This document shows, in pieces, positions 1-64,000 of a DNA stretch of 64,000 nt. Origin of the DNA: Bacteroidota bacterium (GTDB lineage: Bacteria > Bacteroidota > Bacteroidia > UBA8524); NCBI GenBank assembly GCA_016124735.1, contig WGMZ01000005.1, positions 1-64,000 on the forward strand, given 5' to 3'. A program made the position numbers and the translations under genes. Below the pieces are notes generated by a model. It searched no databases. It worked only from the letters and a program-made list of their open reading frames with translations, and was not told where the DNA came from. How positions within the stretch are numbered: position 1 is the stretch's first letter; each line of letters starts with the position of its first letter.

Positions 1-326
1 AGCCAGGCGCCTATTGCTTACGCCAGCATAAGTTCACATCATAGTATGTAAGAAATAGAAAAGCTTCGTGCGGGTGGGCTGGCCAAAATGCGGGCCGCGC
101 GTTGGCGTGATGTTTTTTTTAGGGAGGCCAGATGCAATGGCAGACCGTTAAGAAAAAAACAGAGAGGGGGGTAGCATATTTTGGCCTTGATTTTTTGGTT
201 CGTTTGGAATTTATGCTGAGTGAAGTCGAAGCATCAAGACAAAATGAACATACAATAAGGAAAGAATATAAATAGCAATAGGATTATTCTGAACACGGCG
301 AAGTGGTAATAAAGCGGAGACTCATG
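1..326 (-). repeat. Dispersed intergenic element, copy 1 (runs off the left edge)
   Basis: This gene-free stretch aligns, in reverse orientation, with the 599-bp element at 57956-58554. Its right terminus at 315-326 reads CGGAGACTCATG, preceded by 8 bases and GTGG, which is the inverted form of the family terminus. Bases 121-163 match the complement of about 58135-58177 with only 3 differences in 43, and bases 1-35 match the complement of about 58245-58279. The copy therefore begins left of the window. I see no convincing coding region in 1-426. Confidence 0.8.
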
Positions 327-426
327 AAAATTGAATTAATTCCAAAATCGGATCGTTTTAAAATACTTATTTCTAGGTATATAAGGGAAAGTGCTTTTCA
401 CGTCATTCGTTGAAAATTTCCATAGA

Positions 427-1323
427 ATGAAACGCAACCTGATGGTCATGCTTCTAAGTGCATCTCTGAGCATGGCGACTGCCCAGCAAATCAATTATCG
501 GGCAGAAAGTTTCAATGACAAGCTCAGTCCTTTTAAAATGTCTTTGGTTGTTGCCGGTTACCGTTATGTTTTCACACCTACCGTCGGTGGGATGGCAGAG
601 GGGGTTGTTGGGAATCGCTTGGGCTATCATGCATTGTATCTCCAGGCTCCAATAAGTTTGTTTCGGCCGGATCAGGTATTAAATGACCCGGTTGATAAAC
701 GCAAACTGGACCATTATTTTGAAGCAGGAGCCGATCTGATTCTTGCCTCCTGGTCCAAGCCGGGTTCAGGTACCATTAAAATTATAACAGGCAGTGATGG
801 GAGCTATACGCATTTTTTCAACGCCCGGGTTGATATCCGAAAAACCTTTGGAATACGAGGAGGTGCTATGCAGTACAATTATGAATCACTTTACATGCGG
901 CAGGATTTGAATCCGAATCTGGCAACAACGGATATTAAAGCCTTTCGAAATTATACCATGATAGGAGGATATGCCGGCCTCTGTTTTCGTAAGTTCAAAA
1001 AGGCCAGAATAACTACCGACGGGACAATCTATTACAGAAATTACCAAAGGATTTTTTATATGGATGTGATGACTGCCGGCGGTTCCGCTCCAGCCATCCA
1101 TCTCAATGGAGTAAGCTATAAACCGAATACCCAGGTGGATAATTTGGGATACCGGATGGGTTTCAAATGGGATCAAATGGGTTCTACCACAATCTGGGAG
1201 TTCGGTAAACAGCCTGGTCCTATGTCGCCACAGGAACCATCGTATCATAAATACTTTAACTACATGACCCTGGGTTTTGCCTTCAATTTGTTCGGAGGCG
1301 ACAAACGCTATGGCATGAGATAG
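427..1323 (+). CDS. Exported protein of unknown function, possibly outer-membrane
   Basis: I do not recognise this protein (298 aa from this start). The ATG at 427 opens with a basic N-terminus and a hydrophobic stretch ending in an Ala-rich site (ATAQQ near residue 20), a normal signal peptide. The in-frame GTG at 391 would add 12 unlikely residues. The mature protein is rich in aromatic residues and alternating polar/hydrophobic segments, and ends in a Phe-rich strand (MTLGFAFNLFGGDKRYGMR). This would suit a periplasmic or outer-membrane beta protein, but that is inference. It is followed after 18 bases by another exported protein and may share its transcript. Confidence 0.7.
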   Translation: MKRNLMVMLLSASLSMATAQQINYRAESFNDKLSPFKMSLVVAGYRYVFTPTVGGMAEGVVGNRLGYHALYLQAPISLFRPDQVLNDPVDKRKLDHYFEAGADLILASWSKPGSGTIKIITGSDGSYTHFFNARVDIRKTFGIRGGAMQYNYESLYMRQDLNPNLATTDIKAFRNYTMIGGYAGLCFRKFKKARITTDGTIYYRNYQRIFYMDVMTAGGSAPAIHLNGVSYKPNTQVDNLGYRMGFKWDQMGSTTIWEFGKQPGPMSPQEPSYHKYFNYMTLGFAFNLFGGDKRYGMR

Positions 1324-1341
1324 AAATGAAAACACAAAACC

Positions 1342-1785
1342 ATGCGATATATTTTATCATTAGTTCTGTTGCTTGCAGTCGGGGTACTTCAGGCACAAGT
1401 TAACGGAGATGCTCTTCCTCCGGCCAATACCATCAATGAGTACAGCGAGTGGGTTTCCGCAAGCTATACCTTAGAGGACAACACCACGGTTCAGTTTGAG
1501 TACCGCATCCGGATGCTGAAGAAAACGGGATTTGCTTGCCATTATGAGCTTGAGTTTAAGAACAACAGCGACCGTAAATTAACCTTCAGCGTTGGCGTGC
1601 AGTACTACGACCAGTTGGCGAAGCGCGACATTACCGATGCAGCAAAGGTGAAAGTGAAGGGGGGATCAACCGGATCCACCAAACTACTTACCCAGGGCTG
1701 TAAGAAGAGTAAGCAGGCGGAATCAAAAGACGATTATTCCGTATGTACTGCCTGTGGAATGACCTATGTTATTCTGGTAGAATAA
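1342..1785 (+). CDS. Small exported protein of unknown function
   Basis: 147 aa with an N-terminal signal peptide (hydrophobic residues 4-17, cleavage probably after QAQ near residue 19). The mature part is predicted beta-rich and carries four cysteines, at CHYE, GCKK and CTACG near the C-terminus; the last two form a CxxC pair. I do not recognise a family. It lies 18 bases after the preceding exported protein and just upstream of a polytopic membrane protein, in the same direction. Confidence 0.65.
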   Translation: MRYILSLVLLLAVGVLQAQVNGDALPPANTINEYSEWVSASYTLEDNTTVQFEYRIRMLKKTGFACHYELEFKNNSDRKLTFSVGVQYYDQLAKRDITDAAKVKVKGGSTGSTKLLTQGCKKSKQAESKDDYSVCTACGMTYVILVE

Positions 1786-1815
1786 CAAGTTTGGTTTTTT
1801 TGGCATATTTGCCTC

Positions 1816-3534
1816 ATGTTAAAAAGCCACCAAAAGTATGTGCTCCAGTGGATTGGGCTGTTTGTGCTACTTTCGGTGGTTTTCCTTTTTTATTCCTATC
1901 CTTTGATGGATATATGGGGATCTCAAACGATTGGAAAGAATGGAGCGTTTTCAGATACTCCTCAAATTCTTTCGAACCTCTATCTCTTTGATACCTCCTG
2001 GGATTCGGGAGACCTGTTTTATACCGATCAGCTTTTTGTGCCATTGGGTGAGAGCACGCTCTTTCATGGATTGATTCCTTTAATGGGCGGAATGTACCAG
2101 ATTTTCGGAGGAGAACCTCTGGCGTTTTTGAATTATTTCATCTTTTCCTGCACCCTTTTGGCAGGTTGGGGTGCCTTTCGTCTGGCAAAAGAATTTAGTC
2201 CCGGTTTTTGGGGTCCGGCTCTGGTAGCAATGCTCTACCTTTTTGGGAGTTTTCGCATGGCCCAATGGAAAGACCATATCTGGTTTGTGGTCAACTTTGT
2301 TCCACCCTGGTACTTCTTGTATTTCAGACGCATCTTCACGTTTCATCCCATTCGACTCCAATCCTGGAAGGCTTTGATTATTTGCTTTCTCCTTGGACTG
2401 GTATCTGTGAGTCTTGAGTTTTACACCACCTTTTTCCTCATCTACCTAAGTATTGGTTACCTGCTTTACCGTTCGATGCCTCCTCTTTTTCCGGAAAGCT
2501 GGACAAGTCGAAAAAAGGTTCTGGTCACGATTTTCGGAATTGTTGCCCTCTCATTGCTTGTGGATTTATTCAGGAAATGGGGAATCGACGACCATCATGG
2601 TTTGTATTGGACCGGCGATCTTACCGGCTTATTTATCCCGTACACCAACCGGATTTATTCCTGGTTGGTGCCTCAGGTGCCGAATTGGTTGCTTCCCGGG
2701 GCGGATGAGAAGGTCATGTTTCTGGGCTTTTCCCTGATACTTGCTTTGATTCCAGCGAAGATTTTTTATTGGAAACAAGGTCCGGGGCACAGAGATCCGG
2801 TTGCGCGTCATCTGTTTATTTTCAATCTGATTCTGTTGATTCTCTGTTTTCCGGTTGTGAAGCTTTTCGGTCATACCTTCTTGAAATTGCCCTCGGCGTT
2901 TTTGCATTTTATTCCCTTCGTTAACAATGTTCGGGTTCCAGGTCGCTGGATCATGTTCTTGTACCTGTTTTTGCCCCTGTTTTTAATCCGGGTTTATGGA
3001 TCGAGGTTCAGTGGATTTAAAAGAGAAGGAATTTTTCTGCTTTTAACGCTTGTCCTGATTGCGGAACATCTGCCTAAGGCATTCGACTTTTTCCCGCAGG
3101 AAGTAGACAGAGCCCGCATGGAAACCATTAAAAAAATGCCGGGACAAGTCTTGCTGCCGGTTCCTTTCGGTGTGCGCGACGGCTACCGCATGATCGGACA
3201 GCAGGATAATCGCTTTATGTACGAGCAAACACTGCATCAAAAGAAGTTGATTGGGGGGTATCTGTCGAGGGTGGACCGTAGTATTTTCGATTACTACGCG
3301 GCCGACCCTTTTTGCTCGGACATGTTTACAAAGATGAGTCATCCCGATTCCAAGATTATTCCTCGGGAATATTCTCACTTCTTTGAGAAATTTCATCCCG
3401 ATATAATCGATGTAAGAGAAGAATACCGGAATGGAGAATTAGTACGGAAAATTAAGGAATCCTTTATTGATGCAGGGGTTCAATTGATTGAGGTTGAATC
3501 AGGATTGTATCGGGTGCAATATCCTGATAAATAG
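1816..3534 (+). CDS. Polytopic membrane protein, possibly GT-C-type glycosyltransferase
   Basis: 572 aa with roughly ten hydrophobic segments spread over residues 8-430, followed by a soluble C-terminal region of about 140 aa. This layout (long external loops near the N-terminus, many helices, soluble tail) is seen in GT-C-fold lipid-linked sugar transferases and YfhO-like proteins. No diagnostic motif is certain, so the function is open. The start is preceded by CATATTTG at 1804-1811 and four bases, a near match to the Bacteroidota -7 box placed as in the leaderless genes of this window. Confidence 0.6.
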   Translation: MLKSHQKYVLQWIGLFVLLSVVFLFYSYPLMDIWGSQTIGKNGAFSDTPQILSNLYLFDTSWDSGDLFYTDQLFVPLGESTLFHGLIPLMGGMYQIFGGEPLAFLNYFIFSCTLLAGWGAFRLAKEFSPGFWGPALVAMLYLFGSFRMAQWKDHIWFVVNFVPPWYFLYFRRIFTFHPIRLQSWKALIICFLLGLVSVSLEFYTTFFLIYLSIGYLLYRSMPPLFPESWTSRKKVLVTIFGIVALSLLVDLFRKWGIDDHHGLYWTGDLTGLFIPYTNRIYSWLVPQVPNWLLPGADEKVMFLGFSLILALIPAKIFYWKQGPGHRDPVARHLFIFNLILLILCFPVVKLFGHTFLKLPSAFLHFIPFVNNVRVPGRWIMFLYLFLPLFLIRVYGSRFSGFKREGIFLLLTLVLIAEHLPKAFDFFPQEVDRARMETIKKMPGQVLLPVPFGVRDGYRMIGQQDNRFMYEQTLHQKKLIGGYLSRVDRSIFDYYAADPFCSDMFTKMSHPDSKIIPREYSHFFEKFHPDIIDVREEYRNGELVRKIKESFIDAGVQLIEVESGLYRVQYPDK

Positions 3535-3538
3535 TTGC

Positions 3539-3568
3539 TTGATTATATATTTTTAAAAGCTAACTTTC
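3539..3568 (+). promoter_or_regulatory. Bacteroidota-type promoter for the 3590 surface protein
   Basis: TTG at 3539-3541, a 19-base spacer, then TAACTTTC at 3561-3568 (7 of 8 matches to TAnnTTTG). It predicts a leader of about 15-18 bases before the ATG at 3590. Confidence 0.55.
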
Positions 3569-3589
3569 TTTAAAATTCGTATAGGGGGT

Positions 3590-6500
3590 ATGCGGAAATT
3601 GAGATGGATTAGTGTACTGTCATTGCTGATTCTACCGTTATTGAGTCGCGCAACGCACGTAACGGGTGCGGAAATGTTTTGGAAACATCTTGGCAATCGT
3701 GTATTTGAAGTGCATGTCGTTTATTTCAGTGATTGCAATCTTATTGGGAATCCATGGATTGATTCTTTGACAGTCGACGGAACCAGTGGTACAATGAAGG
3801 TGCCTATCGCTTCCGATCACTATGACACGCTTTTTACTAACCGTCCGACCTGCGGAGGTAACCCCTGTACTTCCTTTGTTTCTTTTATCCGTTCGGAAGG
3901 GGTTTTTCGCGTAGACCTTTCTCAGGATACCAGCAGTGCTTATACCCTGCACAATATGAATTGTTGTCGGATTAATGCAATGACTAATTTGGAAACACAC
4001 GGGGGAATTCTCGAAATGTCCATATATTCAAAGATGAATCTGGCCGACGTAGATAGCCAATATTGGAGTTCTCCTCAGTTTATTAGTTTGCAACAATATA
4101 CCTCATCTGCCGGAGGCATACATCAGGTTTCATTTATGGTGGATGATTCGATACAAGGTATTGATTCCGTTTCGTATGAATTGGTTGTTCCTTATGAAAA
4201 GAATGTCGGAGTCTCTTATTTCGCTGGTTATAATTACAAACAACCCCTGATTTATAAGGGTTATCCTACTATTCAAAATGGAGGGAATGGTTACGGATAC
4301 AACCTTGATCCCGGTAGCGGAGAACTCAGTTTTTCACCAATGTTGGCCAATCGGGTGACAGTAACGGCAGTAAAGGCTAAATCTTACCGAAAGAAAAATG
4401 GCAACTGGTATGTGGCAAGTGAAACCATCCGGGACATTGTAATCGTTACCCAATCATCGTCGATTAATTATTTTCCTTATTTCCCGAATGCTTTAGAAGA
4501 TGTGGTTTTTTGTGACAGCTCGCATACCTATTACGACGTGGTCGTTGCCGATTCAAATGCCACGGATACGCTAACACTTAAATTATTTGGTCATGTTCCG
4601 ACATATCAGATACAATATCTGGGACAGAATGGAATAAACAGAACGTTTAGAATTAATTTCTCACTCGATTCATCGGATTGGAAAATAGATGAATATCGCT
4701 TGGTAATACAGGTTAACGACCAGAAATGCGACGGGACAGGCGAGGGAGTGGCACAATACGGATTGAAACTTTTAACCCGAATGGACGCAAATTGGTATTC
4801 CCGGGCTTCCATGTCTACTAAGCGAATTTGCAATACGTTGCAGGCCAGTTTTACCGGGTTAGGCGTCAATGATCCTTTTGAGTGGAAAGTAAATGGGCAG
4901 ATAAAAACGAAGAAGGAATTAAACTTTAGTTTATTGCCCGATTCAACTTACATCATCCAGTTAAGCTCCCAGAGATACGCCTGTCATCTGCTATTGAGCG
5001 ATACCGTGCACATTGATTCTTTGTACCATTTTACAGCAGAATTCACTGGATTTCCGGGAGGTACTTGCCTCGGGCAGGAATTACGAGGGAGGTGGAACAC
5101 AAGTGGCGGACTGGATTCAAACACATATTATGTGCAGAATTGGATAGTAGATACAAGCTATTTAGACTTGTTGCATGATACATCATACTACGCCTTGTCT
5201 GTGGTCAATGCATCGGGTTGTTCAGCAGATACGTTGGTTTCAGTGGATACATTCCCAGTTTTAATTACACAGGTTCCAAGCGACTGGGTCATTTGTTACG
5301 GAAATAAGAAGAGCAGTGTGATTCCAATTAGCGCATCAGGTGGGACCGGGAAATACCTGTATATATGGAATGATACCATTCAGACAGATTCCTTTGTTCT
5401 GGATACAGATACCTTGTCTTATTTACAAGTGAAGACATTGGATTCGCTGGCCTGTTGGAAAATCGATACAGTTCAAATCCACCGGAGTCCAAAGCCGAAG
5501 TACAGTATATCGGGAATGGGCCCGATTTGCTCGAACGACAGCTTTAATCTGGCCGTCAATCACCAAATACCTGACTCTCTAATTCATTATGACTGGGGCT
5601 TTGGAAAAGTTTCAAATAAAACCATTCGACTAAAACCAGAGAACGATACAATTCTCCTGTTTCAACTGATTGATACAGGTTATTGTACACTCCAAGACAG
5701 TTTGCACCTGCATTATTTTGGAGGAAGGTTCAAGGGCTTACCAGATCAGTTTGACGCATGCGATAATGCTACAGATACAATGCACGACTCATTTATCGGT
5801 AACCGTGTTTTCGAATCCTGGACGGGTGAAGCATCGCCTCAATCTACTTCCTTCTATCGTATTATTCCCGATACTGTCGGAACATGGATGATTCATTTGA
5901 ATATCCAGGATGCAGATGGATGTGCGTATTCCGACTCTGTGCATCTTGCGCGACATAAGTCGCCAAATCTAGATGTTTATCCGCTCAAATTGAATTGGTG
6001 TTCCAATGATTCTTCCGCCTTGCTGATGGATTCAGTAGTGCAGAAATATGGTGCCTGGTATATCGATGCAATGCGAGACAGCCTTTTAAATCCAGCACTT
6101 TTATCTACAGGTTACCATACCATTTACTATCTGTTGGATTCGGGTTTTTGCAGCAATCACTGGAGCACCAATATCCGGAGACTCAGCGCACCAACAGCTG
6201 CTCTCAGCCTATCCCATAATTCTGGTCCTGCGCCATTGTCTGTGCAATTCAACGCAACGGTTACCTCAGATACCCTTTCTCATTTAATCTGGTATTTTAA
6301 CGATTCAACAGCTGCGGACACCAGTTCGAGCGCTTCTGTTACCCATATCTACCAAAATCCGGGCTATTATTCTCCGGCATTTGCTGTGTACACGGATTAT
6401 TGTTCCAATCTTTATGCAATGGACTCCACTGTGCAAGCGACGCATGGTTTGGGTTTTGCTTCATTTGAATTTGCACGAATATTTCCGAATCCATTTACAA

Positions 6501-6709
6501 ATGATTTGAGTATCTACTCGAGTACCCCGATTCAGTGGGTGGAAATTCTTGAAATGAATGGGAAGCTGATTCAACAAATTCCAATGAATAACTCACTTTC
6601 AGCAGAGCTAAAACTTGGAGAATTGGCAACGGGCGTATATGTTCTTAGATTGATAACTCTGGATGGAATACAATCTATCCGTCTGCAAAAGATTGGGTCT
6701 GTTAAATAA
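3590..6709 (+). CDS. Large T9SS-secreted surface protein with PKD domain (paralogue 1)
   Basis: 1039 aa. There is a signal peptide ending near LLSRA (residue 22), then an N-terminal module starting ATHVTGAEMFWK with conserved features: a xDC at about residue 46 and a CCRINA motif at about 130. The middle contains Ig-like segments, each opening with a Cys and ending in GCxxD. A PKD-like domain lies at about 880-950 (GPAPLSVQF ... HIYQNPGYYSP). The C-terminus is a type A T9SS sorting domain (FPNPF at about 965, ending RLQKIGSVK). The N-terminal module is shared by large exported proteins of this phylum. The gene is a tandem paralogue of the next locus (1039 against 1038 codon positions). An adhesin or cell-surface scaffold role is inferred. 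Confidence 0.85.
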   Translation: MRKLRWISVLSLLILPLLSRATHVTGAEMFWKHLGNRVFEVHVVYFSDCNLIGNPWIDSLTVDGTSGTMKVPIASDHYDTLFTNRPTCGGNPCTSFVSFIRSEGVFRVDLSQDTSSAYTLHNMNCCRINAMTNLETHGGILEMSIYSKMNLADVDSQYWSSPQFISLQQYTSSAGGIHQVSFMVDDSIQGIDSVSYELVVPYEKNVGVSYFAGYNYKQPLIYKGYPTIQNGGNGYGYNLDPGSGELSFSPMLANRVTVTAVKAKSYRKKNGNWYVASETIRDIVIVTQSSSINYFPYFPNALEDVVFCDSSHTYYDVVVADSNATDTLTLKLFGHVPTYQIQYLGQNGINRTFRINFSLDSSDWKIDEYRLVIQVNDQKCDGTGEGVAQYGLKLLTRMDANWYSRASMSTKRICNTLQASFTGLGVNDPFEWKVNGQIKTKKELNFSLLPDSTYIIQLSSQRYACHLLLSDTVHIDSLYHFTAEFTGFPGGTCLGQELRGRWNTSGGLDSNTYYVQNWIVDTSYLDLLHDTSYYALSVVNASGCSADTLVSVDTFPVLITQVPSDWVICYGNKKSSVIPISASGGTGKYLYIWNDTIQTDSFVLDTDTLSYLQVKTLDSLACWKIDTVQIHRSPKPKYSISGMGPICSNDSFNLAVNHQIPDSLIHYDWGFGKVSNKTIRLKPENDTILLFQLIDTGYCTLQDSLHLHYFGGRFKGLPDQFDACDNATDTMHDSFIGNRVFESWTGEASPQSTSFYRIIPDTVGTWMIHLNIQDADGCAYSDSVHLARHKSPNLDVYPLKLNWCSNDSSALLMDSVVQKYGAWYIDAMRDSLLNPALLSTGYHTIYYLLDSGFCSNHWSTNIRRLSAPTAALSLSHNSGPAPLSVQFNATVTSDTLSHLIWYFNDSTAADTSSSASVTHIYQNPGYYSPAFAVYTDYCSNLYAMDSTVQATHGLGFASFEFARIFPNPFTNDLSIYSSTPIQWVEILEMNGKLIQQIPMNNSLSAELKLGELATGVYVLRLITLDGIQSIRLQKIGSVK

Positions 6710-6828
6710 TTGATGCTTCAAGCCACATGCAGGGTTTGACAGAATTGGAAGTAGATATTCAACAGGAAAATTGATTTTTATATTCAAAAACTTTATCTCT
6801 ATATTACGTTCAATTACGTATTTCGAAT

Positions 6829-9800
6829 ATGCGAAAAGTAAGAGGCATTCTCTTTTTATATCTACTCTGTGTTTCTTTTTTCTCTCAGGCTGTCCATTTT
6901 GTAAGCGGAGAAATTTATTGGAAACATGTGGGAAATCGGGTTTTTGATGTTTACGTAGTCTATTACAATGACTGCGCAGGTTATCTGAGCAATTTCTCCA
7001 CTCAGTTGGAGATTGATGGTACCAACGGTTATATCAACAGACCACGAGTAGGACTCCGTCACGATACGATTCGTTATTCACCATCTGCATGTGGCGGTCC
7101 GCTTTGTGCCCCTTATAAGTTAATGATCCGTTCTGAAGGAAGATTTAGGGTCGATCTTTCTCAGGATACAAGTAGTTCCTATACGTTTAAATATTCGGAA
7201 TGTTGCAGGTCCAATGCAATCACTAATGTCGATTTAAGTGGTTCAGTGGCTTTGAATTTATTCGGACGGGTAAATCTTGCTACCACGGATAGTCAGTATT
7301 GGAGCTCTCCTTATTTTATTGGTGACCATCAATTTACCGCTTCAACAGGAGGTATTCACCAGGTTTCTTTCATGGCAGATGATACTGTGGCTGGTATTGA
7401 TTCGATTGCGTATGAATTAATTTCACCTTTAACCGGAACCAATCCAGTACCCTACTATTCGGGCTACAGTTATCAATCGCCACTTAAATATTTGGGTTAT
7501 CCTTATTAAAATAGTGCAGGCTATGGACGAGGTTTTAAATTAGATCAATGGAATGGTGAGTTGGTTTATACCCCAATGCAAAGCAATGAGGTAACCGTCA
7601 CCGCAGTAAAGGTGAAATCATATCGTAAGCGAAATGGCACCTGGTATTTGGCAGGGGAGATAATGCGGGATATCACGCTTGCCACTCAGAATGCTACGAT
7701 CAATAAATTTCCCTATTTCCCAGCCGCGCTGGAGGACATTGTATTCTGCGATACATCAAATACTTACTACGATTTTATTGTTGCTGACTCAAACCTGAAT
7801 GATACACTGAAAGTAGAGTTGATTGGAAAAACCCCAGATTATCAGGTTCAGTATTTGGGCCAAAGTGGCGTAAATCGCTCGTATCGGGTTTATTTCAATT
7901 TAGACTCATCTGAATGGAATAGCAGAGATTATTATCTGATTTTACAGGTGAGTGATGAAAAATGTTCCGGTACTGCGAGAGGTTTGGCTCAACATGGTCT
8001 GAAGCTCAAGTCAACCCTTGATACGACAATTTTTTCACGAGCTGGGCTCAGCCTTGAACGCGTCTGTAACGATTTAAATGCCAGTTTTTCCGGAGTTCCA
8101 TTAATTTATCCATACCTATGGAAGATAAATGGAGAGGAGAAAACGAAGAGGATTCAAACAATCAATTTAATGCAGGATTCATCCTATAATATTCAGTTGT
8201 TTTATGGGAATTCCAGCTGCCATCTGTTCTTAGGCGATACTTTTCAGGCGGACTCTATTTACCATTTTGATGCTTCATTCAGCGGTTTCCCTTCAGCGAC
8301 CTGCCTTGGGCAAAATATAAGTGGTGTTTGGACTGTGAGTGGTGGATTGGATTCCAATTATTACTGGATTCAAAATCAAGGTCAGGATTCGTCTTCCTTT
8401 GAATTGTTGCATGATTCCAACCAATATTATTTGAAGGTCGCAAATGCGGGAGGATGTTCGGCAGACACACTTGTTTTGGTGGACACATTCCCTGAATTAA
8501 AGGTAAATGTGAATACAGAATGGAGTTATTGTTCAGGCAATAGCAATCATTTTTATATTCCTGTTAAAGCAAGTGGGGGACAAGGTTCTTATAAGTATAC
8601 CTGGAATAATGTTGCAGGAACGGACTCGTTTTTCGTGAATTCTGACACAATAGGCAATTTGATTCTTCTGGTAAATGATACAAGCAACTGTTTTATTCTG
8701 GACTCAATTCATATCGATCGAAGACCACGTCCGGATTATCGGGTGAATGGGGAAAAACTGATTTGTACCAATGACTCATTCAGGCTGGAAGCAAGTACCC
8801 ACTTAAATGATTCTTTAGTGAATTATGATTGGGGATTTGGGGTGGTAAGCAATAAACGATTTCGAATCAAGCCAACGGCAGATACAAGTATCGTTTTCCG
8901 GATGATTGATACCGGGTATTGCACTATCATTGATACACTTCAACTTAGATACTATGCAGGATGGAAGACGAAGTTTTCCGATACCCTGAATATCTGCGAT
9001 AATGCATCCGAAAATGTTGACGATGCATTTCAGGGAATTGTCATGAAAGAACGATGGTTCGGTGAGTCAACCGCACAATTTGACTCCGTATATCATATAC
9101 ACCCGGATACTGCCGGCACTAGGGAGATACATCTGTATATTCTGGATTCCGATGGCTGTGAGTTCAAAGATTCATTTTTATTGCACCGAAGGAATTCCCC
9201 CGATTTAGGGCTGAATTCAATCAAAACTACTTGGTGCGAAAATGAAAACGAAATTAATTTGATGGATTCGGTAGTTCAGAAGTATGGATTCTGGATGATT
9301 GATGAAAAGCCGGATAGTGTATTTAATCCATCTGCTTTGCAACCCGGTGATCATTTTCTTGAATACTCTCTGGATTCGGGAATGTGCCACTCCCGATGGG
9401 AAAAATTGGTTCGAATCCGTTCATTGCCACAGGCCAATATTATTCTGACCAATGCAATGGGACAGGCACCTTTAAAAGTTGATTTTGACGTGGCAATATG
9501 GGCAGATACTACCTATTCTTTTTACTGGGATTTTGGAGCGGGTAAAACGGGTGATTCAAGTACTGTTTTAGATCCATCTTATACCTATACATCTATGGGT
9601 TATTTCAGCCCCCGGTTTCATCTGGTTACTCCCTATTGCCTGAATCAAATTTCTTTGGACTCTGAAGTATATGTGACAGGATATGTTGGCTTAAATGAAA
9701 TTGCGGAAGCCAGGGTTTATCCGAATCCCGGGAACGGATACTATAGTCTCGAGAGCCATCATCCGGATCTAACAATTCTTGGCATTTATTCCGCTTCGGG

Positions 9801-9945
9801 TAAGATGCTGGATGCATGGAAATCATATGGGTCAAATGGGAATTTGAAATTGGACCTTACTCGATTGCCGGAGGGAATTTACTTTTTACGTCTTCATTCG
9901 ACCGACGGATACCAGGGATTAATTAAAATAATACAGGAGCGATGA
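6829..9945 (+). pseudogene. Tandem paralogue 2 of the T9SS surface protein, interrupted by one nonsense codon
   Basis: One continuous frame of 1038 codon positions is broken only by TAA at 7507-7509. Before it lie 226 codons (signal peptide, VHFVSGEIYWK module, ECCRSNA motif). After it the same frame runs to 9945 and ends in a T9SS domain (VYPNPGNGYY). Both halves align with the preceding gene. In the paralogue the stop position falls at or next to the Gln of YPTIQNGGNGYG, so a CAA to TAA transition is the simplest cause. The downstream half could restart at TTG 7561, but such a product would lack a signal peptide. Natural readthrough or a base-calling error cannot be excluded. The end overlaps the next start by four bases (ATGA). 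Confidence 0.85.
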
Positions 9946-12900
9946 AAAAAATACTAGTCTTAATCCTTCTGTTTGTTGCGGTGCGACCCGCATTTGCTTC
10001 TCATTTGCTTGGAGGACAAATTACTTTTCAGGCAACAGACTCATTAAACTATAAGATTTTCGTTACCGCATACCGCGATTGCAACGGGACCACCATGGGC
10101 GTCATTCTCCCTCTGTATGTATTTCATGGAAATCAGGATACTGTAATTTATGGAAGTTTAAAGAACACTAGAGATGTAACCAACCTTCCTGCAAGTTGTG
10201 CTGTTGGTAGTAAATGTAGCGGAGGTTTTAACCCATATGGATTTCAGGAATACCTGTATGAATTTAACCTAAACCTGAGTGGGATTAAGGAATGTGAAAT
10301 TTCGCTTTTTTGGGGAGAGTGTTGCCGTGTAAATTCATTAACTACTGGAGGAGCCGCAAAAGGATTCATCTTAAAAACCACGCTGAATAAATGTGTCGAG
10401 GGAGGACTCAGCTCTATGCAATTTCCTTTTGAAATACCATTTATTCACCATTATTCCAGAAATAAAATATTTTCAATGGGGGGTGTGGATACAATTGGTA
10501 CATTGGACAGTGTAGCCTATGAGTTGACAACTCCCTTGATAGGAATGGACACTTTGATGCAATACAATTCAGGATATTCTTATGATAAACCCTTAACCTA
10601 TCTGGGGTCTTCCTCTTATCCATATGGATTTAACTTTAGTCCATTGACAGGTTGTATTGGATATAAGCCCTACTCCAATAATCAGGTTTCTACCTTCTCC
10701 GTATTGGTGAAACAGTACATCAGGCGCGAGGATACTATGATGCTTGTATCTACCATTCATAAAAACTATACTGCATTTGTGCTTAATCAAGGTCAAGCGG
10801 ATGCTGAAGCAGAGACATACTATGGTTTTTCGAACGATATAAACAGGATTTATGCGGTATGTGCAGGTGATACTTTACTCCTTAAAGACCTTTATCATAA
10901 CGTGTCTGGAAGCAGTTTGTATTTTTATAGTTCAGTAGGAGATATTCCTTTTGTTGATACCAGTTATATCCAGGGAAACAAAGTTTATCAGGTTACATAT
11001 TTTCCACCTTATTCCACCGGCAACAAACCAAAACTTCATTACGCCATTCATTATGCGAAAGATAATTCATGTTCGCTGGGAAATGTGCAGTGGGGAAGTA
11101 TCAGTCGCGTTTTTAGGGTATACTCCAAAATCGACTCGACAACACACCCGATAATTAGTAAAAGAGCTTTTTGTAACGGGCTAAGCTTGAAGATGACCGA
11201 TACTTCCAACCTTGCTTTGAGTGAAATAGTTTGGAACCTGAATGGAATGGAGAAGCAGGGAGATTCGGTCAATTTTTTACTGGCAGATTCCGGCTGGTAT
11301 CATTTCTCTCTTCACCTGAATAATCCAGGCAATTGTGGCTATACCTATTACGACTCGGTTTATGTTCACAACACCAACAAATCCAGACCGAGCTTTCAAT
11401 ATGTTATTGACGAGAATTGCGATTACGATACTGCTTACATGACAGTTGTTGATTCGCAGCGAATCAGTATCTGGTATCTCAATGAGATTGACAGCGCAAA
11501 TATCCTTCACCTGGGCATGGATACCCTTCAGGGTGTCCAGGCTCAATACCTGAGTATTTTAAAAGATACCGCCAATTGCTTTTTTGTTGATACCCTTAAT
11601 TTTCGAAATAAAAATGTCCCCCGGCTGAATCAAATTGGATCGGTGAATCAATGCACGGGCAACCTGATTGACCTTAAAATTTCCACTATTATTGATTCTT
11701 CCTATGGAATTCAGCCCCTTACTTTTTTTGTCAATGGTGTAGTAACAAATTCATTGGATACCAGCTTCTATCCAACAAATTCGGATAAGCTAAGCCGATA
11801 CATTGTCGATTCTATTGGTTGCAGTTATACCGATACCATTCAAATCAACATCACAACACCATATACGCTCTACGCTGGAAAAGATACAGCCGTTTGTATA
11901 GGTGGTCCGGTAAAAAGTCATGTGGTTTCGAATATATCCACCGGGTATTTCAACAGGATGGATTGGCTGGGTATAGGTCAGGGAATTAATTTGAATTTTC
12001 CTGCCGATTCTAGTCGGTATATAGTCCTGGAGACAGAAAGCTATGATCACTGCGTGCAAAGGGATTCTTTTTATCTTATAGTCGATGAGTACATGAATGC
12101 GCATATTAGCGGAGATTCAGTGCTATGCCCGGGTGAAGTAAAAGCCTATTCCTTCGCTGCTAATGGCTATGGACCTTATTCCAGCACCTGGTATCATGAT
12201 TCAACCATTCAATCAGGTTCTGGAGATACGATTCAATTTGTTGGAAGTACAAAAACAGATACATTAAGTATTCGGGTTGTCGATAATCAAGGCTGTGTTA
12301 GTATGGATACGATGATGCTGCATCATCGCTTACCTATTGCTTACGTTAACGACAGTATCTTTGTTTGTAATAATGCTGAATTTACAGTAAAGATTGATTC
12401 CTTCACTGACTTAACCCCAGTCGTTTATAATTGGCAGGTATTGCATGGAACCATGTTCTCCGTTTCTGATTCTTTCAATTACTTTCCATCTCAAGTTTCA
12501 GGAATTGACTCATTGGCGCTGTTTATCAGAGACAATTATGGATGCCAGTTTCGGGACACTATTACCTTGTTCACTAGTCCGCTAAGTTCGCGAATAGATG
12601 CACATCCACTAGTTTGTGGGGGAGATAGCCTTTTGGTCAAAGCTCAGGTAACAGGTGCGAGCTACCCACTTTTATTTGATTGGAAAGTTGGCAGCTTGAA
12701 TGCGGCAGACTCCAATTTTTATTTCGTCCCGGTACCAGGAAATTCTTATTGGATGAGATTGACTGTTACAGATGACAATGCTTGTCAATCATCAGACAGT
12801 TTCCAATTTGTAACAACCAACTTCACATTGGATATTCAGGGCGACAGTCAATTATGCGTTCAAGAATCCAAATCCTGGTTACCTAATCCCAGGCTTGCAG

Positions 12901-14303
12901 CCTACCCGGTGACGTATCTTTGGAATGTCAATCAAAACCCAAGCAACGATAGCATCCTGAGTCTTTCGAATAAAGACTGGCTGAAGGGAGATTTAATCCT
13001 TTCATTGAAAGGGGTTGATCATAATGGTTGTGTTGCCCGAGATACATTGCAGGTCTACAACAGTAAATTTAGTCATGTGCCTTTTAAGGAAATACGTTTG
13101 TGCTTCATGGACTCAATTCACTTGACCACAAATGACACTGCTTCATTGGGGTCGGTAAACTATCTCTGGGAGTCAGGTTTTTCCTCTGATAACCATTCTT
13201 CTCTAAATCTTTTAGGGGATATTCCCGGAAGTCAACAATGGTTTTTAACCGCTAAAGATGCAAGCGGCTGTGAAATTAGAGATTCTGTCTGGATCCTCAC
13301 GCGGAAACTTGAATCAAGAATTTTGGGTAATAAGACAGCTTGCGACTCGAATCAACTTCACCTTGAAGCGCAGGTATTCAATGGTTATCCATCCTACACT
13401 ATTCTGTGGATGAGGAATGGCGACACCGTTTCAAACACTTATCAGCTCAATCTTTTCGATACACTCGATGGTAGCAGTTCCCTTCTTTTACAGGTAACGG
13501 ATAGCATGAATTGTGAGGCCTGGGTAAGGGATTCCATCAATTTTTACTCAACCCCAACGATCCGGTCAAATCTTGCAGATGCCTATTGTAATACTCAACA
13601 AACAATGGCGCTTGACACCATGGTGGCACCATCGGGAGGGGTGTTTTCTACTGCAACAAATAATCTCATTCAGTATTTTGATCCATCGTCGCTAAGTACT
13701 GGAAACTACTCTTTATATTTCCGTGTAGGAGGGAAGGGATGCGAAGCAATGGATACATTTATTATCGGTGTTCTGCCTCAGCCATCTATCGACTTCTATG
13801 CTGATACCAATGTAGGTTACGCGAATTTCAACGCGCATTTCTATGCGCTTGTAATAGCCCAGAATCCCAGTTTGAAGTGGAGTTTTGGAGATAGCACTGT
13901 GGCTTTCGATAGTTTGCATGTAACTCATCTTTATCAGGATACCGGATGGTTCAACGTTGGCTTATTGGTTCAGGATAGTCTATGTACGAACCTGGAGTAC
14001 AAGTCCAACTTCATCCATGTATTTGATTCCCTGGCGAATGTCTTGATTCGCCCGGGTGAATGGAATGTGCAGGTCTTTCCTAACCCATTTAAAGAACAAT
14101 TGAATTTGCACACTTCCTTGCAAGTGAATCAGATTGAAATGTATGATTTGCGGGGAAAGAGGGTGTTCCATCAAACCTATAATGAGGTTAACGAAGTTGA
14201 ATTGGGTTTGGGATCCCTGGCATCAGGAGAATATATAATGCGAATTTTTACAACGAATGGGATGTTGTATGCCAGAGTACAAAAAACAAATCCCGCCAGG
14301 TAG
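9942..14303 (+). CDS. Very large T9SS-secreted surface protein with tandem Ig/PKD-like modules
   Basis: 1453 aa. The signal peptide ends near AFA (residue 19), followed by the shared N-terminal module (SHLLGGQITF, AYRDCNG, ECCRVNS). From about residue 580 to 1240 there are at least six consecutive modules of about 80 aa, each opening with a Cys (LCPGE, VCNNA, VCGGD, LCVQE, LCFMD, ACDSN) and closing with an (N/Q/S)GC or NC followed by xxxD. That pattern suggests one disulfide per Ig-like module. A PKD-like stretch (WSFGDSTVAFDS) is near 1325 and the T9SS type A domain (VFPNPFKEQ) near 1380. ATGA overlap with the interrupted paralogue implies translational coupling. It is probably a long surface adhesin; the ligand is unknown. 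Confidence 0.85.
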   Translation: MKKILVLILLFVAVRPAFASHLLGGQITFQATDSLNYKIFVTAYRDCNGTTMGVILPLYVFHGNQDTVIYGSLKNTRDVTNLPASCAVGSKCSGGFNPYGFQEYLYEFNLNLSGIKECEISLFWGECCRVNSLTTGGAAKGFILKTTLNKCVEGGLSSMQFPFEIPFIHHYSRNKIFSMGGVDTIGTLDSVAYELTTPLIGMDTLMQYNSGYSYDKPLTYLGSSSYPYGFNFSPLTGCIGYKPYSNNQVSTFSVLVKQYIRREDTMMLVSTIHKNYTAFVLNQGQADAEAETYYGFSNDINRIYAVCAGDTLLLKDLYHNVSGSSLYFYSSVGDIPFVDTSYIQGNKVYQVTYFPPYSTGNKPKLHYAIHYAKDNSCSLGNVQWGSISRVFRVYSKIDSTTHPIISKRAFCNGLSLKMTDTSNLALSEIVWNLNGMEKQGDSVNFLLADSGWYHFSLHLNNPGNCGYTYYDSVYVHNTNKSRPSFQYVIDENCDYDTAYMTVVDSQRISIWYLNEIDSANILHLGMDTLQGVQAQYLSILKDTANCFFVDTLNFRNKNVPRLNQIGSVNQCTGNLIDLKISTIIDSSYGIQPLTFFVNGVVTNSLDTSFYPTNSDKLSRYIVDSIGCSYTDTIQINITTPYTLYAGKDTAVCIGGPVKSHVVSNISTGYFNRMDWLGIGQGINLNFPADSSRYIVLETESYDHCVQRDSFYLIVDEYMNAHISGDSVLCPGEVKAYSFAANGYGPYSSTWYHDSTIQSGSGDTIQFVGSTKTDTLSIRVVDNQGCVSMDTMMLHHRLPIAYVNDSIFVCNNAEFTVKIDSFTDLTPVVYNWQVLHGTMFSVSDSFNYFPSQVSGIDSLALFIRDNYGCQFRDTITLFTSPLSSRIDAHPLVCGGDSLLVKAQVTGASYPLLFDWKVGSLNAADSNFYFVPVPGNSYWMRLTVTDDNACQSSDSFQFVTTNFTLDIQGDSQLCVQESKSWLPNPRLAAYPVTYLWNVNQNPSNDSILSLSNKDWLKGDLILSLKGVDHNGCVARDTLQVYNSKFSHVPFKEIRLCFMDSIHLTTNDTASLGSVNYLWESGFSSDNHSSLNLLGDIPGSQQWFLTAKDASGCEIRDSVWILTRKLESRILGNKTACDSNQLHLEAQVFNGYPSYTILWMRNGDTVSNTYQLNLFDTLDGSSSLLLQVTDSMNCEAWVRDSINFYSTPTIRSNLADAYCNTQQTMALDTMVAPSGGVFSTATNNLIQYFDPSSLSTGNYSLYFRVGGKGCEAMDTFIIGVLPQPSIDFYADTNVGYANFNAHFYALVIAQNPSLKWSFGDSTVAFDSLHVTHLYQDTGWFNVGLLVQDSLCTNLEYKSNFIHVFDSLANVLIRPGEWNVQVFPNPFKEQLNLHTSLQVNQIEMYDLRGKRVFHQTYNEVNEVELGLGSLASGEYIMRIFTTNGMLYARVQKTNPAR

Positions 14304-14311
14304 CGGGATTT
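14288..14311. terminator. Bidirectional hairpin terminator whose loop carries the upstream stop codon
   Basis: A perfect 9-bp stem, AAATCCCGC / GCGGGATTT, encloses the loop CAGGTA. It sits between convergent genes. The TAG stop of the surface protein (14301-14303) is formed by the last two loop bases and the first stem base. A-rich sequence to the left gives the minus-strand transcript a U-tract; the plus-strand side is only weakly U-rich. Confidence 0.7.
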
Positions 14312-14318
14312 GAATGAA

Positions 14319-14795
14319 TTATTTATCTCGTTGTTCGATTCGGTCGAGTCGCTCGAGTTTTTTCTCGGCAAACTTCACTTCCTCCAGCATCGCAGGGGCT
14401 TGCATAAATCCTTCGATGCGATGCGCCAGTCTTCCGTTTTGATGGATGAATAGTAGCGTGGGGTATGCACTTACATCGTACTTGCTTCCCAGTTTTTCTC
14501 CTTCGCCGGATTCCATGTCCATCTTTACATTGATGAAATGGTTGTTCATATAATCGGCTAATGTCTGATCAGAAAAAGTCCGTTTATCGAGCTCTTTGCA
14601 CCAGCCACACCATGAAGTATAGGCATCCATAAAAATGGGCTTGTTTTCTTGCTGTGCCTTTTTCAGCGCTTGTTCAAAGGTTCCTTGAAAGTATTCTAAT
14701 TTGTCGCGGTGGTCTGCGGGAGTTGCGCTTTTAAATGCAGCACATATAGTGGCAAACAACAGCAACGCGATTCCGGATTTCATCATGGTTTTCAT
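14319..14795 (-). CDS. Exported thioredoxin-fold protein (CGWC)
   Basis: 158 aa from the ATG at 14795. A hydrophobic N-terminal segment suggests export. The redox motif SWCGWCKELDKRTF is followed by the typical VKMDMESGEG and cis-Pro region SAYPTLLFI, placing it in the thioredoxin-like/DUF255-related group. It probably reduces or isomerises disulfides in the periplasm. The start is set by CTCCTTT on the plus strand at 14802-14808, an AAAGGAG Shine-Dalgarno six bases before ATG, unusual in this window. It follows an ECF sigma/anti-sigma pair on the same strand, so it may belong to that operon or its regulon. Confidence 0.85.
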   Translation of the reverse strand: MKTMMKSGIALLLFATICAAFKSATPADHRDKLEYFQGTFEQALKKAQQENKPIFMDAYTSWCGWCKELDKRTFSDQTLADYMNNHFINVKMDMESGEGEKLGSKYDVSAYPTLLFIHQNGRLAHRIEGFMQAPAMLEEVKFAEKKLERLDRIEQRDK

Positions 14796-14854
14796 AGTCA
14801 ACTCCTTTCTTTTAAATGTATTCTCCTTAATACAGAATGGTAAATCCGGGATTT

Positions 14855-15133
14855 TTATTTTACCAGTTTTTGTAATTCTTCCCGAATCTTCTTCTTATCG
14901 CCGTCGCTAAGCACCTTTCCTGACAGCTCTTCTTCAATGGTTTTGCGTATGAGTTCATCTACTTCTTCCACTTGTTTTTCAAACGCAGTGCAATATTGAC
15001 ACATACTTTTGTGCCATTTTAGTTGGGTACTTTCCAGCTGGTTTAATCCAAATTCCTGCTTTTTAACGATGAGTGCACTGGCTTTCCTGCAGGAAAGAAT
15101 AAATACATGAACAATAGGTGTAATAAGCTTCAT
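14855..15133 (-). CDS. Small zinc-finger anti-sigma factor
   Basis: 92 aa from the ATG at 15133, which overlaps the sigma-factor stop by four bases (ATGA). It contains LSCRKASALIVKK followed by KWHKSMCQYCTAF, that is an HxxxCxxC zinc-binding anti-sigma signature, then a charged helical tail (EEVDELIRKTIEEEL). There is no clear transmembrane helix, so a cytoplasmic zinc-binding anti-sigma is likely. Such proteins hold the partner ECF sigma factor inactive until an oxidative or other signal alters the zinc site. The neighbouring CGWC thioredoxin would fit a redox theme, but that is inference. Confidence 0.75.
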   Translation of the reverse strand: MKLITPIVHVFILSCRKASALIVKKQEFGLNQLESTQLKWHKSMCQYCTAFEKQVEEVDELIRKTIEEELSGKVLSDGDKKKIREELQKLVK

Positions 15134-15699
15134 GATGTTTTGAACCAGTTCGTATCCAGGCAATTCCTTAGTTGCAATTTAGCCCGATGAAGAATCTGCC
15201 AGAAATTGGACGCTGAGATGCCGAGTTCCTGACAAAGCTCCGTGCTGTCTTTGGTGTCAAGAAATTTTCCGACCATGACCTTCCTGAAACGGTCGCTTAA
15301 GGCATCTAAACAACCATATAATATAGCCCTGAACTCGGGAACATCCAATAAGGCCTGATCCTCATCCAAAAGGCTGGGTCTGTATTCGGGTTTCCAGGCT
15401 CCGGTGCTGTCGAAATATTCGTCCAAATTTCTTTCGCCCGATTGTTCATTCAGTGAAAAGATTTGATGCTTATTTTTTCGGAAATAGTCGCGGATCTTAT
15501 TATTAAGGATGGAGGTGAGCCAGGTTTTTTCGCTGGAACGTCCTTCAAATCGATCAAAAGATTGATATGCAGCAATGAATGTATCCTGAACCAAATCTTT
15601 CGCAAGTTCCGGGTCATTCAGTCGATAACTTGCCCAGGAATAAAGATGATCGCTGTACTGCATGATCCAGTCTTCCAGTTTCACGTATGCTTCTTTCAT
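15130..15699 (-). CDS. ECF-family RNA polymerase sigma factor
   Basis: 189 aa from the ATG at 15699 (an upstream TTG at 15729 is less likely). Sigma-70 region 2 is clear: YRLNDPELAKDLVQDTFIAAYQSFDRFEG, then KTWLTSILNNKIRDYFRK. Region 4 follows at about residues 120-180 (ALSDRFRKVMVGKFLDTKDSTELCQELGISASNFWQILHRAKLQLR), ending in a helix-turn-helix. It directs RNA polymerase to a specific regulon. Its stop overlaps the start of the zinc-finger anti-sigma gene, the usual arrangement for such pairs. Confidence 0.92.
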   Translation of the reverse strand: MKEAYVKLEDWIMQYSDHLYSWASYRLNDPELAKDLVQDTFIAAYQSFDRFEGRSSEKTWLTSILNNKIRDYFRKNKHQIFSLNEQSGERNLDEYFDSTGAWKPEYRPSLLDEDQALLDVPEFRAILYGCLDALSDRFRKVMVGKFLDTKDSTELCQELGISASNFWQILHRAKLQLRNCLDTNWFKTS

Positions 15700-15758
15700 G
15701 CAGAGTGTTTCAATTAATCGATGCCACAAGTAAGTGTATTTTGATTAAAATCGACACC

Positions 15759-16868
15759 TTAACTCATGGTTTTAATAAGTGAAATATGCCGGTAGCCATG
15801 CTGCTCATGCATGCGCTGCAATTTTTTTGTTACTTCATTGGCCAAGGCGCGTGCAGAGGTAAAGCTTTGAGTATCTTCCTGATTCTCTTGCAACACCAAA
15901 TCGTAATAGGTCTCTGTATCCTGAAATTCCTTTGATTGATGCTGCGAAAGAAATTCATCCTGTACAGGTAATGGGTGACTCAATTGAAAAAGTCCGGACT
16001 CGGGATTGAACGAAGCAATACTCACTTTAAAGGGATTCTCGCTTAATTCAGGCAGGATGAATATCAGAGGATGACGCAGAAAAGTACCCTCCGGATAGGC
16101 ATAGCCCAGCGAAAACAATTTATAAAACAGGCGTTTGTGTGGAATACCTTTCGCCTCCAGTTCCGCTTGCAGAGTATCACTTTTCCCCACAATATTAGGA
16201 ACTCTGCTGCTTGCTACCACCTCATCGTAGTGGTAGGTCCATCGATGGTTTTTATTCAGAAATTGAAATCTACCTAGTCGCTGTTTGTAGTCAAAACTGT
16301 CGGATTCATCCAAAACATATCCCGGGTAATAATAATGAAATCCCTGCTCCATACCCCACTGGATCTCCAAAAGCATGGTCAATATACCCGGGCTCCAGGA
16401 TTTGTAAGCCGGATGGTAAAGTCCCAGAACACTCATGATGCCCTTTTCTCCGCAATCAAAGATGGAAGCGGCTATCAGATTTTCGTTTTTGTATACACGG
16501 ACCTGATAGCTGTCAAAGATTGCCCGATCCATGAAATCATACAGAAAACTATGAAGGTTGGGAAACACAAAACCCTTGAAGCGGAGCTTGGTATGCTCAT
16601 ACAGATGCTCCATGTCGTCGCAAATATCCAGGGGACCGATTTCAACCCGGCAATTCGATAGGCGATTCAGCAGTTTTCTTTGCGAGGCGCGGAATTGATG
16701 TGTTCGAAGATCGAGGCGAATATTTACCACGGTGCAAAGCTTTCCATCCAAACACAGTAGTTGGTTACGAAACAATCCATTGCTGCTTCTGAACCAACCA
16801 CCGGCCAGGTAGCGGTCTAAACGAGCGGGCGACAAACGTCGGGGTTTGTAAAATTCAACAAGCTCCAT
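15759..16868 (-). CDS. Arginyl/leucyl-tRNA-protein transferase-like GNAT-fold protein
   Basis: 369 aa. The central part resembles the C-terminal domain of Ate1/Bpt aminoacyl-tRNA-protein transferases: an acidic YEHTKLRFKGF helix region, then VLGLYHPAY..WSPGILTMLLEIQWGMEQGFHYYYPGYVL, which parallels the conserved block in Bpt where a long helix precedes YLYLGYW. These enzymes attach Arg or Leu to protein N-termini and mark them for N-degron proteolysis. The N-terminal Cys-rich motif of classical Ate1 is not obvious, and the C-terminal ~130 aa are unlike Bpt, so the substrate is open. It is separate from the sigma operon by about 60 bases. Confidence 0.6.
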   Translation of the reverse strand: MELVEFYKPRRLSPARLDRYLAGGWFRSSNGLFRNQLLCLDGKLCTVVNIRLDLRTHQFRASQRKLLNRLSNCRVEIGPLDICDDMEHLYEHTKLRFKGFVFPNLHSFLYDFMDRAIFDSYQVRVYKNENLIAASIFDCGEKGIMSVLGLYHPAYKSWSPGILTMLLEIQWGMEQGFHYYYPGYVLDESDSFDYKQRLGRFQFLNKNHRWTYHYDEVVASSRVPNIVGKSDTLQAELEAKGIPHKRLFYKLFSLGYAYPEGTFLRHPLIFILPELSENPFKVSIASFNPESGLFQLSHPLPVQDEFLSQHQSKEFQDTETYYDLVLQENQEDTQSFTSARALANEVTKKLQRMHEQHGYRHISLIKTMS

Positions 16869-16957
16869 GTTTACTTAAAGCAGCGGCAGGGTATCCAGTA
16901 AAAACGGAAAAATAAACAATATTTCCATTTCTTATTGGTTTTATAGATAAATACCCT

Positions 16958-19246
16958 ATGCGAAAATTACTTCTTATCCTTCTCATTTCCATTCCCTTAT
17001 TCGGTAAGTCATTGGGTCAGGTTTTGTTGAAAATGACCATTCATGATCCAAAACAAAAACCACTCTCAGGTGCTGTAATACGATTGATGGAAAAGAGTAG
17101 CGGTGATAAAATTGAAAAAAGGACCGATGCAGCGGGTATGGCAGTCTTTGAGATAGACAATGGCAAACTCTGGAAAGTTTATGTCAATGGTCTGGATATG
17201 GAACGCGAAGTGGAAGTACCGGAAGAAGGTGTGAGCCATCGTTCGATGAGCCTCACCTATAATCCGAAGTATGTTGAGAGGAAGGCCAAACAAAGCAACG
17301 ATCGCTATAATTTCAATTGGACAGAACAAAATGTTTCGGTTGGACAAAAACCCGCGGACGGGGAGGGACATGTGGAAGTTTTGGTAAAAAACCGAAATGG
17401 GATCCCCCAAAAGGATATTGAGGTAAGACTGGTTCAACCTGCTTTGAAACGCGGATTTGTGGCCCGAACCGACCGGAATGGAAAGGCCCATTTCATTGCC
17501 GGTTTAGGCGCTGCATACGACATAGATGTGGAAAATGTTTTGAATAGTTCATACATCGATGTGGGGATTCGGTATGGAATTATTTATACCGCAGTGGTGG
17601 AGTACGAAACTCCTCAGATACACGAAACCCATTATGGTGATACTATCGTTCAGCGTCTTTTGAAAAATGAGGCGGCTTCGGGCAGAGCATATTATCAAAT
17701 AACTGTTAACAAAGCCGGACAAGGATTTGCTCCCAACGAAGCAGTTTATCTGGAGGAGATTCACGGAAAAGCGGTCTATGTTGCTTATACTGACGCAAGT
17801 GGAAAAGCATCCTTCCTTCTTCCGATTGGAAAAAAATACATGGTGCATTTCAATTTTGAACGGGATGTGGATGTGGTCGATCTGACCAAATCTTTTGGCT
17901 TTGTAACCGGATCCATGGAATTAACCTACCGCCCTAACCCTAAATTGGAACATCCGGAGTTTTTTATACCCTCTAAGGAGTCGCTGTTCCTCACCACCTA
18001 TACCGAATTTTTGAAAAAACAGTATCCGGCGCCCAAGGCAAACAACCGCGTCGGATTATTCGTGAAATGGGGGAATAAATTCAATAAAAATTCAAAGGAA
18101 GCACTCCTGGAAGTTGGCTATACCGCACAGGGTAAGGGGATGAATATGCCCGGAAATTATTCCTTCGTTTTTGACAGGAGCGGATCCATGGCGGGATATT
18201 ACCGCATCGAAATGCTCAAAGTATCCTTCATTGAATTGGTGAAAAAGCTAAATCCCGAGGATAAAATTTCTGTCGTCATTTTTGACGATAAGATGGAAGT
18301 TATCTTCCCGCATCAAAGATTGGGTAATAAAAAACAAGAGCTGATCTCAGCCATTGAAAAGATTGAAGCAGGTGGTGGTACGAATATGTTGGAGGCCATG
18401 AAAAAGGCCTACGAAATGGTTATGGCCAATTATGATGTAAATCGAAACAACCGGGTAATCCTGCTCAGCGATGGTTATGATGAAAATGAGCCGGCAGTGC
18501 TTGAAGCGGTTCAGGTTCCCTATGTCTCAAAAATAAATTGCACCACCGTAGGGGTGGGAGAAGATTACAATTACCCACTTTTAAAAATTTTGGCAGAGAA
18601 GGGAAGGGGTGTATTGTATCATATTGCGGATTCCAATTCCTTCAGGGAAGTGTTCCTGACAAAATTGATGGGAGAAATGAATCCGGTAGCATACGATGTC
18701 AAGCTGGAGGTGAGCTACAATGATCGTCTAATCTGCGATGAAGTGTACGGTCATGAACCAATGAAGGGCTCGAAAAACCCTATGAAATTTCAGTTACCCA
18801 ATCTGTACAATGGAGCGAATCAGGTGGCTCTGGCTATTTTTAGCGTGAAAAATCCGGATCCGGAGCTGAGTAAAATACCCGTTATCGTTCGCATTCGGTA
18901 CCGGGAAACAATAAATGGCCCTGAGAAAGTAATGGAAGAAAAGATCTATCCGGAATGGCAGGAGGGAGATGGGAATTTGAAGATTGTGGTGGAATCGGAG
19001 CAAAAGAAACTCTATGCCATGGCCGAAATGAACAGGGCGATCAAAGTCATGTCGGATGCCTATACCGCTGGCGATAATGGCAGAGCACAAGAGGTCCTGG
19101 AGCAAAGCATCCGTCGGATTAAGGAAATTTATCCGAATGCGGAAGACAAAGACGTGCAAGCTTTGATGGATTCCATGGAAGGTTACCTGGAAGCCTTTAA
19201 AAACCTGGCTCGCAAAAACGGGATTAAACCGAAAACGGTGAAATAA
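16958..19246 (+). CDS. Exported VWA-domain protein with N-terminal carboxypeptidase-regulatory-like repeats
   Basis: 762 aa. The signal peptide (residues 1-20) is followed by three Ig-like repeats of carboxypeptidase-regulatory type at about 22-100, 130-215 and 245-330, each with a 'T/TDxxGxA' turn. A von Willebrand A domain begins near residue 400 with the MIDAS motif FDRSGSM and continues to ILLSDGYDENEP near 510. The C-terminal part resembles the tail of VWA/vault-type proteins. It probably binds a partner through Mg2+ in the periplasm or at the surface. Related architectures occur in Bacteroidota, but no partner is encoded nearby. No good promoter was seen. Confidence 0.8.
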   Translation: MRKLLLILLISIPLFGKSLGQVLLKMTIHDPKQKPLSGAVIRLMEKSSGDKIEKRTDAAGMAVFEIDNGKLWKVYVNGLDMEREVEVPEEGVSHRSMSLTYNPKYVERKAKQSNDRYNFNWTEQNVSVGQKPADGEGHVEVLVKNRNGIPQKDIEVRLVQPALKRGFVARTDRNGKAHFIAGLGAAYDIDVENVLNSSYIDVGIRYGIIYTAVVEYETPQIHETHYGDTIVQRLLKNEAASGRAYYQITVNKAGQGFAPNEAVYLEEIHGKAVYVAYTDASGKASFLLPIGKKYMVHFNFERDVDVVDLTKSFGFVTGSMELTYRPNPKLEHPEFFIPSKESLFLTTYTEFLKKQYPAPKANNRVGLFVKWGNKFNKNSKEALLEVGYTAQGKGMNMPGNYSFVFDRSGSMAGYYRIEMLKVSFIELVKKLNPEDKISVVIFDDKMEVIFPHQRLGNKKQELISAIEKIEAGGGTNMLEAMKKAYEMVMANYDVNRNNRVILLSDGYDENEPAVLEAVQVPYVSKINCTTVGVGEDYNYPLLKILAEKGRGVLYHIADSNSFREVFLTKLMGEMNPVAYDVKLEVSYNDRLICDEVYGHEPMKGSKNPMKFQLPNLYNGANQVALAIFSVKNPDPELSKIPVIVRIRYRETINGPEKVMEEKIYPEWQEGDGNLKIVVESEQKKLYAMAEMNRAIKVMSDAYTAGDNGRAQEVLEQSIRRIKEIYPNAEDKDVQALMDSMEGYLEAFKNLARKNGIKPKTVK

Positions 19247-19264
19247 GGTTTTGGATTCAGGGAT

Positions 19265-19729
19265 TTAGAAGATAAGTTTACTTAGCTCATATACTCTGGG
19301 TTCATATCCAGCAGATTTAAAATAAATGATGCTCTCTTTTTGTATGAAGGCTTTCACTTGAAAATATGTCATGCCTGATGATGAACCTTCCACGGAATCC
19401 TGAATGGACTCAATAACCGCTAAAGTAGTATCCGGACAAATTTTCCCATCTATTCTGTTGCCAAGGCATATGACAGTGCAGCCCATTTCCTTATCAATCC
19501 ATCCGGAGATAATTAATTCATTTTTTTTTTCCTGATGATTCAAAATGACATTTTTGAATTGAATGATAATCGGAAGGTTACCCAGTTCTATACCTTCAAT
19601 ACAGCAGGGTGAATTATCCACAGAGCAATCGTATGTTTTCTTGGATTCGATATTCGCCAGATCAATTTTTTGAACATGGCAGCCAATGAACAATGCCAAC
19701 AAAATTACCGATAGAAATTTCGTATTCAT
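19265..19729 (-). CDS. Small lipoprotein of unknown function
   Basis: 154 aa from the ATG at 19729. The N-terminus ends in a lipobox (ALFIGC, Cys at about residue 17), so the protein should be lipid-anchored. The mature part contains two further cysteine pairs (CSVDNSPCC and CTVICLG) and a terminal strand region. No family is recognised. It converges on the VWA gene with an 18-base gap. Confidence 0.65.
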   Translation of the reverse strand: MNTKFLSVILLALFIGCHVQKIDLANIESKKTYDCSVDNSPCCIEGIELGNLPIIIQFKNVILNHQEKKNELIISGWIDKEMGCTVICLGNRIDGKICPDTTLAVIESIQDSVEGSSSGMTYFQVKAFIQKESIIYFKSAGYEPRVYELSKLIF

Positions 19730-19745
19730 TTTCAATCACATTGTC

Positions 19746-19759
19746 ACAACTTAAGTTGT
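19746..19759. promoter_or_regulatory. 14-bp perfect palindrome upstream of the lipoprotein gene
   Basis: ACAACTTAAGTTGT is a perfect palindrome lying 17 bases before the lipoprotein ATG (minus strand) and 36 bases after the SRPBCC gene stop. It could be an operator or a weak hairpin. There is no following U-tract, so a terminator is unlikely. Confidence 0.35.
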
Positions 19760-19794
19760 AACCCTCAAGTGGCAGAATTGAAAGGACTCTGCAA

Positions 19795-20835
19795 TTAATT
19801 AACAGATTCCATTACTGATACAGGGTAACAAACACGGATATGCATGTCTTCCATGTTCGGGTTATTCATCAGGTCGGGATAGAATTCAACGGGTGCTCCC
19901 ACCACATTTAGATTATGCTCTTTGATATATTGGTCAATACTGGAATGAGCTAATTCTACATTACTGGCAGGGCCATAATAATCGACACTCACCACTTGCA
20001 TTTCAGGCGCATTTCCTGGAAAAACACGGTCTGCTGAGCTTCCGGAATTTGCATAAGGAATTCCTGCAGTGATAACCGCGTAGCCTACTTCCGGATTCCA
20101 GTCGTCAAAACGGGCAAAGACATCACCGGATGCCTCCAGCTCCTGCATTTGCCCCTGAATGACGATATCTGCATAAGCCTTCATTAGAAAATCATGGATC
20201 ATCGGAATCTGAACGGTATCAGCAACAGCCAGAAACTCCATGGCCGGGATGGAGCTCATCTGCATATTCTCTATACGGCCTTGCATTTCAGGTATATCCG
20301 GCATGGCCTCAGCCATGTTTTTTATATTCTTCAAGCCCTCATCAAACACAGGATTCATGACCATCTCCATGATGAAGAGTTTCAATTTATCGAAGTATCC
20401 GTTGGCGCTTAGATCCAGCTTTTGCGTCACTCGTGTTTCATCTTCCCCGATATTTTGGAAATAATAAGCTACCTCTATGGGGTCTCCGCCCGATTTAAAA
20501 GCAATGCTTACCCAAACGGAATCCGGACGTGCACTTTGGATAATTGTTAGCTTGCCCGACTGCAATTTGTTATTTGAACTTTCCCAGGTATACCAGGCAT
20601 TCTGACCAGAGGAAACTTCACTGAATTCCATCTTTTGTGCTGTATCCATCTGATACCATGGAGACCATTTAGTCCAGTTATGAAGGTCGTCAACCAACAG
20701 AAATGGCTTCTCTGTGCCGGTAGAAACCACAACAGAACGTTCGATGCTACGCTCAGAAGGCAAAAAGGCGATAAAAATCAACAGTGCGATCACCAATACG
20801 GCGAGGATGACAAGGATGGTTTTTAGTACTTTCAT
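19795..20835 (-). CDS. Membrane-anchored SRPBCC/GyrI-like ligand-binding protein
   Basis: 346 aa. One N-terminal transmembrane helix (residues 5-24) is followed by a polyketide-cyclase/SRPBCC-like domain at about 30-165, with the recognisable NWTKWSPWYQMD segment. A second domain at about 190-345 resembles the GyrI-like effector-binding fold (YADIVIQGQMQELEAS ... VVSVDYYGPASNVELAHSSIDQYI ... GAPVEFYPDL). Two-domain proteins of this kind occur widely in Bacteroidota; they bind small hydrophobic ligands, but the natural ligand is not known. A repeat element begins 75 bases upstream of its start. Confidence 0.75.
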   Translation of the reverse strand: MKVLKTILVILAVLVIALLIFIAFLPSERSIERSVVVSTGTEKPFLLVDDLHNWTKWSPWYQMDTAQKMEFSEVSSGQNAWYTWESSNNKLQSGKLTIIQSARPDSVWVSIAFKSGGDPIEVAYYFQNIGEDETRVTQKLDLSANGYFDKLKLFIMEMVMNPVFDEGLKNIKNMAEAMPDIPEMQGRIENMQMSSIPAMEFLAVADTVQIPMIHDFLMKAYADIVIQGQMQELEASGDVFARFDDWNPEVGYAVITAGIPYANSGSSADRVFPGNAPEMQVVSVDYYGPASNVELAHSSIDQYIKEHNLNVVGAPVEFYPDLMNNPNMEDMHIRVCYPVSVMESVN

Positions 20836-20910
20836 AATCAGGAATTTCCTACAAATAAATCATTTTCGTTCAAAGCTGAATGCTATTTCGAAAGAATCTA
20901 TGTCGCTTTT

Positions 20911-21213
20911 CATAAGTCTTCCCCATTGAACCACTAGCTCGCTTTATGGCTGAAGCCAAAGGTTTCAGTAGTTGGTAGAATATCCTCGCCGAAGTTCGAG
21001 TGCTGAGAACGAAGAGCGGAATATGATTTTAACGCAGTAAGGATTATGAAAAAATTCATCGAGTGGCGGGTAGCCTCCCAATAAACTTCGGGACGGAAGC
21101 GAGGTGTACATGGCTGAAGCCTGATAAATAAGAAATCCAAAACCAGGATGCGGGAGGGACTGGATATAAGTCTTTTGTAAAAACGCATGGTGGTATCTAA
21201 TCAGAAACTCATG
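20911..21213 (-). repeat. Dispersed intergenic element, copy 2, internally deleted
   Basis: 303 bp. The left terminus is CATAAGTCTTCC + 8 bases + CCAC (20911-20934). The right terminus is GTGG + 8 bases + CAGAAACTCATG (21190-21213). The interior at about 21020-21180 matches the complement of 58220-58375, but with a 1-base indel, so no reading frame is kept. The conserved core seen in copies 1 and 4 is missing. The right end overlaps the mnmD stop codon (21209-21211). No gene was found between 20836 and 21208. Confidence 0.8.
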
Positions 21214-21868
21214 TCGTTTTCCTGGCACGGACCATTTCCATTTTTCCGGGAGGTCCGGGTAAATTCTCCACTTCAAATCCGAGACTTTTGAGGTTTCTTT
21301 TAAATTGACCCTGGGCGCAGTAGGTAGCCAATATGCCTCCTGTTTTCAGAGCACGATACGCTTTGTTCAGGTATTCCATGCCCCACACATCTGCTTGTTT
21401 GGAGGGCGCAAATGCATCGTAATATATCAGGTCGTAGGCCCCTTCTTCCAGCGGAGCTTCCAAAAAATCGCCCTGCCACTTGAGCAACCGGTGAAAGGTA
21501 TCCCATTCGGAACTTTCTTGCCAGATGATTTGATGGAGTTCCTGCCATTCGTCTTTCATCGAAAGGTGCTCAGCATAATTGATTGTTTGGAGTATACCTT
21601 GTTCCAATGGGTATTTTTCAACGCTTGTGTAGTCAAGCTGAATTCTATTTTGATTGGCATAGCGTAAACTGAGCAAGGCGTTTAGTCCTGTTCCCAACCC
21701 AAATTCCAATAGCCGGACTTGCTTTAAATGGAGGTTCGCCAGTCCCATTTTGATATAAACGTATTCTGATTCGGTAACGGCGCCTTTCCTCGAATGATAG
21801 GTTTCATCCATCTCCGGAATATAGAGTGTGCTGGAACCATCGGCGCTGGTGAGAGATTCAATTTTCAT
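21209..21868 (-). CDS. mnmD: tRNA 5-methylaminomethyl-2-thiouridine methyltransferase MnmD
   Basis: 219 aa, the length of stand-alone MnmD in this phylum. The SAM-binding motif is LLEFGLGTGLNAL (residues 53-65), and the catalytic/binding block YDAFAPSKQADVWG is near 150-163. It ends with the typical LGFEVENLPGPPGKMEMVRARK. It performs the last methylation of mnm5s2U34 in the wobble position of several tRNAs. The C-terminal oxidase half (MnmC1) of the fused E. coli enzyme is absent here. The final codon bases and TGA lie in the end of repeat copy 2. An exact -7 box lies five bases before the ATG. Confidence 0.92.
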   Translation of the reverse strand: MKIESLTSADGSSTLYIPEMDETYHSRKGAVTESEYVYIKMGLANLHLKQVRLLEFGLGTGLNALLSLRYANQNRIQLDYTSVEKYPLEQGILQTINYAEHLSMKDEWQELHQIIWQESSEWDTFHRLLKWQGDFLEAPLEEGAYDLIYYDAFAPSKQADVWGMEYLNKAYRALKTGGILATYCAQGQFKRNLKSLGFEVENLPGPPGKMEMVRARKTT

Positions 21869-21873
21869 CTCAA

Positions 21874-21881
21874 CAAAAATA
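21874..21881 (-). promoter_or_regulatory. -7 box of mnmD placed for leaderless transcription
   Basis: On the minus strand this reads TATTTTTG, an exact TAnnTTTG match, with five bases to the ATG at 21868. No clear -33 element was found at the usual spacing. Confidence 0.5.
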
Positions 21882-21931
21882 GTGAGGGTTTCAGAACCAG
21901 GAATTGCTTTTTTTTGCGTAAATTATTAAGG

Positions 21932-22603
21932 ATGCAATGGTCGGCAGATAAAGCGCTGGTATTCGGAGCCAGGGGTTTGATTGGTTCTCAATTGGTCAAG
22001 CAGTTGGTTCAAAACGAACGCTATAAAGAGGTTATTTTATTCACGCGCAAACCGTTGAACGTTACAACGCCCAAAGTACGTGTGGTTGAATTTGATTTCA
22101 ATCGGTGGGAGGGAGTGGAAAATCATTTTACACCCAATGCGCAGGTATTTTGCACTATTGGTACTACACGCGCTCAAACACCGGATTTGGAAGCATATAA
22201 AAACATCGATTATGGAATTCCGGTGAAATTGGCGGAGTTCGCTGCCCGGGGAAGCTGCCGGGGTTTTTTAGTGATTTCTGCCATCGGAGCAAACGAACAC
22301 AGTTTTAACTTCTACCAGCGCATCAAAGGAGAGATGGAAAGAGACGTGCAAAGCAAAGGGGTGCGGGAAACTTATATTTTCAGACCCTCCCTACTTTTGG
22401 GAAAACGTGCCGAAACCAGAAGAGGGGAAGATTTTGGCCGGATGATTAACTCTCTGGTTTCTCCGATTTTATTCGGCTCCCTGAAAAAATACAAGGGAGT
22501 GGAAGCCGAGGTTGTGGCTCGCGCCATGATGCATGTGGCCATGAACGGCTACAGAGAAACCATTTTGACAAACGACAAAATACTTGAATTAGGCAATGCT
22601 TGA
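21932..22603 (+). CDS. NAD(P)-binding Rossmann-fold oxidoreductase (HTATIP2-like group)
   Basis: 223 aa from the ATG at 21932. Upstream in-frame starts run into the divergent mnmD. The N-terminal nucleotide-binding motif is LVFGARGLIGSQLVKQL. It continues with VFCTIGTTRAQTPDLEAYKNIDYGIPVKLAEFA and VISAIGANEHSFNFYQRIKGEME, the atypical short-chain dehydrogenase pattern of small NAD(P)H-binding oxidoreductases with YxxxK. The substrate is unknown. Its end overlaps the following FAD enzyme by eight bases, so the two are probably co-translated. Confidence 0.8.
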   Translation: MQWSADKALVFGARGLIGSQLVKQLVQNERYKEVILFTRKPLNVTTPKVRVVEFDFNRWEGVENHFTPNAQVFCTIGTTRAQTPDLEAYKNIDYGIPVKLAEFAARGSCRGFLVISAIGANEHSFNFYQRIKGEMERDVQSKGVRETYIFRPSLLLGKRAETRRGEDFGRMINSLVSPILFGSLKKYKGVEAEVVARAMMHVAMNGYRETILTNDKILELGNA

Positions 22604-23636
22604 TTTTCTGATTATCGGGCAGGGAATTGCGGGAAGCGTCCTGGCGCGTATGCTGGAGAAGTCGGGCAGGAAATTTCATATTGTGCAATCGGACTCCTAT
22701 CCCAGCGCATCGCGCGTTGCCGCCGGTGTATGGAACCCCATCGTTGTAAAGCGTTTTGCCAAAACATGGTTGGCAGACGAAACGATTCCGGCAGCAAAGG
22801 CTTTTTTTTCGGAAGAAGAAGATTTTTTTCAGGAAACATTTTTCATCTCTACAGAACTTATCAAACTGCTTTCCAATGAAAATGAAAAGAAGCAGATGGA
22901 GAAAAGATGGGAGCAGATGATGCCTTTCGTTGAAGCGGACAATAGCACAAAAGTGACAGACGGCGTTGAAGCGCCATTTGGCATCTTGCGGGTAAAGGAA
23001 GCCGGCTATTCCCGAATACCAGCCTATCTGGATGCCTGCAGAAAACATTGGATTGCAAGCAAGAATTTCATTAAAGCCGACTTTCAACACCGCGATTTGA
23101 AAAGAAAGGATCCGGAATCATGGGAATGGAATGGACAGACCTATAAACAGGTTGTTTTCTGTGAAGGCATTGCCGCTCGGAACAATCCCTGGATGAAGGA
23201 TCTTCCATTGAGCAATACCAAAGGGCAGGTGCTGGAACTATCCATCCCCGATCTTCATCTGGATCATATCCTGAACAAACAGCTATTTGTCCTGCCACAG
23301 AAGAATGGAAACTTCCGGGTGGGATCAACCTATGAATGGAATACCGAGGACCTGCAACCGAGTGAAGAAGGAAAGGCAGAGCTTTTAAGCAAGCTGCAAA
23401 AGTTATTACCCAATAAAAAGTTTGAAGTGGTGCAACATGAGGCCGGAGGACGGCCAACTACCAGCGACCGCCGGCCCTTGATGGGCGCATTGGCGGAAGA
23501 AGGCTTGTTTGCCTTCAATGGTTTGGGATCCCGGGGTGTTTTATTGGTCCCTTATTTGGCTTTCTGCATGCTTGAATTTCTAAATGGAAAAAAAACGGCC
23601 ATTCCAGATGAGGCCCGCTTGCAACGTTTTGCGTAA
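22596..23636 (+). CDS. FAD-dependent oxidoreductase, DAO family
   Basis: 346 aa. The FAD-binding GxGxxG is at the N-terminus (FLIIGQGIAGSVLARML, residues 4-20). The C-terminal part shows the amino-acid-oxidase pattern GGRPTTSDRRPLMG ... FAFNGLGSRGVLLVPYLA. Members oxidise amines or amino acids using FAD, and related domains occur in MnmC1, which acts in the same pathway as the nearby MnmD. Because MnmD here is stand-alone, this enzyme might supply the oxidase step, but that is only inference. It overlaps the preceding gene by eight bases and is followed after 21 bases by a lipoprotein. Confidence 0.8.
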   Translation: MLDFLIIGQGIAGSVLARMLEKSGRKFHIVQSDSYPSASRVAAGVWNPIVVKRFAKTWLADETIPAAKAFFSEEEDFFQETFFISTELIKLLSNENEKKQMEKRWEQMMPFVEADNSTKVTDGVEAPFGILRVKEAGYSRIPAYLDACRKHWIASKNFIKADFQHRDLKRKDPESWEWNGQTYKQVVFCEGIAARNNPWMKDLPLSNTKGQVLELSIPDLHLDHILNKQLFVLPQKNGNFRVGSTYEWNTEDLQPSEEGKAELLSKLQKLLPNKKFEVVQHEAGGRPTTSDRRPLMGALAEEGLFAFNGLGSRGVLLVPYLAFCMLEFLNGKKTAIPDEARLQRFA

Positions 23637-23657
23637 AATTGAAGTCATAAGTACAGA

Positions 23658-24518
23658 ATGAAGTGGATTAAGCCAGCGGCCTTAGTGATTGTATTGGTTT
23701 TAGGCGGATGTACCAAAAGCCAATTGCCAGTAACTGAGAAAAAAGTGGGATGCAATGACCCGAAGTCATTGTATGTCATATCGGGTAATTTGAGTGAGGA
23801 TTTACCCTGCCTGATACCTCAAACCCAAAGGAAAGCACTGGTAACTTACCTAACCAGCACCGACTGCACAGCATGTGGGGTTTGGGGAACGGAATTTTTC
23901 AACAATATTTTAAATGAGAATGCCTCCAAAGCGGAAGGTTTAATAATTCATGTGGAGGGAACGGATCCCTGGATAATTTCCGATTTGAAAGATTCGGCAT
24001 TGTCTTGTTTTCAGCCCAAATACATACCGTATATCATGATTGAGGATGAAGTTCCGGCCGGTAGAGACTATCCAGTTATCGATCCCAATATAATTTTGCC
24101 GAGGGCGAAAACCTGGATTGAAAATATCTCCTCGGAAGTTCCGGAAATAGCTCCCGCACTGGTCTTGGAGATTGCGGAAGGGAAAGCCAGGATTCATTAT
24201 GGCGGAGAATACCTAAAAGATTGCGAAGGCGAATACTACTTTGGACTTTATCTGCTGGAAGATCATTTGGAAGCAAATCAGGCTGGAAGTAAAATGCAGC
24301 CCTACTATCATAACAATGTGGTGCGACAGGCCATTGGAGGCCCCTGGGGAATTGAAATCCCATCCGGTGATCATGAGGCTGCAGATATTTTTCTGGGGCA
24401 GGTGGAATCCGATTTAATTGCTTCCTGGAAAGTAAAAGACCTTCATTTGCTCGGAGTCATTTGGAAGAAAGATGAAGATGGGAAAATGGAAGTGGTCAAT
24501 ACCATTCGTGCCAATTAA
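23658..24518 (+). CDS. Lipoprotein with thioredoxin-like CxxC segment (Omp28-like)
   Basis: 286 aa. The lipobox is LVLGGC (Cys18). The stretch ALVTYLTSTDCTACGVWGTEFF has a CxxC (residues 70-73) at the end of a beta strand, as in Omp28-like thioredoxin-fold proteins of Bacteroidota, and is followed by KYIPYIMIEDE. The C-terminal half is probably an all-beta domain. A redox or structural role in the envelope is possible. Its TAA shares the TTAA tetranucleotide with the stop of the convergent flavoprotein. Confidence 0.6.
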   Translation: MKWIKPAALVIVLVLGGCTKSQLPVTEKKVGCNDPKSLYVISGNLSEDLPCLIPQTQRKALVTYLTSTDCTACGVWGTEFFNNILNENASKAEGLIIHVEGTDPWIISDLKDSALSCFQPKYIPYIMIEDEVPAGRDYPVIDPNIILPRAKTWIENISSEVPEIAPALVLEIAEGKARIHYGGEYLKDCEGEYYFGLYLLEDHLEANQAGSKMQPYYHNNVVRQAIGGPWGIEIPSGDHEAADIFLGQVESDLIASWKVKDLHLLGVIWKKDEDGKMEVVNTIRAN

Positions 24519-25747
24519 AATCTTAAAGCAGCATCTTTCCCGGCTAAAAATCCTGTGGTCCAGGCGGCCTGAAAATTAAACCCTCCGGTAATGCCATCAA
24601 TGTCCAGCACCTCTCCGGCAAAATACAATCCTGCTATTTTCTCCGACATGCAAGTAGTGGGATCTATTTCCTGAAGGTCAACACCTCCGCAGGTAACAAA
24701 CTCTTCTTTAAACCGTGTTTTTCCTTTTACCTCCGCCGGCATGGCGCAGATTTGATGGCATAGGGAACGAAACAGATTTTTACCACATTCGGCCCAGTTT
24801 CTGAACGGACGGTCGAGTACTCTTTTACATAGAAATTGCCAGAGTCGCTCGGGAATATCCGGAAATGGACGAGAGGTCACAATTTGCTTTTTGGGATGTT
24901 CCTGGGCATAGGCCCGCAGTATTTCTTCAACTTTTTGCAAACTCCCCATTCCGGTCCAGTCTACTTCCAAATCAAGATGATAGGATTTCTCAGCCAGTTT
25001 ACGGGCTTCCCATGCACTTAAACGTAAAGCGGCAGGTCCGCTTAATCCAAAATGGGTAATCAGAAGGGGGCCAAACTGATAGTCGTGCTTCCCACGAATC
25101 CGAATGGCGGCATGCGGAACACTGACTCCAGACAATTCGCGAATGGGGTCGTCAGCAAGATTAAAGGTGAACAGGGATGGAACCAGTGAAGTTGTTTTTA
25201 TTCCCAGCTCCCGTACCCATTCCAGACTGGAATCTTTGGCGCCTCCACCGGTGCAAATAATAAGGCTCGCACATTTAACCGGGCCCCGCGTAGTTTCCAG
25301 AACAAATCCGTCTTTTTGTAGATGGATGATTCGTACGCCGCATTTGGTCACTATGTGTACCCCCATGTCTTTGGCTTCATGGATGAGACATTGGGCGATG
25401 GTATTGGAATCATCTGTGACAGGAAACATGCGGCCATCGCTTTCCGTCTTCAGCTTCACTCCGTGTTCACGGAACCAGCGAATGGTGTCATTGACGGCAA
25501 AGTGCTGAAAGGCCTGAGCGAGAAATGCTTCTCCTCTGGGGTAATGACTGCTCATTCGGAGCGGGTCTTTGCAATCATGGGTAACATTACAGCGTCCGCC
25601 ACCTGATATAAGTACTTTCGACAGCAATTTGTCGCTGCGTTCCAGCAGTTGAATGCGAAGCTCACTTCGTGTATGGGCTGCGCTGAGTGCGGCAAAGAAT
25701 CCTGCCGCTCCTCCACCCACAACACAGATATCGCATTCGTTCAGCAT
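24515..25747 (-). CDS. HI0933/BaiN-family flavoprotein
   Basis: 410 aa, the normal length. The FAD motif is CVVGGGAAGFFAALSAA near the N-terminus, followed by the family hallmark KVLISGGGRCNVTHDC (residues about 44-60) and the C-terminal FAGEVLDIDGITGGFNFQAAWTTGFLAG. The family contains NAD(P)H- or FAD-dependent reductases, including BaiN of bile-acid dehydroxylation; the substrate of this member is unknown. It lies four bases from the gltX stop on the same strand and is probably in its transcript. Confidence 0.88.
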   Translation of the reverse strand: MLNECDICVVGGGAAGFFAALSAAHTRSELRIQLLERSDKLLSKVLISGGGRCNVTHDCKDPLRMSSHYPRGEAFLAQAFQHFAVNDTIRWFREHGVKLKTESDGRMFPVTDDSNTIAQCLIHEAKDMGVHIVTKCGVRIIHLQKDGFVLETTRGPVKCASLIICTGGGAKDSSLEWVRELGIKTTSLVPSLFTFNLADDPIRELSGVSVPHAAIRIRGKHDYQFGPLLITHFGLSGPAALRLSAWEARKLAEKSYHLDLEVDWTGMGSLQKVEEILRAYAQEHPKKQIVTSRPFPDIPERLWQFLCKRVLDRPFRNWAECGKNLFRSLCHQICAMPAEVKGKTRFKEEFVTCGGVDLQEIDPTTCMSEKIAGLYFAGEVLDIDGITGGFNFQAAWTTGFLAGKDAALRF

Positions 25748-25750
25748 GCC

Positions 25751-27289
25751 TTAGCTCAGGCTGGAATAATAAGTAAGAAATGACTCCATATTTTTAACTG
25801 CTGCCTCTTTGCCCAGCAAAGAAACCATGTCGAAGATAGGTGGTCCCCCTGCTACTCCCGAAACAGAAAGCCGAAAGGCAAGCATCATTTCTCCTGGCTT
25901 TTTGCCATTTTTCTCTTCGACAATCTGGTGAAATACCGATTCAATACTGCCGTTTGAAAAATCAGAAAGTGAGGCAAGCGCTTCTTTTAATCCTTCCAAT
26001 ATTCCTGCGGTAAAGTCTTTAAATTTTTTACGAATCAGTGATTCATCCCAGGATTCCGGAGTATGAAAAAAGTATTTTCCTTCGCTATAGATTTCATTGA
26101 TAAAACTTACTTTTTCCTTCATGAGTCCGCATACGGATTCCAAATAAGTTCTATCCCTTTCAATTCCTTGTTTGCTGAGGAAGGGAAGCAACGCATCGCA
26201 TAAAGCGGCATCATCTTTACTTCTCAGATATTGCTGGTTGAACCAGAATGCCTTTTGAACATCGAATTTTGCTCCCGATTTGCTTACTCGATCCAGGCTG
26301 AACTCTTTCACCAGTTCTTCGAGTTCAAAAAGTTCTCTATTGTCAGATGGATGCCAGCCAAGAAAGGCGAGAATATTGATCACTGCTTCGGGGAAATACC
26401 CTGCATCACGATATCCGCTGGAAAGCTCTCCACTTACCGGGTCGGTCCAGTTCAAAGGAAAAACAGGGAAGCCAAGTCGGTCTCCATCGCGTTTGCTCAA
26501 CTTTCCATTTCCATCCGGTTTAAGGATGAGTGGCAAATGCGCAAATTCCGGCATGGAGTCTTCCCATCCAAGGTATTTATAAAGCATCACATGCAAGGGA
26601 GCCGAAGGAAGCCATTCTTCTCCGCGGATCACATGGCTAACCCTCATCAAATAATCATCTACCACATTGGCCAGATGATAGGTGGGCATGCCGTCGGATT
26701 TGAAAAGTACTTTATCGTCCATGGCATTAGTATGCACGACAACCCAGCCACGTATGATGTCATGAAATCGAACTTCTTCTTTGCGTGGCAATTTGATGCG
26801 TATCACATAGGGATCGCCTGCATCAAGTCGGCGTTGAACCTCGTCTGAGCTTAAGGTCAGAGAGTTTTTCATGCTCATTCTGGATACGGCATCGTATTGC
26901 GGCGACATGCCATTGGCTTTCAGCGTCTCGCGCATTCCGTCGAGTTCTTCGGCCGAGTCAAAGGCATAGTAAGCGTAGCCGGATTCCACCAATTGGTCGG
27001 CATATTGTCGGTACATTCCCTTGCGCTCACTTTGACGGTAAGGCCCAAATTCTCCTCCTCCAAAACCTTGTCCTTCGTTCGGAGAAATTCCGATCCACTT
27101 TAAAGATTCAATAATATACTCTTCTGCTCCCGGGACGAATCGCGTCTGATCGGTATCCTCAATACGTAAGATAAAATCACCTCCCTGTTGCTTCGCAAAC
27201 AGATAATTGTACAAGGCCGTTCTTACTCCTCCAATGTGCAAAGGCCCGGTAGGACTGGGCGCAAAGCGTACGCGAACTTTTCTTTCCAT
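25751..27289 (-). CDS. gltX: Glutamate--tRNA ligase
   Basis: 512 aa from the ATG at 27289. The longer frame to 27355 adds 22 residues before the invariant start MERKVRVRFAPSPTGPLHIGG. The class I HIGH motif appears as HIGG (residues 18-21) and KMSKS as KLSKR (263-267). It charges tRNA-Glu with glutamate, using ATP, in the cytoplasm. The Cys residues of the zinc site known in some bacterial GluRS are not seen. A good promoter lies just upstream, and the BaiN-like gene follows four bases after the stop. Confidence 0.97.
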   Translation of the reverse strand: MERKVRVRFAPSPTGPLHIGGVRTALYNYLFAKQQGGDFILRIEDTDQTRFVPGAEEYIIESLKWIGISPNEGQGFGGGEFGPYRQSERKGMYRQYADQLVESGYAYYAFDSAEELDGMRETLKANGMSPQYDAVSRMSMKNSLTLSSDEVQRRLDAGDPYVIRIKLPRKEEVRFHDIIRGWVVVHTNAMDDKVLFKSDGMPTYHLANVVDDYLMRVSHVIRGEEWLPSAPLHVMLYKYLGWEDSMPEFAHLPLILKPDGNGKLSKRDGDRLGFPVFPLNWTDPVSGELSSGYRDAGYFPEAVINILAFLGWHPSDNRELFELEELVKEFSLDRVSKSGAKFDVQKAFWFNQQYLRSKDDAALCDALLPFLSKQGIERDRTYLESVCGLMKEKVSFINEIYSEGKYFFHTPESWDESLIRKKFKDFTAGILEGLKEALASLSDFSNGSIESVFHQIVEEKNGKKPGEMMLAFRLSVSGVAGGPPIFDMVSLLGKEAAVKNMESFLTYYSSLS

Positions 27290-27298
27290 AAACGGCCG

Positions 27299-27328
27299 CA
27301 AAGATAAGCGAATGAAGCCAAGGCCAAA
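27299..27328 (-). promoter_or_regulatory. Promoter of gltX
   Basis: On the minus strand: TTTG (27328-27325), an 18-base spacer, then TATCTTTG (27306-27299), an exact -7 box. Nine bases separate the box from the ATG, so the leader should be about 4-6 bases. Confidence 0.65.
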
Positions 27329-27385
27329 AGTGTGAATCTGCACTTTGCTTTGCAACGCTTTGGCATACTTTTTCGTTGAAATTGT

Positions 27386-27416
27386 GTTGCTTAAAGCAAC
27401 TTATTGGTTACTTTTT
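27386..27416 (+). promoter_or_regulatory. Promoter overlapped by a 15-bp palindrome, upstream of the type B T9SS gene
   Basis: TTG at 27387-27389, a 19-base spacer, then TACTTTTT (27409-27416, 7 of 8). GTTGCTTAAAGCAAC at 27386-27400 is a perfect palindrome with 7-bp arms covering the -33 element. A repressor or activator site is possible. Confidence 0.45.
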
Positions 27417-27440
27417 AAATCTATTAAGGAAATCCATTGA

Positions 27441-30056
27441 ATGCAGTCCCTCACCCGCCTATACCTTATAGTGGCCATTCTGTGCAGCAGCGTAAAGTTG
27501 CAGGCTACTCATATTGTAGGCGGCGATTTAACTTACACTTACTTAGGTGGCAATGATTACAAAGTTCATCTCTATCTGTACGTGGATTGCCAAAATGGAA
27601 GTTTGAATGCCATCTTTTCCGATCGTTTTTCAAAGATTGGAGTATTTACATCTTCTGGATTTCTCTATACATCGCTCAGCCTGAATCCCGATGATTCCTC
27701 CTTTGTAAAAGGAACAAATTACGGCTGTGTAATACCACCAACGGATGAATGTGTCAAGTTATTTATCTATTCGGCCACGGCCAATTTACCCGATCGTCCG
27801 GGAGGTTACTACCTGGAATTCCAGCGGTGCTGCCGGAACAATAGTATCAAAAACATTGTGAGCCCCGGAAGTACAGGCTCTACCTACCGCACCTCTATTC
27901 CTGAAAGGGCTATGTATGGCGCAAACTCAAGCCCCCGCTTTGTGGGCGTTCCTCCCAATTTTTTATGTGCAGGTGAAATTTTAAGTTACGACCATTCGGC
28001 CCAGGATGACGATGGAGATTCTCTGGTTTATGAATTTATCAATCCCTTACACGGAGCATCAAGTGGAGATCCATCGCCGGATCCTTCTCAATTCACCAAC
28101 CCGATAAGTGTACTTTGGGCCAATGGATTCAATACCTCAAATCAGATATCCAGCAATCCGACAATGCAATTGAATCCCAATACGGGATTATTTGTAATAA
28201 CACCCACGGCCATTGGTCAATACGTAGTAGGAATAGCCGTACATGAGTATAGAAATCATGTGAGAATAAATACAGTCTTTCGAGACTTTCAATTCAACGT
28301 GTACAATTGTCAGTTTTCCGCCAAATCCATTTTTGCTCCGGTAAACGGACCATGCAGTGACACAGTAAAATTCAGCAATGCCTCAACTGCTACCACGGGA
28401 AAAATTGATTCATATAAATGGGATTTTGGGATCGACTCGCTGGATGGCGATACCTCGGTTGCGGTAAATCCTACCTTTGTTTTTCCCGGGCCGGGAGAAT
28501 ACAAAATTAAATTGACAGCATACAGCAATGCGGGTTGCGGAAACTCGAGCTTTCGTACCATCAATATCCTTCCTTCGGTGATCGATGACTTGGTGAAAGA
28601 CAGCATTGTATGTTACGGCGATTCCATTGAGTTAAGCCACATCAATTCCGAACCTGGTATTTCGTATAATTGGTCCCCTTCAGATGGATTGGACGATCCG
28701 ACCAAAGCAAATCCGTATGCGACGGTAACGAAAGACATGGTATATACCGTAAGAAAAAGCTCCATTTCTTGTTATGTGGACAATGAAGTCCAGGTCTTTA
28801 AAAATACAATCAATGCCGATTTTAGGCACGAATACCTGCCTCCATGCGATGGACTCAGGGTCAAATTCTTCGGCACCGGTACAAATTACGATCAGCAGCA
28901 TTGGGATTTCGGCGACATGAATAGCGACAGGGATTTCAGTCTACTGAAAGATGCAACCTGGTTTTATTCGGATTCCGGAATTGTTTATGTGCGCTACGAT
29001 GTGTCGAACGAATATTGTAAAGACAGCATCATCAAACCTTTGCATATCATCTTCCCTGAAATTTTTACCGCAGAGATTGATACCTTCATCTGCCTGGGAG
29101 ATCAAATAGTTATTGGTCCCCTGAACGATACCAGCATTTTATCTTTTCAATGGAGCAATGTTGATTACATGTCCACAGATACCGCATTGTATCCGAAAAT
29201 TCAGCCAACCAAAACAGTTTCTTATGTGTTGACAAAGACCTATGCAACCTGTCAGACCAAAGACTCCTTCAATGTAATTGTAAATGAACTTCCTGATTTT
29301 TCTATAGCCAGGTCTTACCCGGAAAAAGTCTGTGTCGGAGACAGTATTCTTTTGTCTGCAGAAGGCAATTATACCTTCGAATGGTTTCCGAAGAATGGGG
29401 TCAGGACTCCGGATTCTTCGAGAACTTGGGTAATACCCGACACAGCGAGGTGGTATTATTTAGAAGCTTTGACGCAGGCAAAATGTGCGGTTTGGGATTC
29501 GGTTTATCTAGAGCAATATCCCGTTTGGGAGTTGAATCTTGATCCCTTTTATATCAAATGTCAGGGCGAGGTTTTTTTACCTCAGGTGGACATTAAAGAC
29601 GCGGAACTGAAGTGGATTTTTAAAAGCAGTGATGCGCTGACCGATTCACTTCGACAGGAAGGAACCTATGTTCTGAATGTATTAACCCGTTGTCAGAATT
29701 TACTCGATACTTTCGATTATATCTATTATCAGGATCAAAACTGTCGTTTTGAGATGCCCAATGCATTTTCCCCCAATGGGGATGGAGTAAACGATACCTA
29801 CCCGTACGACGGGCGGTACCACTCACTTTTCGGTCGGGAATGCGATTTTGACAGCTATCATCTCATAATCTTCAATCGCTGGGGAGAGGTTGTTTTCCGC
29901 TCGGATGTCCCAGGGGAAGAATGGGATGGTCAATACAAGTCGGATGGGGGTATTGAAGAGGTATTTGGCTATTACCTCAGCTACCGCGAATGGGATTTTT
30001 GCCGGGGTGGCTGGGTGGTAAAATCAAAAAGAGGAAATATCACGGTACTTCATTAA
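27441..30056 (+). CDS. Large exported protein with PKD domains and type B T9SS sorting domain
   Basis: 871 aa. After the signal peptide (residues 1-22) comes the module ATHIVGGDLTYTYLGGNDYKVHLYLYVDC ending in RCCRNNSIKNI, related to that of the 3.6-14.3 kb proteins. PKD-like domains follow (YKWDFGIDSLDGD, HWDFGDMNSDRDFS), then Ig-like segments. The C-terminal ~105 aa form a type B sorting domain: FEMPNAFSPNGDGVNDTYP ... IIFNRWGEVVFRS ... WDGQYK, ending in a short strand. Such proteins pass through T9SS and are often surface-bound in gliding bacteria. It overlaps the convergent cupin gene by four bases. Confidence 0.88.
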   Translation: MQSLTRLYLIVAILCSSVKLQATHIVGGDLTYTYLGGNDYKVHLYLYVDCQNGSLNAIFSDRFSKIGVFTSSGFLYTSLSLNPDDSSFVKGTNYGCVIPPTDECVKLFIYSATANLPDRPGGYYLEFQRCCRNNSIKNIVSPGSTGSTYRTSIPERAMYGANSSPRFVGVPPNFLCAGEILSYDHSAQDDDGDSLVYEFINPLHGASSGDPSPDPSQFTNPISVLWANGFNTSNQISSNPTMQLNPNTGLFVITPTAIGQYVVGIAVHEYRNHVRINTVFRDFQFNVYNCQFSAKSIFAPVNGPCSDTVKFSNASTATTGKIDSYKWDFGIDSLDGDTSVAVNPTFVFPGPGEYKIKLTAYSNAGCGNSSFRTINILPSVIDDLVKDSIVCYGDSIELSHINSEPGISYNWSPSDGLDDPTKANPYATVTKDMVYTVRKSSISCYVDNEVQVFKNTINADFRHEYLPPCDGLRVKFFGTGTNYDQQHWDFGDMNSDRDFSLLKDATWFYSDSGIVYVRYDVSNEYCKDSIIKPLHIIFPEIFTAEIDTFICLGDQIVIGPLNDTSILSFQWSNVDYMSTDTALYPKIQPTKTVSYVLTKTYATCQTKDSFNVIVNELPDFSIARSYPEKVCVGDSILLSAEGNYTFEWFPKNGVRTPDSSRTWVIPDTARWYYLEALTQAKCAVWDSVYLEQYPVWELNLDPFYIKCQGEVFLPQVDIKDAELKWIFKSSDALTDSLRQEGTYVLNVLTRCQNLLDTFDYIYYQDQNCRFEMPNAFSPNGDGVNDTYPYDGRYHSLFGRECDFDSYHLIIFNRWGEVVFRSDVPGEEWDGQYKSDGGIEEVFGYYLSYREWDFCRGGWVVKSKRGNITVLH

Positions 30057-30421
30057 CGCAGGTCCTTCAGATTTCTTTTCGTCAGTTCATTTTCCTGATC
30101 GCCGGTATTTAAGGTGCCTGTGGGCTCGAATAAAAGGACCTGAACTTCTTCCGGAGCAAGCGGTTTATGTAGGACTCCTCTTGGGATGATTACCATTTCA
30201 CCCGTTTTTATTTGCAGCACCTCATCTTCCAGATGGATAAATAATTCACCCTGGATCACTAAGAATAGCTCATCTTCTAAATCATGTTTATGCCAGGTAA
30301 ACTCACCCTTCAATTTGGCAATGCGCACATCTTGTCCGTTTAACTGAGCCAGAAGCGCAGGCGACCAATATTCTTCTATTTTTGAAAAGGCCTGGGCAAT
30401 ATTTTTTACTTCAATCTTCAT
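30053..30421 (-). CDS. Small cupin-domain protein
   Basis: 122 aa, a single cupin barrel. The first metal motif is WHKHDLEDELFLVIQG (HxH and a downstream Glu), and the second is PRGVLHKPLA with the third His. A divalent metal is therefore likely. Similar small cupins are common and mostly uncharacterised. Its start lies inside the end of the GNAT gene (11-base overlap), and kynureninase begins that operon. It is too short and too different to be called 3-hydroxyanthranilate dioxygenase. Confidence 0.8.
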   Translation of the reverse strand: MKIEVKNIAQAFSKIEEYWSPALLAQLNGQDVRIAKLKGEFTWHKHDLEDELFLVIQGELFIHLEDEVLQIKTGEMVIIPRGVLHKPLAPEEVQVLLFEPTGTLNTGDQENELTKRNLKDLR

Positions 30422-30899
30422 AATACTCCATCTGCAAAATGTTCACGGGGGGCATGGAATCCGGTAAAACTTTTTTGATTCCCGTGAGTTTAAAGTTTGA
30501 GTTCAGGTAGCAGTGAAGTGCTGCCTGATTTTCGTCGATTACAAAAAGACGCAAGGGAAGTGTAGGATAAAGGGAACGCGCTTTATTGCAAAGATGCTGA
30601 ACCAGCATCTTTCCATATCCTTTTCCTCGCCGTTTTGAGCTGATTAACAAACGACAAATCCGAATCTCTTTGTCTCCATCTTTGAGTAAATCGCCGTAGC
30701 CAATCGCATGTTCATCATCTACCAGTAAAAAGGCGTGAATTTCTGGCCGAGACAAATGTGCGCAGATAGATATGCTATCCAAAGGGAAATGAAAGCTCGT
30801 TCCGGCGCATTGAGTCAGGATTTCCGGGCTTCGAACCTCATTCAACAGAAAATCAATCTGCTCTTTCTCAAAGGGGATTAATCTTGGTTCAGGCTTCAA
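30411..30899 (-). CDS. GNAT-family N-acetyltransferase
   Basis: 162 aa if translation starts at TTG 30899. The alternative ATG at 30965 adds 22 hydrophobic residues encoded within kynU, and the homology-like part starts at about RLIPFEKEQ. The acetyl-CoA loop is SSKRRGKGYGKMLVQHLC, followed by LPLRLFVIDENQAALHCYLNSNFKLTG, a textbook GNAT motif B. The acceptor is unknown. The TTG start would give an 11-base overlap with the kynU stop, matching the 11-base overlap at the other end with the cupin gene, so the three genes are probably coupled. Confidence 0.85.
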   Translation of the reverse strand: MKPEPRLIPFEKEQIDFLLNEVRSPEILTQCAGTSFHFPLDSISICAHLSRPEIHAFLLVDDEHAIGYGDLLKDGDKEIRICRLLISSKRRGKGYGKMLVQHLCNKARSLYPTLPLRLFVIDENQAALHCYLNSNFKLTGIKKVLPDSMPPVNILQMEYYED

Positions 30900-32163
30900 A
30901 AGATTTAATAATTTTTCCCAATCGATAAATATCGAGAAAACTATTGTATAAAGGAACCGGAGCAATGCGAATCACGTTGGGTTCGCGCCAGTCCACAATG
31001 GCACTGTTGTCTTTCAGATACTCATACAATTTTTTGCCGTTTTCTTTAACGAGAACAGATAGCTGGCAGCCTCTTTCATTTGGATTCTGAGGGGTAATCA
31101 CCTCAAACCCGAATTTTCCACTGTTTGCAATTTCTGCCAAAACAAATTCAAGGTATCCGGTCAATTTCTCGCTTTTCGCACGCAGGTTTTTCATCCCGGC
31201 TCTGTGAAAAATATCAAGACTTGCCCGGTGAATCGCCATCGGAAAAATTTGTGCATTACTCAATTGCCAGCCCTGTGCACCTTCCATCGGAATGAAATCG
31301 CGTTTCATGAGGAAACGTTCTTTTTCATTATGCCCCCACCAACCGGCAAAACGGGGAATGTCTGCCGAATTTCCGTGCTTTTCATGTACAAAAACTCCGG
31401 AAGTTCCGCCTGGTCCGCTATTGAGGTATTTATAGCTGCACCATACGGCAAAGTCCACTTCCCAGTCGTGCAGGTTCAGGAGAATATTTCCGGCCCCATG
31501 GGCCAGATCGAACCCGCACAAAGCCCCCACTTCATGAGCCACAGAGGCAATACTTTTCATGTCGTATGCCTGTCCGGTGTAGTAGTTGACACCTCCCAGC
31601 ATCACCAGGGCCAATTCATCTGCATGGTCGCGAATGGTTTGATGGATATCTTCTGTTCTGAGTGTATGTTCTCCTTGTCTTGGTTTGAGCTCTATGATCG
31701 CATCTTTGGGATCAAATCCGTGAAATTTTGCCTGGGAGTCCACGGCATATTGATCGGAGGGGAAGGCGCCACCCTCAATAATAAGTTTATAACGCGCTTT
31801 GCTGGGGCGGTAGAAACTTACCATCATCAAGTGGAGATTCGCGGTCAGGTTATTCATAATTACCACTTCCTTTTCCTGAGCACCAACGATCTCTGCCGCT
31901 TGTTTGGTTAAGAAATGATGGTAAAATAGCCAGGGATTTTTCGCCTCGGTATGGCCTTCCACACCCAGGTTTTGCCAATCCAGAAACTCTTGTTCAACAA
32001 ATTCCCTCGCCGATTTAGGCTGAAGGCCGAGAGAATTACCTGTGAGATAAATACTTTCTTTTCCTTTCCAAACAGGGATATGAAATTCATTTCTAAAAGA
32101 TGAAAGCGCATCCTGCGCGTCCATTTCCTTGGCAAAAGATTCCGAAAACTGGTATGCTGTCAT
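30889..32163 (-). CDS. kynU: Kynureninase
   Basis: 424 aa. It is a fold-type I PLP enzyme that cleaves kynurenine or 3-hydroxykynurenine to anthranilate (or the 3-hydroxy form) and alanine. Visible signatures are IYLTGNSLGLQPKS near residue 40, GFDLAHGAGNILLNLHDWEVDFAVWCSYKYLNSGPGG with the PLP lysine at K245, and the C-terminal DWREPNVIRIAPVPLYNSF. No tryptophan dioxygenase or kynurenine monooxygenase is in the window. It heads a run of overlapping genes with a GNAT and a cupin. Confidence 0.95.
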   Translation of the reverse strand: MTAYQFSESFAKEMDAQDALSSFRNEFHIPVWKGKESIYLTGNSLGLQPKSAREFVEQEFLDWQNLGVEGHTEAKNPWLFYHHFLTKQAAEIVGAQEKEVVIMNNLTANLHLMMVSFYRPSKARYKLIIEGGAFPSDQYAVDSQAKFHGFDPKDAIIELKPRQGEHTLRTEDIHQTIRDHADELALVMLGGVNYYTGQAYDMKSIASVAHEVGALCGFDLAHGAGNILLNLHDWEVDFAVWCSYKYLNSGPGGTSGVFVHEKHGNSADIPRFAGWWGHNEKERFLMKRDFIPMEGAQGWQLSNAQIFPMAIHRASLDIFHRAGMKNLRAKSEKLTGYLEFVLAEIANSGKFGFEVITPQNPNERGCQLSVLVKENGKKLYEYLKDNSAIVDWREPNVIRIAPVPLYNSFLDIYRLGKIIKSFEA

Positions 32164-32203
32164 GTGGGGCGCAATTTACACTTTCCGGCATTTGCATAAA
32201 AGA

Positions 32204-32229
32204 AAAGGCCACCGCCAGGGGTGGCCTTT
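32204..32229 (-). terminator. Terminator of the second LruC gene
   Basis: A perfect 10-bp stem (AAAGGCCACC / GGTGGCCTTT) with a 6-base loop, followed on the minus strand by TTCTTTT. It lies 22 bases after the LruC stop. Confidence 0.85.
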
Positions 32230-32250
32230 AACTGCATCTATAAATCTGAG

Positions 32251-34440
32251 TTAGTATATTTTCGATGCGTTGCGGTATCCCGAAAGATCCGAGTACCAAT
32301 TTGTATAATTAACTCCATCGCTGCTTGCCCAGCTGATAAAGTAGTTATAGGCGTCACTGATTGATTCTTTTTCCGCCGGATAAGCAAAGCTTACTGGCAC
32401 TTCAATTACAAATGGAAGGTTATTGGCTGTTTTGTAATACCGTCCTATGCTCGGGTCGGAATTGTCGTTTTTCGTTCCAAATAACTGAGAATTCGCCAGG
32501 GAAGTCGGAGTCATATTTGGATGGTGAATTTCTGTGCCGCGGGTTCCGTTTACAAAAATAAAGGGGTTGAATTTTGCCTGGGTCAGCTTGCTGGAAGCTA
32601 TTGGATTCGTGAAGCTGACATGCAGGTTTAAGGTATCAAAGGTACCCGTAGAATTGCCTTTGATCGTATTGAAAAAAGAGCCTCCATTGCGGTGAATAAG
32701 AGGTTCCGGACTATCGTATACAATTACAACGGCTTTGGTTTGTCCGGATTCAGTCTTGTTCGAATTCAGTGAAATCAAGCTTTTGCTTAACTGTTGACCG
32801 CTAATGTTGCTAATATCCGTTGGGACTAAATCATCCAGCTGAACACCGAATCCGTTGTCGTAGGTGGCACCAATGGCGCGCACGAGGTAAGTGGTATAGA
32901 ATTCCACCACATTGTTTGAGGCATTCAATACCTGTTTTGTGCGGTAGGAGAGTACAAGGTCGTTGAAATCATAATCTCCCTGCGATGGCCACAAATCCTC
33001 AAAACCAAAAGTGGCAAAGGTTGAAGCACTTGGGTAGTAGCTGTTGTATGCGCGAGTAGAATCATTCGGATAGTCATCCTGTGCATCAGCTACGCCATCA
33101 CCATCGGTATCGGTAATTGTTGCTGTACCGAAGCCTTCCGGATTGCATGCGGTGGTCGCGATATAATTATTGCAAGTGGCAGCTGCCGGACTATTGAAAG
33201 TTCCATTATTGGTTTCAATGCCATTGGTATCGCAGAATTCCATATTTCCGCTCATTTGTCCGCCCCCGTTAAAGGTCGTGTTTTGAGTAACTTTTACCGT
33301 TCCTAAGCCGGAATTGCTTGCGCCATTGATGCTTCCGTTGATGGTGATGTTTTTGGTGCTGAACAATGCGCCACTGTAAATGTAATGGGTGGAACCGCCA
33401 TTGATACTGGCAGTAGCGTCGCATTTCAAATAACCGTAGTTGTAAACCGATCCGTTGTTGTTGTAATTCCCAACGGAAATCAGCTGACAGTTGTTGTAAG
33501 TTACAGACCCACCGTTGGGCTGAAACATGCCATTGACAAAGATTTTATTGTTGTTGGTCAGTGTCTTGTTATTATTCAGGTTGGTTTTTACATAGATCTC
33601 ACCATTGTTGGTCATGTAGTTATTTCCATTGTTGTTGATACTCAAATCGCCATTTACGGACATTTTACCATTGTTTACAAGCGTACCTGCAACGGAAATA
33701 GACGCTGTGAACTTCAAACTGTCTGAATAGTTCTCTACTCTCGCACCGGCATTGTTAAAGTTGATGTTTCCTACCGTTACGATCGAATTCTCCAGGAAGT
33801 ATATTTTGGAAGAGGAGCTATTTAATGTGATACCGCTGATACTGGCATTACCGCAAAAACGTACCGTTGCACCTGCTCCAACATTGATGCTTCCATTGAA
33901 GCTGCCGGTCATGCAGTATGTACCACCGTTAAGGTTCAATGTGCCACCACTGTAATTGTTATAGGTTTGGGTACAGCCGGTACTGCAATTAAGTCCGGAT
34001 CCTGGTTTTGTTTTAAGCTGAATAACCGGCGATTGGTTGAAGTTGGCCGCAATATAATCGGCCGCTTTTACCCGCTGCAATTCCCGCGCACCATTGGAAA
34101 GAACTTTTTCGATATAGATATCAGTCAGCGCGGAAAGAATACGAAAGCTCATCTCATAATCTTCTCCCACTTTTGTGAGGCCTGATGTAATGACATGGGC
34201 GATGGTAGGGAAGTCGTCGTAAATATTGATACGAACTACTTCACCGGCGAAATTGCCATTCGTTGTATGAAACTTCATGCGAATGTCGCGGGTGGATTTG
34301 AAATTAAAGTTATCCGAAACTCTCAAATCAAAAATGCTGGTAACTGCTGTCGGTTCTGTCGTTGCCGGTTTTTCTTTTTTACATGCAGTCATTGCAATTA
34401 GGAATACTGCAACTGGAAGGAGGAAAAATTTTGTTTTCAT
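32251..34440 (-). CDS. LruC-domain (DUF4842) lipoprotein, paralogue B
   Basis: 729 aa. The lipobox is IAMTAC (Cys near residue 20). It then has a short N-terminal beta domain, followed from about 150 to 430 by an Asn/Gly-rich region of short repeats of NNG- and VNGDLSINN-type, as in a right-handed beta-helix. Next is a calcium-binding thrombospondin type 3-like loop, DTDGDGVADAQDDYPNDS, and the LruC domain with FATFGFEDLWPSQGDYDFNDLVLSYR. The protein is probably exposed at the outer membrane and Ca2+-stabilised; its role is unknown. It is a tandem paralogue of the next gene with the same architecture throughout. Confidence 0.88.
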   Translation of the reverse strand: MKTKFFLLPVAVFLIAMTACKKEKPATTEPTAVTSIFDLRVSDNFNFKSTRDIRMKFHTTNGNFAGEVVRINIYDDFPTIAHVITSGLTKVGEDYEMSFRILSALTDIYIEKVLSNGARELQRVKAADYIAANFNQSPVIQLKTKPGSGLNCSTGCTQTYNNYSGGTLNLNGGTYCMTGSFNGSINVGAGATVRFCGNASISGITLNSSSSKIYFLENSIVTVGNINFNNAGARVENYSDSLKFTASISVAGTLVNNGKMSVNGDLSINNNGNNYMTNNGEIYVKTNLNNNKTLTNNNKIFVNGMFQPNGGSVTYNNCQLISVGNYNNNGSVYNYGYLKCDATASINGGSTHYIYSGALFSTKNITINGSINGASNSGLGTVKVTQNTTFNGGGQMSGNMEFCDTNGIETNNGTFNSPAAATCNNYIATTACNPEGFGTATITDTDGDGVADAQDDYPNDSTRAYNSYYPSASTFATFGFEDLWPSQGDYDFNDLVLSYRTKQVLNASNNVVEFYTTYLVRAIGATYDNGFGVQLDDLVPTDISNISGQQLSKSLISLNSNKTESGQTKAVVIVYDSPEPLIHRNGGSFFNTIKGNSTGTFDTLNLHVSFTNPIASSKLTQAKFNPFIFVNGTRGTEIHHPNMTPTSLANSQLFGTKNDNSDPSIGRYYKTANNLPFVIEVPVSFAYPAEKESISDAYNYFISWASSDGVNYTNWYSDLSGYRNASKIY

Positions 34441-34580
34441 TTTGGTATAGTTGATTAATCAAGCGAGGAGCCAAATTTGGAATACAGCATTGGCGCATCT
34501 TTTATGCGATGTTGAGGTGATTCATTGTTTACTATTTTGGAAAAGATTCCAATTATTGGAATTCAATTACGAATTTACGT

Positions 34581-34608
34581 AAAAGAAAAAGCCACCGCTA
34601 TGGGTGGC
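34581..34608 (-). terminator. Terminator of the first LruC gene
   Basis: Stem GCCACC / GGTGGC (34591-34608) around loop GCTATG, followed on the minus strand by TTTTTCTTTT. It closely resembles the terminator at 32204-32229, as expected if gene and terminator were duplicated together. Confidence 0.85.
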
Positions 34609-34633
34609 CTTTTCTTCGTTCAATAAATCTCGG

Positions 34634-36835
34634 TTAATATATTTTCGAGGCAGTGCGGTATCCTGATAGGTTATCGTACCAATTGGTGTAATTGGATCCG
34701 CCACTTACCGCCCAGCTAATGAAATAATTGTAGGCATCGCTGATGGATTCCTTTTCTGCCGGGTAATCAAAGTTCGCAGGAATTTCAATTACAAATGGCA
34801 GATTATTGCTTGTTTTATAATAGCGTCCCTGGGATGGGTTCGAGCTGTCGTCTTTGGTTCCCAGCAATTGGGTATTGGCCTTGTCAGTTGGAACCATGTT
34901 GGGTAAGTGAACTTCTGTGCCGCGTGTTCCGTTTACAAAGATGAACGGATTGATTTTCGCCTGAGTAACTTTAGAAGCGGCAACTGGAGAAGTAAACTGA
35001 ACGTATAAAGTAGTGGTATCTGAAGTTCCGGTACCATTTGTTTTGATGGTATTGAACATGGATCCACCTACCCGGTTAATCAATGGTTCTGGTGAATCGT
35101 ATACAATAATTACAGCTTTGGTTTGTCCGCTTTCTGTTTTGTTTCCATTCAGAGAAATCAAACTTTTGGTGAGGCTTTGACCACTTACCGTATTTACGTC
35201 GCTAGGGTTCAAATCATCGAACTGGAAGCCAAAACCGTTGTCGTAGGTAGCGCCAATGGCTCGCACAATATAGGTAGTGTACATTTCCACCACATTGTTT
35301 GCTGCGTTAGATACCTTTTTTACACGGTATCCCAATATCAGGTCATTGAAATCATAGTCTCCCTGTGAAGGCCACAAATCCTCGTATCCTATGGTTGCAA
35401 AACCAGTAGCATTTGGATAATAGCTGTTGTAGGCCCGGGTCGAATCGTTCGGGTAATCATCCAGGTTATCAGCTACACCATCGCCATCGGAGTCAATAAT
35501 GGTTGGAGAACCAAAACCTTCGGGATTACAAGCACTGGTTGCAATATAGTTGCTACAGGAAATAGCTGCAGGCGTTGAGATGGTTCCGTTATTGGTGTTC
35601 ACACCGGAACTATCGCAGAGTTCCACATTGCCAGAGAGAACTCCTGAGCCATTGATGGTTGTTACGTCGGCCACTTTAACAGTTCCTAAGCCACTGCTGC
35701 TTGGTCCGTTAATCGTACCATTGATGGTAATATCGTGCGTACTTAACAGGGCATCGGCATAGTTATAAAAAGTTTTAGAACCGTTTATTTTAGATTCGTC
35801 GTAACATTTAACGTAACCATAATTATTAAAGGTTCCATTCATCTCAAAATTGTCGACTGAATAAATCTGACAGTAATTGTAAGTGGTTGAAGTGCCGTTA
35901 GGCTTTAATTTGCCATTTACGAAAATATAGTTGTTGTTCGTGAGCATTTCATTGTTGTTCAAGTTATGGCTCACGTAAATCGACCCGTTATTTATAAAAT
36001 TCGGAGCTCCATTATTGATGTCCAAATCACCATCAACGCTCATTTTTCCATTATTGGTAAATGAACCTCCCACACTGAATCCGGAACTGAAATGCAAGCT
36101 GTCAGAGTAATTTAAGATGGATGCATTGCTGGTGTTCAGGTTTGCATTGTTTACTGTAACGATACTGTTTTCCAAAAAATAAATTGTGGAGGAGTTATTA
36201 CTTCCACCATTCAGATTGATGTTTCCGATACTAGCATTTCCACAAATACGAACGGTAACTGATCCATTCAGAGTCAGGTTACCTGAAAAGGAACCGGTAA
36301 GACAAACAACCCCGGATCCACTCAGGCTTAAGTTACCATTGTGGTTATTATAAGATGTGGAACAACCGGTATTGCAATTCAAACCAGATCCGGGTTGACC
36401 TTTCATGGTTAACAAGGGGGGCTGGTTATTGAAGTTCGCTGAAATATAATTTGCTGATGAGATGCGCTGCAATTCGCGGGCACCGGTAGATGCCACTTTT
36501 TCAATGTACAGGTACTGCAATGCGGACGGAATACGGAATTGCAATGGCAGTTCATTTCCCACTTCCACGATTCCTGATGTAATTAGGTGGGCAATGGTAG
36601 GGAAATCATCGTATACGTTGATACGGTAAATTTCACCTGGATAATTTCCTTGTTGTACCATGACACGCATTCCGATGTCGCGGGTAGACTTGAAATTGAA
36701 GTCGTCACTCACCTTCAAGTCAAAGATACTTGTTGGGAGAACTGCAGGATCTTGCTTTTGAGCTACTTCTTTTTTACAAGCACTGATGCTTAAGAGGAAG
36801 GCAATTCCCGCTGTGAATAAAATTTTCGTTTTCAT
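34634..36835 (-). CDS. LruC-domain (DUF4842) lipoprotein, paralogue A
   Basis: 733 aa from the ATG at 36835 (an upstream in-frame start adds four residues). The lipobox is LSISAC (Cys near 20). The order matches paralogue B: SIFDLKVSDDFNFKSTRDI domain, Asn-rich beta-helix-like repeats (about 155-440), DSDGDGVADNLDDYPNDS calcium loop, then the LruC domain with IGYEDLWPSQGDYDFNDLILGYR. A GGAGG-like sequence lies about 40 bases before the ATG, too far to act as a ribosome-binding site. The gene pair with separate terminators suggests independent expression. Confidence 0.88.
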   Translation of the reverse strand: MKTKILFTAGIAFLLSISACKKEVAQKQDPAVLPTSIFDLKVSDDFNFKSTRDIGMRVMVQQGNYPGEIYRINVYDDFPTIAHLITSGIVEVGNELPLQFRIPSALQYLYIEKVASTGARELQRISSANYISANFNNQPPLLTMKGQPGSGLNCNTGCSTSYNNHNGNLSLSGSGVVCLTGSFSGNLTLNGSVTVRICGNASIGNINLNGGSNNSSTIYFLENSIVTVNNANLNTSNASILNYSDSLHFSSGFSVGGSFTNNGKMSVDGDLDINNGAPNFINNGSIYVSHNLNNNEMLTNNNYIFVNGKLKPNGTSTTYNYCQIYSVDNFEMNGTFNNYGYVKCYDESKINGSKTFYNYADALLSTHDITINGTINGPSSSGLGTVKVADVTTINGSGVLSGNVELCDSSGVNTNNGTISTPAAISCSNYIATSACNPEGFGSPTIIDSDGDGVADNLDDYPNDSTRAYNSYYPNATGFATIGYEDLWPSQGDYDFNDLILGYRVKKVSNAANNVVEMYTTYIVRAIGATYDNGFGFQFDDLNPSDVNTVSGQSLTKSLISLNGNKTESGQTKAVIIVYDSPEPLINRVGGSMFNTIKTNGTGTSDTTTLYVQFTSPVAASKVTQAKINPFIFVNGTRGTEVHLPNMVPTDKANTQLLGTKDDSSNPSQGRYYKTSNNLPFVIEIPANFDYPAEKESISDAYNYFISWAVSGGSNYTNWYDNLSGYRTASKIY

Positions 36836-36895
36836 TTTTATAGGCAATACGCAAATTCCAAAAGAGATGCCTCCTTTACAATATATTAAAAATCA

Positions 36896-36914
36896 ACGAA
36901 TTAAAATAATTCGT
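36896..36914. terminator. Inverted repeat after pepD (possible weak terminator or operator)
   Basis: ACGAATTA-AAA-TAATTCGT, perfect 8-bp arms. On the minus strand it follows the pepD stop by 37 bases and precedes TTGATTTTTAAT, which could serve as a weak U-tract. It is also within the upstream region of the LruC gene that starts at 36835. Confidence 0.4.
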
Positions 36915-36950
36915 GATTCAGAATAATTCCCAATTATGGAAAGAAGTCTT

Positions 36951-38396
36951 CTAAAGGGTTTCCAGTAGGGAAATCAGGTAGGTCCAAAAATCCTGTACCG
37001 ACTGTATTTTCACTTTTTCGTCAGGCGAATGCGGGTGTTTAATGGTTGGTCCGATAGATATCATATCCAGCCCTGGGTAAACACCCGTGATTATTCCTGT
37101 TTCGAGTCCGGCATGGCATGCCAATACCTTGGGTTCTTTTTTAAAAACCTGACGATGAATTTCAATCCCTTGTTTCAAAAGGTCAGAATCAGGATTGGGG
37201 CGCCAGCCTGGATAATCTCCTCCATTTTCCACCGTGGCACCAATCTGTTCGAAGCAGGCACGAATAGAATTGGCAATATCATCCTTCGACGATTCAACAG
37301 AGCTCCGCTGCAAGCTTTGGCAGGTAAATTCACCATCTTTAATTAGCACACGTGCCAGATTGGAGCTGGTTTCAACTAAACCATCAACTTCTGCACTCAT
37401 GCGGTAAACACCATTCACCATGGAATAAATAGCACGAATTATATTCACCTGACTCGTTACATTGACTACCTCGACCGGATTGGCGGTATTCTCCCAGCTG
37501 ATTTGAAGATCAGGTTCTGTGCTGATTAACTCTTGTTTGATTGCTTCGCCTAAATGCAACAGGTGTTTTTCAAATTCACCGGTTTTTTGAATATCAACTA
37601 CCAAGGTAGCAAAGGCTTCACGCGGAATAGCATTTCTCAAGCCGCCACCATCGACGGTATTGATACGCATGCCAAAGCGGGAATAACCTTGAAACAGCAA
37701 ACGGAAGAGGATTTTATTTGCATTGCCACGGCCGAGGTTGATGTCCATCCCTGAATGGCCGCCTTTCAATCCTTTTACGCTGACATAGTAGGCTTTGGTA
37801 TTTTCCGGAGTTTCTTCCATCCGGAAGTTCAAATGAACATTGGTGTCGATTCCTCCTGCACACCCGATGGTTATTTCTTCGTCATCTTCTGTGTCGATAT
37901 TGAGCAATCTTTTGCCAGTCAATAATCCTTTTCCAAGGTTTTTTGCTCCCGTCATTCCGGCCTCTTCATCAATGGTGAAAAGGGCTTCAATCGGTGGATG
38001 ATTGAGGGTTTTATCTTTTAAGAGGGTAAGTATGTATGCGACCCCAATGCCATTATCGGCACCCAGTGTGGTTCCTTCAGCACGAACCCAATCTCCATCC
38101 ACATACATGCGAATGCCATCCTCATCGAAATTGAAAACAGTATCCGCATTTTTCTGATGTACCATGTCGACATGCGCCTGCATGATCACCGGTTCTTTGT
38201 TTTCACCGCCGTTTTGTCCGGGCTTTTTAACAATTACATTCCCGATATCATCCCGAAGTACTTCAAGACCCAGATTTGCTCCAAAATCCGCCACGAATTG
38301 CGCGGCTTTTTCTTCTTTCTTGGATCCTCTTGGAATAGCATTCAGTTCGGCAAAATGGGTCCAAACTTCTTTTGGTTGTAAGTCGGTGTATTGCAT
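36951..38396 (-). CDS. pepD: Aminoacyl-histidine dipeptidase (PepD, M20C)
   Basis: 481 aa from the ATG at 38396, the start that gives the canonical opening (TDLQPKEVWTHFAELNAIPRGS). The M20 metal ligands are visible: IMQAHVDMVHQ (H75, D77), GADNGIG (D114) and DEEAGMTGA (E144/E145). A C-terminal HAGLETG supplies the last His. It hydrolyses beta-alanyl-histidine and other Xaa-His dipeptides in the cytoplasm with two divalent metals. It follows mscS on the same strand by about 50 bases and may be in the same transcript. Confidence 0.93.
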   Translation of the reverse strand: MQYTDLQPKEVWTHFAELNAIPRGSKKEEKAAQFVADFGANLGLEVLRDDIGNVIVKKPGQNGGENKEPVIMQAHVDMVHQKNADTVFNFDEDGIRMYVDGDWVRAEGTTLGADNGIGVAYILTLLKDKTLNHPPIEALFTIDEEAGMTGAKNLGKGLLTGKRLLNIDTEDDEEITIGCAGGIDTNVHLNFRMEETPENTKAYYVSVKGLKGGHSGMDINLGRGNANKILFRLLFQGYSRFGMRINTVDGGGLRNAIPREAFATLVVDIQKTGEFEKHLLHLGEAIKQELISTEPDLQISWENTANPVEVVNVTSQVNIIRAIYSMVNGVYRMSAEVDGLVETSSNLARVLIKDGEFTCQSLQRSSVESSKDDIANSIRACFEQIGATVENGGDYPGWRPNPDSDLLKQGIEIHRQVFKKEPKVLACHAGLETGIITGVYPGLDMISIGPTIKHPHSPDEKVKIQSVQDFWTYLISLLETL

Positions 38397-38446
38397 ATAA
38401 ATTCGTTTGGCTCCGAAATTAGCCATTTATCATGAGCTATGGGAGT

Positions 38447-39313
38447 TTAAGCGCCCTTTTGATTCGGATCCTGATTGCTTCGAATCCAAATATCTGTTTG
38501 TGGGAATGGAATGGTAATGCCATTTTTACGGAAAGCCTCATCAATCCCAAATCGGATATCGCTTTTTACCCGCTCTATACGGAACATCTCGTTGCAATGA
38601 AAAAAGAGCCGGAAGGCCAGTCCGCTGTCTCCAAAATTGGTGAAGTGAACCACCGGTTTCAATCCCGATACCGTTTCCGGGTGCTTCTCTGCTTGTTCTA
38701 TTAAAATGCGTTCGACCAATCGCGTATCCGAACCATAAGCTACATCGACATCGATACTGAAACGCGTCGACATCTGATTCTGTGTCCAGTTGATAACCCG
38801 GTCGTTGATGAGTTTTTGGTTTGGAACAAGGATGATGATGTCGTCGCGGGTTAGTACGCGGGTCGTGCGCAAGCCAACATCCTTCACCCGTCCTACGATG
38901 CCATCAATCTCCACAATATCACCGGCTGATACGGTTCGTTCCACCAGAATGACGATTCCGGAGACCAGGTCTTTGAACGTGTCTTGCAAGCCAAGACCCA
39001 GACCAACAAAAAGGGCCGTAGAGCCAAAGAGCAGGGGTGTTACAGAAATGCCCAGTGAGTCGAAACTCATGATGAGGGCAATGATGTAAACGATGTACTT
39101 TACGATTTGTCGAATGGCATACGACTTTCGCTTGTCGATCTGATTTCGCTTGACTCTTCTTGCCATGAATTTGCGAAGCAGATACAGAAGAAAACGAGCC
39201 ACAAAGAAGATGAGAAACACTTCGAGTAAATCGAACATGTGCAAGCTGTAGCTTCCCAAACTGAACAGTTTGTAGTCCAGTAAATTCATGAATTTTTCGA
39301 CGCGTGTTTCCAT
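38447..39313 (-). CDS. Small-conductance mechanosensitive channel (MscS family)
   Basis: 288 aa. N-terminal transmembrane helices (about residues 20-45, 65-85, 88-110) are followed by the pore-lining helix and beta domain: LFVGLGLGLQDTFKDLVSGIVILVERTVSAGDIVEIDGIVGRVKDVGLRTT, the hallmark of MscS. The C-terminus is short. It acts as an osmotic safety valve in the inner membrane. It lies 19 bases after the photolyase stop, on the same strand, and TATCTTCG five bases before its ATG could give it its own promoter. Confidence 0.93.
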   Translation of the reverse strand: METRVEKFMNLLDYKLFSLGSYSLHMFDLLEVFLIFFVARFLLYLLRKFMARRVKRNQIDKRKSYAIRQIVKYIVYIIALIMSFDSLGISVTPLLFGSTALFVGLGLGLQDTFKDLVSGIVILVERTVSAGDIVEIDGIVGRVKDVGLRTTRVLTRDDIIILVPNQKLINDRVINWTQNQMSTRFSIDVDVAYGSDTRLVERILIEQAEKHPETVSGLKPVVHFTNFGDSGLAFRLFFHCNEMFRIERVKSDIRFGIDEAFRKNGITIPFPQTDIWIRSNQDPNQKGA

Positions 39314-39332
39314 CCCTTCGAAGATAGCAAAA

Positions 39333-40640
39333 TCAGGCTTTATCAGATAGGGCTACCTGATAGCTTTTCAGGCAACGGTCGCGGGCTTCCACATGATCAA
39401 CCATGGGTTTTGGATAGGCGGACGTTCCAAATTCAGGTACCCATTTTTTGATGTATTCAAAATCCGGGTCGAATTTCTTTTGCTGCAGTTCCGGATTAAA
39501 AACCCGGAAATAGGGTGCCGCATCGACACCTGTTCCAGCGGCCCATTGCCAGCCGCCGTTATTGGAAGCCAAATCAAAATCCAGCAGTTTTCGGGCAAAC
39601 CAGGCTTCGCCCCAACGCCAGTCAATCAACAAATGCTTGCAGAGAAAACTTGCTACAACCATACGTACCCGGTTGTGCATATAGCCTGTTTGAATTAACT
39701 CACGCATGCCGGCATCTACCAATGGATAGCCCGTTTTTCCCTCCATCCATTTTTGAAATTCTGCCTCATTGTTTCTCCAGATAATCCGGTCGTAGGCTGG
39801 TTTGAACGAATGATTTACCACTCTTGGAAAGTGAAAAAGAATCATCTGATAGAAATCGCGCCATATTAATTCGTTGAGATATTTCTCACTGAGTCCTTTT
39901 GCCTTGTGAACCTTCTCGCGAATACTGACGGTGCCAAAACGAAAATGCACACTGAGGCGCGAGGTACCTCTGATTGCAGGGTAATCCCGGGTATCTTTGT
40001 AATTCCGAATGATGTTCCGATCAAGCTCCACCGGAGGAAAAGTCATTGGATTTTCTTTGAATCCTAAGGCTTCCATTGCAGGGAAGGGGAACTGAATTCC
40101 TTGTTTAAAAGCTGAAAGATGAGATTCACTAGGGTAATGTGGAATTCCCTCTTCTTCCATGCGTTTCTTCCATGCTTTAGAGTAAGGGGTATAAACGACA
40201 TAAGGTTCTCCATTTTCCTTGACTATTTCGTTTTTTTCAAAAACAACCTGGTCCTTGAATGTATGGAAAGCAATTCCCACCTTATTCAGCAAAACAGTTA
40301 TTTGCGCATCTCTTTCGATGGCCTGTGGCTCATAGTCCGAATTGGTATATACCGATGCGAGGCTATCTTCCTCTATCAGTTTCGAAAAGACAGCTTGCGG
40401 AGTTCCATATTCCACCCGAAGGCAGCTACCATAAGCGGCTATCTCCTCCTTTAGGTGCTTGAGCGTTTGATAGATAAAACTTACCCGGGCATCATCTTCA
40501 TCTTCCAGCTTATCTAGTATGCTAGTGTCAAAAATGAACAGCGGGATTACCGGAATTCCGGAGCTTAAGGCTTGAAAGAGTCCGTGGTTATCGTTGAGAC
40601 GTAAATCGCGACGAAACCAGAACAAGGCATATTTACTCAT
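39333..40640 (-). CDS. phrB: Deoxyribodipyrimidine photolyase (class I cryptochrome/photolyase)
   Basis: 435 aa. The photolyase N-terminal domain opens with ALFWFRRDLRLNDNHGLFQAL. The FAD-binding region has RGTSRLSVHFRFGTVSIRE, LNELIWRDFYQMILFHFP and the signature DFDLASNNGGWQWAAGTGVDAAPYFRVFNP. It uses blue light and FADH- to split pyrimidine dimers. The flanking light-type regulator and TIGR01777 epimerase support a photolyase role over a cryptochrome sensor. It overlaps the epimerase stop by eight bases. Confidence 0.95.
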   Translation of the reverse strand: MSKYALFWFRRDLRLNDNHGLFQALSSGIPVIPLFIFDTSILDKLEDEDDARVSFIYQTLKHLKEEIAAYGSCLRVEYGTPQAVFSKLIEEDSLASVYTNSDYEPQAIERDAQITVLLNKVGIAFHTFKDQVVFEKNEIVKENGEPYVVYTPYSKAWKKRMEEEGIPHYPSESHLSAFKQGIQFPFPAMEALGFKENPMTFPPVELDRNIIRNYKDTRDYPAIRGTSRLSVHFRFGTVSIREKVHKAKGLSEKYLNELIWRDFYQMILFHFPRVVNHSFKPAYDRIIWRNNEAEFQKWMEGKTGYPLVDAGMRELIQTGYMHNRVRMVVASFLCKHLLIDWRWGEAWFARKLLDFDLASNNGGWQWAAGTGVDAAPYFRVFNPELQQKKFDPDFEYIKKWVPEFGTSAYPKPMVDHVEARDRCLKSYQVALSDKA

Positions 40641-41538
40641 TCAATAAATCGTTTAAAGCAGCGTCTATTTGCTTGAAACGGAAATGAAAGCCATTTGTTT
40701 GAAGTTTTTTATTGGATACCCGATGGTCTGCGAGCAACTCACTGCTGAAATCACCCAGGGCAATTCGAAGGGCGAATGCAGGAACATTGGGTAGAAAATA
40801 GGGGCGTCGCACTGCTTTGGCGATAGCGGCGGTCAGCGCTTTATTTCGAATGGGTTCGTCGGCCACTATATTGTAGGGGCCACTGAGCTCATTTTCCAGA
40901 ATCCATTGGATGGCATTGCAGGCATCGTCGATATGCACCCAGCTCATCCACTGCTTGCCATTTCCAAAGGCAGAAGATAAACCGAGTCGTGCAGGAGGGA
41001 CTGTTTTACCAAGAAATCCTTCCCCTGGTTTCAAAATGACGCCAAGCCGGATAACAGAATAAAGGGTGTATTCATCTTCGACCTTTTCTCCTTCATGTTC
41101 CCAGTCTGCGGCCAGGTCGGCCAGAAATCCTTTCCCGGCTAAACTCTCTTCATTCATCCAGGCATCCGACATTGGATAATAGCCCACAGCGGATGCCTGT
41201 ATAAAATGCCGATTTTTTGGTTTGCAGGATTTAATGGTGTCAACCAATAAGCGAGTACTCCCGATGCGCGAATCGTATAGTTGCTTTTTGTATTTGCGGG
41301 TCCAGAGTCCGCCGGCCATATTGGCTCCGGCCAGGTTGATGATAATATCCGCTTCCTCCAGGGCATCCGTTTGAATTTCCTTTTTTGAAGGATCCCAACG
41401 GTACAAAGAATCTTTGGCATTCCGGCTCAATACCTTGACCTCAACCCCTTGCAGGGAAAAGTAATGCTGCAACTGTCGACCAAGCATACCACTGCCCCCG
41501 GCAATTAAAACCCGAAGTGTTGTTAAAGATTTCTTCAT
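40633..41538 (-). CDS. TIGR01777-family NAD(P)-dependent epimerase-like protein
   Basis: 301 aa. The Rossmann motif is VLIAGGSGMLGRQLQHYF near residue 10. It continues with DIIINLAGANMAGGLWT, the family marker FIQASAVGYYP and GAFGNGKQWMSWVHIDDA-like text (SSAFGNGKQWMSWVHIDD). The C-terminal ~50 aa is the DUF1731 segment ending VSNKKLQTNGFHFRF. The catalytic function is not established. It starts 22 bases from the divergent MerR-B12 regulator and is translationally overlapped with the photolyase gene, so it is probably the first gene of a light-controlled operon. Confidence 0.9.
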   Translation of the reverse strand: MKKSLTTLRVLIAGGSGMLGRQLQHYFSLQGVEVKVLSRNAKDSLYRWDPSKKEIQTDALEEADIIINLAGANMAGGLWTRKYKKQLYDSRIGSTRLLVDTIKSCKPKNRHFIQASAVGYYPMSDAWMNEESLAGKGFLADLAADWEHEGEKVEDEYTLYSVIRLGVILKPGEGFLGKTVPPARLGLSSAFGNGKQWMSWVHIDDACNAIQWILENELSGPYNIVADEPIRNKALTAAIAKAVRRPYFLPNVPAFALRIALGDFSSELLADHRVSNKKLQTNGFHFRFKQIDAALNDLLNE

Positions 41539-41561
41539 ATTTGCTAAACAAAGATTAGACT
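41538..41561. promoter_or_regulatory. Short divergent control region between epimerase and MerR-B12 regulator
   Basis: Only 22 bases separate the two starts, so promoter elements overlap the coding ends. Near matches to the -7 box are CATATTTG on the plus strand (41537-41544) and AATCTTTG on the minus strand just upstream of the epimerase. A regulator bound here could control both directions. Confidence 0.4.
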
Positions 41562-42493
41562 TGTGTGTTTTGAATCAAAAGAACCATATCGCCTTGTCGA
41601 ATTTTAGCATTAAAGATCTGGAAACCATTACCGGTATCAAAGCTCATACCATACGTATATGGGAGCAGCGTTATGGATTAATCCAACCGCAACGGACAGA
41701 TACCAATATCCGAACTTATTCGGACGAAGACCTGCGCTTTATTCTAAACGTATCCATTTTGAATAAACATGGGATGAAAATCTCGGAAATTGTCAAGATG
41801 GATAAAGAGAGTATTCGATTAAAGGTACTTTCATTGAGCGAAAAAGATTCGGCCCATTCCGCGCAAATTAAGGCATTGATCTCTTCCATGTTCAGTCTGG
41901 ATGAAGTTGAGTTTAACCGGATACTGGCCAATTTAATCTTACGGATGGGATTGGAAGAGGCAATGATTCAAATCATCTTCCCCTTTCTGAATGAGATTGG
42001 TATTTTATGGATGACAGGCTCCATCCACCCGGCCCATGAACATTTCATAAGCAATTTGATTCGGCAAAAGCTTTTTGTGGCCATCGACGGACAAACGGGC
42101 TTGCATTCGCCTTCGGGGAAGAAATTTCTGCTGTTTTTACCCGAAGGAGAGCCTCATGAAATAGGCTTACTCTTTGCGAATTATATGCTTAGGGCAAGAG
42201 GACATGAGGTGATTTACCTTGGTCAAAATCTTCCCTTCACCGATTTGCAATCGGTATTGAATGTCTACGAGCCGGAATATATTTTTACCATTCTCACATC
42301 CGGTTTGTCCGAATCAGAAGTACAGGATTTGGTCGATACACTTTCTACAACCTGGCCAGAAGCAGTGATTTTTGTCAGTGGCTACCTGGTACTGAATCAT
42401 CCTCATTTGAAATTACCCAATAATGTAATCTCGGTTCGGGAAGTCAGAGATCTGCGTGAGCGCATAGATGCCTTGCAGAAAAAGGTAGGGTAA
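41561..42493 (+). CDS. MerR-type regulator with cobalamin-binding domain (CarH/LitR-like)
   Basis: 310 aa with a TTG start (the first in-frame ATG is only at residue 72). MerR winged helix at 15-80: FSIKDLETITGIKAHTIRIWEQRYGLI. A helical bundle follows with W150-x9-E160-H161 (WMTGSIHPAHEH), the Trp/Glu/His set that contacts adenosylcobalamin in CarH. The Rossmann part has ExHxxG (EPHEIG), with H199 as the likely lower axial ligand. CarH/LitR proteins bind AdoCbl and repress DNA in the dark; light breaks the Co-C bond and releases them. Its divergent neighbours include a photolyase. Light control is inferred. Confidence 0.85.
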   Translation: MCVLNQKNHIALSNFSIKDLETITGIKAHTIRIWEQRYGLIQPQRTDTNIRTYSDEDLRFILNVSILNKHGMKISEIVKMDKESIRLKVLSLSEKDSAHSAQIKALISSMFSLDEVEFNRILANLILRMGLEEAMIQIIFPFLNEIGILWMTGSIHPAHEHFISNLIRQKLFVAIDGQTGLHSPSGKKFLLFLPEGEPHEIGLLFANYMLRARGHEVIYLGQNLPFTDLQSVLNVYEPEYIFTILTSGLSESEVQDLVDTLSTTWPEAVIFVSGYLVLNHPHLKLPNNVISVREVRDLRERIDALQKKVG

Positions 42494-42535
42494 TCTGCTT
42501 TTAATTCTTTTCGATTTTTAAAACTATGTTTGCTC

Positions 42536-44227
42536 ATGGCCCTTTTGAATGTCCATCAGCTGGCAGTATCCTTTCGAACACCCGAGGGAGTTTTCCCTGC
42601 AGTTAAGCCCATTTCCTTTTCATTGGAAGCGGGAGAAAGTTTGGCCATCGTAGGGGAGTCTGGTTCGGGAAAATCTGTGACGATGCGGGCCATCATGGGG
42701 CTTCTTGATCCGCGAAGTGTCGACCAGATTAGCGGAGAGGCGTGGTTTGAAGGAGCGAATGAAAAAGTAAACCTGATTCAGGATCAGGATGCCCTGAAAT
42801 CGATTCGGGGAAATCAGATTGCCATGATTTTTCAGGAACCGATGACAGCCTTGAACCCGGTGATGCGCTGCGGAAAGCAAATTCTGGAAGTCATTCAAAC
42901 CCATTTACCTCTCAGCAAAAAAGAATCAGAAGCCAGATTAGAAGAGCTATTGCTGGAAGTTCAATTGAGCGATGTGAAAAGAATCATTCGCTCCTATCCG
43001 CATGAACTAAGCGGCGGACAGCGTCAGCGGGTTATGATCGCTATGGCACTGGCAGCCAATCCAACCTTACTCATTGCTGATGAGCCAACTACAGCTCTGG
43101 ATGTAGCAGTTCAGGCATCTATTCTTCAATTACTCAAACGCATTCAAAAGGAGAGAGGCATGGCCCTTATCTTTATTTCTCATGACTTGGGAGTTGTCAA
43201 AGAAATTGCCGACCGCACCCTCGTGATGTTTCGCGGAGAGAAGATAGAAGAAGGACTAAGCACTGAAATTTTCACTCATCCATCTCATATTTACACGCGC
43301 GCACTGATTGCCTGCAGGCCTTCCGCGCATAAAAAAGGGCAGAAGTTGCCGGTAATGCGCGATTTCTTTGATCTTGATGCAGAAGGAAATTTTATTCCGA
43401 AATCAATGGATGAATCCATGGCGCTTCCCGAACACCAAGTCTCTGAAGACATTCAGATTGAAGTGGAAGGTCTGGAAGTGGAATACGATGAAATGGGACT
43501 CTGGGGTCCAACCGGTAAACGCAACCAAGTGATTAAGCACATTGCTTTCACTATAAGGAAGGGGGAGACTTTGGGCGTTTTGGGAGAATCCGGTTCGGGA
43601 AAATCAACTACCGGAAGAGCCATCATGCAATTGATTCGCTACAAGGGGACGATAAAAATGAATGGGGAGTTACTCCATCCCGGCCGCTTGAAGGATCGCC
43701 GAACCCTGGCAAAAAAGATTCAATTAATTTATCAGGATCCGTATTCATCTCTTAACCCGAAATATAAAATTGGCCGTGGCTTTATCGAAGTGATGAAACG
43801 CCATGGAATTGCCTCCACCGGCGAAGAGCGGAAATTACGCGGTATAGCATTATTGGAGAAAGTTGGACTATCAGAAGAGGCCTGGGAAAAATACCCGCAT
43901 GAATTCAGTGGCGGACAAAGACAACGCATTGCCATTGCCCGGGCATTAGTGGTGGAGCCGGAATTTATTGTCTGTGATGAGGCCGTTTCGGCGTTGGATG
44001 TTTCGGTTCAGGCTCAAATTCTCAATCTGCTTAAAGACATACAAAGGGAATTCGGAATGAGTTATCTTTTCATTACCCACGATTTGCAGGTGGTTCGAAA
44101 TATCGCAGACAGAGTGCTGGTATTGAATAAAGGAGAAATTGCGGAAATAAAGGAAACAGAAGCCTTGTTTGCTCGTCCTGAAAATGAATATACCCAAAAA
44201 TTACTGGCGTCCTTTTCCGAACTCTGA
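42536..44227 (+). CDS. Peptide/nickel-type ABC transporter with two fused ATPase domains
   Basis: 563 aa from the ATG at 42536. There are two complete ABC units in one chain. Unit 1 has Walker A GESGSGKS (about 41), signature LSGGQRQR (about 158) and Walker B LLIADEP. Unit 2 has Walker A GESGSGKS (about 350), signature FSGGQRQR and FIVCDEAVSALD. Both match DppD/DppF (YejF-type) proteins that drive uptake of oligopeptides or related solutes. No permease or binding protein lies nearby, so partners must be encoded elsewhere. Confidence 0.92.
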   Translation: MALLNVHQLAVSFRTPEGVFPAVKPISFSLEAGESLAIVGESGSGKSVTMRAIMGLLDPRSVDQISGEAWFEGANEKVNLIQDQDALKSIRGNQIAMIFQEPMTALNPVMRCGKQILEVIQTHLPLSKKESEARLEELLLEVQLSDVKRIIRSYPHELSGGQRQRVMIAMALAANPTLLIADEPTTALDVAVQASILQLLKRIQKERGMALIFISHDLGVVKEIADRTLVMFRGEKIEEGLSTEIFTHPSHIYTRALIACRPSAHKKGQKLPVMRDFFDLDAEGNFIPKSMDESMALPEHQVSEDIQIEVEGLEVEYDEMGLWGPTGKRNQVIKHIAFTIRKGETLGVLGESGSGKSTTGRAIMQLIRYKGTIKMNGELLHPGRLKDRRTLAKKIQLIYQDPYSSLNPKYKIGRGFIEVMKRHGIASTGEERKLRGIALLEKVGLSEEAWEKYPHEFSGGQRQRIAIARALVVEPEFIVCDEAVSALDVSVQAQILNLLKDIQREFGMSYLFITHDLQVVRNIADRVLVLNKGEIAEIKETEALFARPENEYTQKLLASFSEL

Positions 44228-44296
44228 CACTCCGTTTCCCCTCCGCATCCGTACGATGCCCTCGACTTTAATTAGATGCAGTTTATCGTTTATTGG

Positions 44297-44326
44297 TTGG
44301 CAGCAGGTGCGAATAATGTATCTTTC
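44297..44326 (+). promoter_or_regulatory. Promoter directly before the 44330 membrane protein
   Basis: TTG (44297-44299), exactly 19 bases, then TATCTTTC (44319-44326, 7 of 8). Three bases follow before ATG 44330. This favours 44330 over the upstream ATG at 44276 and predicts a leaderless mRNA. Confidence 0.55.
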
Positions 44327-44329
44327 CTT

Positions 44330-44983
44330 ATGAATTTTTTTCTTCGGGCCAAACATTGGCAACTCTTTCTACTCCTGTTCGTAGTGCCCTTGTTACTTTT
44401 TGCGTGGGCTTACTATGAAATGTTGCTTCAACTCATTCCAATTGAAGAGGGTGATCAGGAGCAGGCAATGGAGATTTTGAAAACCAATTTTTCCAAATTT
44501 CTGCTTGGCGGCATAATCTCCTATCTTTTATTAACTGCCTGGATGATATCCATTGCCATTGGACTAAGACCTTATACCCCTGAATTAGTCCGTTTAAAGA
44601 CCACGCCATTTTGGATAAACCTGGCCATTCCTTTCCTTGTCTATATTTATCTGTTTTATTTTATTCAAAATATTTTCGGAATGGATCTCAATGTACCGAA
44701 TCCAGCTGCAGAAATATTGCCTTCCATTTTTATCCTTATTGTCCTCTCTATCCTTGCGAGCGCCAGCTCACTGTACCTTTATTATTATACTGCGAAAGCA
44801 TTAAAAACAGCCATGAAGAAACACAGGGTAAAATTTGGAACTTTTGTCGGAGAGTTTGCCATGTTGTTGTTCTGGTATATAGGCATTTGGATGATTCAGC
44901 CGGATATCAATAAGCTCATTGAGAGTGAATTGAATCCGGAATTAATGGAAGACGACTCCAATTTTGAGAATTATGACAACTGA
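44330..44983 (+). CDS. Integral membrane protein of unknown function (five helices)
   Basis: 217 aa from the ATG at 44330, chosen because a promoter-like pair ends three bases before it and because the sequence before M19 is not hydrophobic enough to be part of the first helix. Five hydrophobic segments lie at about residues 10-28, 50-75, 90-112, 120-150 and 170-190, and the C-terminus is acidic. I recognise no family. Its end overlaps the next gene by 11 bases, so the two are probably coupled. Confidence 0.6.
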   Translation: MNFFLRAKHWQLFLLLFVVPLLLFAWAYYEMLLQLIPIEEGDQEQAMEILKTNFSKFLLGGIISYLLLTAWMISIAIGLRPYTPELVRLKTTPFWINLAIPFLVYIYLFYFIQNIFGMDLNVPNPAAEILPSIFILIVLSILASASSLYLYYYTAKALKTAMKKHRVKFGTFVGEFAMLLFWYIGIWMIQPDINKLIESELNPELMEDDSNFENYDN

Positions 44984-45728
44984 GCAAAGAAGGGAAGTGG
45001 AATTGAGTATAGAATCTGCAATCATTCAGGAAGGCGATCAGGATAGCATACGCTTGCTCAAACTGGTGGGGAAACCTATTAAATTTCTGAGTCAGGCCGG
45101 AAAAAGTGGATTCGGAGCCGTGCGAAAATTTGCTTCCATGATGCTGTTTATCATCTTGAGCAATTTGGCCTTGTTGATTTATATCACCTATTCTTATTTT
45201 GTTTATTCCTCGGATTTGCCGGCCATGGCCTGGGTTCTCCTGAGCTTTGTGCTTGCTGGATTCTTCAGCATATTTGCGGCGTATAGAGGTTATCAGTTTT
45301 TATTACTGGAAATGATTCACCAGTTGTATGGAAGCCTGGAAAGTATATTCAGGGCATTGTCGCTCAAGCTGGCAGAACGTGCCTCATCTATTCTGAATAA
45401 AAAGGACACCTCGGTACCTGCCGGACTTTATAAATTGGTGAACAGCAAAGAAATTGTTCAAACATATTTTCAAAAAGTACCCAGATTCCTTAAATGGGGG
45501 CTTCAAATTTTACTCAGTAAAGTTCCGATGTACACCATTCTTAGGGACCTGGATGCCGAGCTCAGTGACGGCAACACACAAACCGCAGCTGATACATTCT
45601 ATGAGAAAAGCAATACCTGGATTCGGGAACAAATTTTCGCACAGAACTCAACCCGATGGATGTGGATCATCTACCTCATCAATATGCTGACCTTGCTCTT
45701 GATTTGGTATTATAAGATTAGTGGATAG
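44973..45728 (+). CDS. Membrane protein of unknown function
   Basis: 251 aa from the ATG at 44973; an in-frame TTG three codons earlier (44964) is a less likely start. Two helices lie near residues 55-80 and 86-108, and a C-terminal helix ends MLTLLLIWYYKISG. Between them is a charged helical region of about 120 aa that is probably cytoplasmic. No family recognised. Overlap with the preceding five-helix protein suggests that the two proteins act together. Confidence 0.55.
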   Translation: MTTEQRREVELSIESAIIQEGDQDSIRLLKLVGKPIKFLSQAGKSGFGAVRKFASMMLFIILSNLALLIYITYSYFVYSSDLPAMAWVLLSFVLAGFFSIFAAYRGYQFLLLEMIHQLYGSLESIFRALSLKLAERASSILNKKDTSVPAGLYKLVNSKEIVQTYFQKVPRFLKWGLQILLSKVPMYTILRDLDAELSDGNTQTAADTFYEKSNTWIREQIFAQNSTRWMWIIYLINMLTLLLIWYYKISG

Positions 45729-45779
45729 CCGGAGCAAGCTCCTTCTGATTTCAAGGACAGAAAGTCACCTTGTCTTCAC

Positions 45780-45787
45780 TACTTTTG
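45780..45787 (+). promoter_or_regulatory. -7 box of cvfB, four bases before the ATG
   Basis: TACTTTTG, an exact TAnnTTTG match, then TCGC and ATG at 45792. No -33 element was found. The spacing predicts a leaderless or nearly leaderless transcript. Confidence 0.5.
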
Positions 45788-45791
45788 TCGC

Positions 45792-46625
45792 ATGATTCAT
45801 GTTGGGCAATACAATACATTAAAAGTGCTGCGAAACACTTCTGTAGGTTTTTATTTGGGAGATGATGAAGGGGAAGATGTGCTGCTGCCCATCAAATATA
45901 TACCGGAAGGTCTACAGGTAGATGACCAAATCGAGGTGTTTATCTACCGTGATTCTGAGGATAGAAAAATTGCCACCACACTGAAACCGAAAATTGAGCT
46001 CAATCAATTTGCACTTCTGGAAGTGAAGGCTACGAGTCAATTGGGAGCTTTCATGGATTGGGGATTGGAAAAAGATTTGATGGTCCCGTTTTCGGAGCAA
46101 AAAGTAGATTTCAAAGAGGGGCGTTGGTATGTTGTATGTCTGTGCCTCGACGAGAAAACTGACCGGCTTTTTGGTTCATCCAGGATTGATAAATTTCTGG
46201 ATAAATCCACTCCTGATTTTGAGGTGGGTGAAGAAGTTGAATGCCAGGTGTACCATCACAGCGAATTGGGATATTCGACCATTGTCAATCAAAAGTATTC
46301 CGGACTACTTTACGATAATGAAGTATTTCAGCGCCTGCATTCCGGACAAATCATAAAAGCATTTGTTAAGCTGGTTCGTCCGGACAATAAAATTGACTTA
46401 TCGCTTCATCCCATGGGATATGAAAAGGCAAACGACAGCAATGAAGAACGGATTCTGAATGCGCTTAGTGAGAACCAGGGCTCCTTGCCATACAGCGATA
46501 AAACAAATCCCGAAGTGATTTATGAAGTCTTCGGAATGAGTAAGAAGGCGTTTAAAAAAGCCATTGGTGGTTTGTACAGAGAAAGAAAAATCCGCATCGA
46601 AGAAGATGGGATTCATCTAACATAG
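45792..46625 (+). CDS. cvfB: S1-like RNA-binding protein CvfB/YitL family
   Basis: 277 aa, the usual length. The N-terminus (VGQYNTLKVLRNTSVGFYLGDDEGEDVLLPIKYIP) and the three S1-like beta-barrel domains are typical of CvfB, followed by the C-terminal winged helix (LPYSDKTNPEVIYEVFGMSKKAFKKAIGGLYRERKI). Members bind single-stranded RNA and affect virulence-factor or stress expression in Firmicutes; the Bacteroidota role is unstudied here. It ends six bases before repeat copy 3. Confidence 0.9.
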   Translation: MIHVGQYNTLKVLRNTSVGFYLGDDEGEDVLLPIKYIPEGLQVDDQIEVFIYRDSEDRKIATTLKPKIELNQFALLEVKATSQLGAFMDWGLEKDLMVPFSEQKVDFKEGRWYVVCLCLDEKTDRLFGSSRIDKFLDKSTPDFEVGEEVECQVYHHSELGYSTIVNQKYSGLLYDNEVFQRLHSGQIIKAFVKLVRPDNKIDLSLHPMGYEKANDSNEERILNALSENQGSLPYSDKTNPEVIYEVFGMSKKAFKKAIGGLYRERKIRIEEDGIHLT

Positions 46626-46630
46626 AAGAT

Positions 46631-46845
46631 CATGAGTCTCCATTTTGATACCATCATGGATTTTTGCGAAGGATTCATATCCCAAAATTTTAAATAGAAT
46701 CTGATTCAATCCTTGATTTATTCATGTTCATTTTGCTCGCCCAAATTTTCAATATTTTATCCCGTCATCCTTCGCTCTCAGCTCTCGGCGTCGCCATTGG
46801 CGTCAGCCATCAAGTCAGTTACTGATTAATAAACGCAGATTCATG
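46631..46845 (+). repeat. Dispersed intergenic element, copy 3, shortest form
   Basis: 215 bp between convergent genes, filling almost the whole gap (46626-46849). The left terminus is CATGAGTCTCCA + TTTTGATA + CCAT. The right terminus is CGCAGATTCATG preceded by 8 bases (10 of 12 matches). The left ~110 bp match 57956-58065, and the right ~70 bp match the left end of copy 2 (20928-20960 and on). The core and the 58.2-58.4 kb block are absent. No coding potential is seen. Confidence 0.75.
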
Positions 46846-46849
46846 TAAA

Positions 46850-49576
46850 TTAATTACGGGTAAATGGCATTGAAAAAACTTTTCCTCCGGCATTTCCTCT
46901 CAGATGATAGTTTCCCGGAGGCAATGATTCGATATCAATTTGGAATTCCCTGTCTGAAATTTCTCGAACCTGGCATCGCATGCTTTGTCCCAGGGTATTT
47001 ATGACCTCCAGATTCGATACATCGACCGATTCACTGATGCGAAGATGAAGTGGTCCATTGCCGGGGTTTGGAAACAGTTCCAGATTTATTTGATGTACGC
47101 TACTCAGTCCGGTAAGAACATTTACCGAAGCAAAGGCAGTATCGCTCATGCAGCCATAAGTATTCTTTGTTTGAAGGCTAATGAAGTATATGCCATCCAT
47201 CCCAAAACTCACATTGACTTTATGCGCGGAATCGCCCGGATTTATAAAGAGGTTTGTATTGCCCATATTTCCCCAATCGTAGCTAAAGCCGGGGGTATAG
47301 GAACTTCTCAAATGCAGCGGACCATGCGATTGCGCAATGGATGCACCCGGGCTAATCAGGGGTTTTGCAGGTTTGGGGTATACGGTTACCTGGGCGCTGT
47401 CATATAACCAGCAAACGCCGCTGCTGTCATTCAGTAAAAAATGGGCGGTAAAGGTGCCTGAATCGCGAATAACATGCGTGGTATCAAGGGGTGAGCCTGC
47501 CAGCAGATTGAATCCTCCCGTGCTGTCGCCCCAATAGAATAATAAGCGACTATTTGCCGGACTATATTCTGCATGCAATGCAAAAATATTGGAATCGCCG
47601 TCGCATGGAATAGATTGTCCGATTACCGCATAATGAAGCGAATCCATCCCAGGTTTTTGAAAAACGCGGAAGAATATGGTGGCAGAGTCGAAACAACCGG
47701 ATGAATCGATGGTATGAAGCTCAAAGGTATACGGGCCGGGTTGGTTCGCCACCAGCACCGTGTCATTTCGACTGCTTAAAAAATGCCCGTTGAGGCTCCA
47801 GTAAAAATGATCTACCCGCCCACTAGACAAATTGCTTAAGTGCAGGCTGTCTCCAATACAATTGTAAGCTCCTGTTATTCCGATGGCGGCATTGTAAGGG
47901 GGGTATTTCGTCATGGATAGATACACCGGCTGACTGTATACCCGAAAGTTGCCGGAAGCATTTTTCATCCAAGACATATTTCTCACTTCCACCTCATAAT
48001 TCCCCGGGGCATTTTGACTCAAAATCGTATGCGAGCTATCGCCGGCGGGAATCCAATAGCTGTTCGACAGCTGGCCAGATGAATATACGTTGATAACAAC
48101 CGTATCGGCAACGCTTACCCAGCTTAGTGTTCCAATATTGGTGCAGCTGTCTGTCCGTTTCACCTGCGAAGGAGGTTCAATTGGGAATAGTCGGAGTGTG
48201 GGGTCGCCCAATAAAGCGATGTGTACATAGGTGCCAGAATATCCGGCATCGTAATCGGGCCAGGAGTTTTGGGCCAGCATCGCGGCGATACCAATGGGAA
48301 GGTTTAACGCTGCATACTGAAACATCCACATCGGACGACCTGCCCAGGCATTGGCCAATCCCCAGCCTTTAGAGGCCAGGGGAGCCCTCAGAAAATTGTC
48401 CTGATTGTCCCAATCGCCAAAATAAGAGCCGAAGAGCATAGTAAAGGGATTCAACAAACTGTCTGACGCAAAATTGCTGCTGTTTCCAATTCCTCCGGCA
48501 GAAGTATATGTTCCACCTCCGCATCCATAGCTGAACAGGAAGGATGAATCGTGCATCGAGCTGAAATAATCGCTGGCATATACGGTTGAATCGAAGATGG
48601 GAGCAAAGCAGCGCCATCCATCTGCAGCAAACGCTTCCCCATAGAAAAATCCGAAATTATCATCTATCAAAGCCCTGTTTTCAGCCTTCATCTTCCCCAT
48701 TCGATACAGATGATTTTTATCGAGATACCGTTTTGTAAGGAAAGTGTCGTTTCCAAACAATGGCATATTATAAAGGTCGATGCGTCCCAGAGGAATTTTG
48801 GCTTTTGCCGGCCAGGTATAATCCTGATCAAATTTATTGTCGCCAGGAACATTATGATTGGCACTGCGGCTTGCACTGCTGGTATTCACTGTATTGTCCG
48901 TCCAGTCGCGATCGAAAGTCACATAATAAACATCGGCAGGCCAGGCCCCCTGATGGTCGGGGTGTCCATCGGGATTGATGTTCCCCGAATACGGAACAGG
49001 TACATGGCCGAGCAACAAAACTGATTTTAAATGCAGGCTATCCAGTTGCCATTGGTCTTCAATCCATCTTTTCACCGTTTGAACAGAATCGCTGCGTTGA
49101 ACCACATGCTGGACGACATTCCAGTATTCGCCTTCCAGATCCTTGATCAATCGATTGATTTCACCGGAAAGCGGTGCAACATAATTACTGTCAAGAATCA
49201 GCAACATGGTTTGTTTTGAAGGAAGGGAACCTGTGTAAAGATTAGCACCACAATAGATATAGCCGCTTGCGGTATCGGCCTGCCATTTTTTCTTTACCCA
49301 GATTTCCATGGCTTGTCCCTGAGAATAATTCAGATTGACAAAAGAATCTGAAGCATTCAATTGAGCAACCAGCGACCAGTTATTGTTCCAATCGTTTCTT
49401 TTGAATACCTCATAAGATAACGCACTCGTATCCTTGGGCCAATAAACAGTCATGTGCTGATTGCCATTGTTTTGATAGTATTCGCTTCGCAGTTCGACTG
49501 CTTTAGATCGTGCCGTTTGAGCAATTGAGTTCCAGGAAACCAGCAAGAATGCCAGGAGGGTGAGGGCTTTTTTCAT
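46850..49576 (-). CDS. T9SS-secreted protein with C25 (gingipain)-like features
   Basis: 908 aa. The signal peptide ends near residue 20 (SIAQTA), and the C-terminus is a type A T9SS domain (LELFPNPGNGPLHL ... LPPGNYHLRG). Between about 100 and 480 it resembles a C25-type caspase-like region: LHLKSVLLLGHVPVPYSG, DVYYVTFDRDW, IPLGRIDLY, FLFSYGCGGGTYTS and VHIALLGDPTLRLF, the last a common end of that fold. The classical His-Gly/Cys pair is not clear, although the Cys in SYGCGGG is at the right place. It may be a degenerate or divergent peptidase. PKD/Ig-like modules follow. Confidence 0.6.
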   Translation of the reverse strand: MKKALTLLAFLLVSWNSIAQTARSKAVELRSEYYQNNGNQHMTVYWPKDTSALSYEVFKRNDWNNNWSLVAQLNASDSFVNLNYSQGQAMEIWVKKKWQADTASGYIYCGANLYTGSLPSKQTMLLILDSNYVAPLSGEINRLIKDLEGEYWNVVQHVVQRSDSVQTVKRWIEDQWQLDSLHLKSVLLLGHVPVPYSGNINPDGHPDHQGAWPADVYYVTFDRDWTDNTVNTSSASRSANHNVPGDNKFDQDYTWPAKAKIPLGRIDLYNMPLFGNDTFLTKRYLDKNHLYRMGKMKAENRALIDDNFGFFYGEAFAADGWRCFAPIFDSTVYASDYFSSMHDSSFLFSYGCGGGTYTSAGGIGNSSNFASDSLLNPFTMLFGSYFGDWDNQDNFLRAPLASKGWGLANAWAGRPMWMFQYAALNLPIGIAAMLAQNSWPDYDAGYSGTYVHIALLGDPTLRLFPIEPPSQVKRTDSCTNIGTLSWVSVADTVVINVYSSGQLSNSYWIPAGDSSHTILSQNAPGNYEVEVRNMSWMKNASGNFRVYSQPVYLSMTKYPPYNAAIGITGAYNCIGDSLHLSNLSSGRVDHFYWSLNGHFLSSRNDTVLVANQPGPYTFELHTIDSSGCFDSATIFFRVFQKPGMDSLHYAVIGQSIPCDGDSNIFALHAEYSPANSRLLFYWGDSTGGFNLLAGSPLDTTHVIRDSGTFTAHFLLNDSSGVCWLYDSAQVTVYPKPAKPLISPGASIAQSHGPLHLRSSYTPGFSYDWGNMGNTNLFINPGDSAHKVNVSFGMDGIYFISLQTKNTYGCMSDTAFASVNVLTGLSSVHQINLELFPNPGNGPLHLRISESVDVSNLEVINTLGQSMRCQVREISDREFQIDIESLPPGNYHLRGNAGGKVFSMPFTRN

Positions 49577-49672
49577 AAGTCAATCAAAGTTAAGCAATAG
49601 GACGAAAGAAGTATGACTTGGTAGATTTGGAAAGGGTTACATGCTGAGAATGAAAAATCCGAATATTCGATG

Positions 49673-49747
49673 TACCTTTGCGCCGGTTTTTTGGTAAGCC
49701 GGTCTATCAAGGGTTTGTTGGCTGGCTTTAGCTGACATACTTATTTA
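49673..49747 (+). promoter_or_regulatory. Promoter box and leader of the DEAD-box helicase gene
   Basis: TACCTTTG (49673-49680), an exact -7 box, without an evident -33 element. It implies a leader of about 60 bases, long for this window. The leader contains repeated GCCGG and GGCTGGCTTTAGC tracts that could form stems. Cold-shock helicase mRNAs often carry structured leaders; this comparison is inference. Confidence 0.45.
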
Positions 49748-51550
49748 ATGAATCCATTTATTCAATTGGGAGTTTCTCCGGAGCTGGTGGCTGCGGTGGA
49801 GACCCTTGGATTTGAGAATCCAACACCCATTCAGGAAAACGCCATTCCTGTACTTCTCGACACCACACGCGACTTTATCGGATTGGCTTCTACCGGTACC
49901 GGTAAAACAGCCGCATTCGGACTTCCTTTGTTGCAGCATATCGATGCAACTCAAACCCGGACTCAGGGCCTTATTTTGGCACCTACACGGGAATTGTGCA
50001 ATCAGATTGCGAAAGACTTGCAATCCTATGCGGTGAATTTGCCAGCCATATCGGTGGTAGCCGTATATGGAGGAGCGAGTATCGATACGCAAATTCGTCA
50101 ACTGAAAAGAGGCGCTCAAATTATTGTGGCAACTCCCGGTCGTTTGATCGACTTAATCAACCGAAAGTCTGCCGTATTGCACGATGTAGATATTGTGGTA
50201 TTGGATGAAGCCGATGAAATGCTCAATATGGGCTTTAAAGAAGACATTGACACCATCCTGGAAGATGTATGGAATGAGAAGCGTCGTACCTGGCTATTCT
50301 CCGCTACCATGCCGGCAGAAGTTCGGGCAATTTCCAAGAAATTTATGTCCGATCCTTTCGAATTGACCATGGGAAATAAAAACGCCACGAATGCGAACAT
50401 TTCTCATGAATTTTATCTGGTAAGGGCCCGCGATCGTTACGAAGCGCTGAAGCGTGTAGTGGATCTGAATCCTGACATTTTCGGTATCGTCTTTACTCGT
50501 ACCAAAGTGGAAGCCCAGGAGATAGCAGAAAAATTAATCCGCGATGGTTACGATGCCGATTCACTTCATGGCGACCTGTCTCAGGCACAACGTGATAAGG
50601 TAATGAATCGTTTCCGTGAACGTTCTTTGCAAATTCTGGTGGCAACCGACGTGGCTGCGCGGGGTATTGATGTAGACAATATAACACACGTAATCAATTA
50701 CGGTTTGCCGGATGAACTGGAGGTGTATACCCACCGTTCCGGACGTACGGCTCGTGCAGGTAAGAAAGGAATTTCCATTTCTATTGTGCACAGCAAAGAG
50801 CAGGGTAGAATTCGTCAGCTGGAGAAATTTACCAAGGCCAGCTTTATCAAGAAGGAAATTCCAACCGGTAAAGACATCTGCGAACGTCAATTGTTCAGCC
50901 TGGTAGAGAAAGTTCAAAAGGTAGAAGTAAATGAGGCGGAGATTGAATCGTACCTTCCACATATTTACCATGAATTGGAATCCCTCAGCAAAGAGGATAT
51001 CATCAAGAAGTTTGTATCGATTGAATTCAACCGTTTCCTGAGCTATTATGAAAATGCTTCGGACCTCAACTTCAAAGAAGGGGAAAGAGGAGAGCGCGGG
51101 GAGCGCGGTGAAGGCAGGGGAGATCGTGCGAATATGGAAAGGCTGTTCGTCAGCCTGGGAGAGCTCGACCGAATCGATAAACAGGGCATGTTGAAATTCA
51201 TCAATAGCCTCCAATTGGGCCGGATTGAAGTGGGCCGTATTGATATCAAACGTTCCTACTCTTTTGTGCAAATTGAGAAAAGCATGGCCGATGAATTTAT
51301 CGATACAGTAAATAATTGGGTGTATGAGGGAAGAGATTTACGTGCAGAGAGAGCCGGCGACAGAGAAATGGGTGGCGCCGAGAAGAAATTCAAAAAGAAG
51401 AAAAGCTTCGATAACAAGAAAGATGGTGGCAAGCAGAAGTCCTATGGAAAGGATTTCTATTTTCCTGATTTTGATTCCCCTCATAAAAAGGAAAGAAAAA
51501 AGGCACATCAAAATACCGGAGCACCAAAAAGCAAGAAAAGACCCTTTTAA
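49748..51550 (+). CDS. DEAD-box ATP-dependent RNA helicase with DbpA-type C-terminal domain
   Basis: 600 aa. Motifs in order: Q motif (FENPTPIQ, about 22-29), Walker A ASTGTGKT (47-54), PTREL (79-83), DEAD (153-156), SAT, then HRSGRTARAGKKG in domain 2. The C-terminal part contains an RRM-like DbpA RNA-binding domain (about 470-540: VGRIDIKRSYSFVQIE), a Gly/Arg/Glu low-complexity linker and a Lys-rich tail. It remodels RNA in ribosome assembly or cold adaptation. It begins a same-strand pair with the YbjN-like gene seven bases on. Confidence 0.95.
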   Translation: MNPFIQLGVSPELVAAVETLGFENPTPIQENAIPVLLDTTRDFIGLASTGTGKTAAFGLPLLQHIDATQTRTQGLILAPTRELCNQIAKDLQSYAVNLPAISVVAVYGGASIDTQIRQLKRGAQIIVATPGRLIDLINRKSAVLHDVDIVVLDEADEMLNMGFKEDIDTILEDVWNEKRRTWLFSATMPAEVRAISKKFMSDPFELTMGNKNATNANISHEFYLVRARDRYEALKRVVDLNPDIFGIVFTRTKVEAQEIAEKLIRDGYDADSLHGDLSQAQRDKVMNRFRERSLQILVATDVAARGIDVDNITHVINYGLPDELEVYTHRSGRTARAGKKGISISIVHSKEQGRIRQLEKFTKASFIKKEIPTGKDICERQLFSLVEKVQKVEVNEAEIESYLPHIYHELESLSKEDIIKKFVSIEFNRFLSYYENASDLNFKEGERGERGERGEGRGDRANMERLFVSLGELDRIDKQGMLKFINSLQLGRIEVGRIDIKRSYSFVQIEKSMADEFIDTVNNWVYEGRDLRAERAGDREMGGAEKKFKKKKSFDNKKDGGKQKSYGKDFYFPDFDSPHKKERKKAHQNTGAPKSKKRPF

Positions 51551-51556
51551 TAAATC

Positions 51557-52027
51557 ATGAGTTTAGAACAGGTAAAAGCCACGGTTGAAGAAGCCTTGAT
51601 GCAGTTCGGAATTACACCGGAGCAGGCAAGAAACAACGAGGCAGGACAATGGACTGTATTCCGGAATCATCTGGAAATTTATTTGGATGCATGGAATCTG
51701 GGAACAGAGCAGCAGGCCTTGTTTTATTTTCAGGCAGAAGACCAACCGGTCTTTCAGGTGATTTGTCCGTTTTGTACTGTACCTGCAGATCGTTATGAGG
51801 AATTTTTAGAAGAGTTGCTGGATGTCAATATTCCTTTGTATAAGGTAAGCCTGGCGGTACGCAAAGAAGGTGGGGTTGTTTGTGTGAAGTACCGTTCCAT
51901 GGCACAAAACCTGAGTGTTGCCGAGGTCATGGAAGCATTGGATGCCGTGGGCTATTATTCTGAATTTTTCAGTGAGGTCTTCGCCAATGAATATGGTGTG
52001 AAATTGCTCGAACGTCAGGATAGCTAA
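51557..52027 (+). CDS. YbjN-domain protein
   Basis: 156 aa, close to the typical size of YbjN-like proteins, which have a type III secretion chaperone-like fold. There are alternating strands and helices (WTVFRNHLEIYLDAWN, FQVICPFCTVPADRYEEFLEELLDVN, then NLSVAEVMEALDAVGYYSEFF). The function of the group is uncertain; in E. coli YbjN affects stress and motility. It is seven bases downstream of the DEAD-box helicase and likely co-transcribed. Confidence 0.65.
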   Translation: MSLEQVKATVEEALMQFGITPEQARNNEAGQWTVFRNHLEIYLDAWNLGTEQQALFYFQAEDQPVFQVICPFCTVPADRYEEFLEELLDVNIPLYKVSLAVRKEGGVVCVKYRSMAQNLSVAEVMEALDAVGYYSEFFSEVFANEYGVKLLERQDS

Positions 52028-52029
52028 GA

Positions 52030-52482
52030 TTATTGAACGCTGAGATAGAAGCTCTGGCCATCCGGAGCTTCTTGCAAGCGGCTCCCTCTTGCATACACCG
52101 AGTCAATACGCCAATATCCCGGACAGCAATCATATTGAGTGGGCACATAGTTTTGAAAGACCAGCAGATCCACATTGGCTCCGTTTTCAACTGCCAAGGT
52201 ATATTGGCTCATATCCCGATTGGTTTGCACAATGAATGAACCTTTGTCCAGGCTGAGCGTTCCCGAAATGGTATCTTTTGTTTGAGAAATTAAACTGATT
52301 TGATCTTCCCGATAAGTGCCTGCTTCTATCAGGTTATTGTTCACACTGTCTACTAAAACAATTTGAAGATCCTGGTCGCTGGTGCATACTGCATTCTCGC
52401 ACTTCCTTTGCTTATCGCAGGAAACGCTTCCCATAATCAACAGGAGAGCCAGCGCAGTATGGCGAACATTTTTAGCGCCCAT
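52030..52482 (-). CDS. Small lipoprotein of unknown function
   Basis: 150 aa. Hydrophobic segment and lipobox SVSC (Cys at about 22), followed by a Cys-rich tail. The C-terminal region is predicted beta. No family recognised. It converges with the YbjN-like gene, with only two bases between the stop codons. Confidence 0.65.
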   Translation of the reverse strand: MGAKNVRHTALALLLIMGSVSCDKQRKCENAVCTSDQDLQIVLVDSVNNNLIEAGTYREDQISLISQTKDTISGTLSLDKGSFIVQTNRDMSQYTLAVENGANVDLLVFQNYVPTQYDCCPGYWRIDSVYARGSRLQEAPDGQSFYLSVQ

Positions 52483-52530
52483 ATTATTGGTCTTACAAAT
52501 ACAAGAACCCGAAACTGGTGCTTTTGTTGC

Positions 52531-53133
52531 CTAGTCCACAACGGGACTTTTCAGCATAAAACTGCCACCAATTTTCTGAAATGTATCTTCGAATTTCGAC
52601 TTTTTTTCTATAGAAGTGAACGAAAGAATAAAATAAACTTTGCTTTTTCCTTCTATGGCAGTAAGGAAATAAGTTAGATCAAGACCCTCAACTCTTCCCT
52701 CGAGCCAGACTTGGGCGGCGGGGTTGCCATTGATGTTTAAATAAACAGGATCTCCCAATTCCGCAAATTCCAGATTTTCACTCATCATCATTCCTTTCAG
52801 ATTGAGATAGTTTCCCGCAAGTGAGAGGCTATCTGAATAGGTGGGCGATTCATTGACAACTTCTTCCACTACCGACCGATATTCTGCGAATACGAGTGTT
52901 ACTGCATTCCTGAAATTGTTTTGGTAAGAGAGGATGGCATCGGGATGGATGCTGGAGTCTTGCGACATATACTTCGGAACCAGGATGCTGAATTCGTCTG
53001 CTACCTCAACTTTTTGAAAATCTTCATTCAGGTCCAGGTTCTCGGGTTTATTGCCAATGTTATCCAGTAAATCTCCGCAGGAGGAGAGTAGTATTCCCAT
53101 GAAAACCAAAAGGGGCAGTATAGAAAGTTTCAT
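52531..53133 (-). CDS. Lipoprotein of unknown function
   Basis: 200 aa from the ATG at 53133 (53139 is an equally possible ATG two codons earlier). The lipobox is ILLSSC (Cys19). The mature region has mixed alpha/beta prediction (VEVADEFSILVPKYMSQ ... LDLTYFLTAIEGKSKVYFILSFTS), like the PsbP/MOG1-type fold of many exported proteins. It is divergent from cmk across about 70 bases, with TATCTTAG in the right place to be its -7 box. Confidence 0.65.
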   Translation of the reverse strand: MKLSILPLLVFMGILLSSCGDLLDNIGNKPENLDLNEDFQKVEVADEFSILVPKYMSQDSSIHPDAILSYQNNFRNAVTLVFAEYRSVVEEVVNESPTYSDSLSLAGNYLNLKGMMMSENLEFAELGDPVYLNINGNPAAQVWLEGRVEGLDLTYFLTAIEGKSKVYFILSFTSIEKKSKFEDTFQKIGGSFMLKSPVVD

Positions 53134-53194
53134 TCTCATTTCAGGGCTAAGATAGAAAAAAGGAAAGCAGCAGGCCGGAATGTTTGAGGTGGCA

Positions 53195-53202
53195 TATCTT
53201 TG
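53195..53202 (+). promoter_or_regulatory. -7 box of cmk, four bases before the ATG
   Basis: TATCTTTG, exact match, then TGGC and ATG 53207. This spacing predicts transcription starting at or beside the first coding base. Confidence 0.5.
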
Positions 53203-53206
53203 TGGC

Positions 53207-53908
53207 ATGACACGTCCCATTATCATTGCAATTGATGGATATTCTTCCTGTGGTAAAAGCACATTGGCCAAGGCATTGGCGAAACAGTTGGGATATATTT
53301 ATATTGATACCGGCGCAATGTACCGGGCAGTGGCACTTTATTTTCTTCGGAATGATGTTCCCTTTAAACCGGAAGAACGCGACCCTCAGGCAGTTGCAGA
53401 GGCATTAAATCGGATTCAAATTTCCTTTCAGCTGGTAAATGGCGTCAAGACCACCTTTTTAAACGGAGAAAATGTGGAAGATGAGATACGCCAGATGTTT
53501 GTGGCCAACCATGTAAGTAAGGTAAGTACTATTCCGGAAGTACGTCGCTTTTTGGTACATCAACAACAGGAAATGGGCAAAGGCAGAGGAGTTGTGATGG
53601 ACGGAAGGGATATAGGTACAGTGGTGTTCCCGGATGCCGAATTAAAATTATTCATGACCGCAGATCCGGATATCCGAACACAGAGAAGATGGGATGAACT
53701 TCGATCCAGGGGCATTAAAATGAGCCGGGAAGAGGTGAAGCATAATCTATTAGAAAGAGACCGGATCGATTCAAGCCGCGAAGACAGCCCACTTATGCAG
53801 GCAGCAGACGCCATTGTAATCGATAACTCGCACCTGAGTCCGGGCGAACAGTTGAAATTGGCACTTGATTATACCCGTGCCAGGATGGTGCATACGCAGG
53901 ATAGTTGA
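53207..53908 (+). CDS. cmk: Cytidylate kinase
   Basis: 233 aa from the ATG at 53207; nine more in-frame residues upstream are unlikely given the conserved start MTRPIIIAIDGYSSCGKST. P-loop GYSSCGKST (11-19), then IYIDTGAMYRAVALYFL, VMDGRDIGTVVFPDAELKLFMTAD and RIDSSREDSPLMQAADAIVIDNS, all diagnostic. It phosphorylates CMP and dCMP with ATP. It is followed by rpsA, as in many bacteria, but rpsA has its own promoter here. Confidence 0.96.
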   Translation: MTRPIIIAIDGYSSCGKSTLAKALAKQLGYIYIDTGAMYRAVALYFLRNDVPFKPEERDPQAVAEALNRIQISFQLVNGVKTTFLNGENVEDEIRQMFVANHVSKVSTIPEVRRFLVHQQQEMGKGRGVVMDGRDIGTVVFPDAELKLFMTADPDIRTQRRWDELRSRGIKMSREEVKHNLLERDRIDSSREDSPLMQAADAIVIDNSHLSPGEQLKLALDYTRARMVHTQDS

Positions 53909-53944
53909 CACTTTGAATCATCTGCTTATATTTCAAGCTATTAT

Positions 53945-53975
53945 TTTGTTTTTCTTATTTGTAGGTTTACCTTTG
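53945..53975 (+). promoter_or_regulatory. Canonical Bacteroidota promoter of rpsA
   Basis: TTTG (53945-53948), exactly 19 bases, then TACCTTTG (53968-53975). Both boxes match the consensus completely. The expected start site is about 5 bases on, giving a leader of roughly 20 bases that carries the Shine-Dalgarno sequence. Confidence 0.75.
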
Positions 53976-53985
53976 CAGCCTTCGT

Positions 53986-53993
53986 AAAGGAGG
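53986..53993 (+). promoter_or_regulatory. Strong Shine-Dalgarno sequence of rpsA
   Basis: AAAGGAGG with nine bases to the TTG start at 54003. It is the strongest anti-SD match seen before any gene in the window and decides the non-ATG start. Confidence 0.7.
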
Positions 53994-54002
53994 ACTTAAC
54001 AT

Positions 54003-55976
54003 TTGACAGAACAAAAAAACACACCGCAAGAGCAAACTGAGGTAGAAAACACTACCGTTCAGGTTGCAGATGAGGCAGCTCCAAAGAAGCAATCTTCTAA
54101 GAGCAAATCAGCCTCTTCCTCCATCGAACCTCCGGCGTTCGACTGGTCTATGGACGACCAGGGATTCGGGAACTACACCGATGACGAAAAAAAGGATCTT
54201 GAGAAACTTTATGATGGTACCTTGAATGAAATCAACGAAAATGAGTTGGTTAAAGGAACTGTTGTGTCCATTACAGACAAAGACGTGGTATTGAACATCG
54301 GATTCAAATCCGACGGTTTGATTGCACGCACGGAATTCCGTGACATGCCTGAGCTTAAAATCGGCGATCAGGTTGAAGTCATGATCGAGTCCAAAGAAGA
54401 CCGTTTGGGTCAATTGGTACTCTCCCGCAAAAAGGCAATTTCTGAAAGAGCCTGGGAAAACATCGTAGCTGCTCATGAAAACGATACAATCGTTGAGGGC
54501 TATGTAAAAACAAGAACCAAAGGTGGTTTGGTTGTAGACGTAATGGGGATGGATGCTTTCCTTCCCGGATCTCAGATTGACATTAAGCCAATCCGTGATT
54601 ATGATATTTACGTTGGACAAACCATGCAGTTCAAGGTGGTGAAAATCAACCAACTTTTCAAAAATGTGGTGATTTCTCACAAAGCTTTGATTGAAGATGA
54701 TATTGAAGCGCAAAAATCAGACATCCTCTCCAAACTGGAGAAAGGTCAGGTACTCGAAGGGGTGGTGAAAAACATGACTTCATTCGGTGTATTTATCGAC
54801 CTGGGTGGTCTCGACGGGTTGCTTCACATTACCGATATTTCCTGGGGACGTATTAATCATCCGGAAGAAGTATTGCAGCTTGATCAAAAGATCAATGTCG
54901 TGGTACTTGATTTTGATGATGACAAAAAACGCATTTCTCTTGGATTGAAGCAACTTCAGTCTCATCCATGGGATAGCTTGCCGGAAGGAATTGAAGTGGG
55001 TGCGAAAGTAAAAGGTAAAATCGTTACGGTTGCCGATTACGGTGCATTCCTCGAAATTGCTCCTGGAGTGGAAGGCTTGATTCACGTTTCGGAAATGTCT
55101 TGGTCTCAACACCTGAGAAATCCTCAGGATTTCATGAAAGTGGGAGACGAGATTGAAGCAGTGATTCTTACCCTCGACAAAGAAGAGCGTAAAATGTCTC
55201 TCGGTATCAAACAATTATACCCGGATCCATGGGTGAATATCGAAGAGAAATATGCGGTGGGTACAAAACATACCGGGGTGGTTCGCAACCTTACAAACTA
55301 TGGCTTGTTCGTGGAATTGGAAGAGGGTGTGGACGGATTGGTGCACGTATCTGACCTTTCTTGGAGCAAGAAAATCAAACACCCTTCTGAATTCGTGAAG
55401 AAAGATCAGGAATTGGAAGTAGTGGTTCTTGAAGTGGATAAGGAAAACCGTCGTTTGAGCCTGGGTCACAAACAACTCGAAGACAATCCTTGGGATACCT
55501 TCGAAGAATTGTTCCCAATCGATTCTGAACACGAAGGTACTATCCTGAAAATCGCCGACAAAAGTGCCGTTGTTGCACTGCCATACGGTGTGGAAGGATA
55601 TGCTCCGCTTCGTCAGTTGAAGAAAGAAGACGGAAGCAATGCAAAAGAAGATGAAGTATTGTCATTCCGTGTGATTGAATTCAGCAAAGAGAACCGCCGC
55701 ATCACTGTTTCTCATACAGCAGTATGGAAAGAAGACGAGCGCGCTGAAAAAGCAGAGAAAAAAGAAACGAAATCATCCAAAGGTGGAGTGAAGAAGGTAG
55801 CAACTACCGGAGAGAAAGATACCCTGGGAGATTTGGACGCACTTTCTGCTTTGAAAGAGCAAATGGATGCTCAAGAGAAAAAGGCTACCGTTAAGAAAGC
55901 AGCTCCTAAAAAAGCGGCTAAAAAGGAAGAGCCTGCTCCTGAAGCAGATGCCGATGCCGATAAAACGGCTGAATAA
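54003..55976 (+). CDS. rpsA: Small-subunit ribosomal protein bS1
   Basis: 657 aa from a TTG start. There are six S1 beta-barrel repeats from about residue 75 to 590, visible as recurring 'G(T/V)V..I....V...IG.K.DGL' and 'HVSDLSWSKKIKHP' blocks. The N-terminal extension is acidic and the C-terminal ~80 aa tail is Lys/Ala-rich (KKAAPKKAAKKEE). It binds mRNA on the 30S subunit, which matters in a phylum that rarely uses Shine-Dalgarno pairing. It has a strong terminator right after the stop, so it ends its transcription unit. Confidence 0.96.
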   Translation: MTEQKNTPQEQTEVENTTVQVADEAAPKKQSSKSKSASSSIEPPAFDWSMDDQGFGNYTDDEKKDLEKLYDGTLNEINENELVKGTVVSITDKDVVLNIGFKSDGLIARTEFRDMPELKIGDQVEVMIESKEDRLGQLVLSRKKAISERAWENIVAAHENDTIVEGYVKTRTKGGLVVDVMGMDAFLPGSQIDIKPIRDYDIYVGQTMQFKVVKINQLFKNVVISHKALIEDDIEAQKSDILSKLEKGQVLEGVVKNMTSFGVFIDLGGLDGLLHITDISWGRINHPEEVLQLDQKINVVVLDFDDDKKRISLGLKQLQSHPWDSLPEGIEVGAKVKGKIVTVADYGAFLEIAPGVEGLIHVSEMSWSQHLRNPQDFMKVGDEIEAVILTLDKEERKMSLGIKQLYPDPWVNIEEKYAVGTKHTGVVRNLTNYGLFVELEEGVDGLVHVSDLSWSKKIKHPSEFVKKDQELEVVVLEVDKENRRLSLGHKQLEDNPWDTFEELFPIDSEHEGTILKIADKSAVVALPYGVEGYAPLRQLKKEDGSNAKEDEVLSFRVIEFSKENRRITVSHTAVWKEDERAEKAEKKETKSSKGGVKKVATTGEKDTLGDLDALSALKEQMDAQEKKATVKKAAPKKAAKKEEPAPEADADADKTAE

Positions 55977-55995
55977 ACTTTGGTGAAAACACCTG

Positions 55996-56026
55996 AAAAA
56001 TCCCATCTTTGATGGGATTTTTTTTT
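55996..56026 (+). terminator. Strong terminator of rpsA
   Basis: Stem AAAAATCCCATC / GATGGGATTTTT with a 3-base loop, followed by more T residues (nine T in a row). It is a classical intrinsic terminator 20 bases after the stop. Confidence 0.93.
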
Positions 56027-56044
56027 GCCCTGAATACAAGAAGA

Positions 56045-56452
56045 ATGAATTATTGGTTAGTGAAGTCAGAACCCCATAAGTATGCGTGGGATCAATTGTT
56101 AAAAGATAAATCGACCTTTTGGGATGGTGTCCGGAACTACCAGGCACGGAACAATCTTCAGGAAATGAAAAAGGGAGACCAGGTTCTCTACTACCATAGT
56201 AACGAGGGAAAAGAGGTCGTTGGATTAGCAAAGATTATCAAGGAGTCTTACCAGGACCCAACCACAGAGGATACCCGCTGGGTCGTTGTGGATATTGCAC
56301 CGGTAAAGACATTAAAAAATCCGGTAAGTTTGGAAAAAATAAAAGCAACCCCTGAATTGGCTAATATTGCTTTGGTTAGACAGGGTCGCTTAAGTGTAAT
56401 GCCGCTAAAGGCGGAGGAATTTGATAAAATCCTGGAACTCGGAGAAGAATGA
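56045..56452 (+). CDS. EVE-domain protein
   Basis: 135 aa from the ATG at 56045. The EVE signature is MNYWLVKSEPHKYAWDQLLKDKSTFWDGVRNYQARNNLQEMKKGDQVLYYHS, followed by VVGLAKI and WVVVDIAPVKTLKNPVSL. EVE domains, related in fold to YTH, bind modified nucleic-acid bases. The stop overlaps the pyrR start (ATGA), so EVE, pyrR and pyrB form one operon, an unusual combination. The gene starts 18 bases after the rpsA terminator. Confidence 0.9.
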   Translation: MNYWLVKSEPHKYAWDQLLKDKSTFWDGVRNYQARNNLQEMKKGDQVLYYHSNEGKEVVGLAKIIKESYQDPTTEDTRWVVVDIAPVKTLKNPVSLEKIKATPELANIALVRQGRLSVMPLKAEEFDKILELGEE

Positions 56453-57000
56453 TGGAATCAAAAATATTGTTGAATGCAGATCGTATGGCGGTAATGATAC
56501 GCCGGATGGCGTATGAATTGTACGAAAACTATACGGATTTTGACAATACTGCCATTATTGGATTGCAACCACGGGGCGTCATTTTTGCCAGAAGACTGCA
56601 CTCCATGCTTCAGGAGATTTCCGGTAATCAGAATATTCTGATCGGAGAATTGGACGTAACCTTTCATCGCGATGACTTTCGCCGAGGCTCTGAACCTCTT
56701 ACCCCAAGTGTGAACTCAATGAATTTTATCATCGAGGACAAACGAGTGATTTTGATTGACGATGTGTTGTATACCGGACGTTCTGTGCGCGCCGCTATGG
56801 ATGCGCTAACAACTTACGGAAGACCGGCAAAAGTAGAATTGGCCGTTCTGATAGACCGGCGCTATTCGCGCGAATTACCGATTGGCCCCGATTATACTGG
56901 TGAACAAGTGGATACACGTGCCCATGATAAGGTGAAAGTGGAGTGGAAGGAAAAAAGTAAGGAAGACTGTGTTTGGCTATTAACTGCAGAAGGAAATTAA
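56449..57000 (+). CDS. pyrR: Bifunctional PyrR (pyrimidine regulator / uracil phosphoribosyltransferase)
   Basis: 183 aa (or 182 from the second ATG at 56452). The PRPP loop is VILIDDVLYTGRSVRAAMDAL (100-120), with GLQPRGVIFARRL before it and LAVLIDRRYSRELPIGPDYTG later, all typical of PyrR. In Firmicutes it binds pyr mRNA in the presence of UMP and converts uracil with PRPP. Its operon-mate pyrB follows directly (stop TAA 56998-57000, ATG at 57001). No PyrR-type attenuator is evident upstream. Confidence 0.93.
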   Translation: MMESKILLNADRMAVMIRRMAYELYENYTDFDNTAIIGLQPRGVIFARRLHSMLQEISGNQNILIGELDVTFHRDDFRRGSEPLTPSVNSMNFIIEDKRVILIDDVLYTGRSVRAAMDALTTYGRPAKVELAVLIDRRYSRELPIGPDYTGEQVDTRAHDKVKVEWKEKSKEDCVWLLTAEGN

Positions 57001-57936
57001 ATGAGCTCAATAAGCACCCGCCATTTATTAGGCATCAAACAGATCAACGAAAAAGATATTCAACTGATCTTTGAAACGGCCGATAATTTTAAAACGGTCA
57101 TCAACAGACCTATTAAAAAAGTTCCTTCTCTTCGGGATATTACCATTGCCAACCTCTTTTTTGAAAATTCTACCCGTACACGCGTTTCCTTTGAGCTCGC
57201 AGAAAAACGCCTCAGTGCAGATGTAGTCAATTTCAGTAGCTCATCATCTTCCGTATCGAAGGGTGAAACTCTCATTGATACGGTAAAGAATATCCTTTCC
57301 ATGAAAGTTGACATGGTGGTGATGCGCCATCCAAAACCAGGGGCTCATATGTTCCTGAGCAAACATATTGATGCTCAAATAATCAATGCCGGCGACGGAA
57401 CCCATGAACATCCCACCCAAGCCCTATTGGATGCCTATTCCATCCGCGAAAAACTCGGTGATGTGGCAGGGAAAAAAGTAGTAATTGTAGGTGATATTCT
57501 TCATAGCCGGGTGGCTCTGTCCAATATTCTTTGCCTGCAAAAGCTTGGAGCAGAGGTAATGGTCTGCGGACCAACCACGTTGATCCCAAAATACATTCAC
57601 GAACTGGGAGTCAAAGTAGAATACAATCTGCAAAAGGCATTGAATTGGTGCGATGTGGCCAATATGCTGCGCATTCAACTCGAACGCCAGGACATCAAGT
57701 ACTTTCCTTCTTTGCGTGAATACAGCTTGCAATACGGCCTGACCTTGGATATGCTCAATAGCCTCAACAAGGAAATCACCATTATGCACCCCGGACCCAT
57801 TAACCGTGGGGTGGAAATCACCTCAGAAGTGGCCGACAGCGAGCATTCTATCATCTTACAACAGGTGGAAAATGGTGTAGCTGTTCGAATGGCGGTAATG
57901 TATCTGCTGGCTGGACAAGTTAGCGGCGTACAGTAA
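57001..57936 (+). CDS. pyrB: Aspartate carbamoyltransferase, catalytic chain
   Basis: 311 aa. The carbamoyl-phosphate motif STRTR is in FFENSTRTRVSFELAEKR (53-70); the HPTQ motif is HEHPTQALLDAY (135-146). It continues with VVIVGDILHSRVALSN and IMHPGPINRGVEI. It makes N-carbamoyl-aspartate in the second step of pyrimidine synthesis. No regulatory chain (pyrI) is nearby. It closes the EVE-pyrR-pyrB operon and is followed after 19 bases by repeat copy 4. Confidence 0.97.
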   Translation: MSSISTRHLLGIKQINEKDIQLIFETADNFKTVINRPIKKVPSLRDITIANLFFENSTRTRVSFELAEKRLSADVVNFSSSSSSVSKGETLIDTVKNILSMKVDMVVMRHPKPGAHMFLSKHIDAQIINAGDGTHEHPTQALLDAYSIREKLGDVAGKKVVIVGDILHSRVALSNILCLQKLGAEVMVCGPTTLIPKYIHELGVKVEYNLQKALNWCDVANMLRIQLERQDIKYFPSLREYSLQYGLTLDMLNSLNKEITIMHPGPINRGVEITSEVADSEHSIILQQVENGVAVRMAVMYLLAGQVSGVQ

Positions 57937-57955
57937 ACACCGTGAGCTTTTCTCT

Positions 57956-58554
57956 CATGAGTCACCGTTTTGATACCACCATGAATTTTTAGGATTTATG
58001 TCCAAAAGTTTTAATTAGAATCTGACGGCTCAACCCTTGAATCATTCATGTTCATTTTACCTTGACACTTTGACATTGCTCAATGTAAATTCAAAACGAA
58101 CCAAAAATCAGGGCCAAAATAAGTTTCCTCGCTTTCTATTTTTTTCTTAACGGTCGGCCATTGCATCTGGTCTCCCTAAAAATCGTCACGCTAACCTGCT
58201 GCCTGTATTTTCGCAAGCCCCTTCCATATCCTGTTTTTGGATCTCTACTCTATCTGGCGCCAGTTATTTGCGCCTGGCTTCCGTCCAGAAATCTATCGGG
58301 AAGGGTACCTGCCGCTCAATGAGTTTTTTCGTAATCCTTGCTGCATTCAAATCATATTTCGCTCTTCGCATTTTTCTTCTGCGAAGCCGTTGAAGGCAAG
58401 CGCGTTTTTTTTTGTTTCTTTTTATTCATGATTGTCAGCTTTTAATTGGCATTTATGAATGCTTGGCATATTTCTATAAAAGAAAGAAAAAGAAGATTGA
58501 AACTCTGTTTTTGGCAAATAGTCCAGGTTAGTGGCAAACTAGCGGAGACTCATG
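57956..58554 (+). repeat. Dispersed intergenic element, copy 4, longest complete copy
   Basis: 599 bp between convergent pyrB and the GT-C-like gene; it holds no convincing gene. The left terminus is CATGAGTCACCG + 8 bases + CCAC. The right terminus, read inward, is CATGAGTCTCCG + 8 bases + CCAC. Blocks shared with other copies: 57956-58065 (copy 3 left end), 58135-58177 (core, copy 1) and 58220-58375 (copies 1 and 2). No clean target-site duplication is seen. Confidence 0.85.
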
Positions 58555-58568
58555 TTTCCTCATTTAAA

Positions 58569-60392
58569 TTACCGGAATTTTTTATTTACAGAATACCGGT
58601 ATATATCCACTTGAATTTGATGGGGTCCGTAGTTGACCGGGCCATTCATAAATACCTGAATGCTATCCTGACCAATGCTTCCTGCCGGAAAGCTTTGATT
58701 CAAAAGGTAATAGTCCGGATTCCTTTGCTGCCGGTCCAGATTGACGACACATTCTTTTTCACCCTCTCCATCTTGAATAATAAGACCAAGACGGCTATTG
58801 GCTGGAACGGGAACCACATCGGGATAAGCTTTGACGATAAGTTGAAGGTCATTTTGAAGCAAATTGCTGTCCAGTACAAAATAACCCTTTTCCAACAATC
58901 GATTGATTTTGCTTATGGGCACTTTGATTGTTTGCACAAAAGTTGGGGTATCCGTCCTTTTAAACAAAAACAGATTTTTGGACTTATTTGTCAGGATGCG
59001 CTGATATCCTGTTGTGTCAATCTCCATTTGCCATTGGCTGATTAGCAAGTAATCGGAACAGCTTCTTGAATAAAAGCAATCCGTTTGAAATATCTTTTCC
59101 TTTTTGAGAAAAACCTGAAAGTCCCATGATCTGCCTTGGAGTCCGTGCATTTCTATGCTTGGAATGCGCGGATTCCCTTTTGATTGCCGGGCAAGGGTGT
59201 CGATGAAATAGGAGGGAACATGCTCTGATTGCCAGTGCGGACTATCTTCCAGATTGAAATCCGAGTAAAAATCATTCAGGTTGAAAACCAACAAAAGGCC
59301 AGGAACCCAATACCTGAACCAAATAATTTCTTTGGAAACAAGCAATACATAGAGTATCACAGGAATATACAGATGAGCCGCAGCTCGATCCAGAGGATAA
59401 TTTACGCCAAAAGTCCAGTGCAAAAGCGCAGGAGAGACAAAGCCCCATAAAAGCAGGATCAGAGTTACTTTAAATAAATGGCTGGTCTTTTTCCAAAAAA
59501 GGAGACCCGCTAAAATTGTAAGTGCCAGTAAGGATAAGGTCCAGATTCGGATCGAATGATCAAAAAGTCCGAATTCTTCCGGCAACTTCTTTATCAGGGT
59601 TTGATAATAACCAAAGGAGTCTCCGTGGTAGAGATGGCCATTGATTTTCAGTAAAAAGGCAAAATGAATCGCAATAAGGTAGGGGAGAAGGGAAAGGTAA
59701 ATCCTGTAATTTCTTAAGGCGTTGTTCTTCGAGGCTTCGAGCAATCCGATCCCAATGAATGCAAGTGAAAAGGGAATGAGTCCCATATTGGCCCAGCACA
59801 TCAATCCAATTCCTAAAAAAGCTGCATAGACCCATTTGATTTGTGCATTGCGATGGTAGCGGTCTAAACTGACATAAGTGAACAGGAACCAGAAAAAAGA
59901 GATGCCGTAGCCTCTTGCCAGCCCGAAGAGCGAGAAGAAATAATAGTTTGCAGATAAAAGAAGGATGGAAGTAATCCATACGACTACATTTTTCTGACGG
60001 AAATGAAAAAAGGAAAGGCATAGAAAGCCGCCAAATGCCACCAGATTGGCCAAACGCAATGTGAAGTTGCTGGTGCCGAATAAAAAGGTTGCAACAATCT
60101 CAAGCCAGGTATTCAGCACATGATTATTACTGTTAAGCTTATAGTAAGGATCCCATTGTGCCCTGGAGATATAACGAAAATAGCTGGAGACTTCGTCGCT
60201 AAATACCGGAACATAGTTGACGCGTATTACTTGTACAATCAACAAATCCAGGCAAATGAACAACGGTAGGGTGAGGGTAGTTAATTTTTTTGCTTGCAAC
60301 AGGTATTGATATGGTCTCACAAAATAAGAATTCCTTTTTTGGAATGAAATTAAACGGAATAATACACACCAATACACATGTAAAATACACAT
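58569..60392 (-). CDS. Polytopic GT-C-like membrane protein
   Basis: 607 aa with about ten hydrophobic segments between residues 35 and 400, then a soluble C-terminal region of about 200 aa. The first external loop carries an acidic pair (FSDEVSSYF), and the segment after it (NNHVLNTWLEIVATFLFGTSNFTLRLAN) resembles the layout of lipid-linked sugar transferases of the GT39/GT83 type. That assignment is tentative and no donor can be named. The minus-strand gene ends 15 bases from repeat copy 4. Confidence 0.65.
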   Translation of the reverse strand: MCILHVYWCVLFRLISFQKRNSYFVRPYQYLLQAKKLTTLTLPLFICLDLLIVQVIRVNYVPVFSDEVSSYFRYISRAQWDPYYKLNSNNHVLNTWLEIVATFLFGTSNFTLRLANLVAFGGFLCLSFFHFRQKNVVVWITSILLLSANYYFFSLFGLARGYGISFFWFLFTYVSLDRYHRNAQIKWVYAAFLGIGLMCWANMGLIPFSLAFIGIGLLEASKNNALRNYRIYLSLLPYLIAIHFAFLLKINGHLYHGDSFGYYQTLIKKLPEEFGLFDHSIRIWTLSLLALTILAGLLFWKKTSHLFKVTLILLLWGFVSPALLHWTFGVNYPLDRAAAHLYIPVILYVLLVSKEIIWFRYWVPGLLLVFNLNDFYSDFNLEDSPHWQSEHVPSYFIDTLARQSKGNPRIPSIEMHGLQGRSWDFQVFLKKEKIFQTDCFYSRSCSDYLLISQWQMEIDTTGYQRILTNKSKNLFLFKRTDTPTFVQTIKVPISKINRLLEKGYFVLDSNLLQNDLQLIVKAYPDVVPVPANSRLGLIIQDGEGEKECVVNLDRQQRNPDYYLLNQSFPAGSIGQDSIQVFMNGPVNYGPHQIQVDIYRYSVNKKFR

Positions 60393-60675
60393 GACATAAA
60401 GCGACTGAAGACTACCAAAGTAATGGGAATTGATTCAGTATTTCCGATACAGGAGTGGTAAGGGGTCAATAATTCTTCTTTCCAACTCATTTTGACAAAT
60501 TTTCGTTCAGGTTCCGAACAGGAACTTTTGTCGTTCGAGAAATGCTCCGTTCAAAAACCTAACTAATTAATGTCTAACCTTTACTCACACCGCGTTCAAT
60601 CACTCCTGGTTTGTTGAATTATTCTTTTTACGTAGGATTATTTGTTTTATGTGGTGAGGGTTTTAACTTTATTCC
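60393..60675. other. 283-base intergenic region with a promoter for the 60676 gene
   Basis: No gene or repeat-family terminus is visible. TTTG at 60641-60644, exactly 19 bases, TAACTTTA at 60664-60671 and four bases to ATG 60676 form a promoter for the T9SS gene with almost no leader. Around 60511-60524 there is a short dyad (GTTCCGAAC). The rest is AT-rich and has no other recognisable signal. Confidence 0.5.
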
Positions 60676-62133
60676 ATGAAATTCAAATCATTACTGCTTT
60701 TAGTAGCCGTTTTCGCTACTTCTCTGATGCATGCACAAAACTTGCAACAAGATTTTTTTGAACTAAAGATGAAACAGATGGCGGATGCAGAATCGTGTTT
60801 GAGCCTGTATTTGTCTCACCAGGCTTCGGCGATGGGCAAATCAACAGCCTATCGCCTGATTGGCACCCGCAGTGAGGAATCGGGAAGTTTTATCGACTCA
60901 AACCAGATAAAGTATTCCGGACAATTTGCCAATAATCCGATTCCACCCATGTCGGAGTTGAATACCTTGAGTGTTGGAGACTTGTTTGCAGGCACGTATT
61001 ATGATACCCTGATTAATTTTACCAAGGATTTTACCCATCCGGGTCAATATGTTTCCAATAACACAAGCGGTTATACTTTTAACAGCCAGAATCAGCCTCT
61101 CTCGTATTATTCTCGTTTTTATACCCAGCAAAGTCGTACGCTCTATTCGTATAATTCATCCAATCAATTGGAAAATGTAGTCTATCAAACTTTGAATGGA
61201 GGTAACTGGATTGGCAACGTGAAGCAGGAGTTTACTTATGCTACGCACAAAACAGAGGTCCTTTCACTCTACTACAACTCCAACACACAAACCTGGGATA
61301 CTTCTTCCAGAATGTCTATTTGGAACGATCCAACGAACCATATGGATTCCAGTTTGACGGATGGCTATTTAAACGGACAATGGGTACATTCACAGGTAAC
61401 TGCCCACACTTACAATGCAGATCACCAGTATACACGCACGGCAAAATATCAATTTGAATTGAATTCACAAACCTGGATTCATCTTCCTGTTTTGTACAGC
61501 AGCTATAATTCCAATGGAGATTTGATTACCGAAACGTTGGTGGATGAGAACAAAGGGATGAACCTTGCAAAATCGCGTTATATCTATTCTTCCAATCAAT
61601 TAGATTCAATTGTTACTTCCGGTTGGTCGTCAGGAAATCAAAGCTGGATTGACACCATTCGAACCAGCTTCTCGTATAATTCAGGCAATCTGGTGAAAAA
61701 GGAAACGGAGAGTAAAGACCGAAATGCATCTGCGTGGACGCCTGTCAATAAATTGGAATTCACTTCGGATGTAAATGGAAATGCCTCGACTTCCACCTAT
61801 TTTGTATTCATCAACGGACAATACAATCAGGGTCTTAAAAACTACTATTACTACGAATCGTACATCAATACAGCGGTGTCAGAACCAGAGTCGGCTGTAC
61901 TTGCAGTATATCCGAATCCCTCTACGGGTAACATTTCCCTGATTGCACCCTATGCCGGAGAAGCGGTATTGAGCATTTGGGATATGAGTGGACGGCGCAT
62001 TGAGTCGAGGAAATTGGTGCTGACGGAAAATCAAAAGATGAATATTCCATTGAATCTTAGCCAGGGTGTTTATACCCTGCGCCTGGAGTCAGATAACACG
62101 AAATCGTATACAGCCAAACTGAGCATTCAATAG
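60676..62133 (+). CDS. T9SS-secreted protein with YD/RHS-like repeats
   Basis: 485 aa. The signal peptide ends near residue 20 (LMHAQ). The middle, about 120-390, shows repeating Tyr/Asn/Ser-rich strands of the form 'TYNADHQYTRTAKYQF', 'YNSNGDLITETLVDE', 'YNSGNLVKKETESKD', similar to YD repeats of RHS-like proteins. The C-terminus is a type A T9SS domain (VYPNPSTGNISL ... LSQGVYTLRLES). It may be an extracellular structural or binding protein; the partner is unknown. The promoter is placed so that the transcript starts at about the ATG. Confidence 0.75.
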   Translation: MKFKSLLLLVAVFATSLMHAQNLQQDFFELKMKQMADAESCLSLYLSHQASAMGKSTAYRLIGTRSEESGSFIDSNQIKYSGQFANNPIPPMSELNTLSVGDLFAGTYYDTLINFTKDFTHPGQYVSNNTSGYTFNSQNQPLSYYSRFYTQQSRTLYSYNSSNQLENVVYQTLNGGNWIGNVKQEFTYATHKTEVLSLYYNSNTQTWDTSSRMSIWNDPTNHMDSSLTDGYLNGQWVHSQVTAHTYNADHQYTRTAKYQFELNSQTWIHLPVLYSSYNSNGDLITETLVDENKGMNLAKSRYIYSSNQLDSIVTSGWSSGNQSWIDTIRTSFSYNSGNLVKKETESKDRNASAWTPVNKLEFTSDVNGNASTSTYFVFINGQYNQGLKNYYYYESYINTAVSEPESAVLAVYPNPSTGNISLIAPYAGEAVLSIWDMSGRRIESRKLVLTENQKMNIPLNLSQGVYTLRLESDNTKSYTAKLSIQ

Positions 62134-62158
62134 AATGGATCTGTCAAAATAAATCTTA

Positions 62159-62186
62159 AGTACTGGGTACTTCTGTACTCAGTACT
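62159..62186. terminator. Inverted repeat and terminator after the T9SS gene
   Basis: AGTACTGGGTAC-TTCT-GTACTCAGTACT, 12-bp arms with one mismatch, followed by CTTCCAGTTTTTATTTATTTT. It works as a likely terminator and lies just before trpS. Confidence 0.65.
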
Positions 62187-62214
62187 CTTCCAGTTTTTAT
62201 TTATTTTCGCCGGC

Positions 62215-63213
62215 ATGGAAACGGTAGTGAGTGGAATCCGGTCGACGGGCAACCTGCATTTGGGGAATTACTTTGGAGCGCTGAAAAATTTTCTGCGCAT
62301 GCAAAATGAGCATAACTGTTATTTCTTTATTGCCGATCTTCACTCATTAACTACGCATCCACATCCTGCCGATTTGCATAAAAGTGTTCGGAATGTACTG
62401 GTGGAATACCTGGCTGCCGGACTGGATCCCGAGAAATGTACCCTGTATATTCAAAGTGATGTTCCTGAAATTTCGGAACTCTATCTCATTTTGAATATGA
62501 ATGCTTACAAAGGCGAGCTGGAAAGGGTGCCTTCCTTTAAAGAAAAGGTGCGAAGCCAGCCAAATAATGTCAATGCCGGCTTACTCACCTATCCCGTGTT
62601 GATGACGGCCGACATCATCATCCATAAAGCAACCAAAGTGCCGGTTGGAAAAGACCAGGAAGCACATTTGGAAATGGCCAGAAACCTGGGGAATCGATTC
62701 AATAACATGTACGAAGTTGATTTTTTCCCGGAGCCTTATGCCTTCAATTTTGGAGAACAATTGGTGAAAGTGCCTGGCTTGGATGGAAAAGGAAAGATGA
62801 GCAAATCTTCCGGAGAACATACCGCCATTTTCCTGACAGACGATGAAGCCACCATCACAAAAAAAATGAAGCGGGCTGTTACGGATATGAGCCCGACAGA
62901 GGCAAATGCTCCAAAACCCGAATCCATTCAGAATCTGTTTGATTTAATGCAGCTTGTGTCGTCCAAAGAAACCATCGCGCATTTTGAATCCACCTGGAAA
63001 GAATGCAGCATCCGATATGGCGACATGAAGATGCAAATTGCAAAGGATATGAATTCGTACATTGCGCCCATCCGTCAGCGCATCAAAGAAGTGGATGCCG
63101 ATACTGAATTTATTGCAAAGGCCGTTAAAATAGGAGAGGAGAAGGCAAGGGCTTCGGCCGCGAAAACTGTCAGAGAGGCAAAAGAGATCATTGGCTTTCG
63201 CAAATTCTATTAA
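62215..63213 (+). CDS. trpS: Tryptophan--tRNA ligase
   Basis: 332 aa, the usual length. The class I HIGH motif is HLGN (residues 15-18, in STGNLHLGNYFG), and KMSKS is intact (KGKMSKSSGEH, about 194-198). The Trp-pocket segment includes VLMTADIIIHKATKVPVGKDQ. It charges tRNA-Trp. TATTTTCG, a near -7 box, ends five bases before the ATG. The preceding hairpin separates it from the T9SS gene. Confidence 0.97.
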   Translation: METVVSGIRSTGNLHLGNYFGALKNFLRMQNEHNCYFFIADLHSLTTHPHPADLHKSVRNVLVEYLAAGLDPEKCTLYIQSDVPEISELYLILNMNAYKGELERVPSFKEKVRSQPNNVNAGLLTYPVLMTADIIIHKATKVPVGKDQEAHLEMARNLGNRFNNMYEVDFFPEPYAFNFGEQLVKVPGLDGKGKMSKSSGEHTAIFLTDDEATITKKMKRAVTDMSPTEANAPKPESIQNLFDLMQLVSSKETIAHFESTWKECSIRYGDMKMQIAKDMNSYIAPIRQRIKEVDADTEFIAKAVKIGEEKARASAAKTVREAKEIIGFRKFY

Positions 63214-63369
63214 GGTTTTTTCAATTCGGTGAACCTGTTTTACATCACTATTCATCCCTTTCATCCGAATCAATTTTCTGGAAACGGATAAAGAATATCG
63301 TTATCCGGGAGATTGATTTTTTTATTGCCGCCGGAAACAAAATAATTCATCTGATTGTTCTTCCTACAG

Positions 63370-64000
63370 ATGAAAACAGACAGTTCAACCCAGATTATAC
63401 AAGCATTCAATAGCTACCTTTTAGAAAATGGAAAGCCTCCGGCATCCATCCATCAATTTTGTGTTTCCTTAAAGAAGAAGGAAACTGAATTCTATGCACA
63501 TTTCAGCTCTTTCGATAGTCTGAAATCCGAATGGTTGTTGAGGGAGTTTAATGATGTTAAGGCCGCTATTCAGGGAGATGAAGCATTTGAATCATATGGT
63601 GCACGGGAAAAATACATGGCCTTCCTGTATGCGTGGGTAGAACAAGCGGTGAGGTCAAGAAGCTTATGGTTATTGATTCATCCTGATTTGAAAAGCCCTT
63701 GGATGCATTCACAACTTTTTAGCCGCTTAAAGCCAGCTTTCAAATCTTTTGCTCAGGGCATATGCAGAGAGGGAACAGATAACAGCGAAGTGATGCAGAG
63801 GCCTTTCCTGAGCGATCACTATCCCGATGTGATGTGGGTTCAATTTCTCTTTATCCATCAATTTTGGATAAAAGACGATAGCACTGAATTCGAAAAAACA
63901 GATTCGGCCATCGAAAAATCCGTTCATCTGGTATTTGACTTGATGGGAAATTCCGCCTTCGATTCTGCCATGGATTTTGGGAAATTTATGCTCGGTCAAT
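63370..64000 (+). CDS. TetR-like transcriptional regulator, C-terminus cut by the window end
   Basis: An open frame from ATG 63370 continues without a stop to base 64000 (210 codons visible). The N-terminal ~50 aa form a helix-turn-helix-like section (IIQAFNSYLLENGKPPASIHQFCVSLKKKETEFYAHFSS); the FYAHFSS helix fits the recognition part of TetR proteins. The rest is helical, ending so far in DFGKFMLGQ. Bacteroidota have such TetR-like proteins next to AarF/UbiB-type kinases, but that neighbour is outside the window. Confidence 0.65.
   Translation, partial: MKTDSSTQIIQAFNSYLLENGKPPASIHQFCVSLKKKETEFYAHFSSFDSLKSEWLLREFNDVKAAIQGDEAFESYGAREKYMAFLYAWVEQAVRSRSLWLLIHPDLKSPWMHSQLFSRLKPAFKSFAQGICREGTDNSEVMQRPFLSDHYPDVMWVQFLFIHQFWIKDDSTEFEKTDSAIEKSVHLVFDLMGNSAFDSAMDFGKFMLGQ

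Follow-up and report, generated by a model that had tools for sequence, protein, structure and literature searches.

The window analysed here is a stretch of 64,000 nucleotides (G000:C43:1-64000) from a draft genome of 3.11 Mb in 53 contigs. Base 1 of the window is also base 1 of its contig, and a copy of a dispersed, non-autonomous element is truncated at that point. This copy contains, at 121-163, a 43-mer that the initial annotation had singled out as a conserved core. The members of the repeat family and their ends in the window are the following:

1-326, plus strand: copy A of the non-autonomous element, its 5′ part lost at the contig start, ending with the right terminal inverted repeat (43 genome matches)
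312-326, minus strand: terminal inverted repeat (TIR) CATGAGTCTCCGCTT, whose pattern has 57 genome hits against 5 for the reversed control
21178-21213, minus strand: relic of an element end, TIR-like with two mismatches, without the core
46631-46845, no strand assigned: 215-bp element with the same TIR type at both ends, without the core
57956-58554, minus strand: copy B, 599 bp, an old and diverged copy that has both TIRs and carries the 43-mer as the complement of 58135-58177

The core had been described as far more conserved than its surroundings. Bases 121-163 and the complement of 58135-58177 are indeed identical at 40 of 43 positions without gaps (3 of 43 differ), and the flanks of the two copies are more diverged, with indels and with 151 of the 202 other aligned columns identical (51 different). 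A scan statistic that allows for the choice of window gives P = 0.035 for the best 43-column window of copy A against copy B, and the contrast drawn from these two copies alone is modest. The core was also said to be absent from two further copies, probably the short TIR-bounded element at 46631-46845 and the end relic at 21178-21213, and both do lack it. Two of the three differences between A and B fall in the stem of a hairpin, P2a, described below: relative to the family consensus, A and B have each acquired a different stem-breaking change, so both are decaying.

Other repeats were noticed along the way. Adjacent long ORFs at 32190-32931 and 34573-35314 of the window share stretches that are 71-74% identical (tandem paralogues), and a GGCCACC...GGTGGCC hairpin lies near each of them. 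Three contig ends (G000:C14:140, C32:14035 and C42:81165) have in common a second IS-like element with the TIR CATGACTGTCCGTTT, of which the first ~90 bp are the same; it seems to be a recent repeat at which the assembly broke.

Searches of the whole genome matched the right half of the repeat family 43 times and its left half 48 times, copies and fragments taken together. About 40 copies and fragments of a non-autonomous element of ~500 bp occur in the genome, the full copies measuring about 490-550 bp. Aligned copies begin with CATGTGTATCCGTTTATTTCCC and end with AAGCGGAGACTCATG, imperfect TIRs whose ends resemble CATGwGTmTCCG. At 8 of 12 bounded copies, 7 or 8 of the 8 flanking bases match, against 0 of 132 mixed control pairs; examples of these 8-bp target duplications (TSD) are tattactt, acaaaagt, ttttttat and aaaataaa. 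One insertion site has an orthologous spacer without the element in G004, a genome of the same genus. The element is short, non-coding and multicopy, with TIRs and a TSD, and so has the features of a MITE.

A partner for this MITE was found in the same genome, at G000:C12:22144-23147. This IS of 1,004 bp has the same TIRs as the MITE (CATGAGTCTCCG is common to both) and the 8-bp TSD aaatccat, and its transposase matches Pfam DDE_Tnp_IS1595 (2e-16), a zinc ribbon and NCBIfam IS1595 (1.4e-44). The IS1595 family usually makes 8-bp target duplications, and its features include a DDE_Tnp_IS1595 domain and an N-terminal zinc ribbon (PMC8101967), both of which are present in the transposase at L244:801-1736; A/T-rich 8-bp repeats have been described for ISApl4 (PMC12561309). 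An IS1595 of another genome, G001 (L269), has a similar TIR. Taken together, the shared TIRs, the 8-bp TSDs, the IS1595 transposase and the empty site in G004 indicate a non-autonomous element that is most likely moved by an IS1595-type transposase. The MITE is not a deletion derivative of the partner IS, because its interior does not match the IS: MITE queries gave no match to it in DNA searches of the genome, and the non-coding ends of the IS are short (about 56 and 12 bp). Beyond this genome, strict pairs of TIR and TSD were not found for most copies, TIR and TSD could be read by eye from the aligned copies of G079, and an IS1595 transposase had no match in 6 of 14 other genomes tested, several of the six being multi-copy. 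Mobilisation of the IS1595 type is therefore supported for the source genome and G079 only. The MITE resembles IS1595 elements and the MITEs derived from them in sharing TIRs with an IS1595-type element of its own genome, in its A/T-rich 8-bp TSDs and in being small, non-coding and multicopy; unlike them, it has an interior without detectable DNA similarity to the IS and more conserved than the ends, and its fold also exists outside such elements.

Conservation along the element was profiled over 22 aligned copies of the source genome. An element in plain decay had been expected to lose all parts equally, and even conservation among the copies is not what we see. Mean pairwise identity is 0.969 in the 43-mer, 0.939 and 0.938 in its direct neighbours, 0.947 in a second interior block around the left hairpin, which holds the highest 43-column window (0.973), and 0.729 and 0.698 at the two ends. 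The unevenness is real and not random decay. The 43-bp core is thus a peak of conservation, as claimed, but has no sharp edges: it is the crest of a block of ~150 bp and one of two crests. Such a gradient, with the interior better preserved than the ends, runs opposite to that expected of a plain MITE, and the suggestion that the core is the recent remnant of a mobile-element end fails on the same profile, since the 43-mer is interior and the true ends are the least conserved parts.

The conserved block is predicted to fold, with a consensus fold eight standard deviations below that of shuffled sequences (z = -8.0). The structural features of copy A, all on the plus strand, are these:

81-91, plus strand: 5′ arm GGCCAAAATGC of P1, a long-range helix (register-locked complementarity across Bacteroidia)
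112-120, plus strand: 5′ strand of P2, a T-run with predicted partner 150-160
121-163, plus strand: the 43-mer, formed by hairpin P2a (122-146, with loop AGATGCAAT at 130-138) and the A-run strand of P2 (150-160)
174-186, plus strand: 3′ arm GCATATTTTGGCC of P1, with a U-rich run directly after it (register-locked complementarity; sequence)
186-191, plus strand: CTTGAT, the 5′ strand of a pseudoknot
191-196, plus strand: T6 run (U-tract) between P1 and P3, near-invariant in class-wide alignments
198-205, plus strand: 5′ strand GTTCGTTT of hairpin P3 (P3 covariation)
206-232, plus strand: extra palindromic module of the ATGCTGAGTGAAGTCGAAGCAT type within the P3 loop, in about half of the copies
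233-238, plus strand: ATCAAG in the P3 loop, the 3′ strand of the pseudoknot
242-249, plus strand: 3′ strand AAATGAAC of hairpin P3 (P3 covariation)

P2a is a hairpin with the loop GATGCAA, enclosed by the T-run/A-run helix P2. In the other genus of the bacterial family (G001, L062) the loop GATGCAA is kept at this place and the stem is different yet still paired. The architecture shared more widely comprises P1, with a 3′ arm that extends to the C of CTTGAT, then CTTGAT itself, the T-run and P3, whose loop motif ATCAAG is complementary to CTTGAT. A check for compensatory changes, as had been proposed, bears these helices out, their pairs being preserved by such changes. Over 102 aligned matches, with related sequences included in the counts, P3 has a covariation score of 0.244, compared with 0.069 for shuffled and no more than 0.082 for slid alignments. 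A second pair count, used for its pseudoknot rows alone because its P3 string was one column out, shows U-A at the last pair of the pseudoknot in 61 sequences, A-U in 8, C-G in 2 and another or no pairing in 5. The arms of P1 are A/T-rich and an unrestricted helix test is individually weak; the register-locked version is decisive: of 60 distinct copies, 29 have P1 at its fixed register, where swapping the upstream regions between genomes leads one to expect 5.0, and the helices of the register-locked copies have about 20 different sequences. G.T cells in P3 outnumber A.C cells by 21 to 5, which favours the model strand as the folded one.

Modules are exchanged within this framework. In the aligned copies, alternative hairpins swap at fixed places of the element: around alignment columns ~258-312 of the own-genome copies, two unrelated hairpins (the ATTTTCTTCAAACTC... 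and ATCCCGCACGTGCGGGAT types) interchange at one place, and the palindromic module TTTATGCTGAGCGAAGTCGAAGCAT within the P3 loop occurs at 206-232 of the window and in L002, L003, L004, L006, L007, L009 and L011 and is missing elsewhere.

The fold extends well beyond the source genome. A search with the 177-nt core gave matches in 100 of 395 Bacteroidia genomes, mostly to the 3′ part, and a covariance model of that part detected the 3′ module in 65 of the 149 Bacteroidia genomes sampled; some of these have at least 37 copies of it, others tandem arrays. In a 257-Gb collection of about 85,000 species genomes, the exact pattern occurs in 66 stretches, all from Bacteroidota; it had no match in viral contigs, and a viral origin was rejected on that ground. 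The search of 395 Bacteroidia genomes found no 43-mer beyond this bacterial family. The tandem arrays of the P3 module, with a spacing of about 233 to 386 bp, are those of L207 (G082), L155 (G072) and L117 (a Persicobacter plasmid). At L136, L142, L146 and L214, P3 modules form outward-facing pairs on opposite strands, which suggests elements bounded on both sides by pseudoknotted hairpins; in the G079 elements, the left hairpin also has a loop-flank pairing of its own.

The position of the module relative to genes was determined with simple ORF calls around the copies. In the named genomes it is mostly found downstream of a same-strand gene (++ 36, +- 19, -- 7, -+ 2), and over all class loci the placement is 47/32/15/4 against 46/32/41/29 for other gaps; the genes upstream are of many kinds. 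The young copies of the source genome have no sense bias (++ 4, -- 8), and because of this the element is, in that genome, probably mostly a MITE passenger.

Four pairs of loci with orthologous neighbours, in different species or genera, share the element; the sites include what we take, from the sequences, to be trpE-trpG and trpB-trpA, the latter for example in Jejuia. The orthologue search used the exact P3 pattern, so P3 identity is given by construction and only the 120 columns ahead of P3, the element body, count as evidence: of the 12 windows of 40 columns, 11 have identities of 0.85-0.97, against mostly 0.15-0.6 for the adjoining spacer and mostly 0.6-0.9 for flanking coding DNA. In seven sequences from orthologous sites a hairpin tip is swapped for different stems with pairing intact, i.e., by wholesale compensatory changes.

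Comparison with known RNAs brought no counterpart. Rfam 15 covariance models at the gathering score had no match over the element in the window, nor was there a significant match over the element at nine other loci with lax thresholds; tRNA or tmRNA was rejected, none being found, and we found no match to the element by sequence in the literature library searched. Flavo-1 (Rfam RF01705) is likewise a Bacteroidota-specific candidate structured RNA in spacers; its model does not match our element, which differs in sequence and place and has P1, the U-tract and the pseudoknotted hairpin. Both occur between trpE and trpG at one Algibacter locus (L305), Flavo-1 at 6774-6860 and, about 100 bp downstream of it, our element at 6959-7131. 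A Bacteroid-trp leader lies further upstream of this Flavo-1 (L305:5193-5317), and structured elements seem to accumulate in the Algibacter trp operon.

We consider it probable that the repeat is an RNA element that is borne by a MITE and transcribed as part of a 3′ end or an intercistronic region. The copies, their ends, the TSDs, the partner IS, the covariation, the distribution, the sense bias and the orthologous retention on which this reading is based are supported by the data; from them we infer transposition in trans, transcription and an effect on mRNA. The repeat would be a MITE-like DNA transposon of ~500 bp, mobilised in trans by an IS1595-type transposase, and its interior a structured RNA-type element that was captured by such a MITE and then amplified. 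The 3′ module (P1, U-tract and P3 with its 6-nt loop pairing with CTTGAT) would be the old part, widespread in Bacteroidota, and the 43-mer a P2/P2a hairpin placed inside P1, so far only in this bacterial family. Once transcribed, the module may act at the 3′ end of or between cistrons, where P1, the U-tract and the pseudoknotted hairpin would set transcript ends or lifetime. Among the roles first proposed for the core, the functional part of a small RNA comes closest, in that the block folds and the core pairs co-vary between genera; a free small RNA is not what we recognise, and the element looks rather like one of a 3′ UTR or an intercistronic region.

As to how it might work, P1 followed by UUGAUUUUUU resembles an intrinsic terminator, which is speculation. 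Compact versions fold well, yet P1, in contrast to a standard terminator, is rich in A/T and frequently extends over more than 100 nt, and a pure terminator does not need the conserved P3 beyond the U-tract. Equally speculative is a U.A-U triple helix made by the T-run, which lies next to the invariant U4/A4 of P3. An invariant T-run so close to a stem of this kind recalls the triple-helix pseudoknots of telomerase RNA and of the ENE type, which combine a U-rich loop with an A-U stem, although the linker geometry differs.

Alternatively, this could be a plain MITE, its interior conserved through youth or recombinational homogenisation and its palindromes perfected by template switching at quasi-palindromes and not by selection. 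The young copies, their lack of sense bias in the source genome, the exchange of alternative hairpin modules at fixed places and the decayed stems of the window copies would all fit. However, in the same copies the ends are far less conserved than the interior, interleaved and long-range pairs co-vary across genera, and other genomes show sense bias and locus-specific vertical retention, all of which make this explanation unlikely.

Rather improbable in our judgement is an element that works as single-stranded DNA, with loop-to-flank hairpins that would be targets of an HUH nuclease (of the REP/RAYT or the IS200/IS605 type) or would act at replication forks. Y1 transposases are present in 19 of 20 genomes tested, some elements (L136, L142, L146, L214) have outward-facing hairpins at both ends and G082 has tandem arrays; but Y1 genes are equally present in repeat-free genomes and are not flanked by the repeat, and a RAYT/REP system was rejected for that reason. 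The 8-bp TSDs and TIRs of the source genome point instead to a DDE transposase, and sense bias relative to genes is not expected of such an element. REP/BIME units with RAYT are also dispersed hairpins in spacers, often near gene 3′ ends, whereas our element has no RAYT gene association and has loop-flank pairing and a long-range P1. At L362 (G102), the region of a Y1 (RAYT-like) gene has hairpins unrelated to ours, among them AACGGATTTTAATTCGTT, which may belong to a REP type not yet described.

A double-stranded protein-binding site with CTTGAT...ATCAAG as inverted half-sites, akin to the protein-binding site first suggested for the core, is very improbable: high conservation and the dyad symmetry of CTTGAT/ATCAAG would suit it, and dyad half-sites also tend to keep complementary changes, but it leaves co-varying, partly interleaved helices unexplained, stem and P1 sequences vary freely with pairing kept, G.T cells exceed A.C cells and the 43-mer was found in one bacterial family only among the 395 Bacteroidia genomes searched.

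Returning to the RNA element carried by a MITE, a bolder version, which we hold only tentatively and think rather doubtful, is that it represents a Bacteroidota-wide, dispersed class of 3′-UTR or intercistronic RNAs, made up of a closing helix with fast turnover, a U-tract and a pseudoknot between loop and flank, perhaps in the form of a U.A-U triple helix; this class would set mRNA ends or lifetimes in operons such as trp and would have spread at least partly via capture by IS1595-type MITEs. If true, a phylum-wide post-transcriptional element would have been missed by RNA libraries, being dispersed, A/T-rich and pseudoknotted, and transposons could deliver ready-made RNA structures beside genes. 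Genomes with dozens of near-identical copies permit a direct test of an effect on transcript ends or stability.
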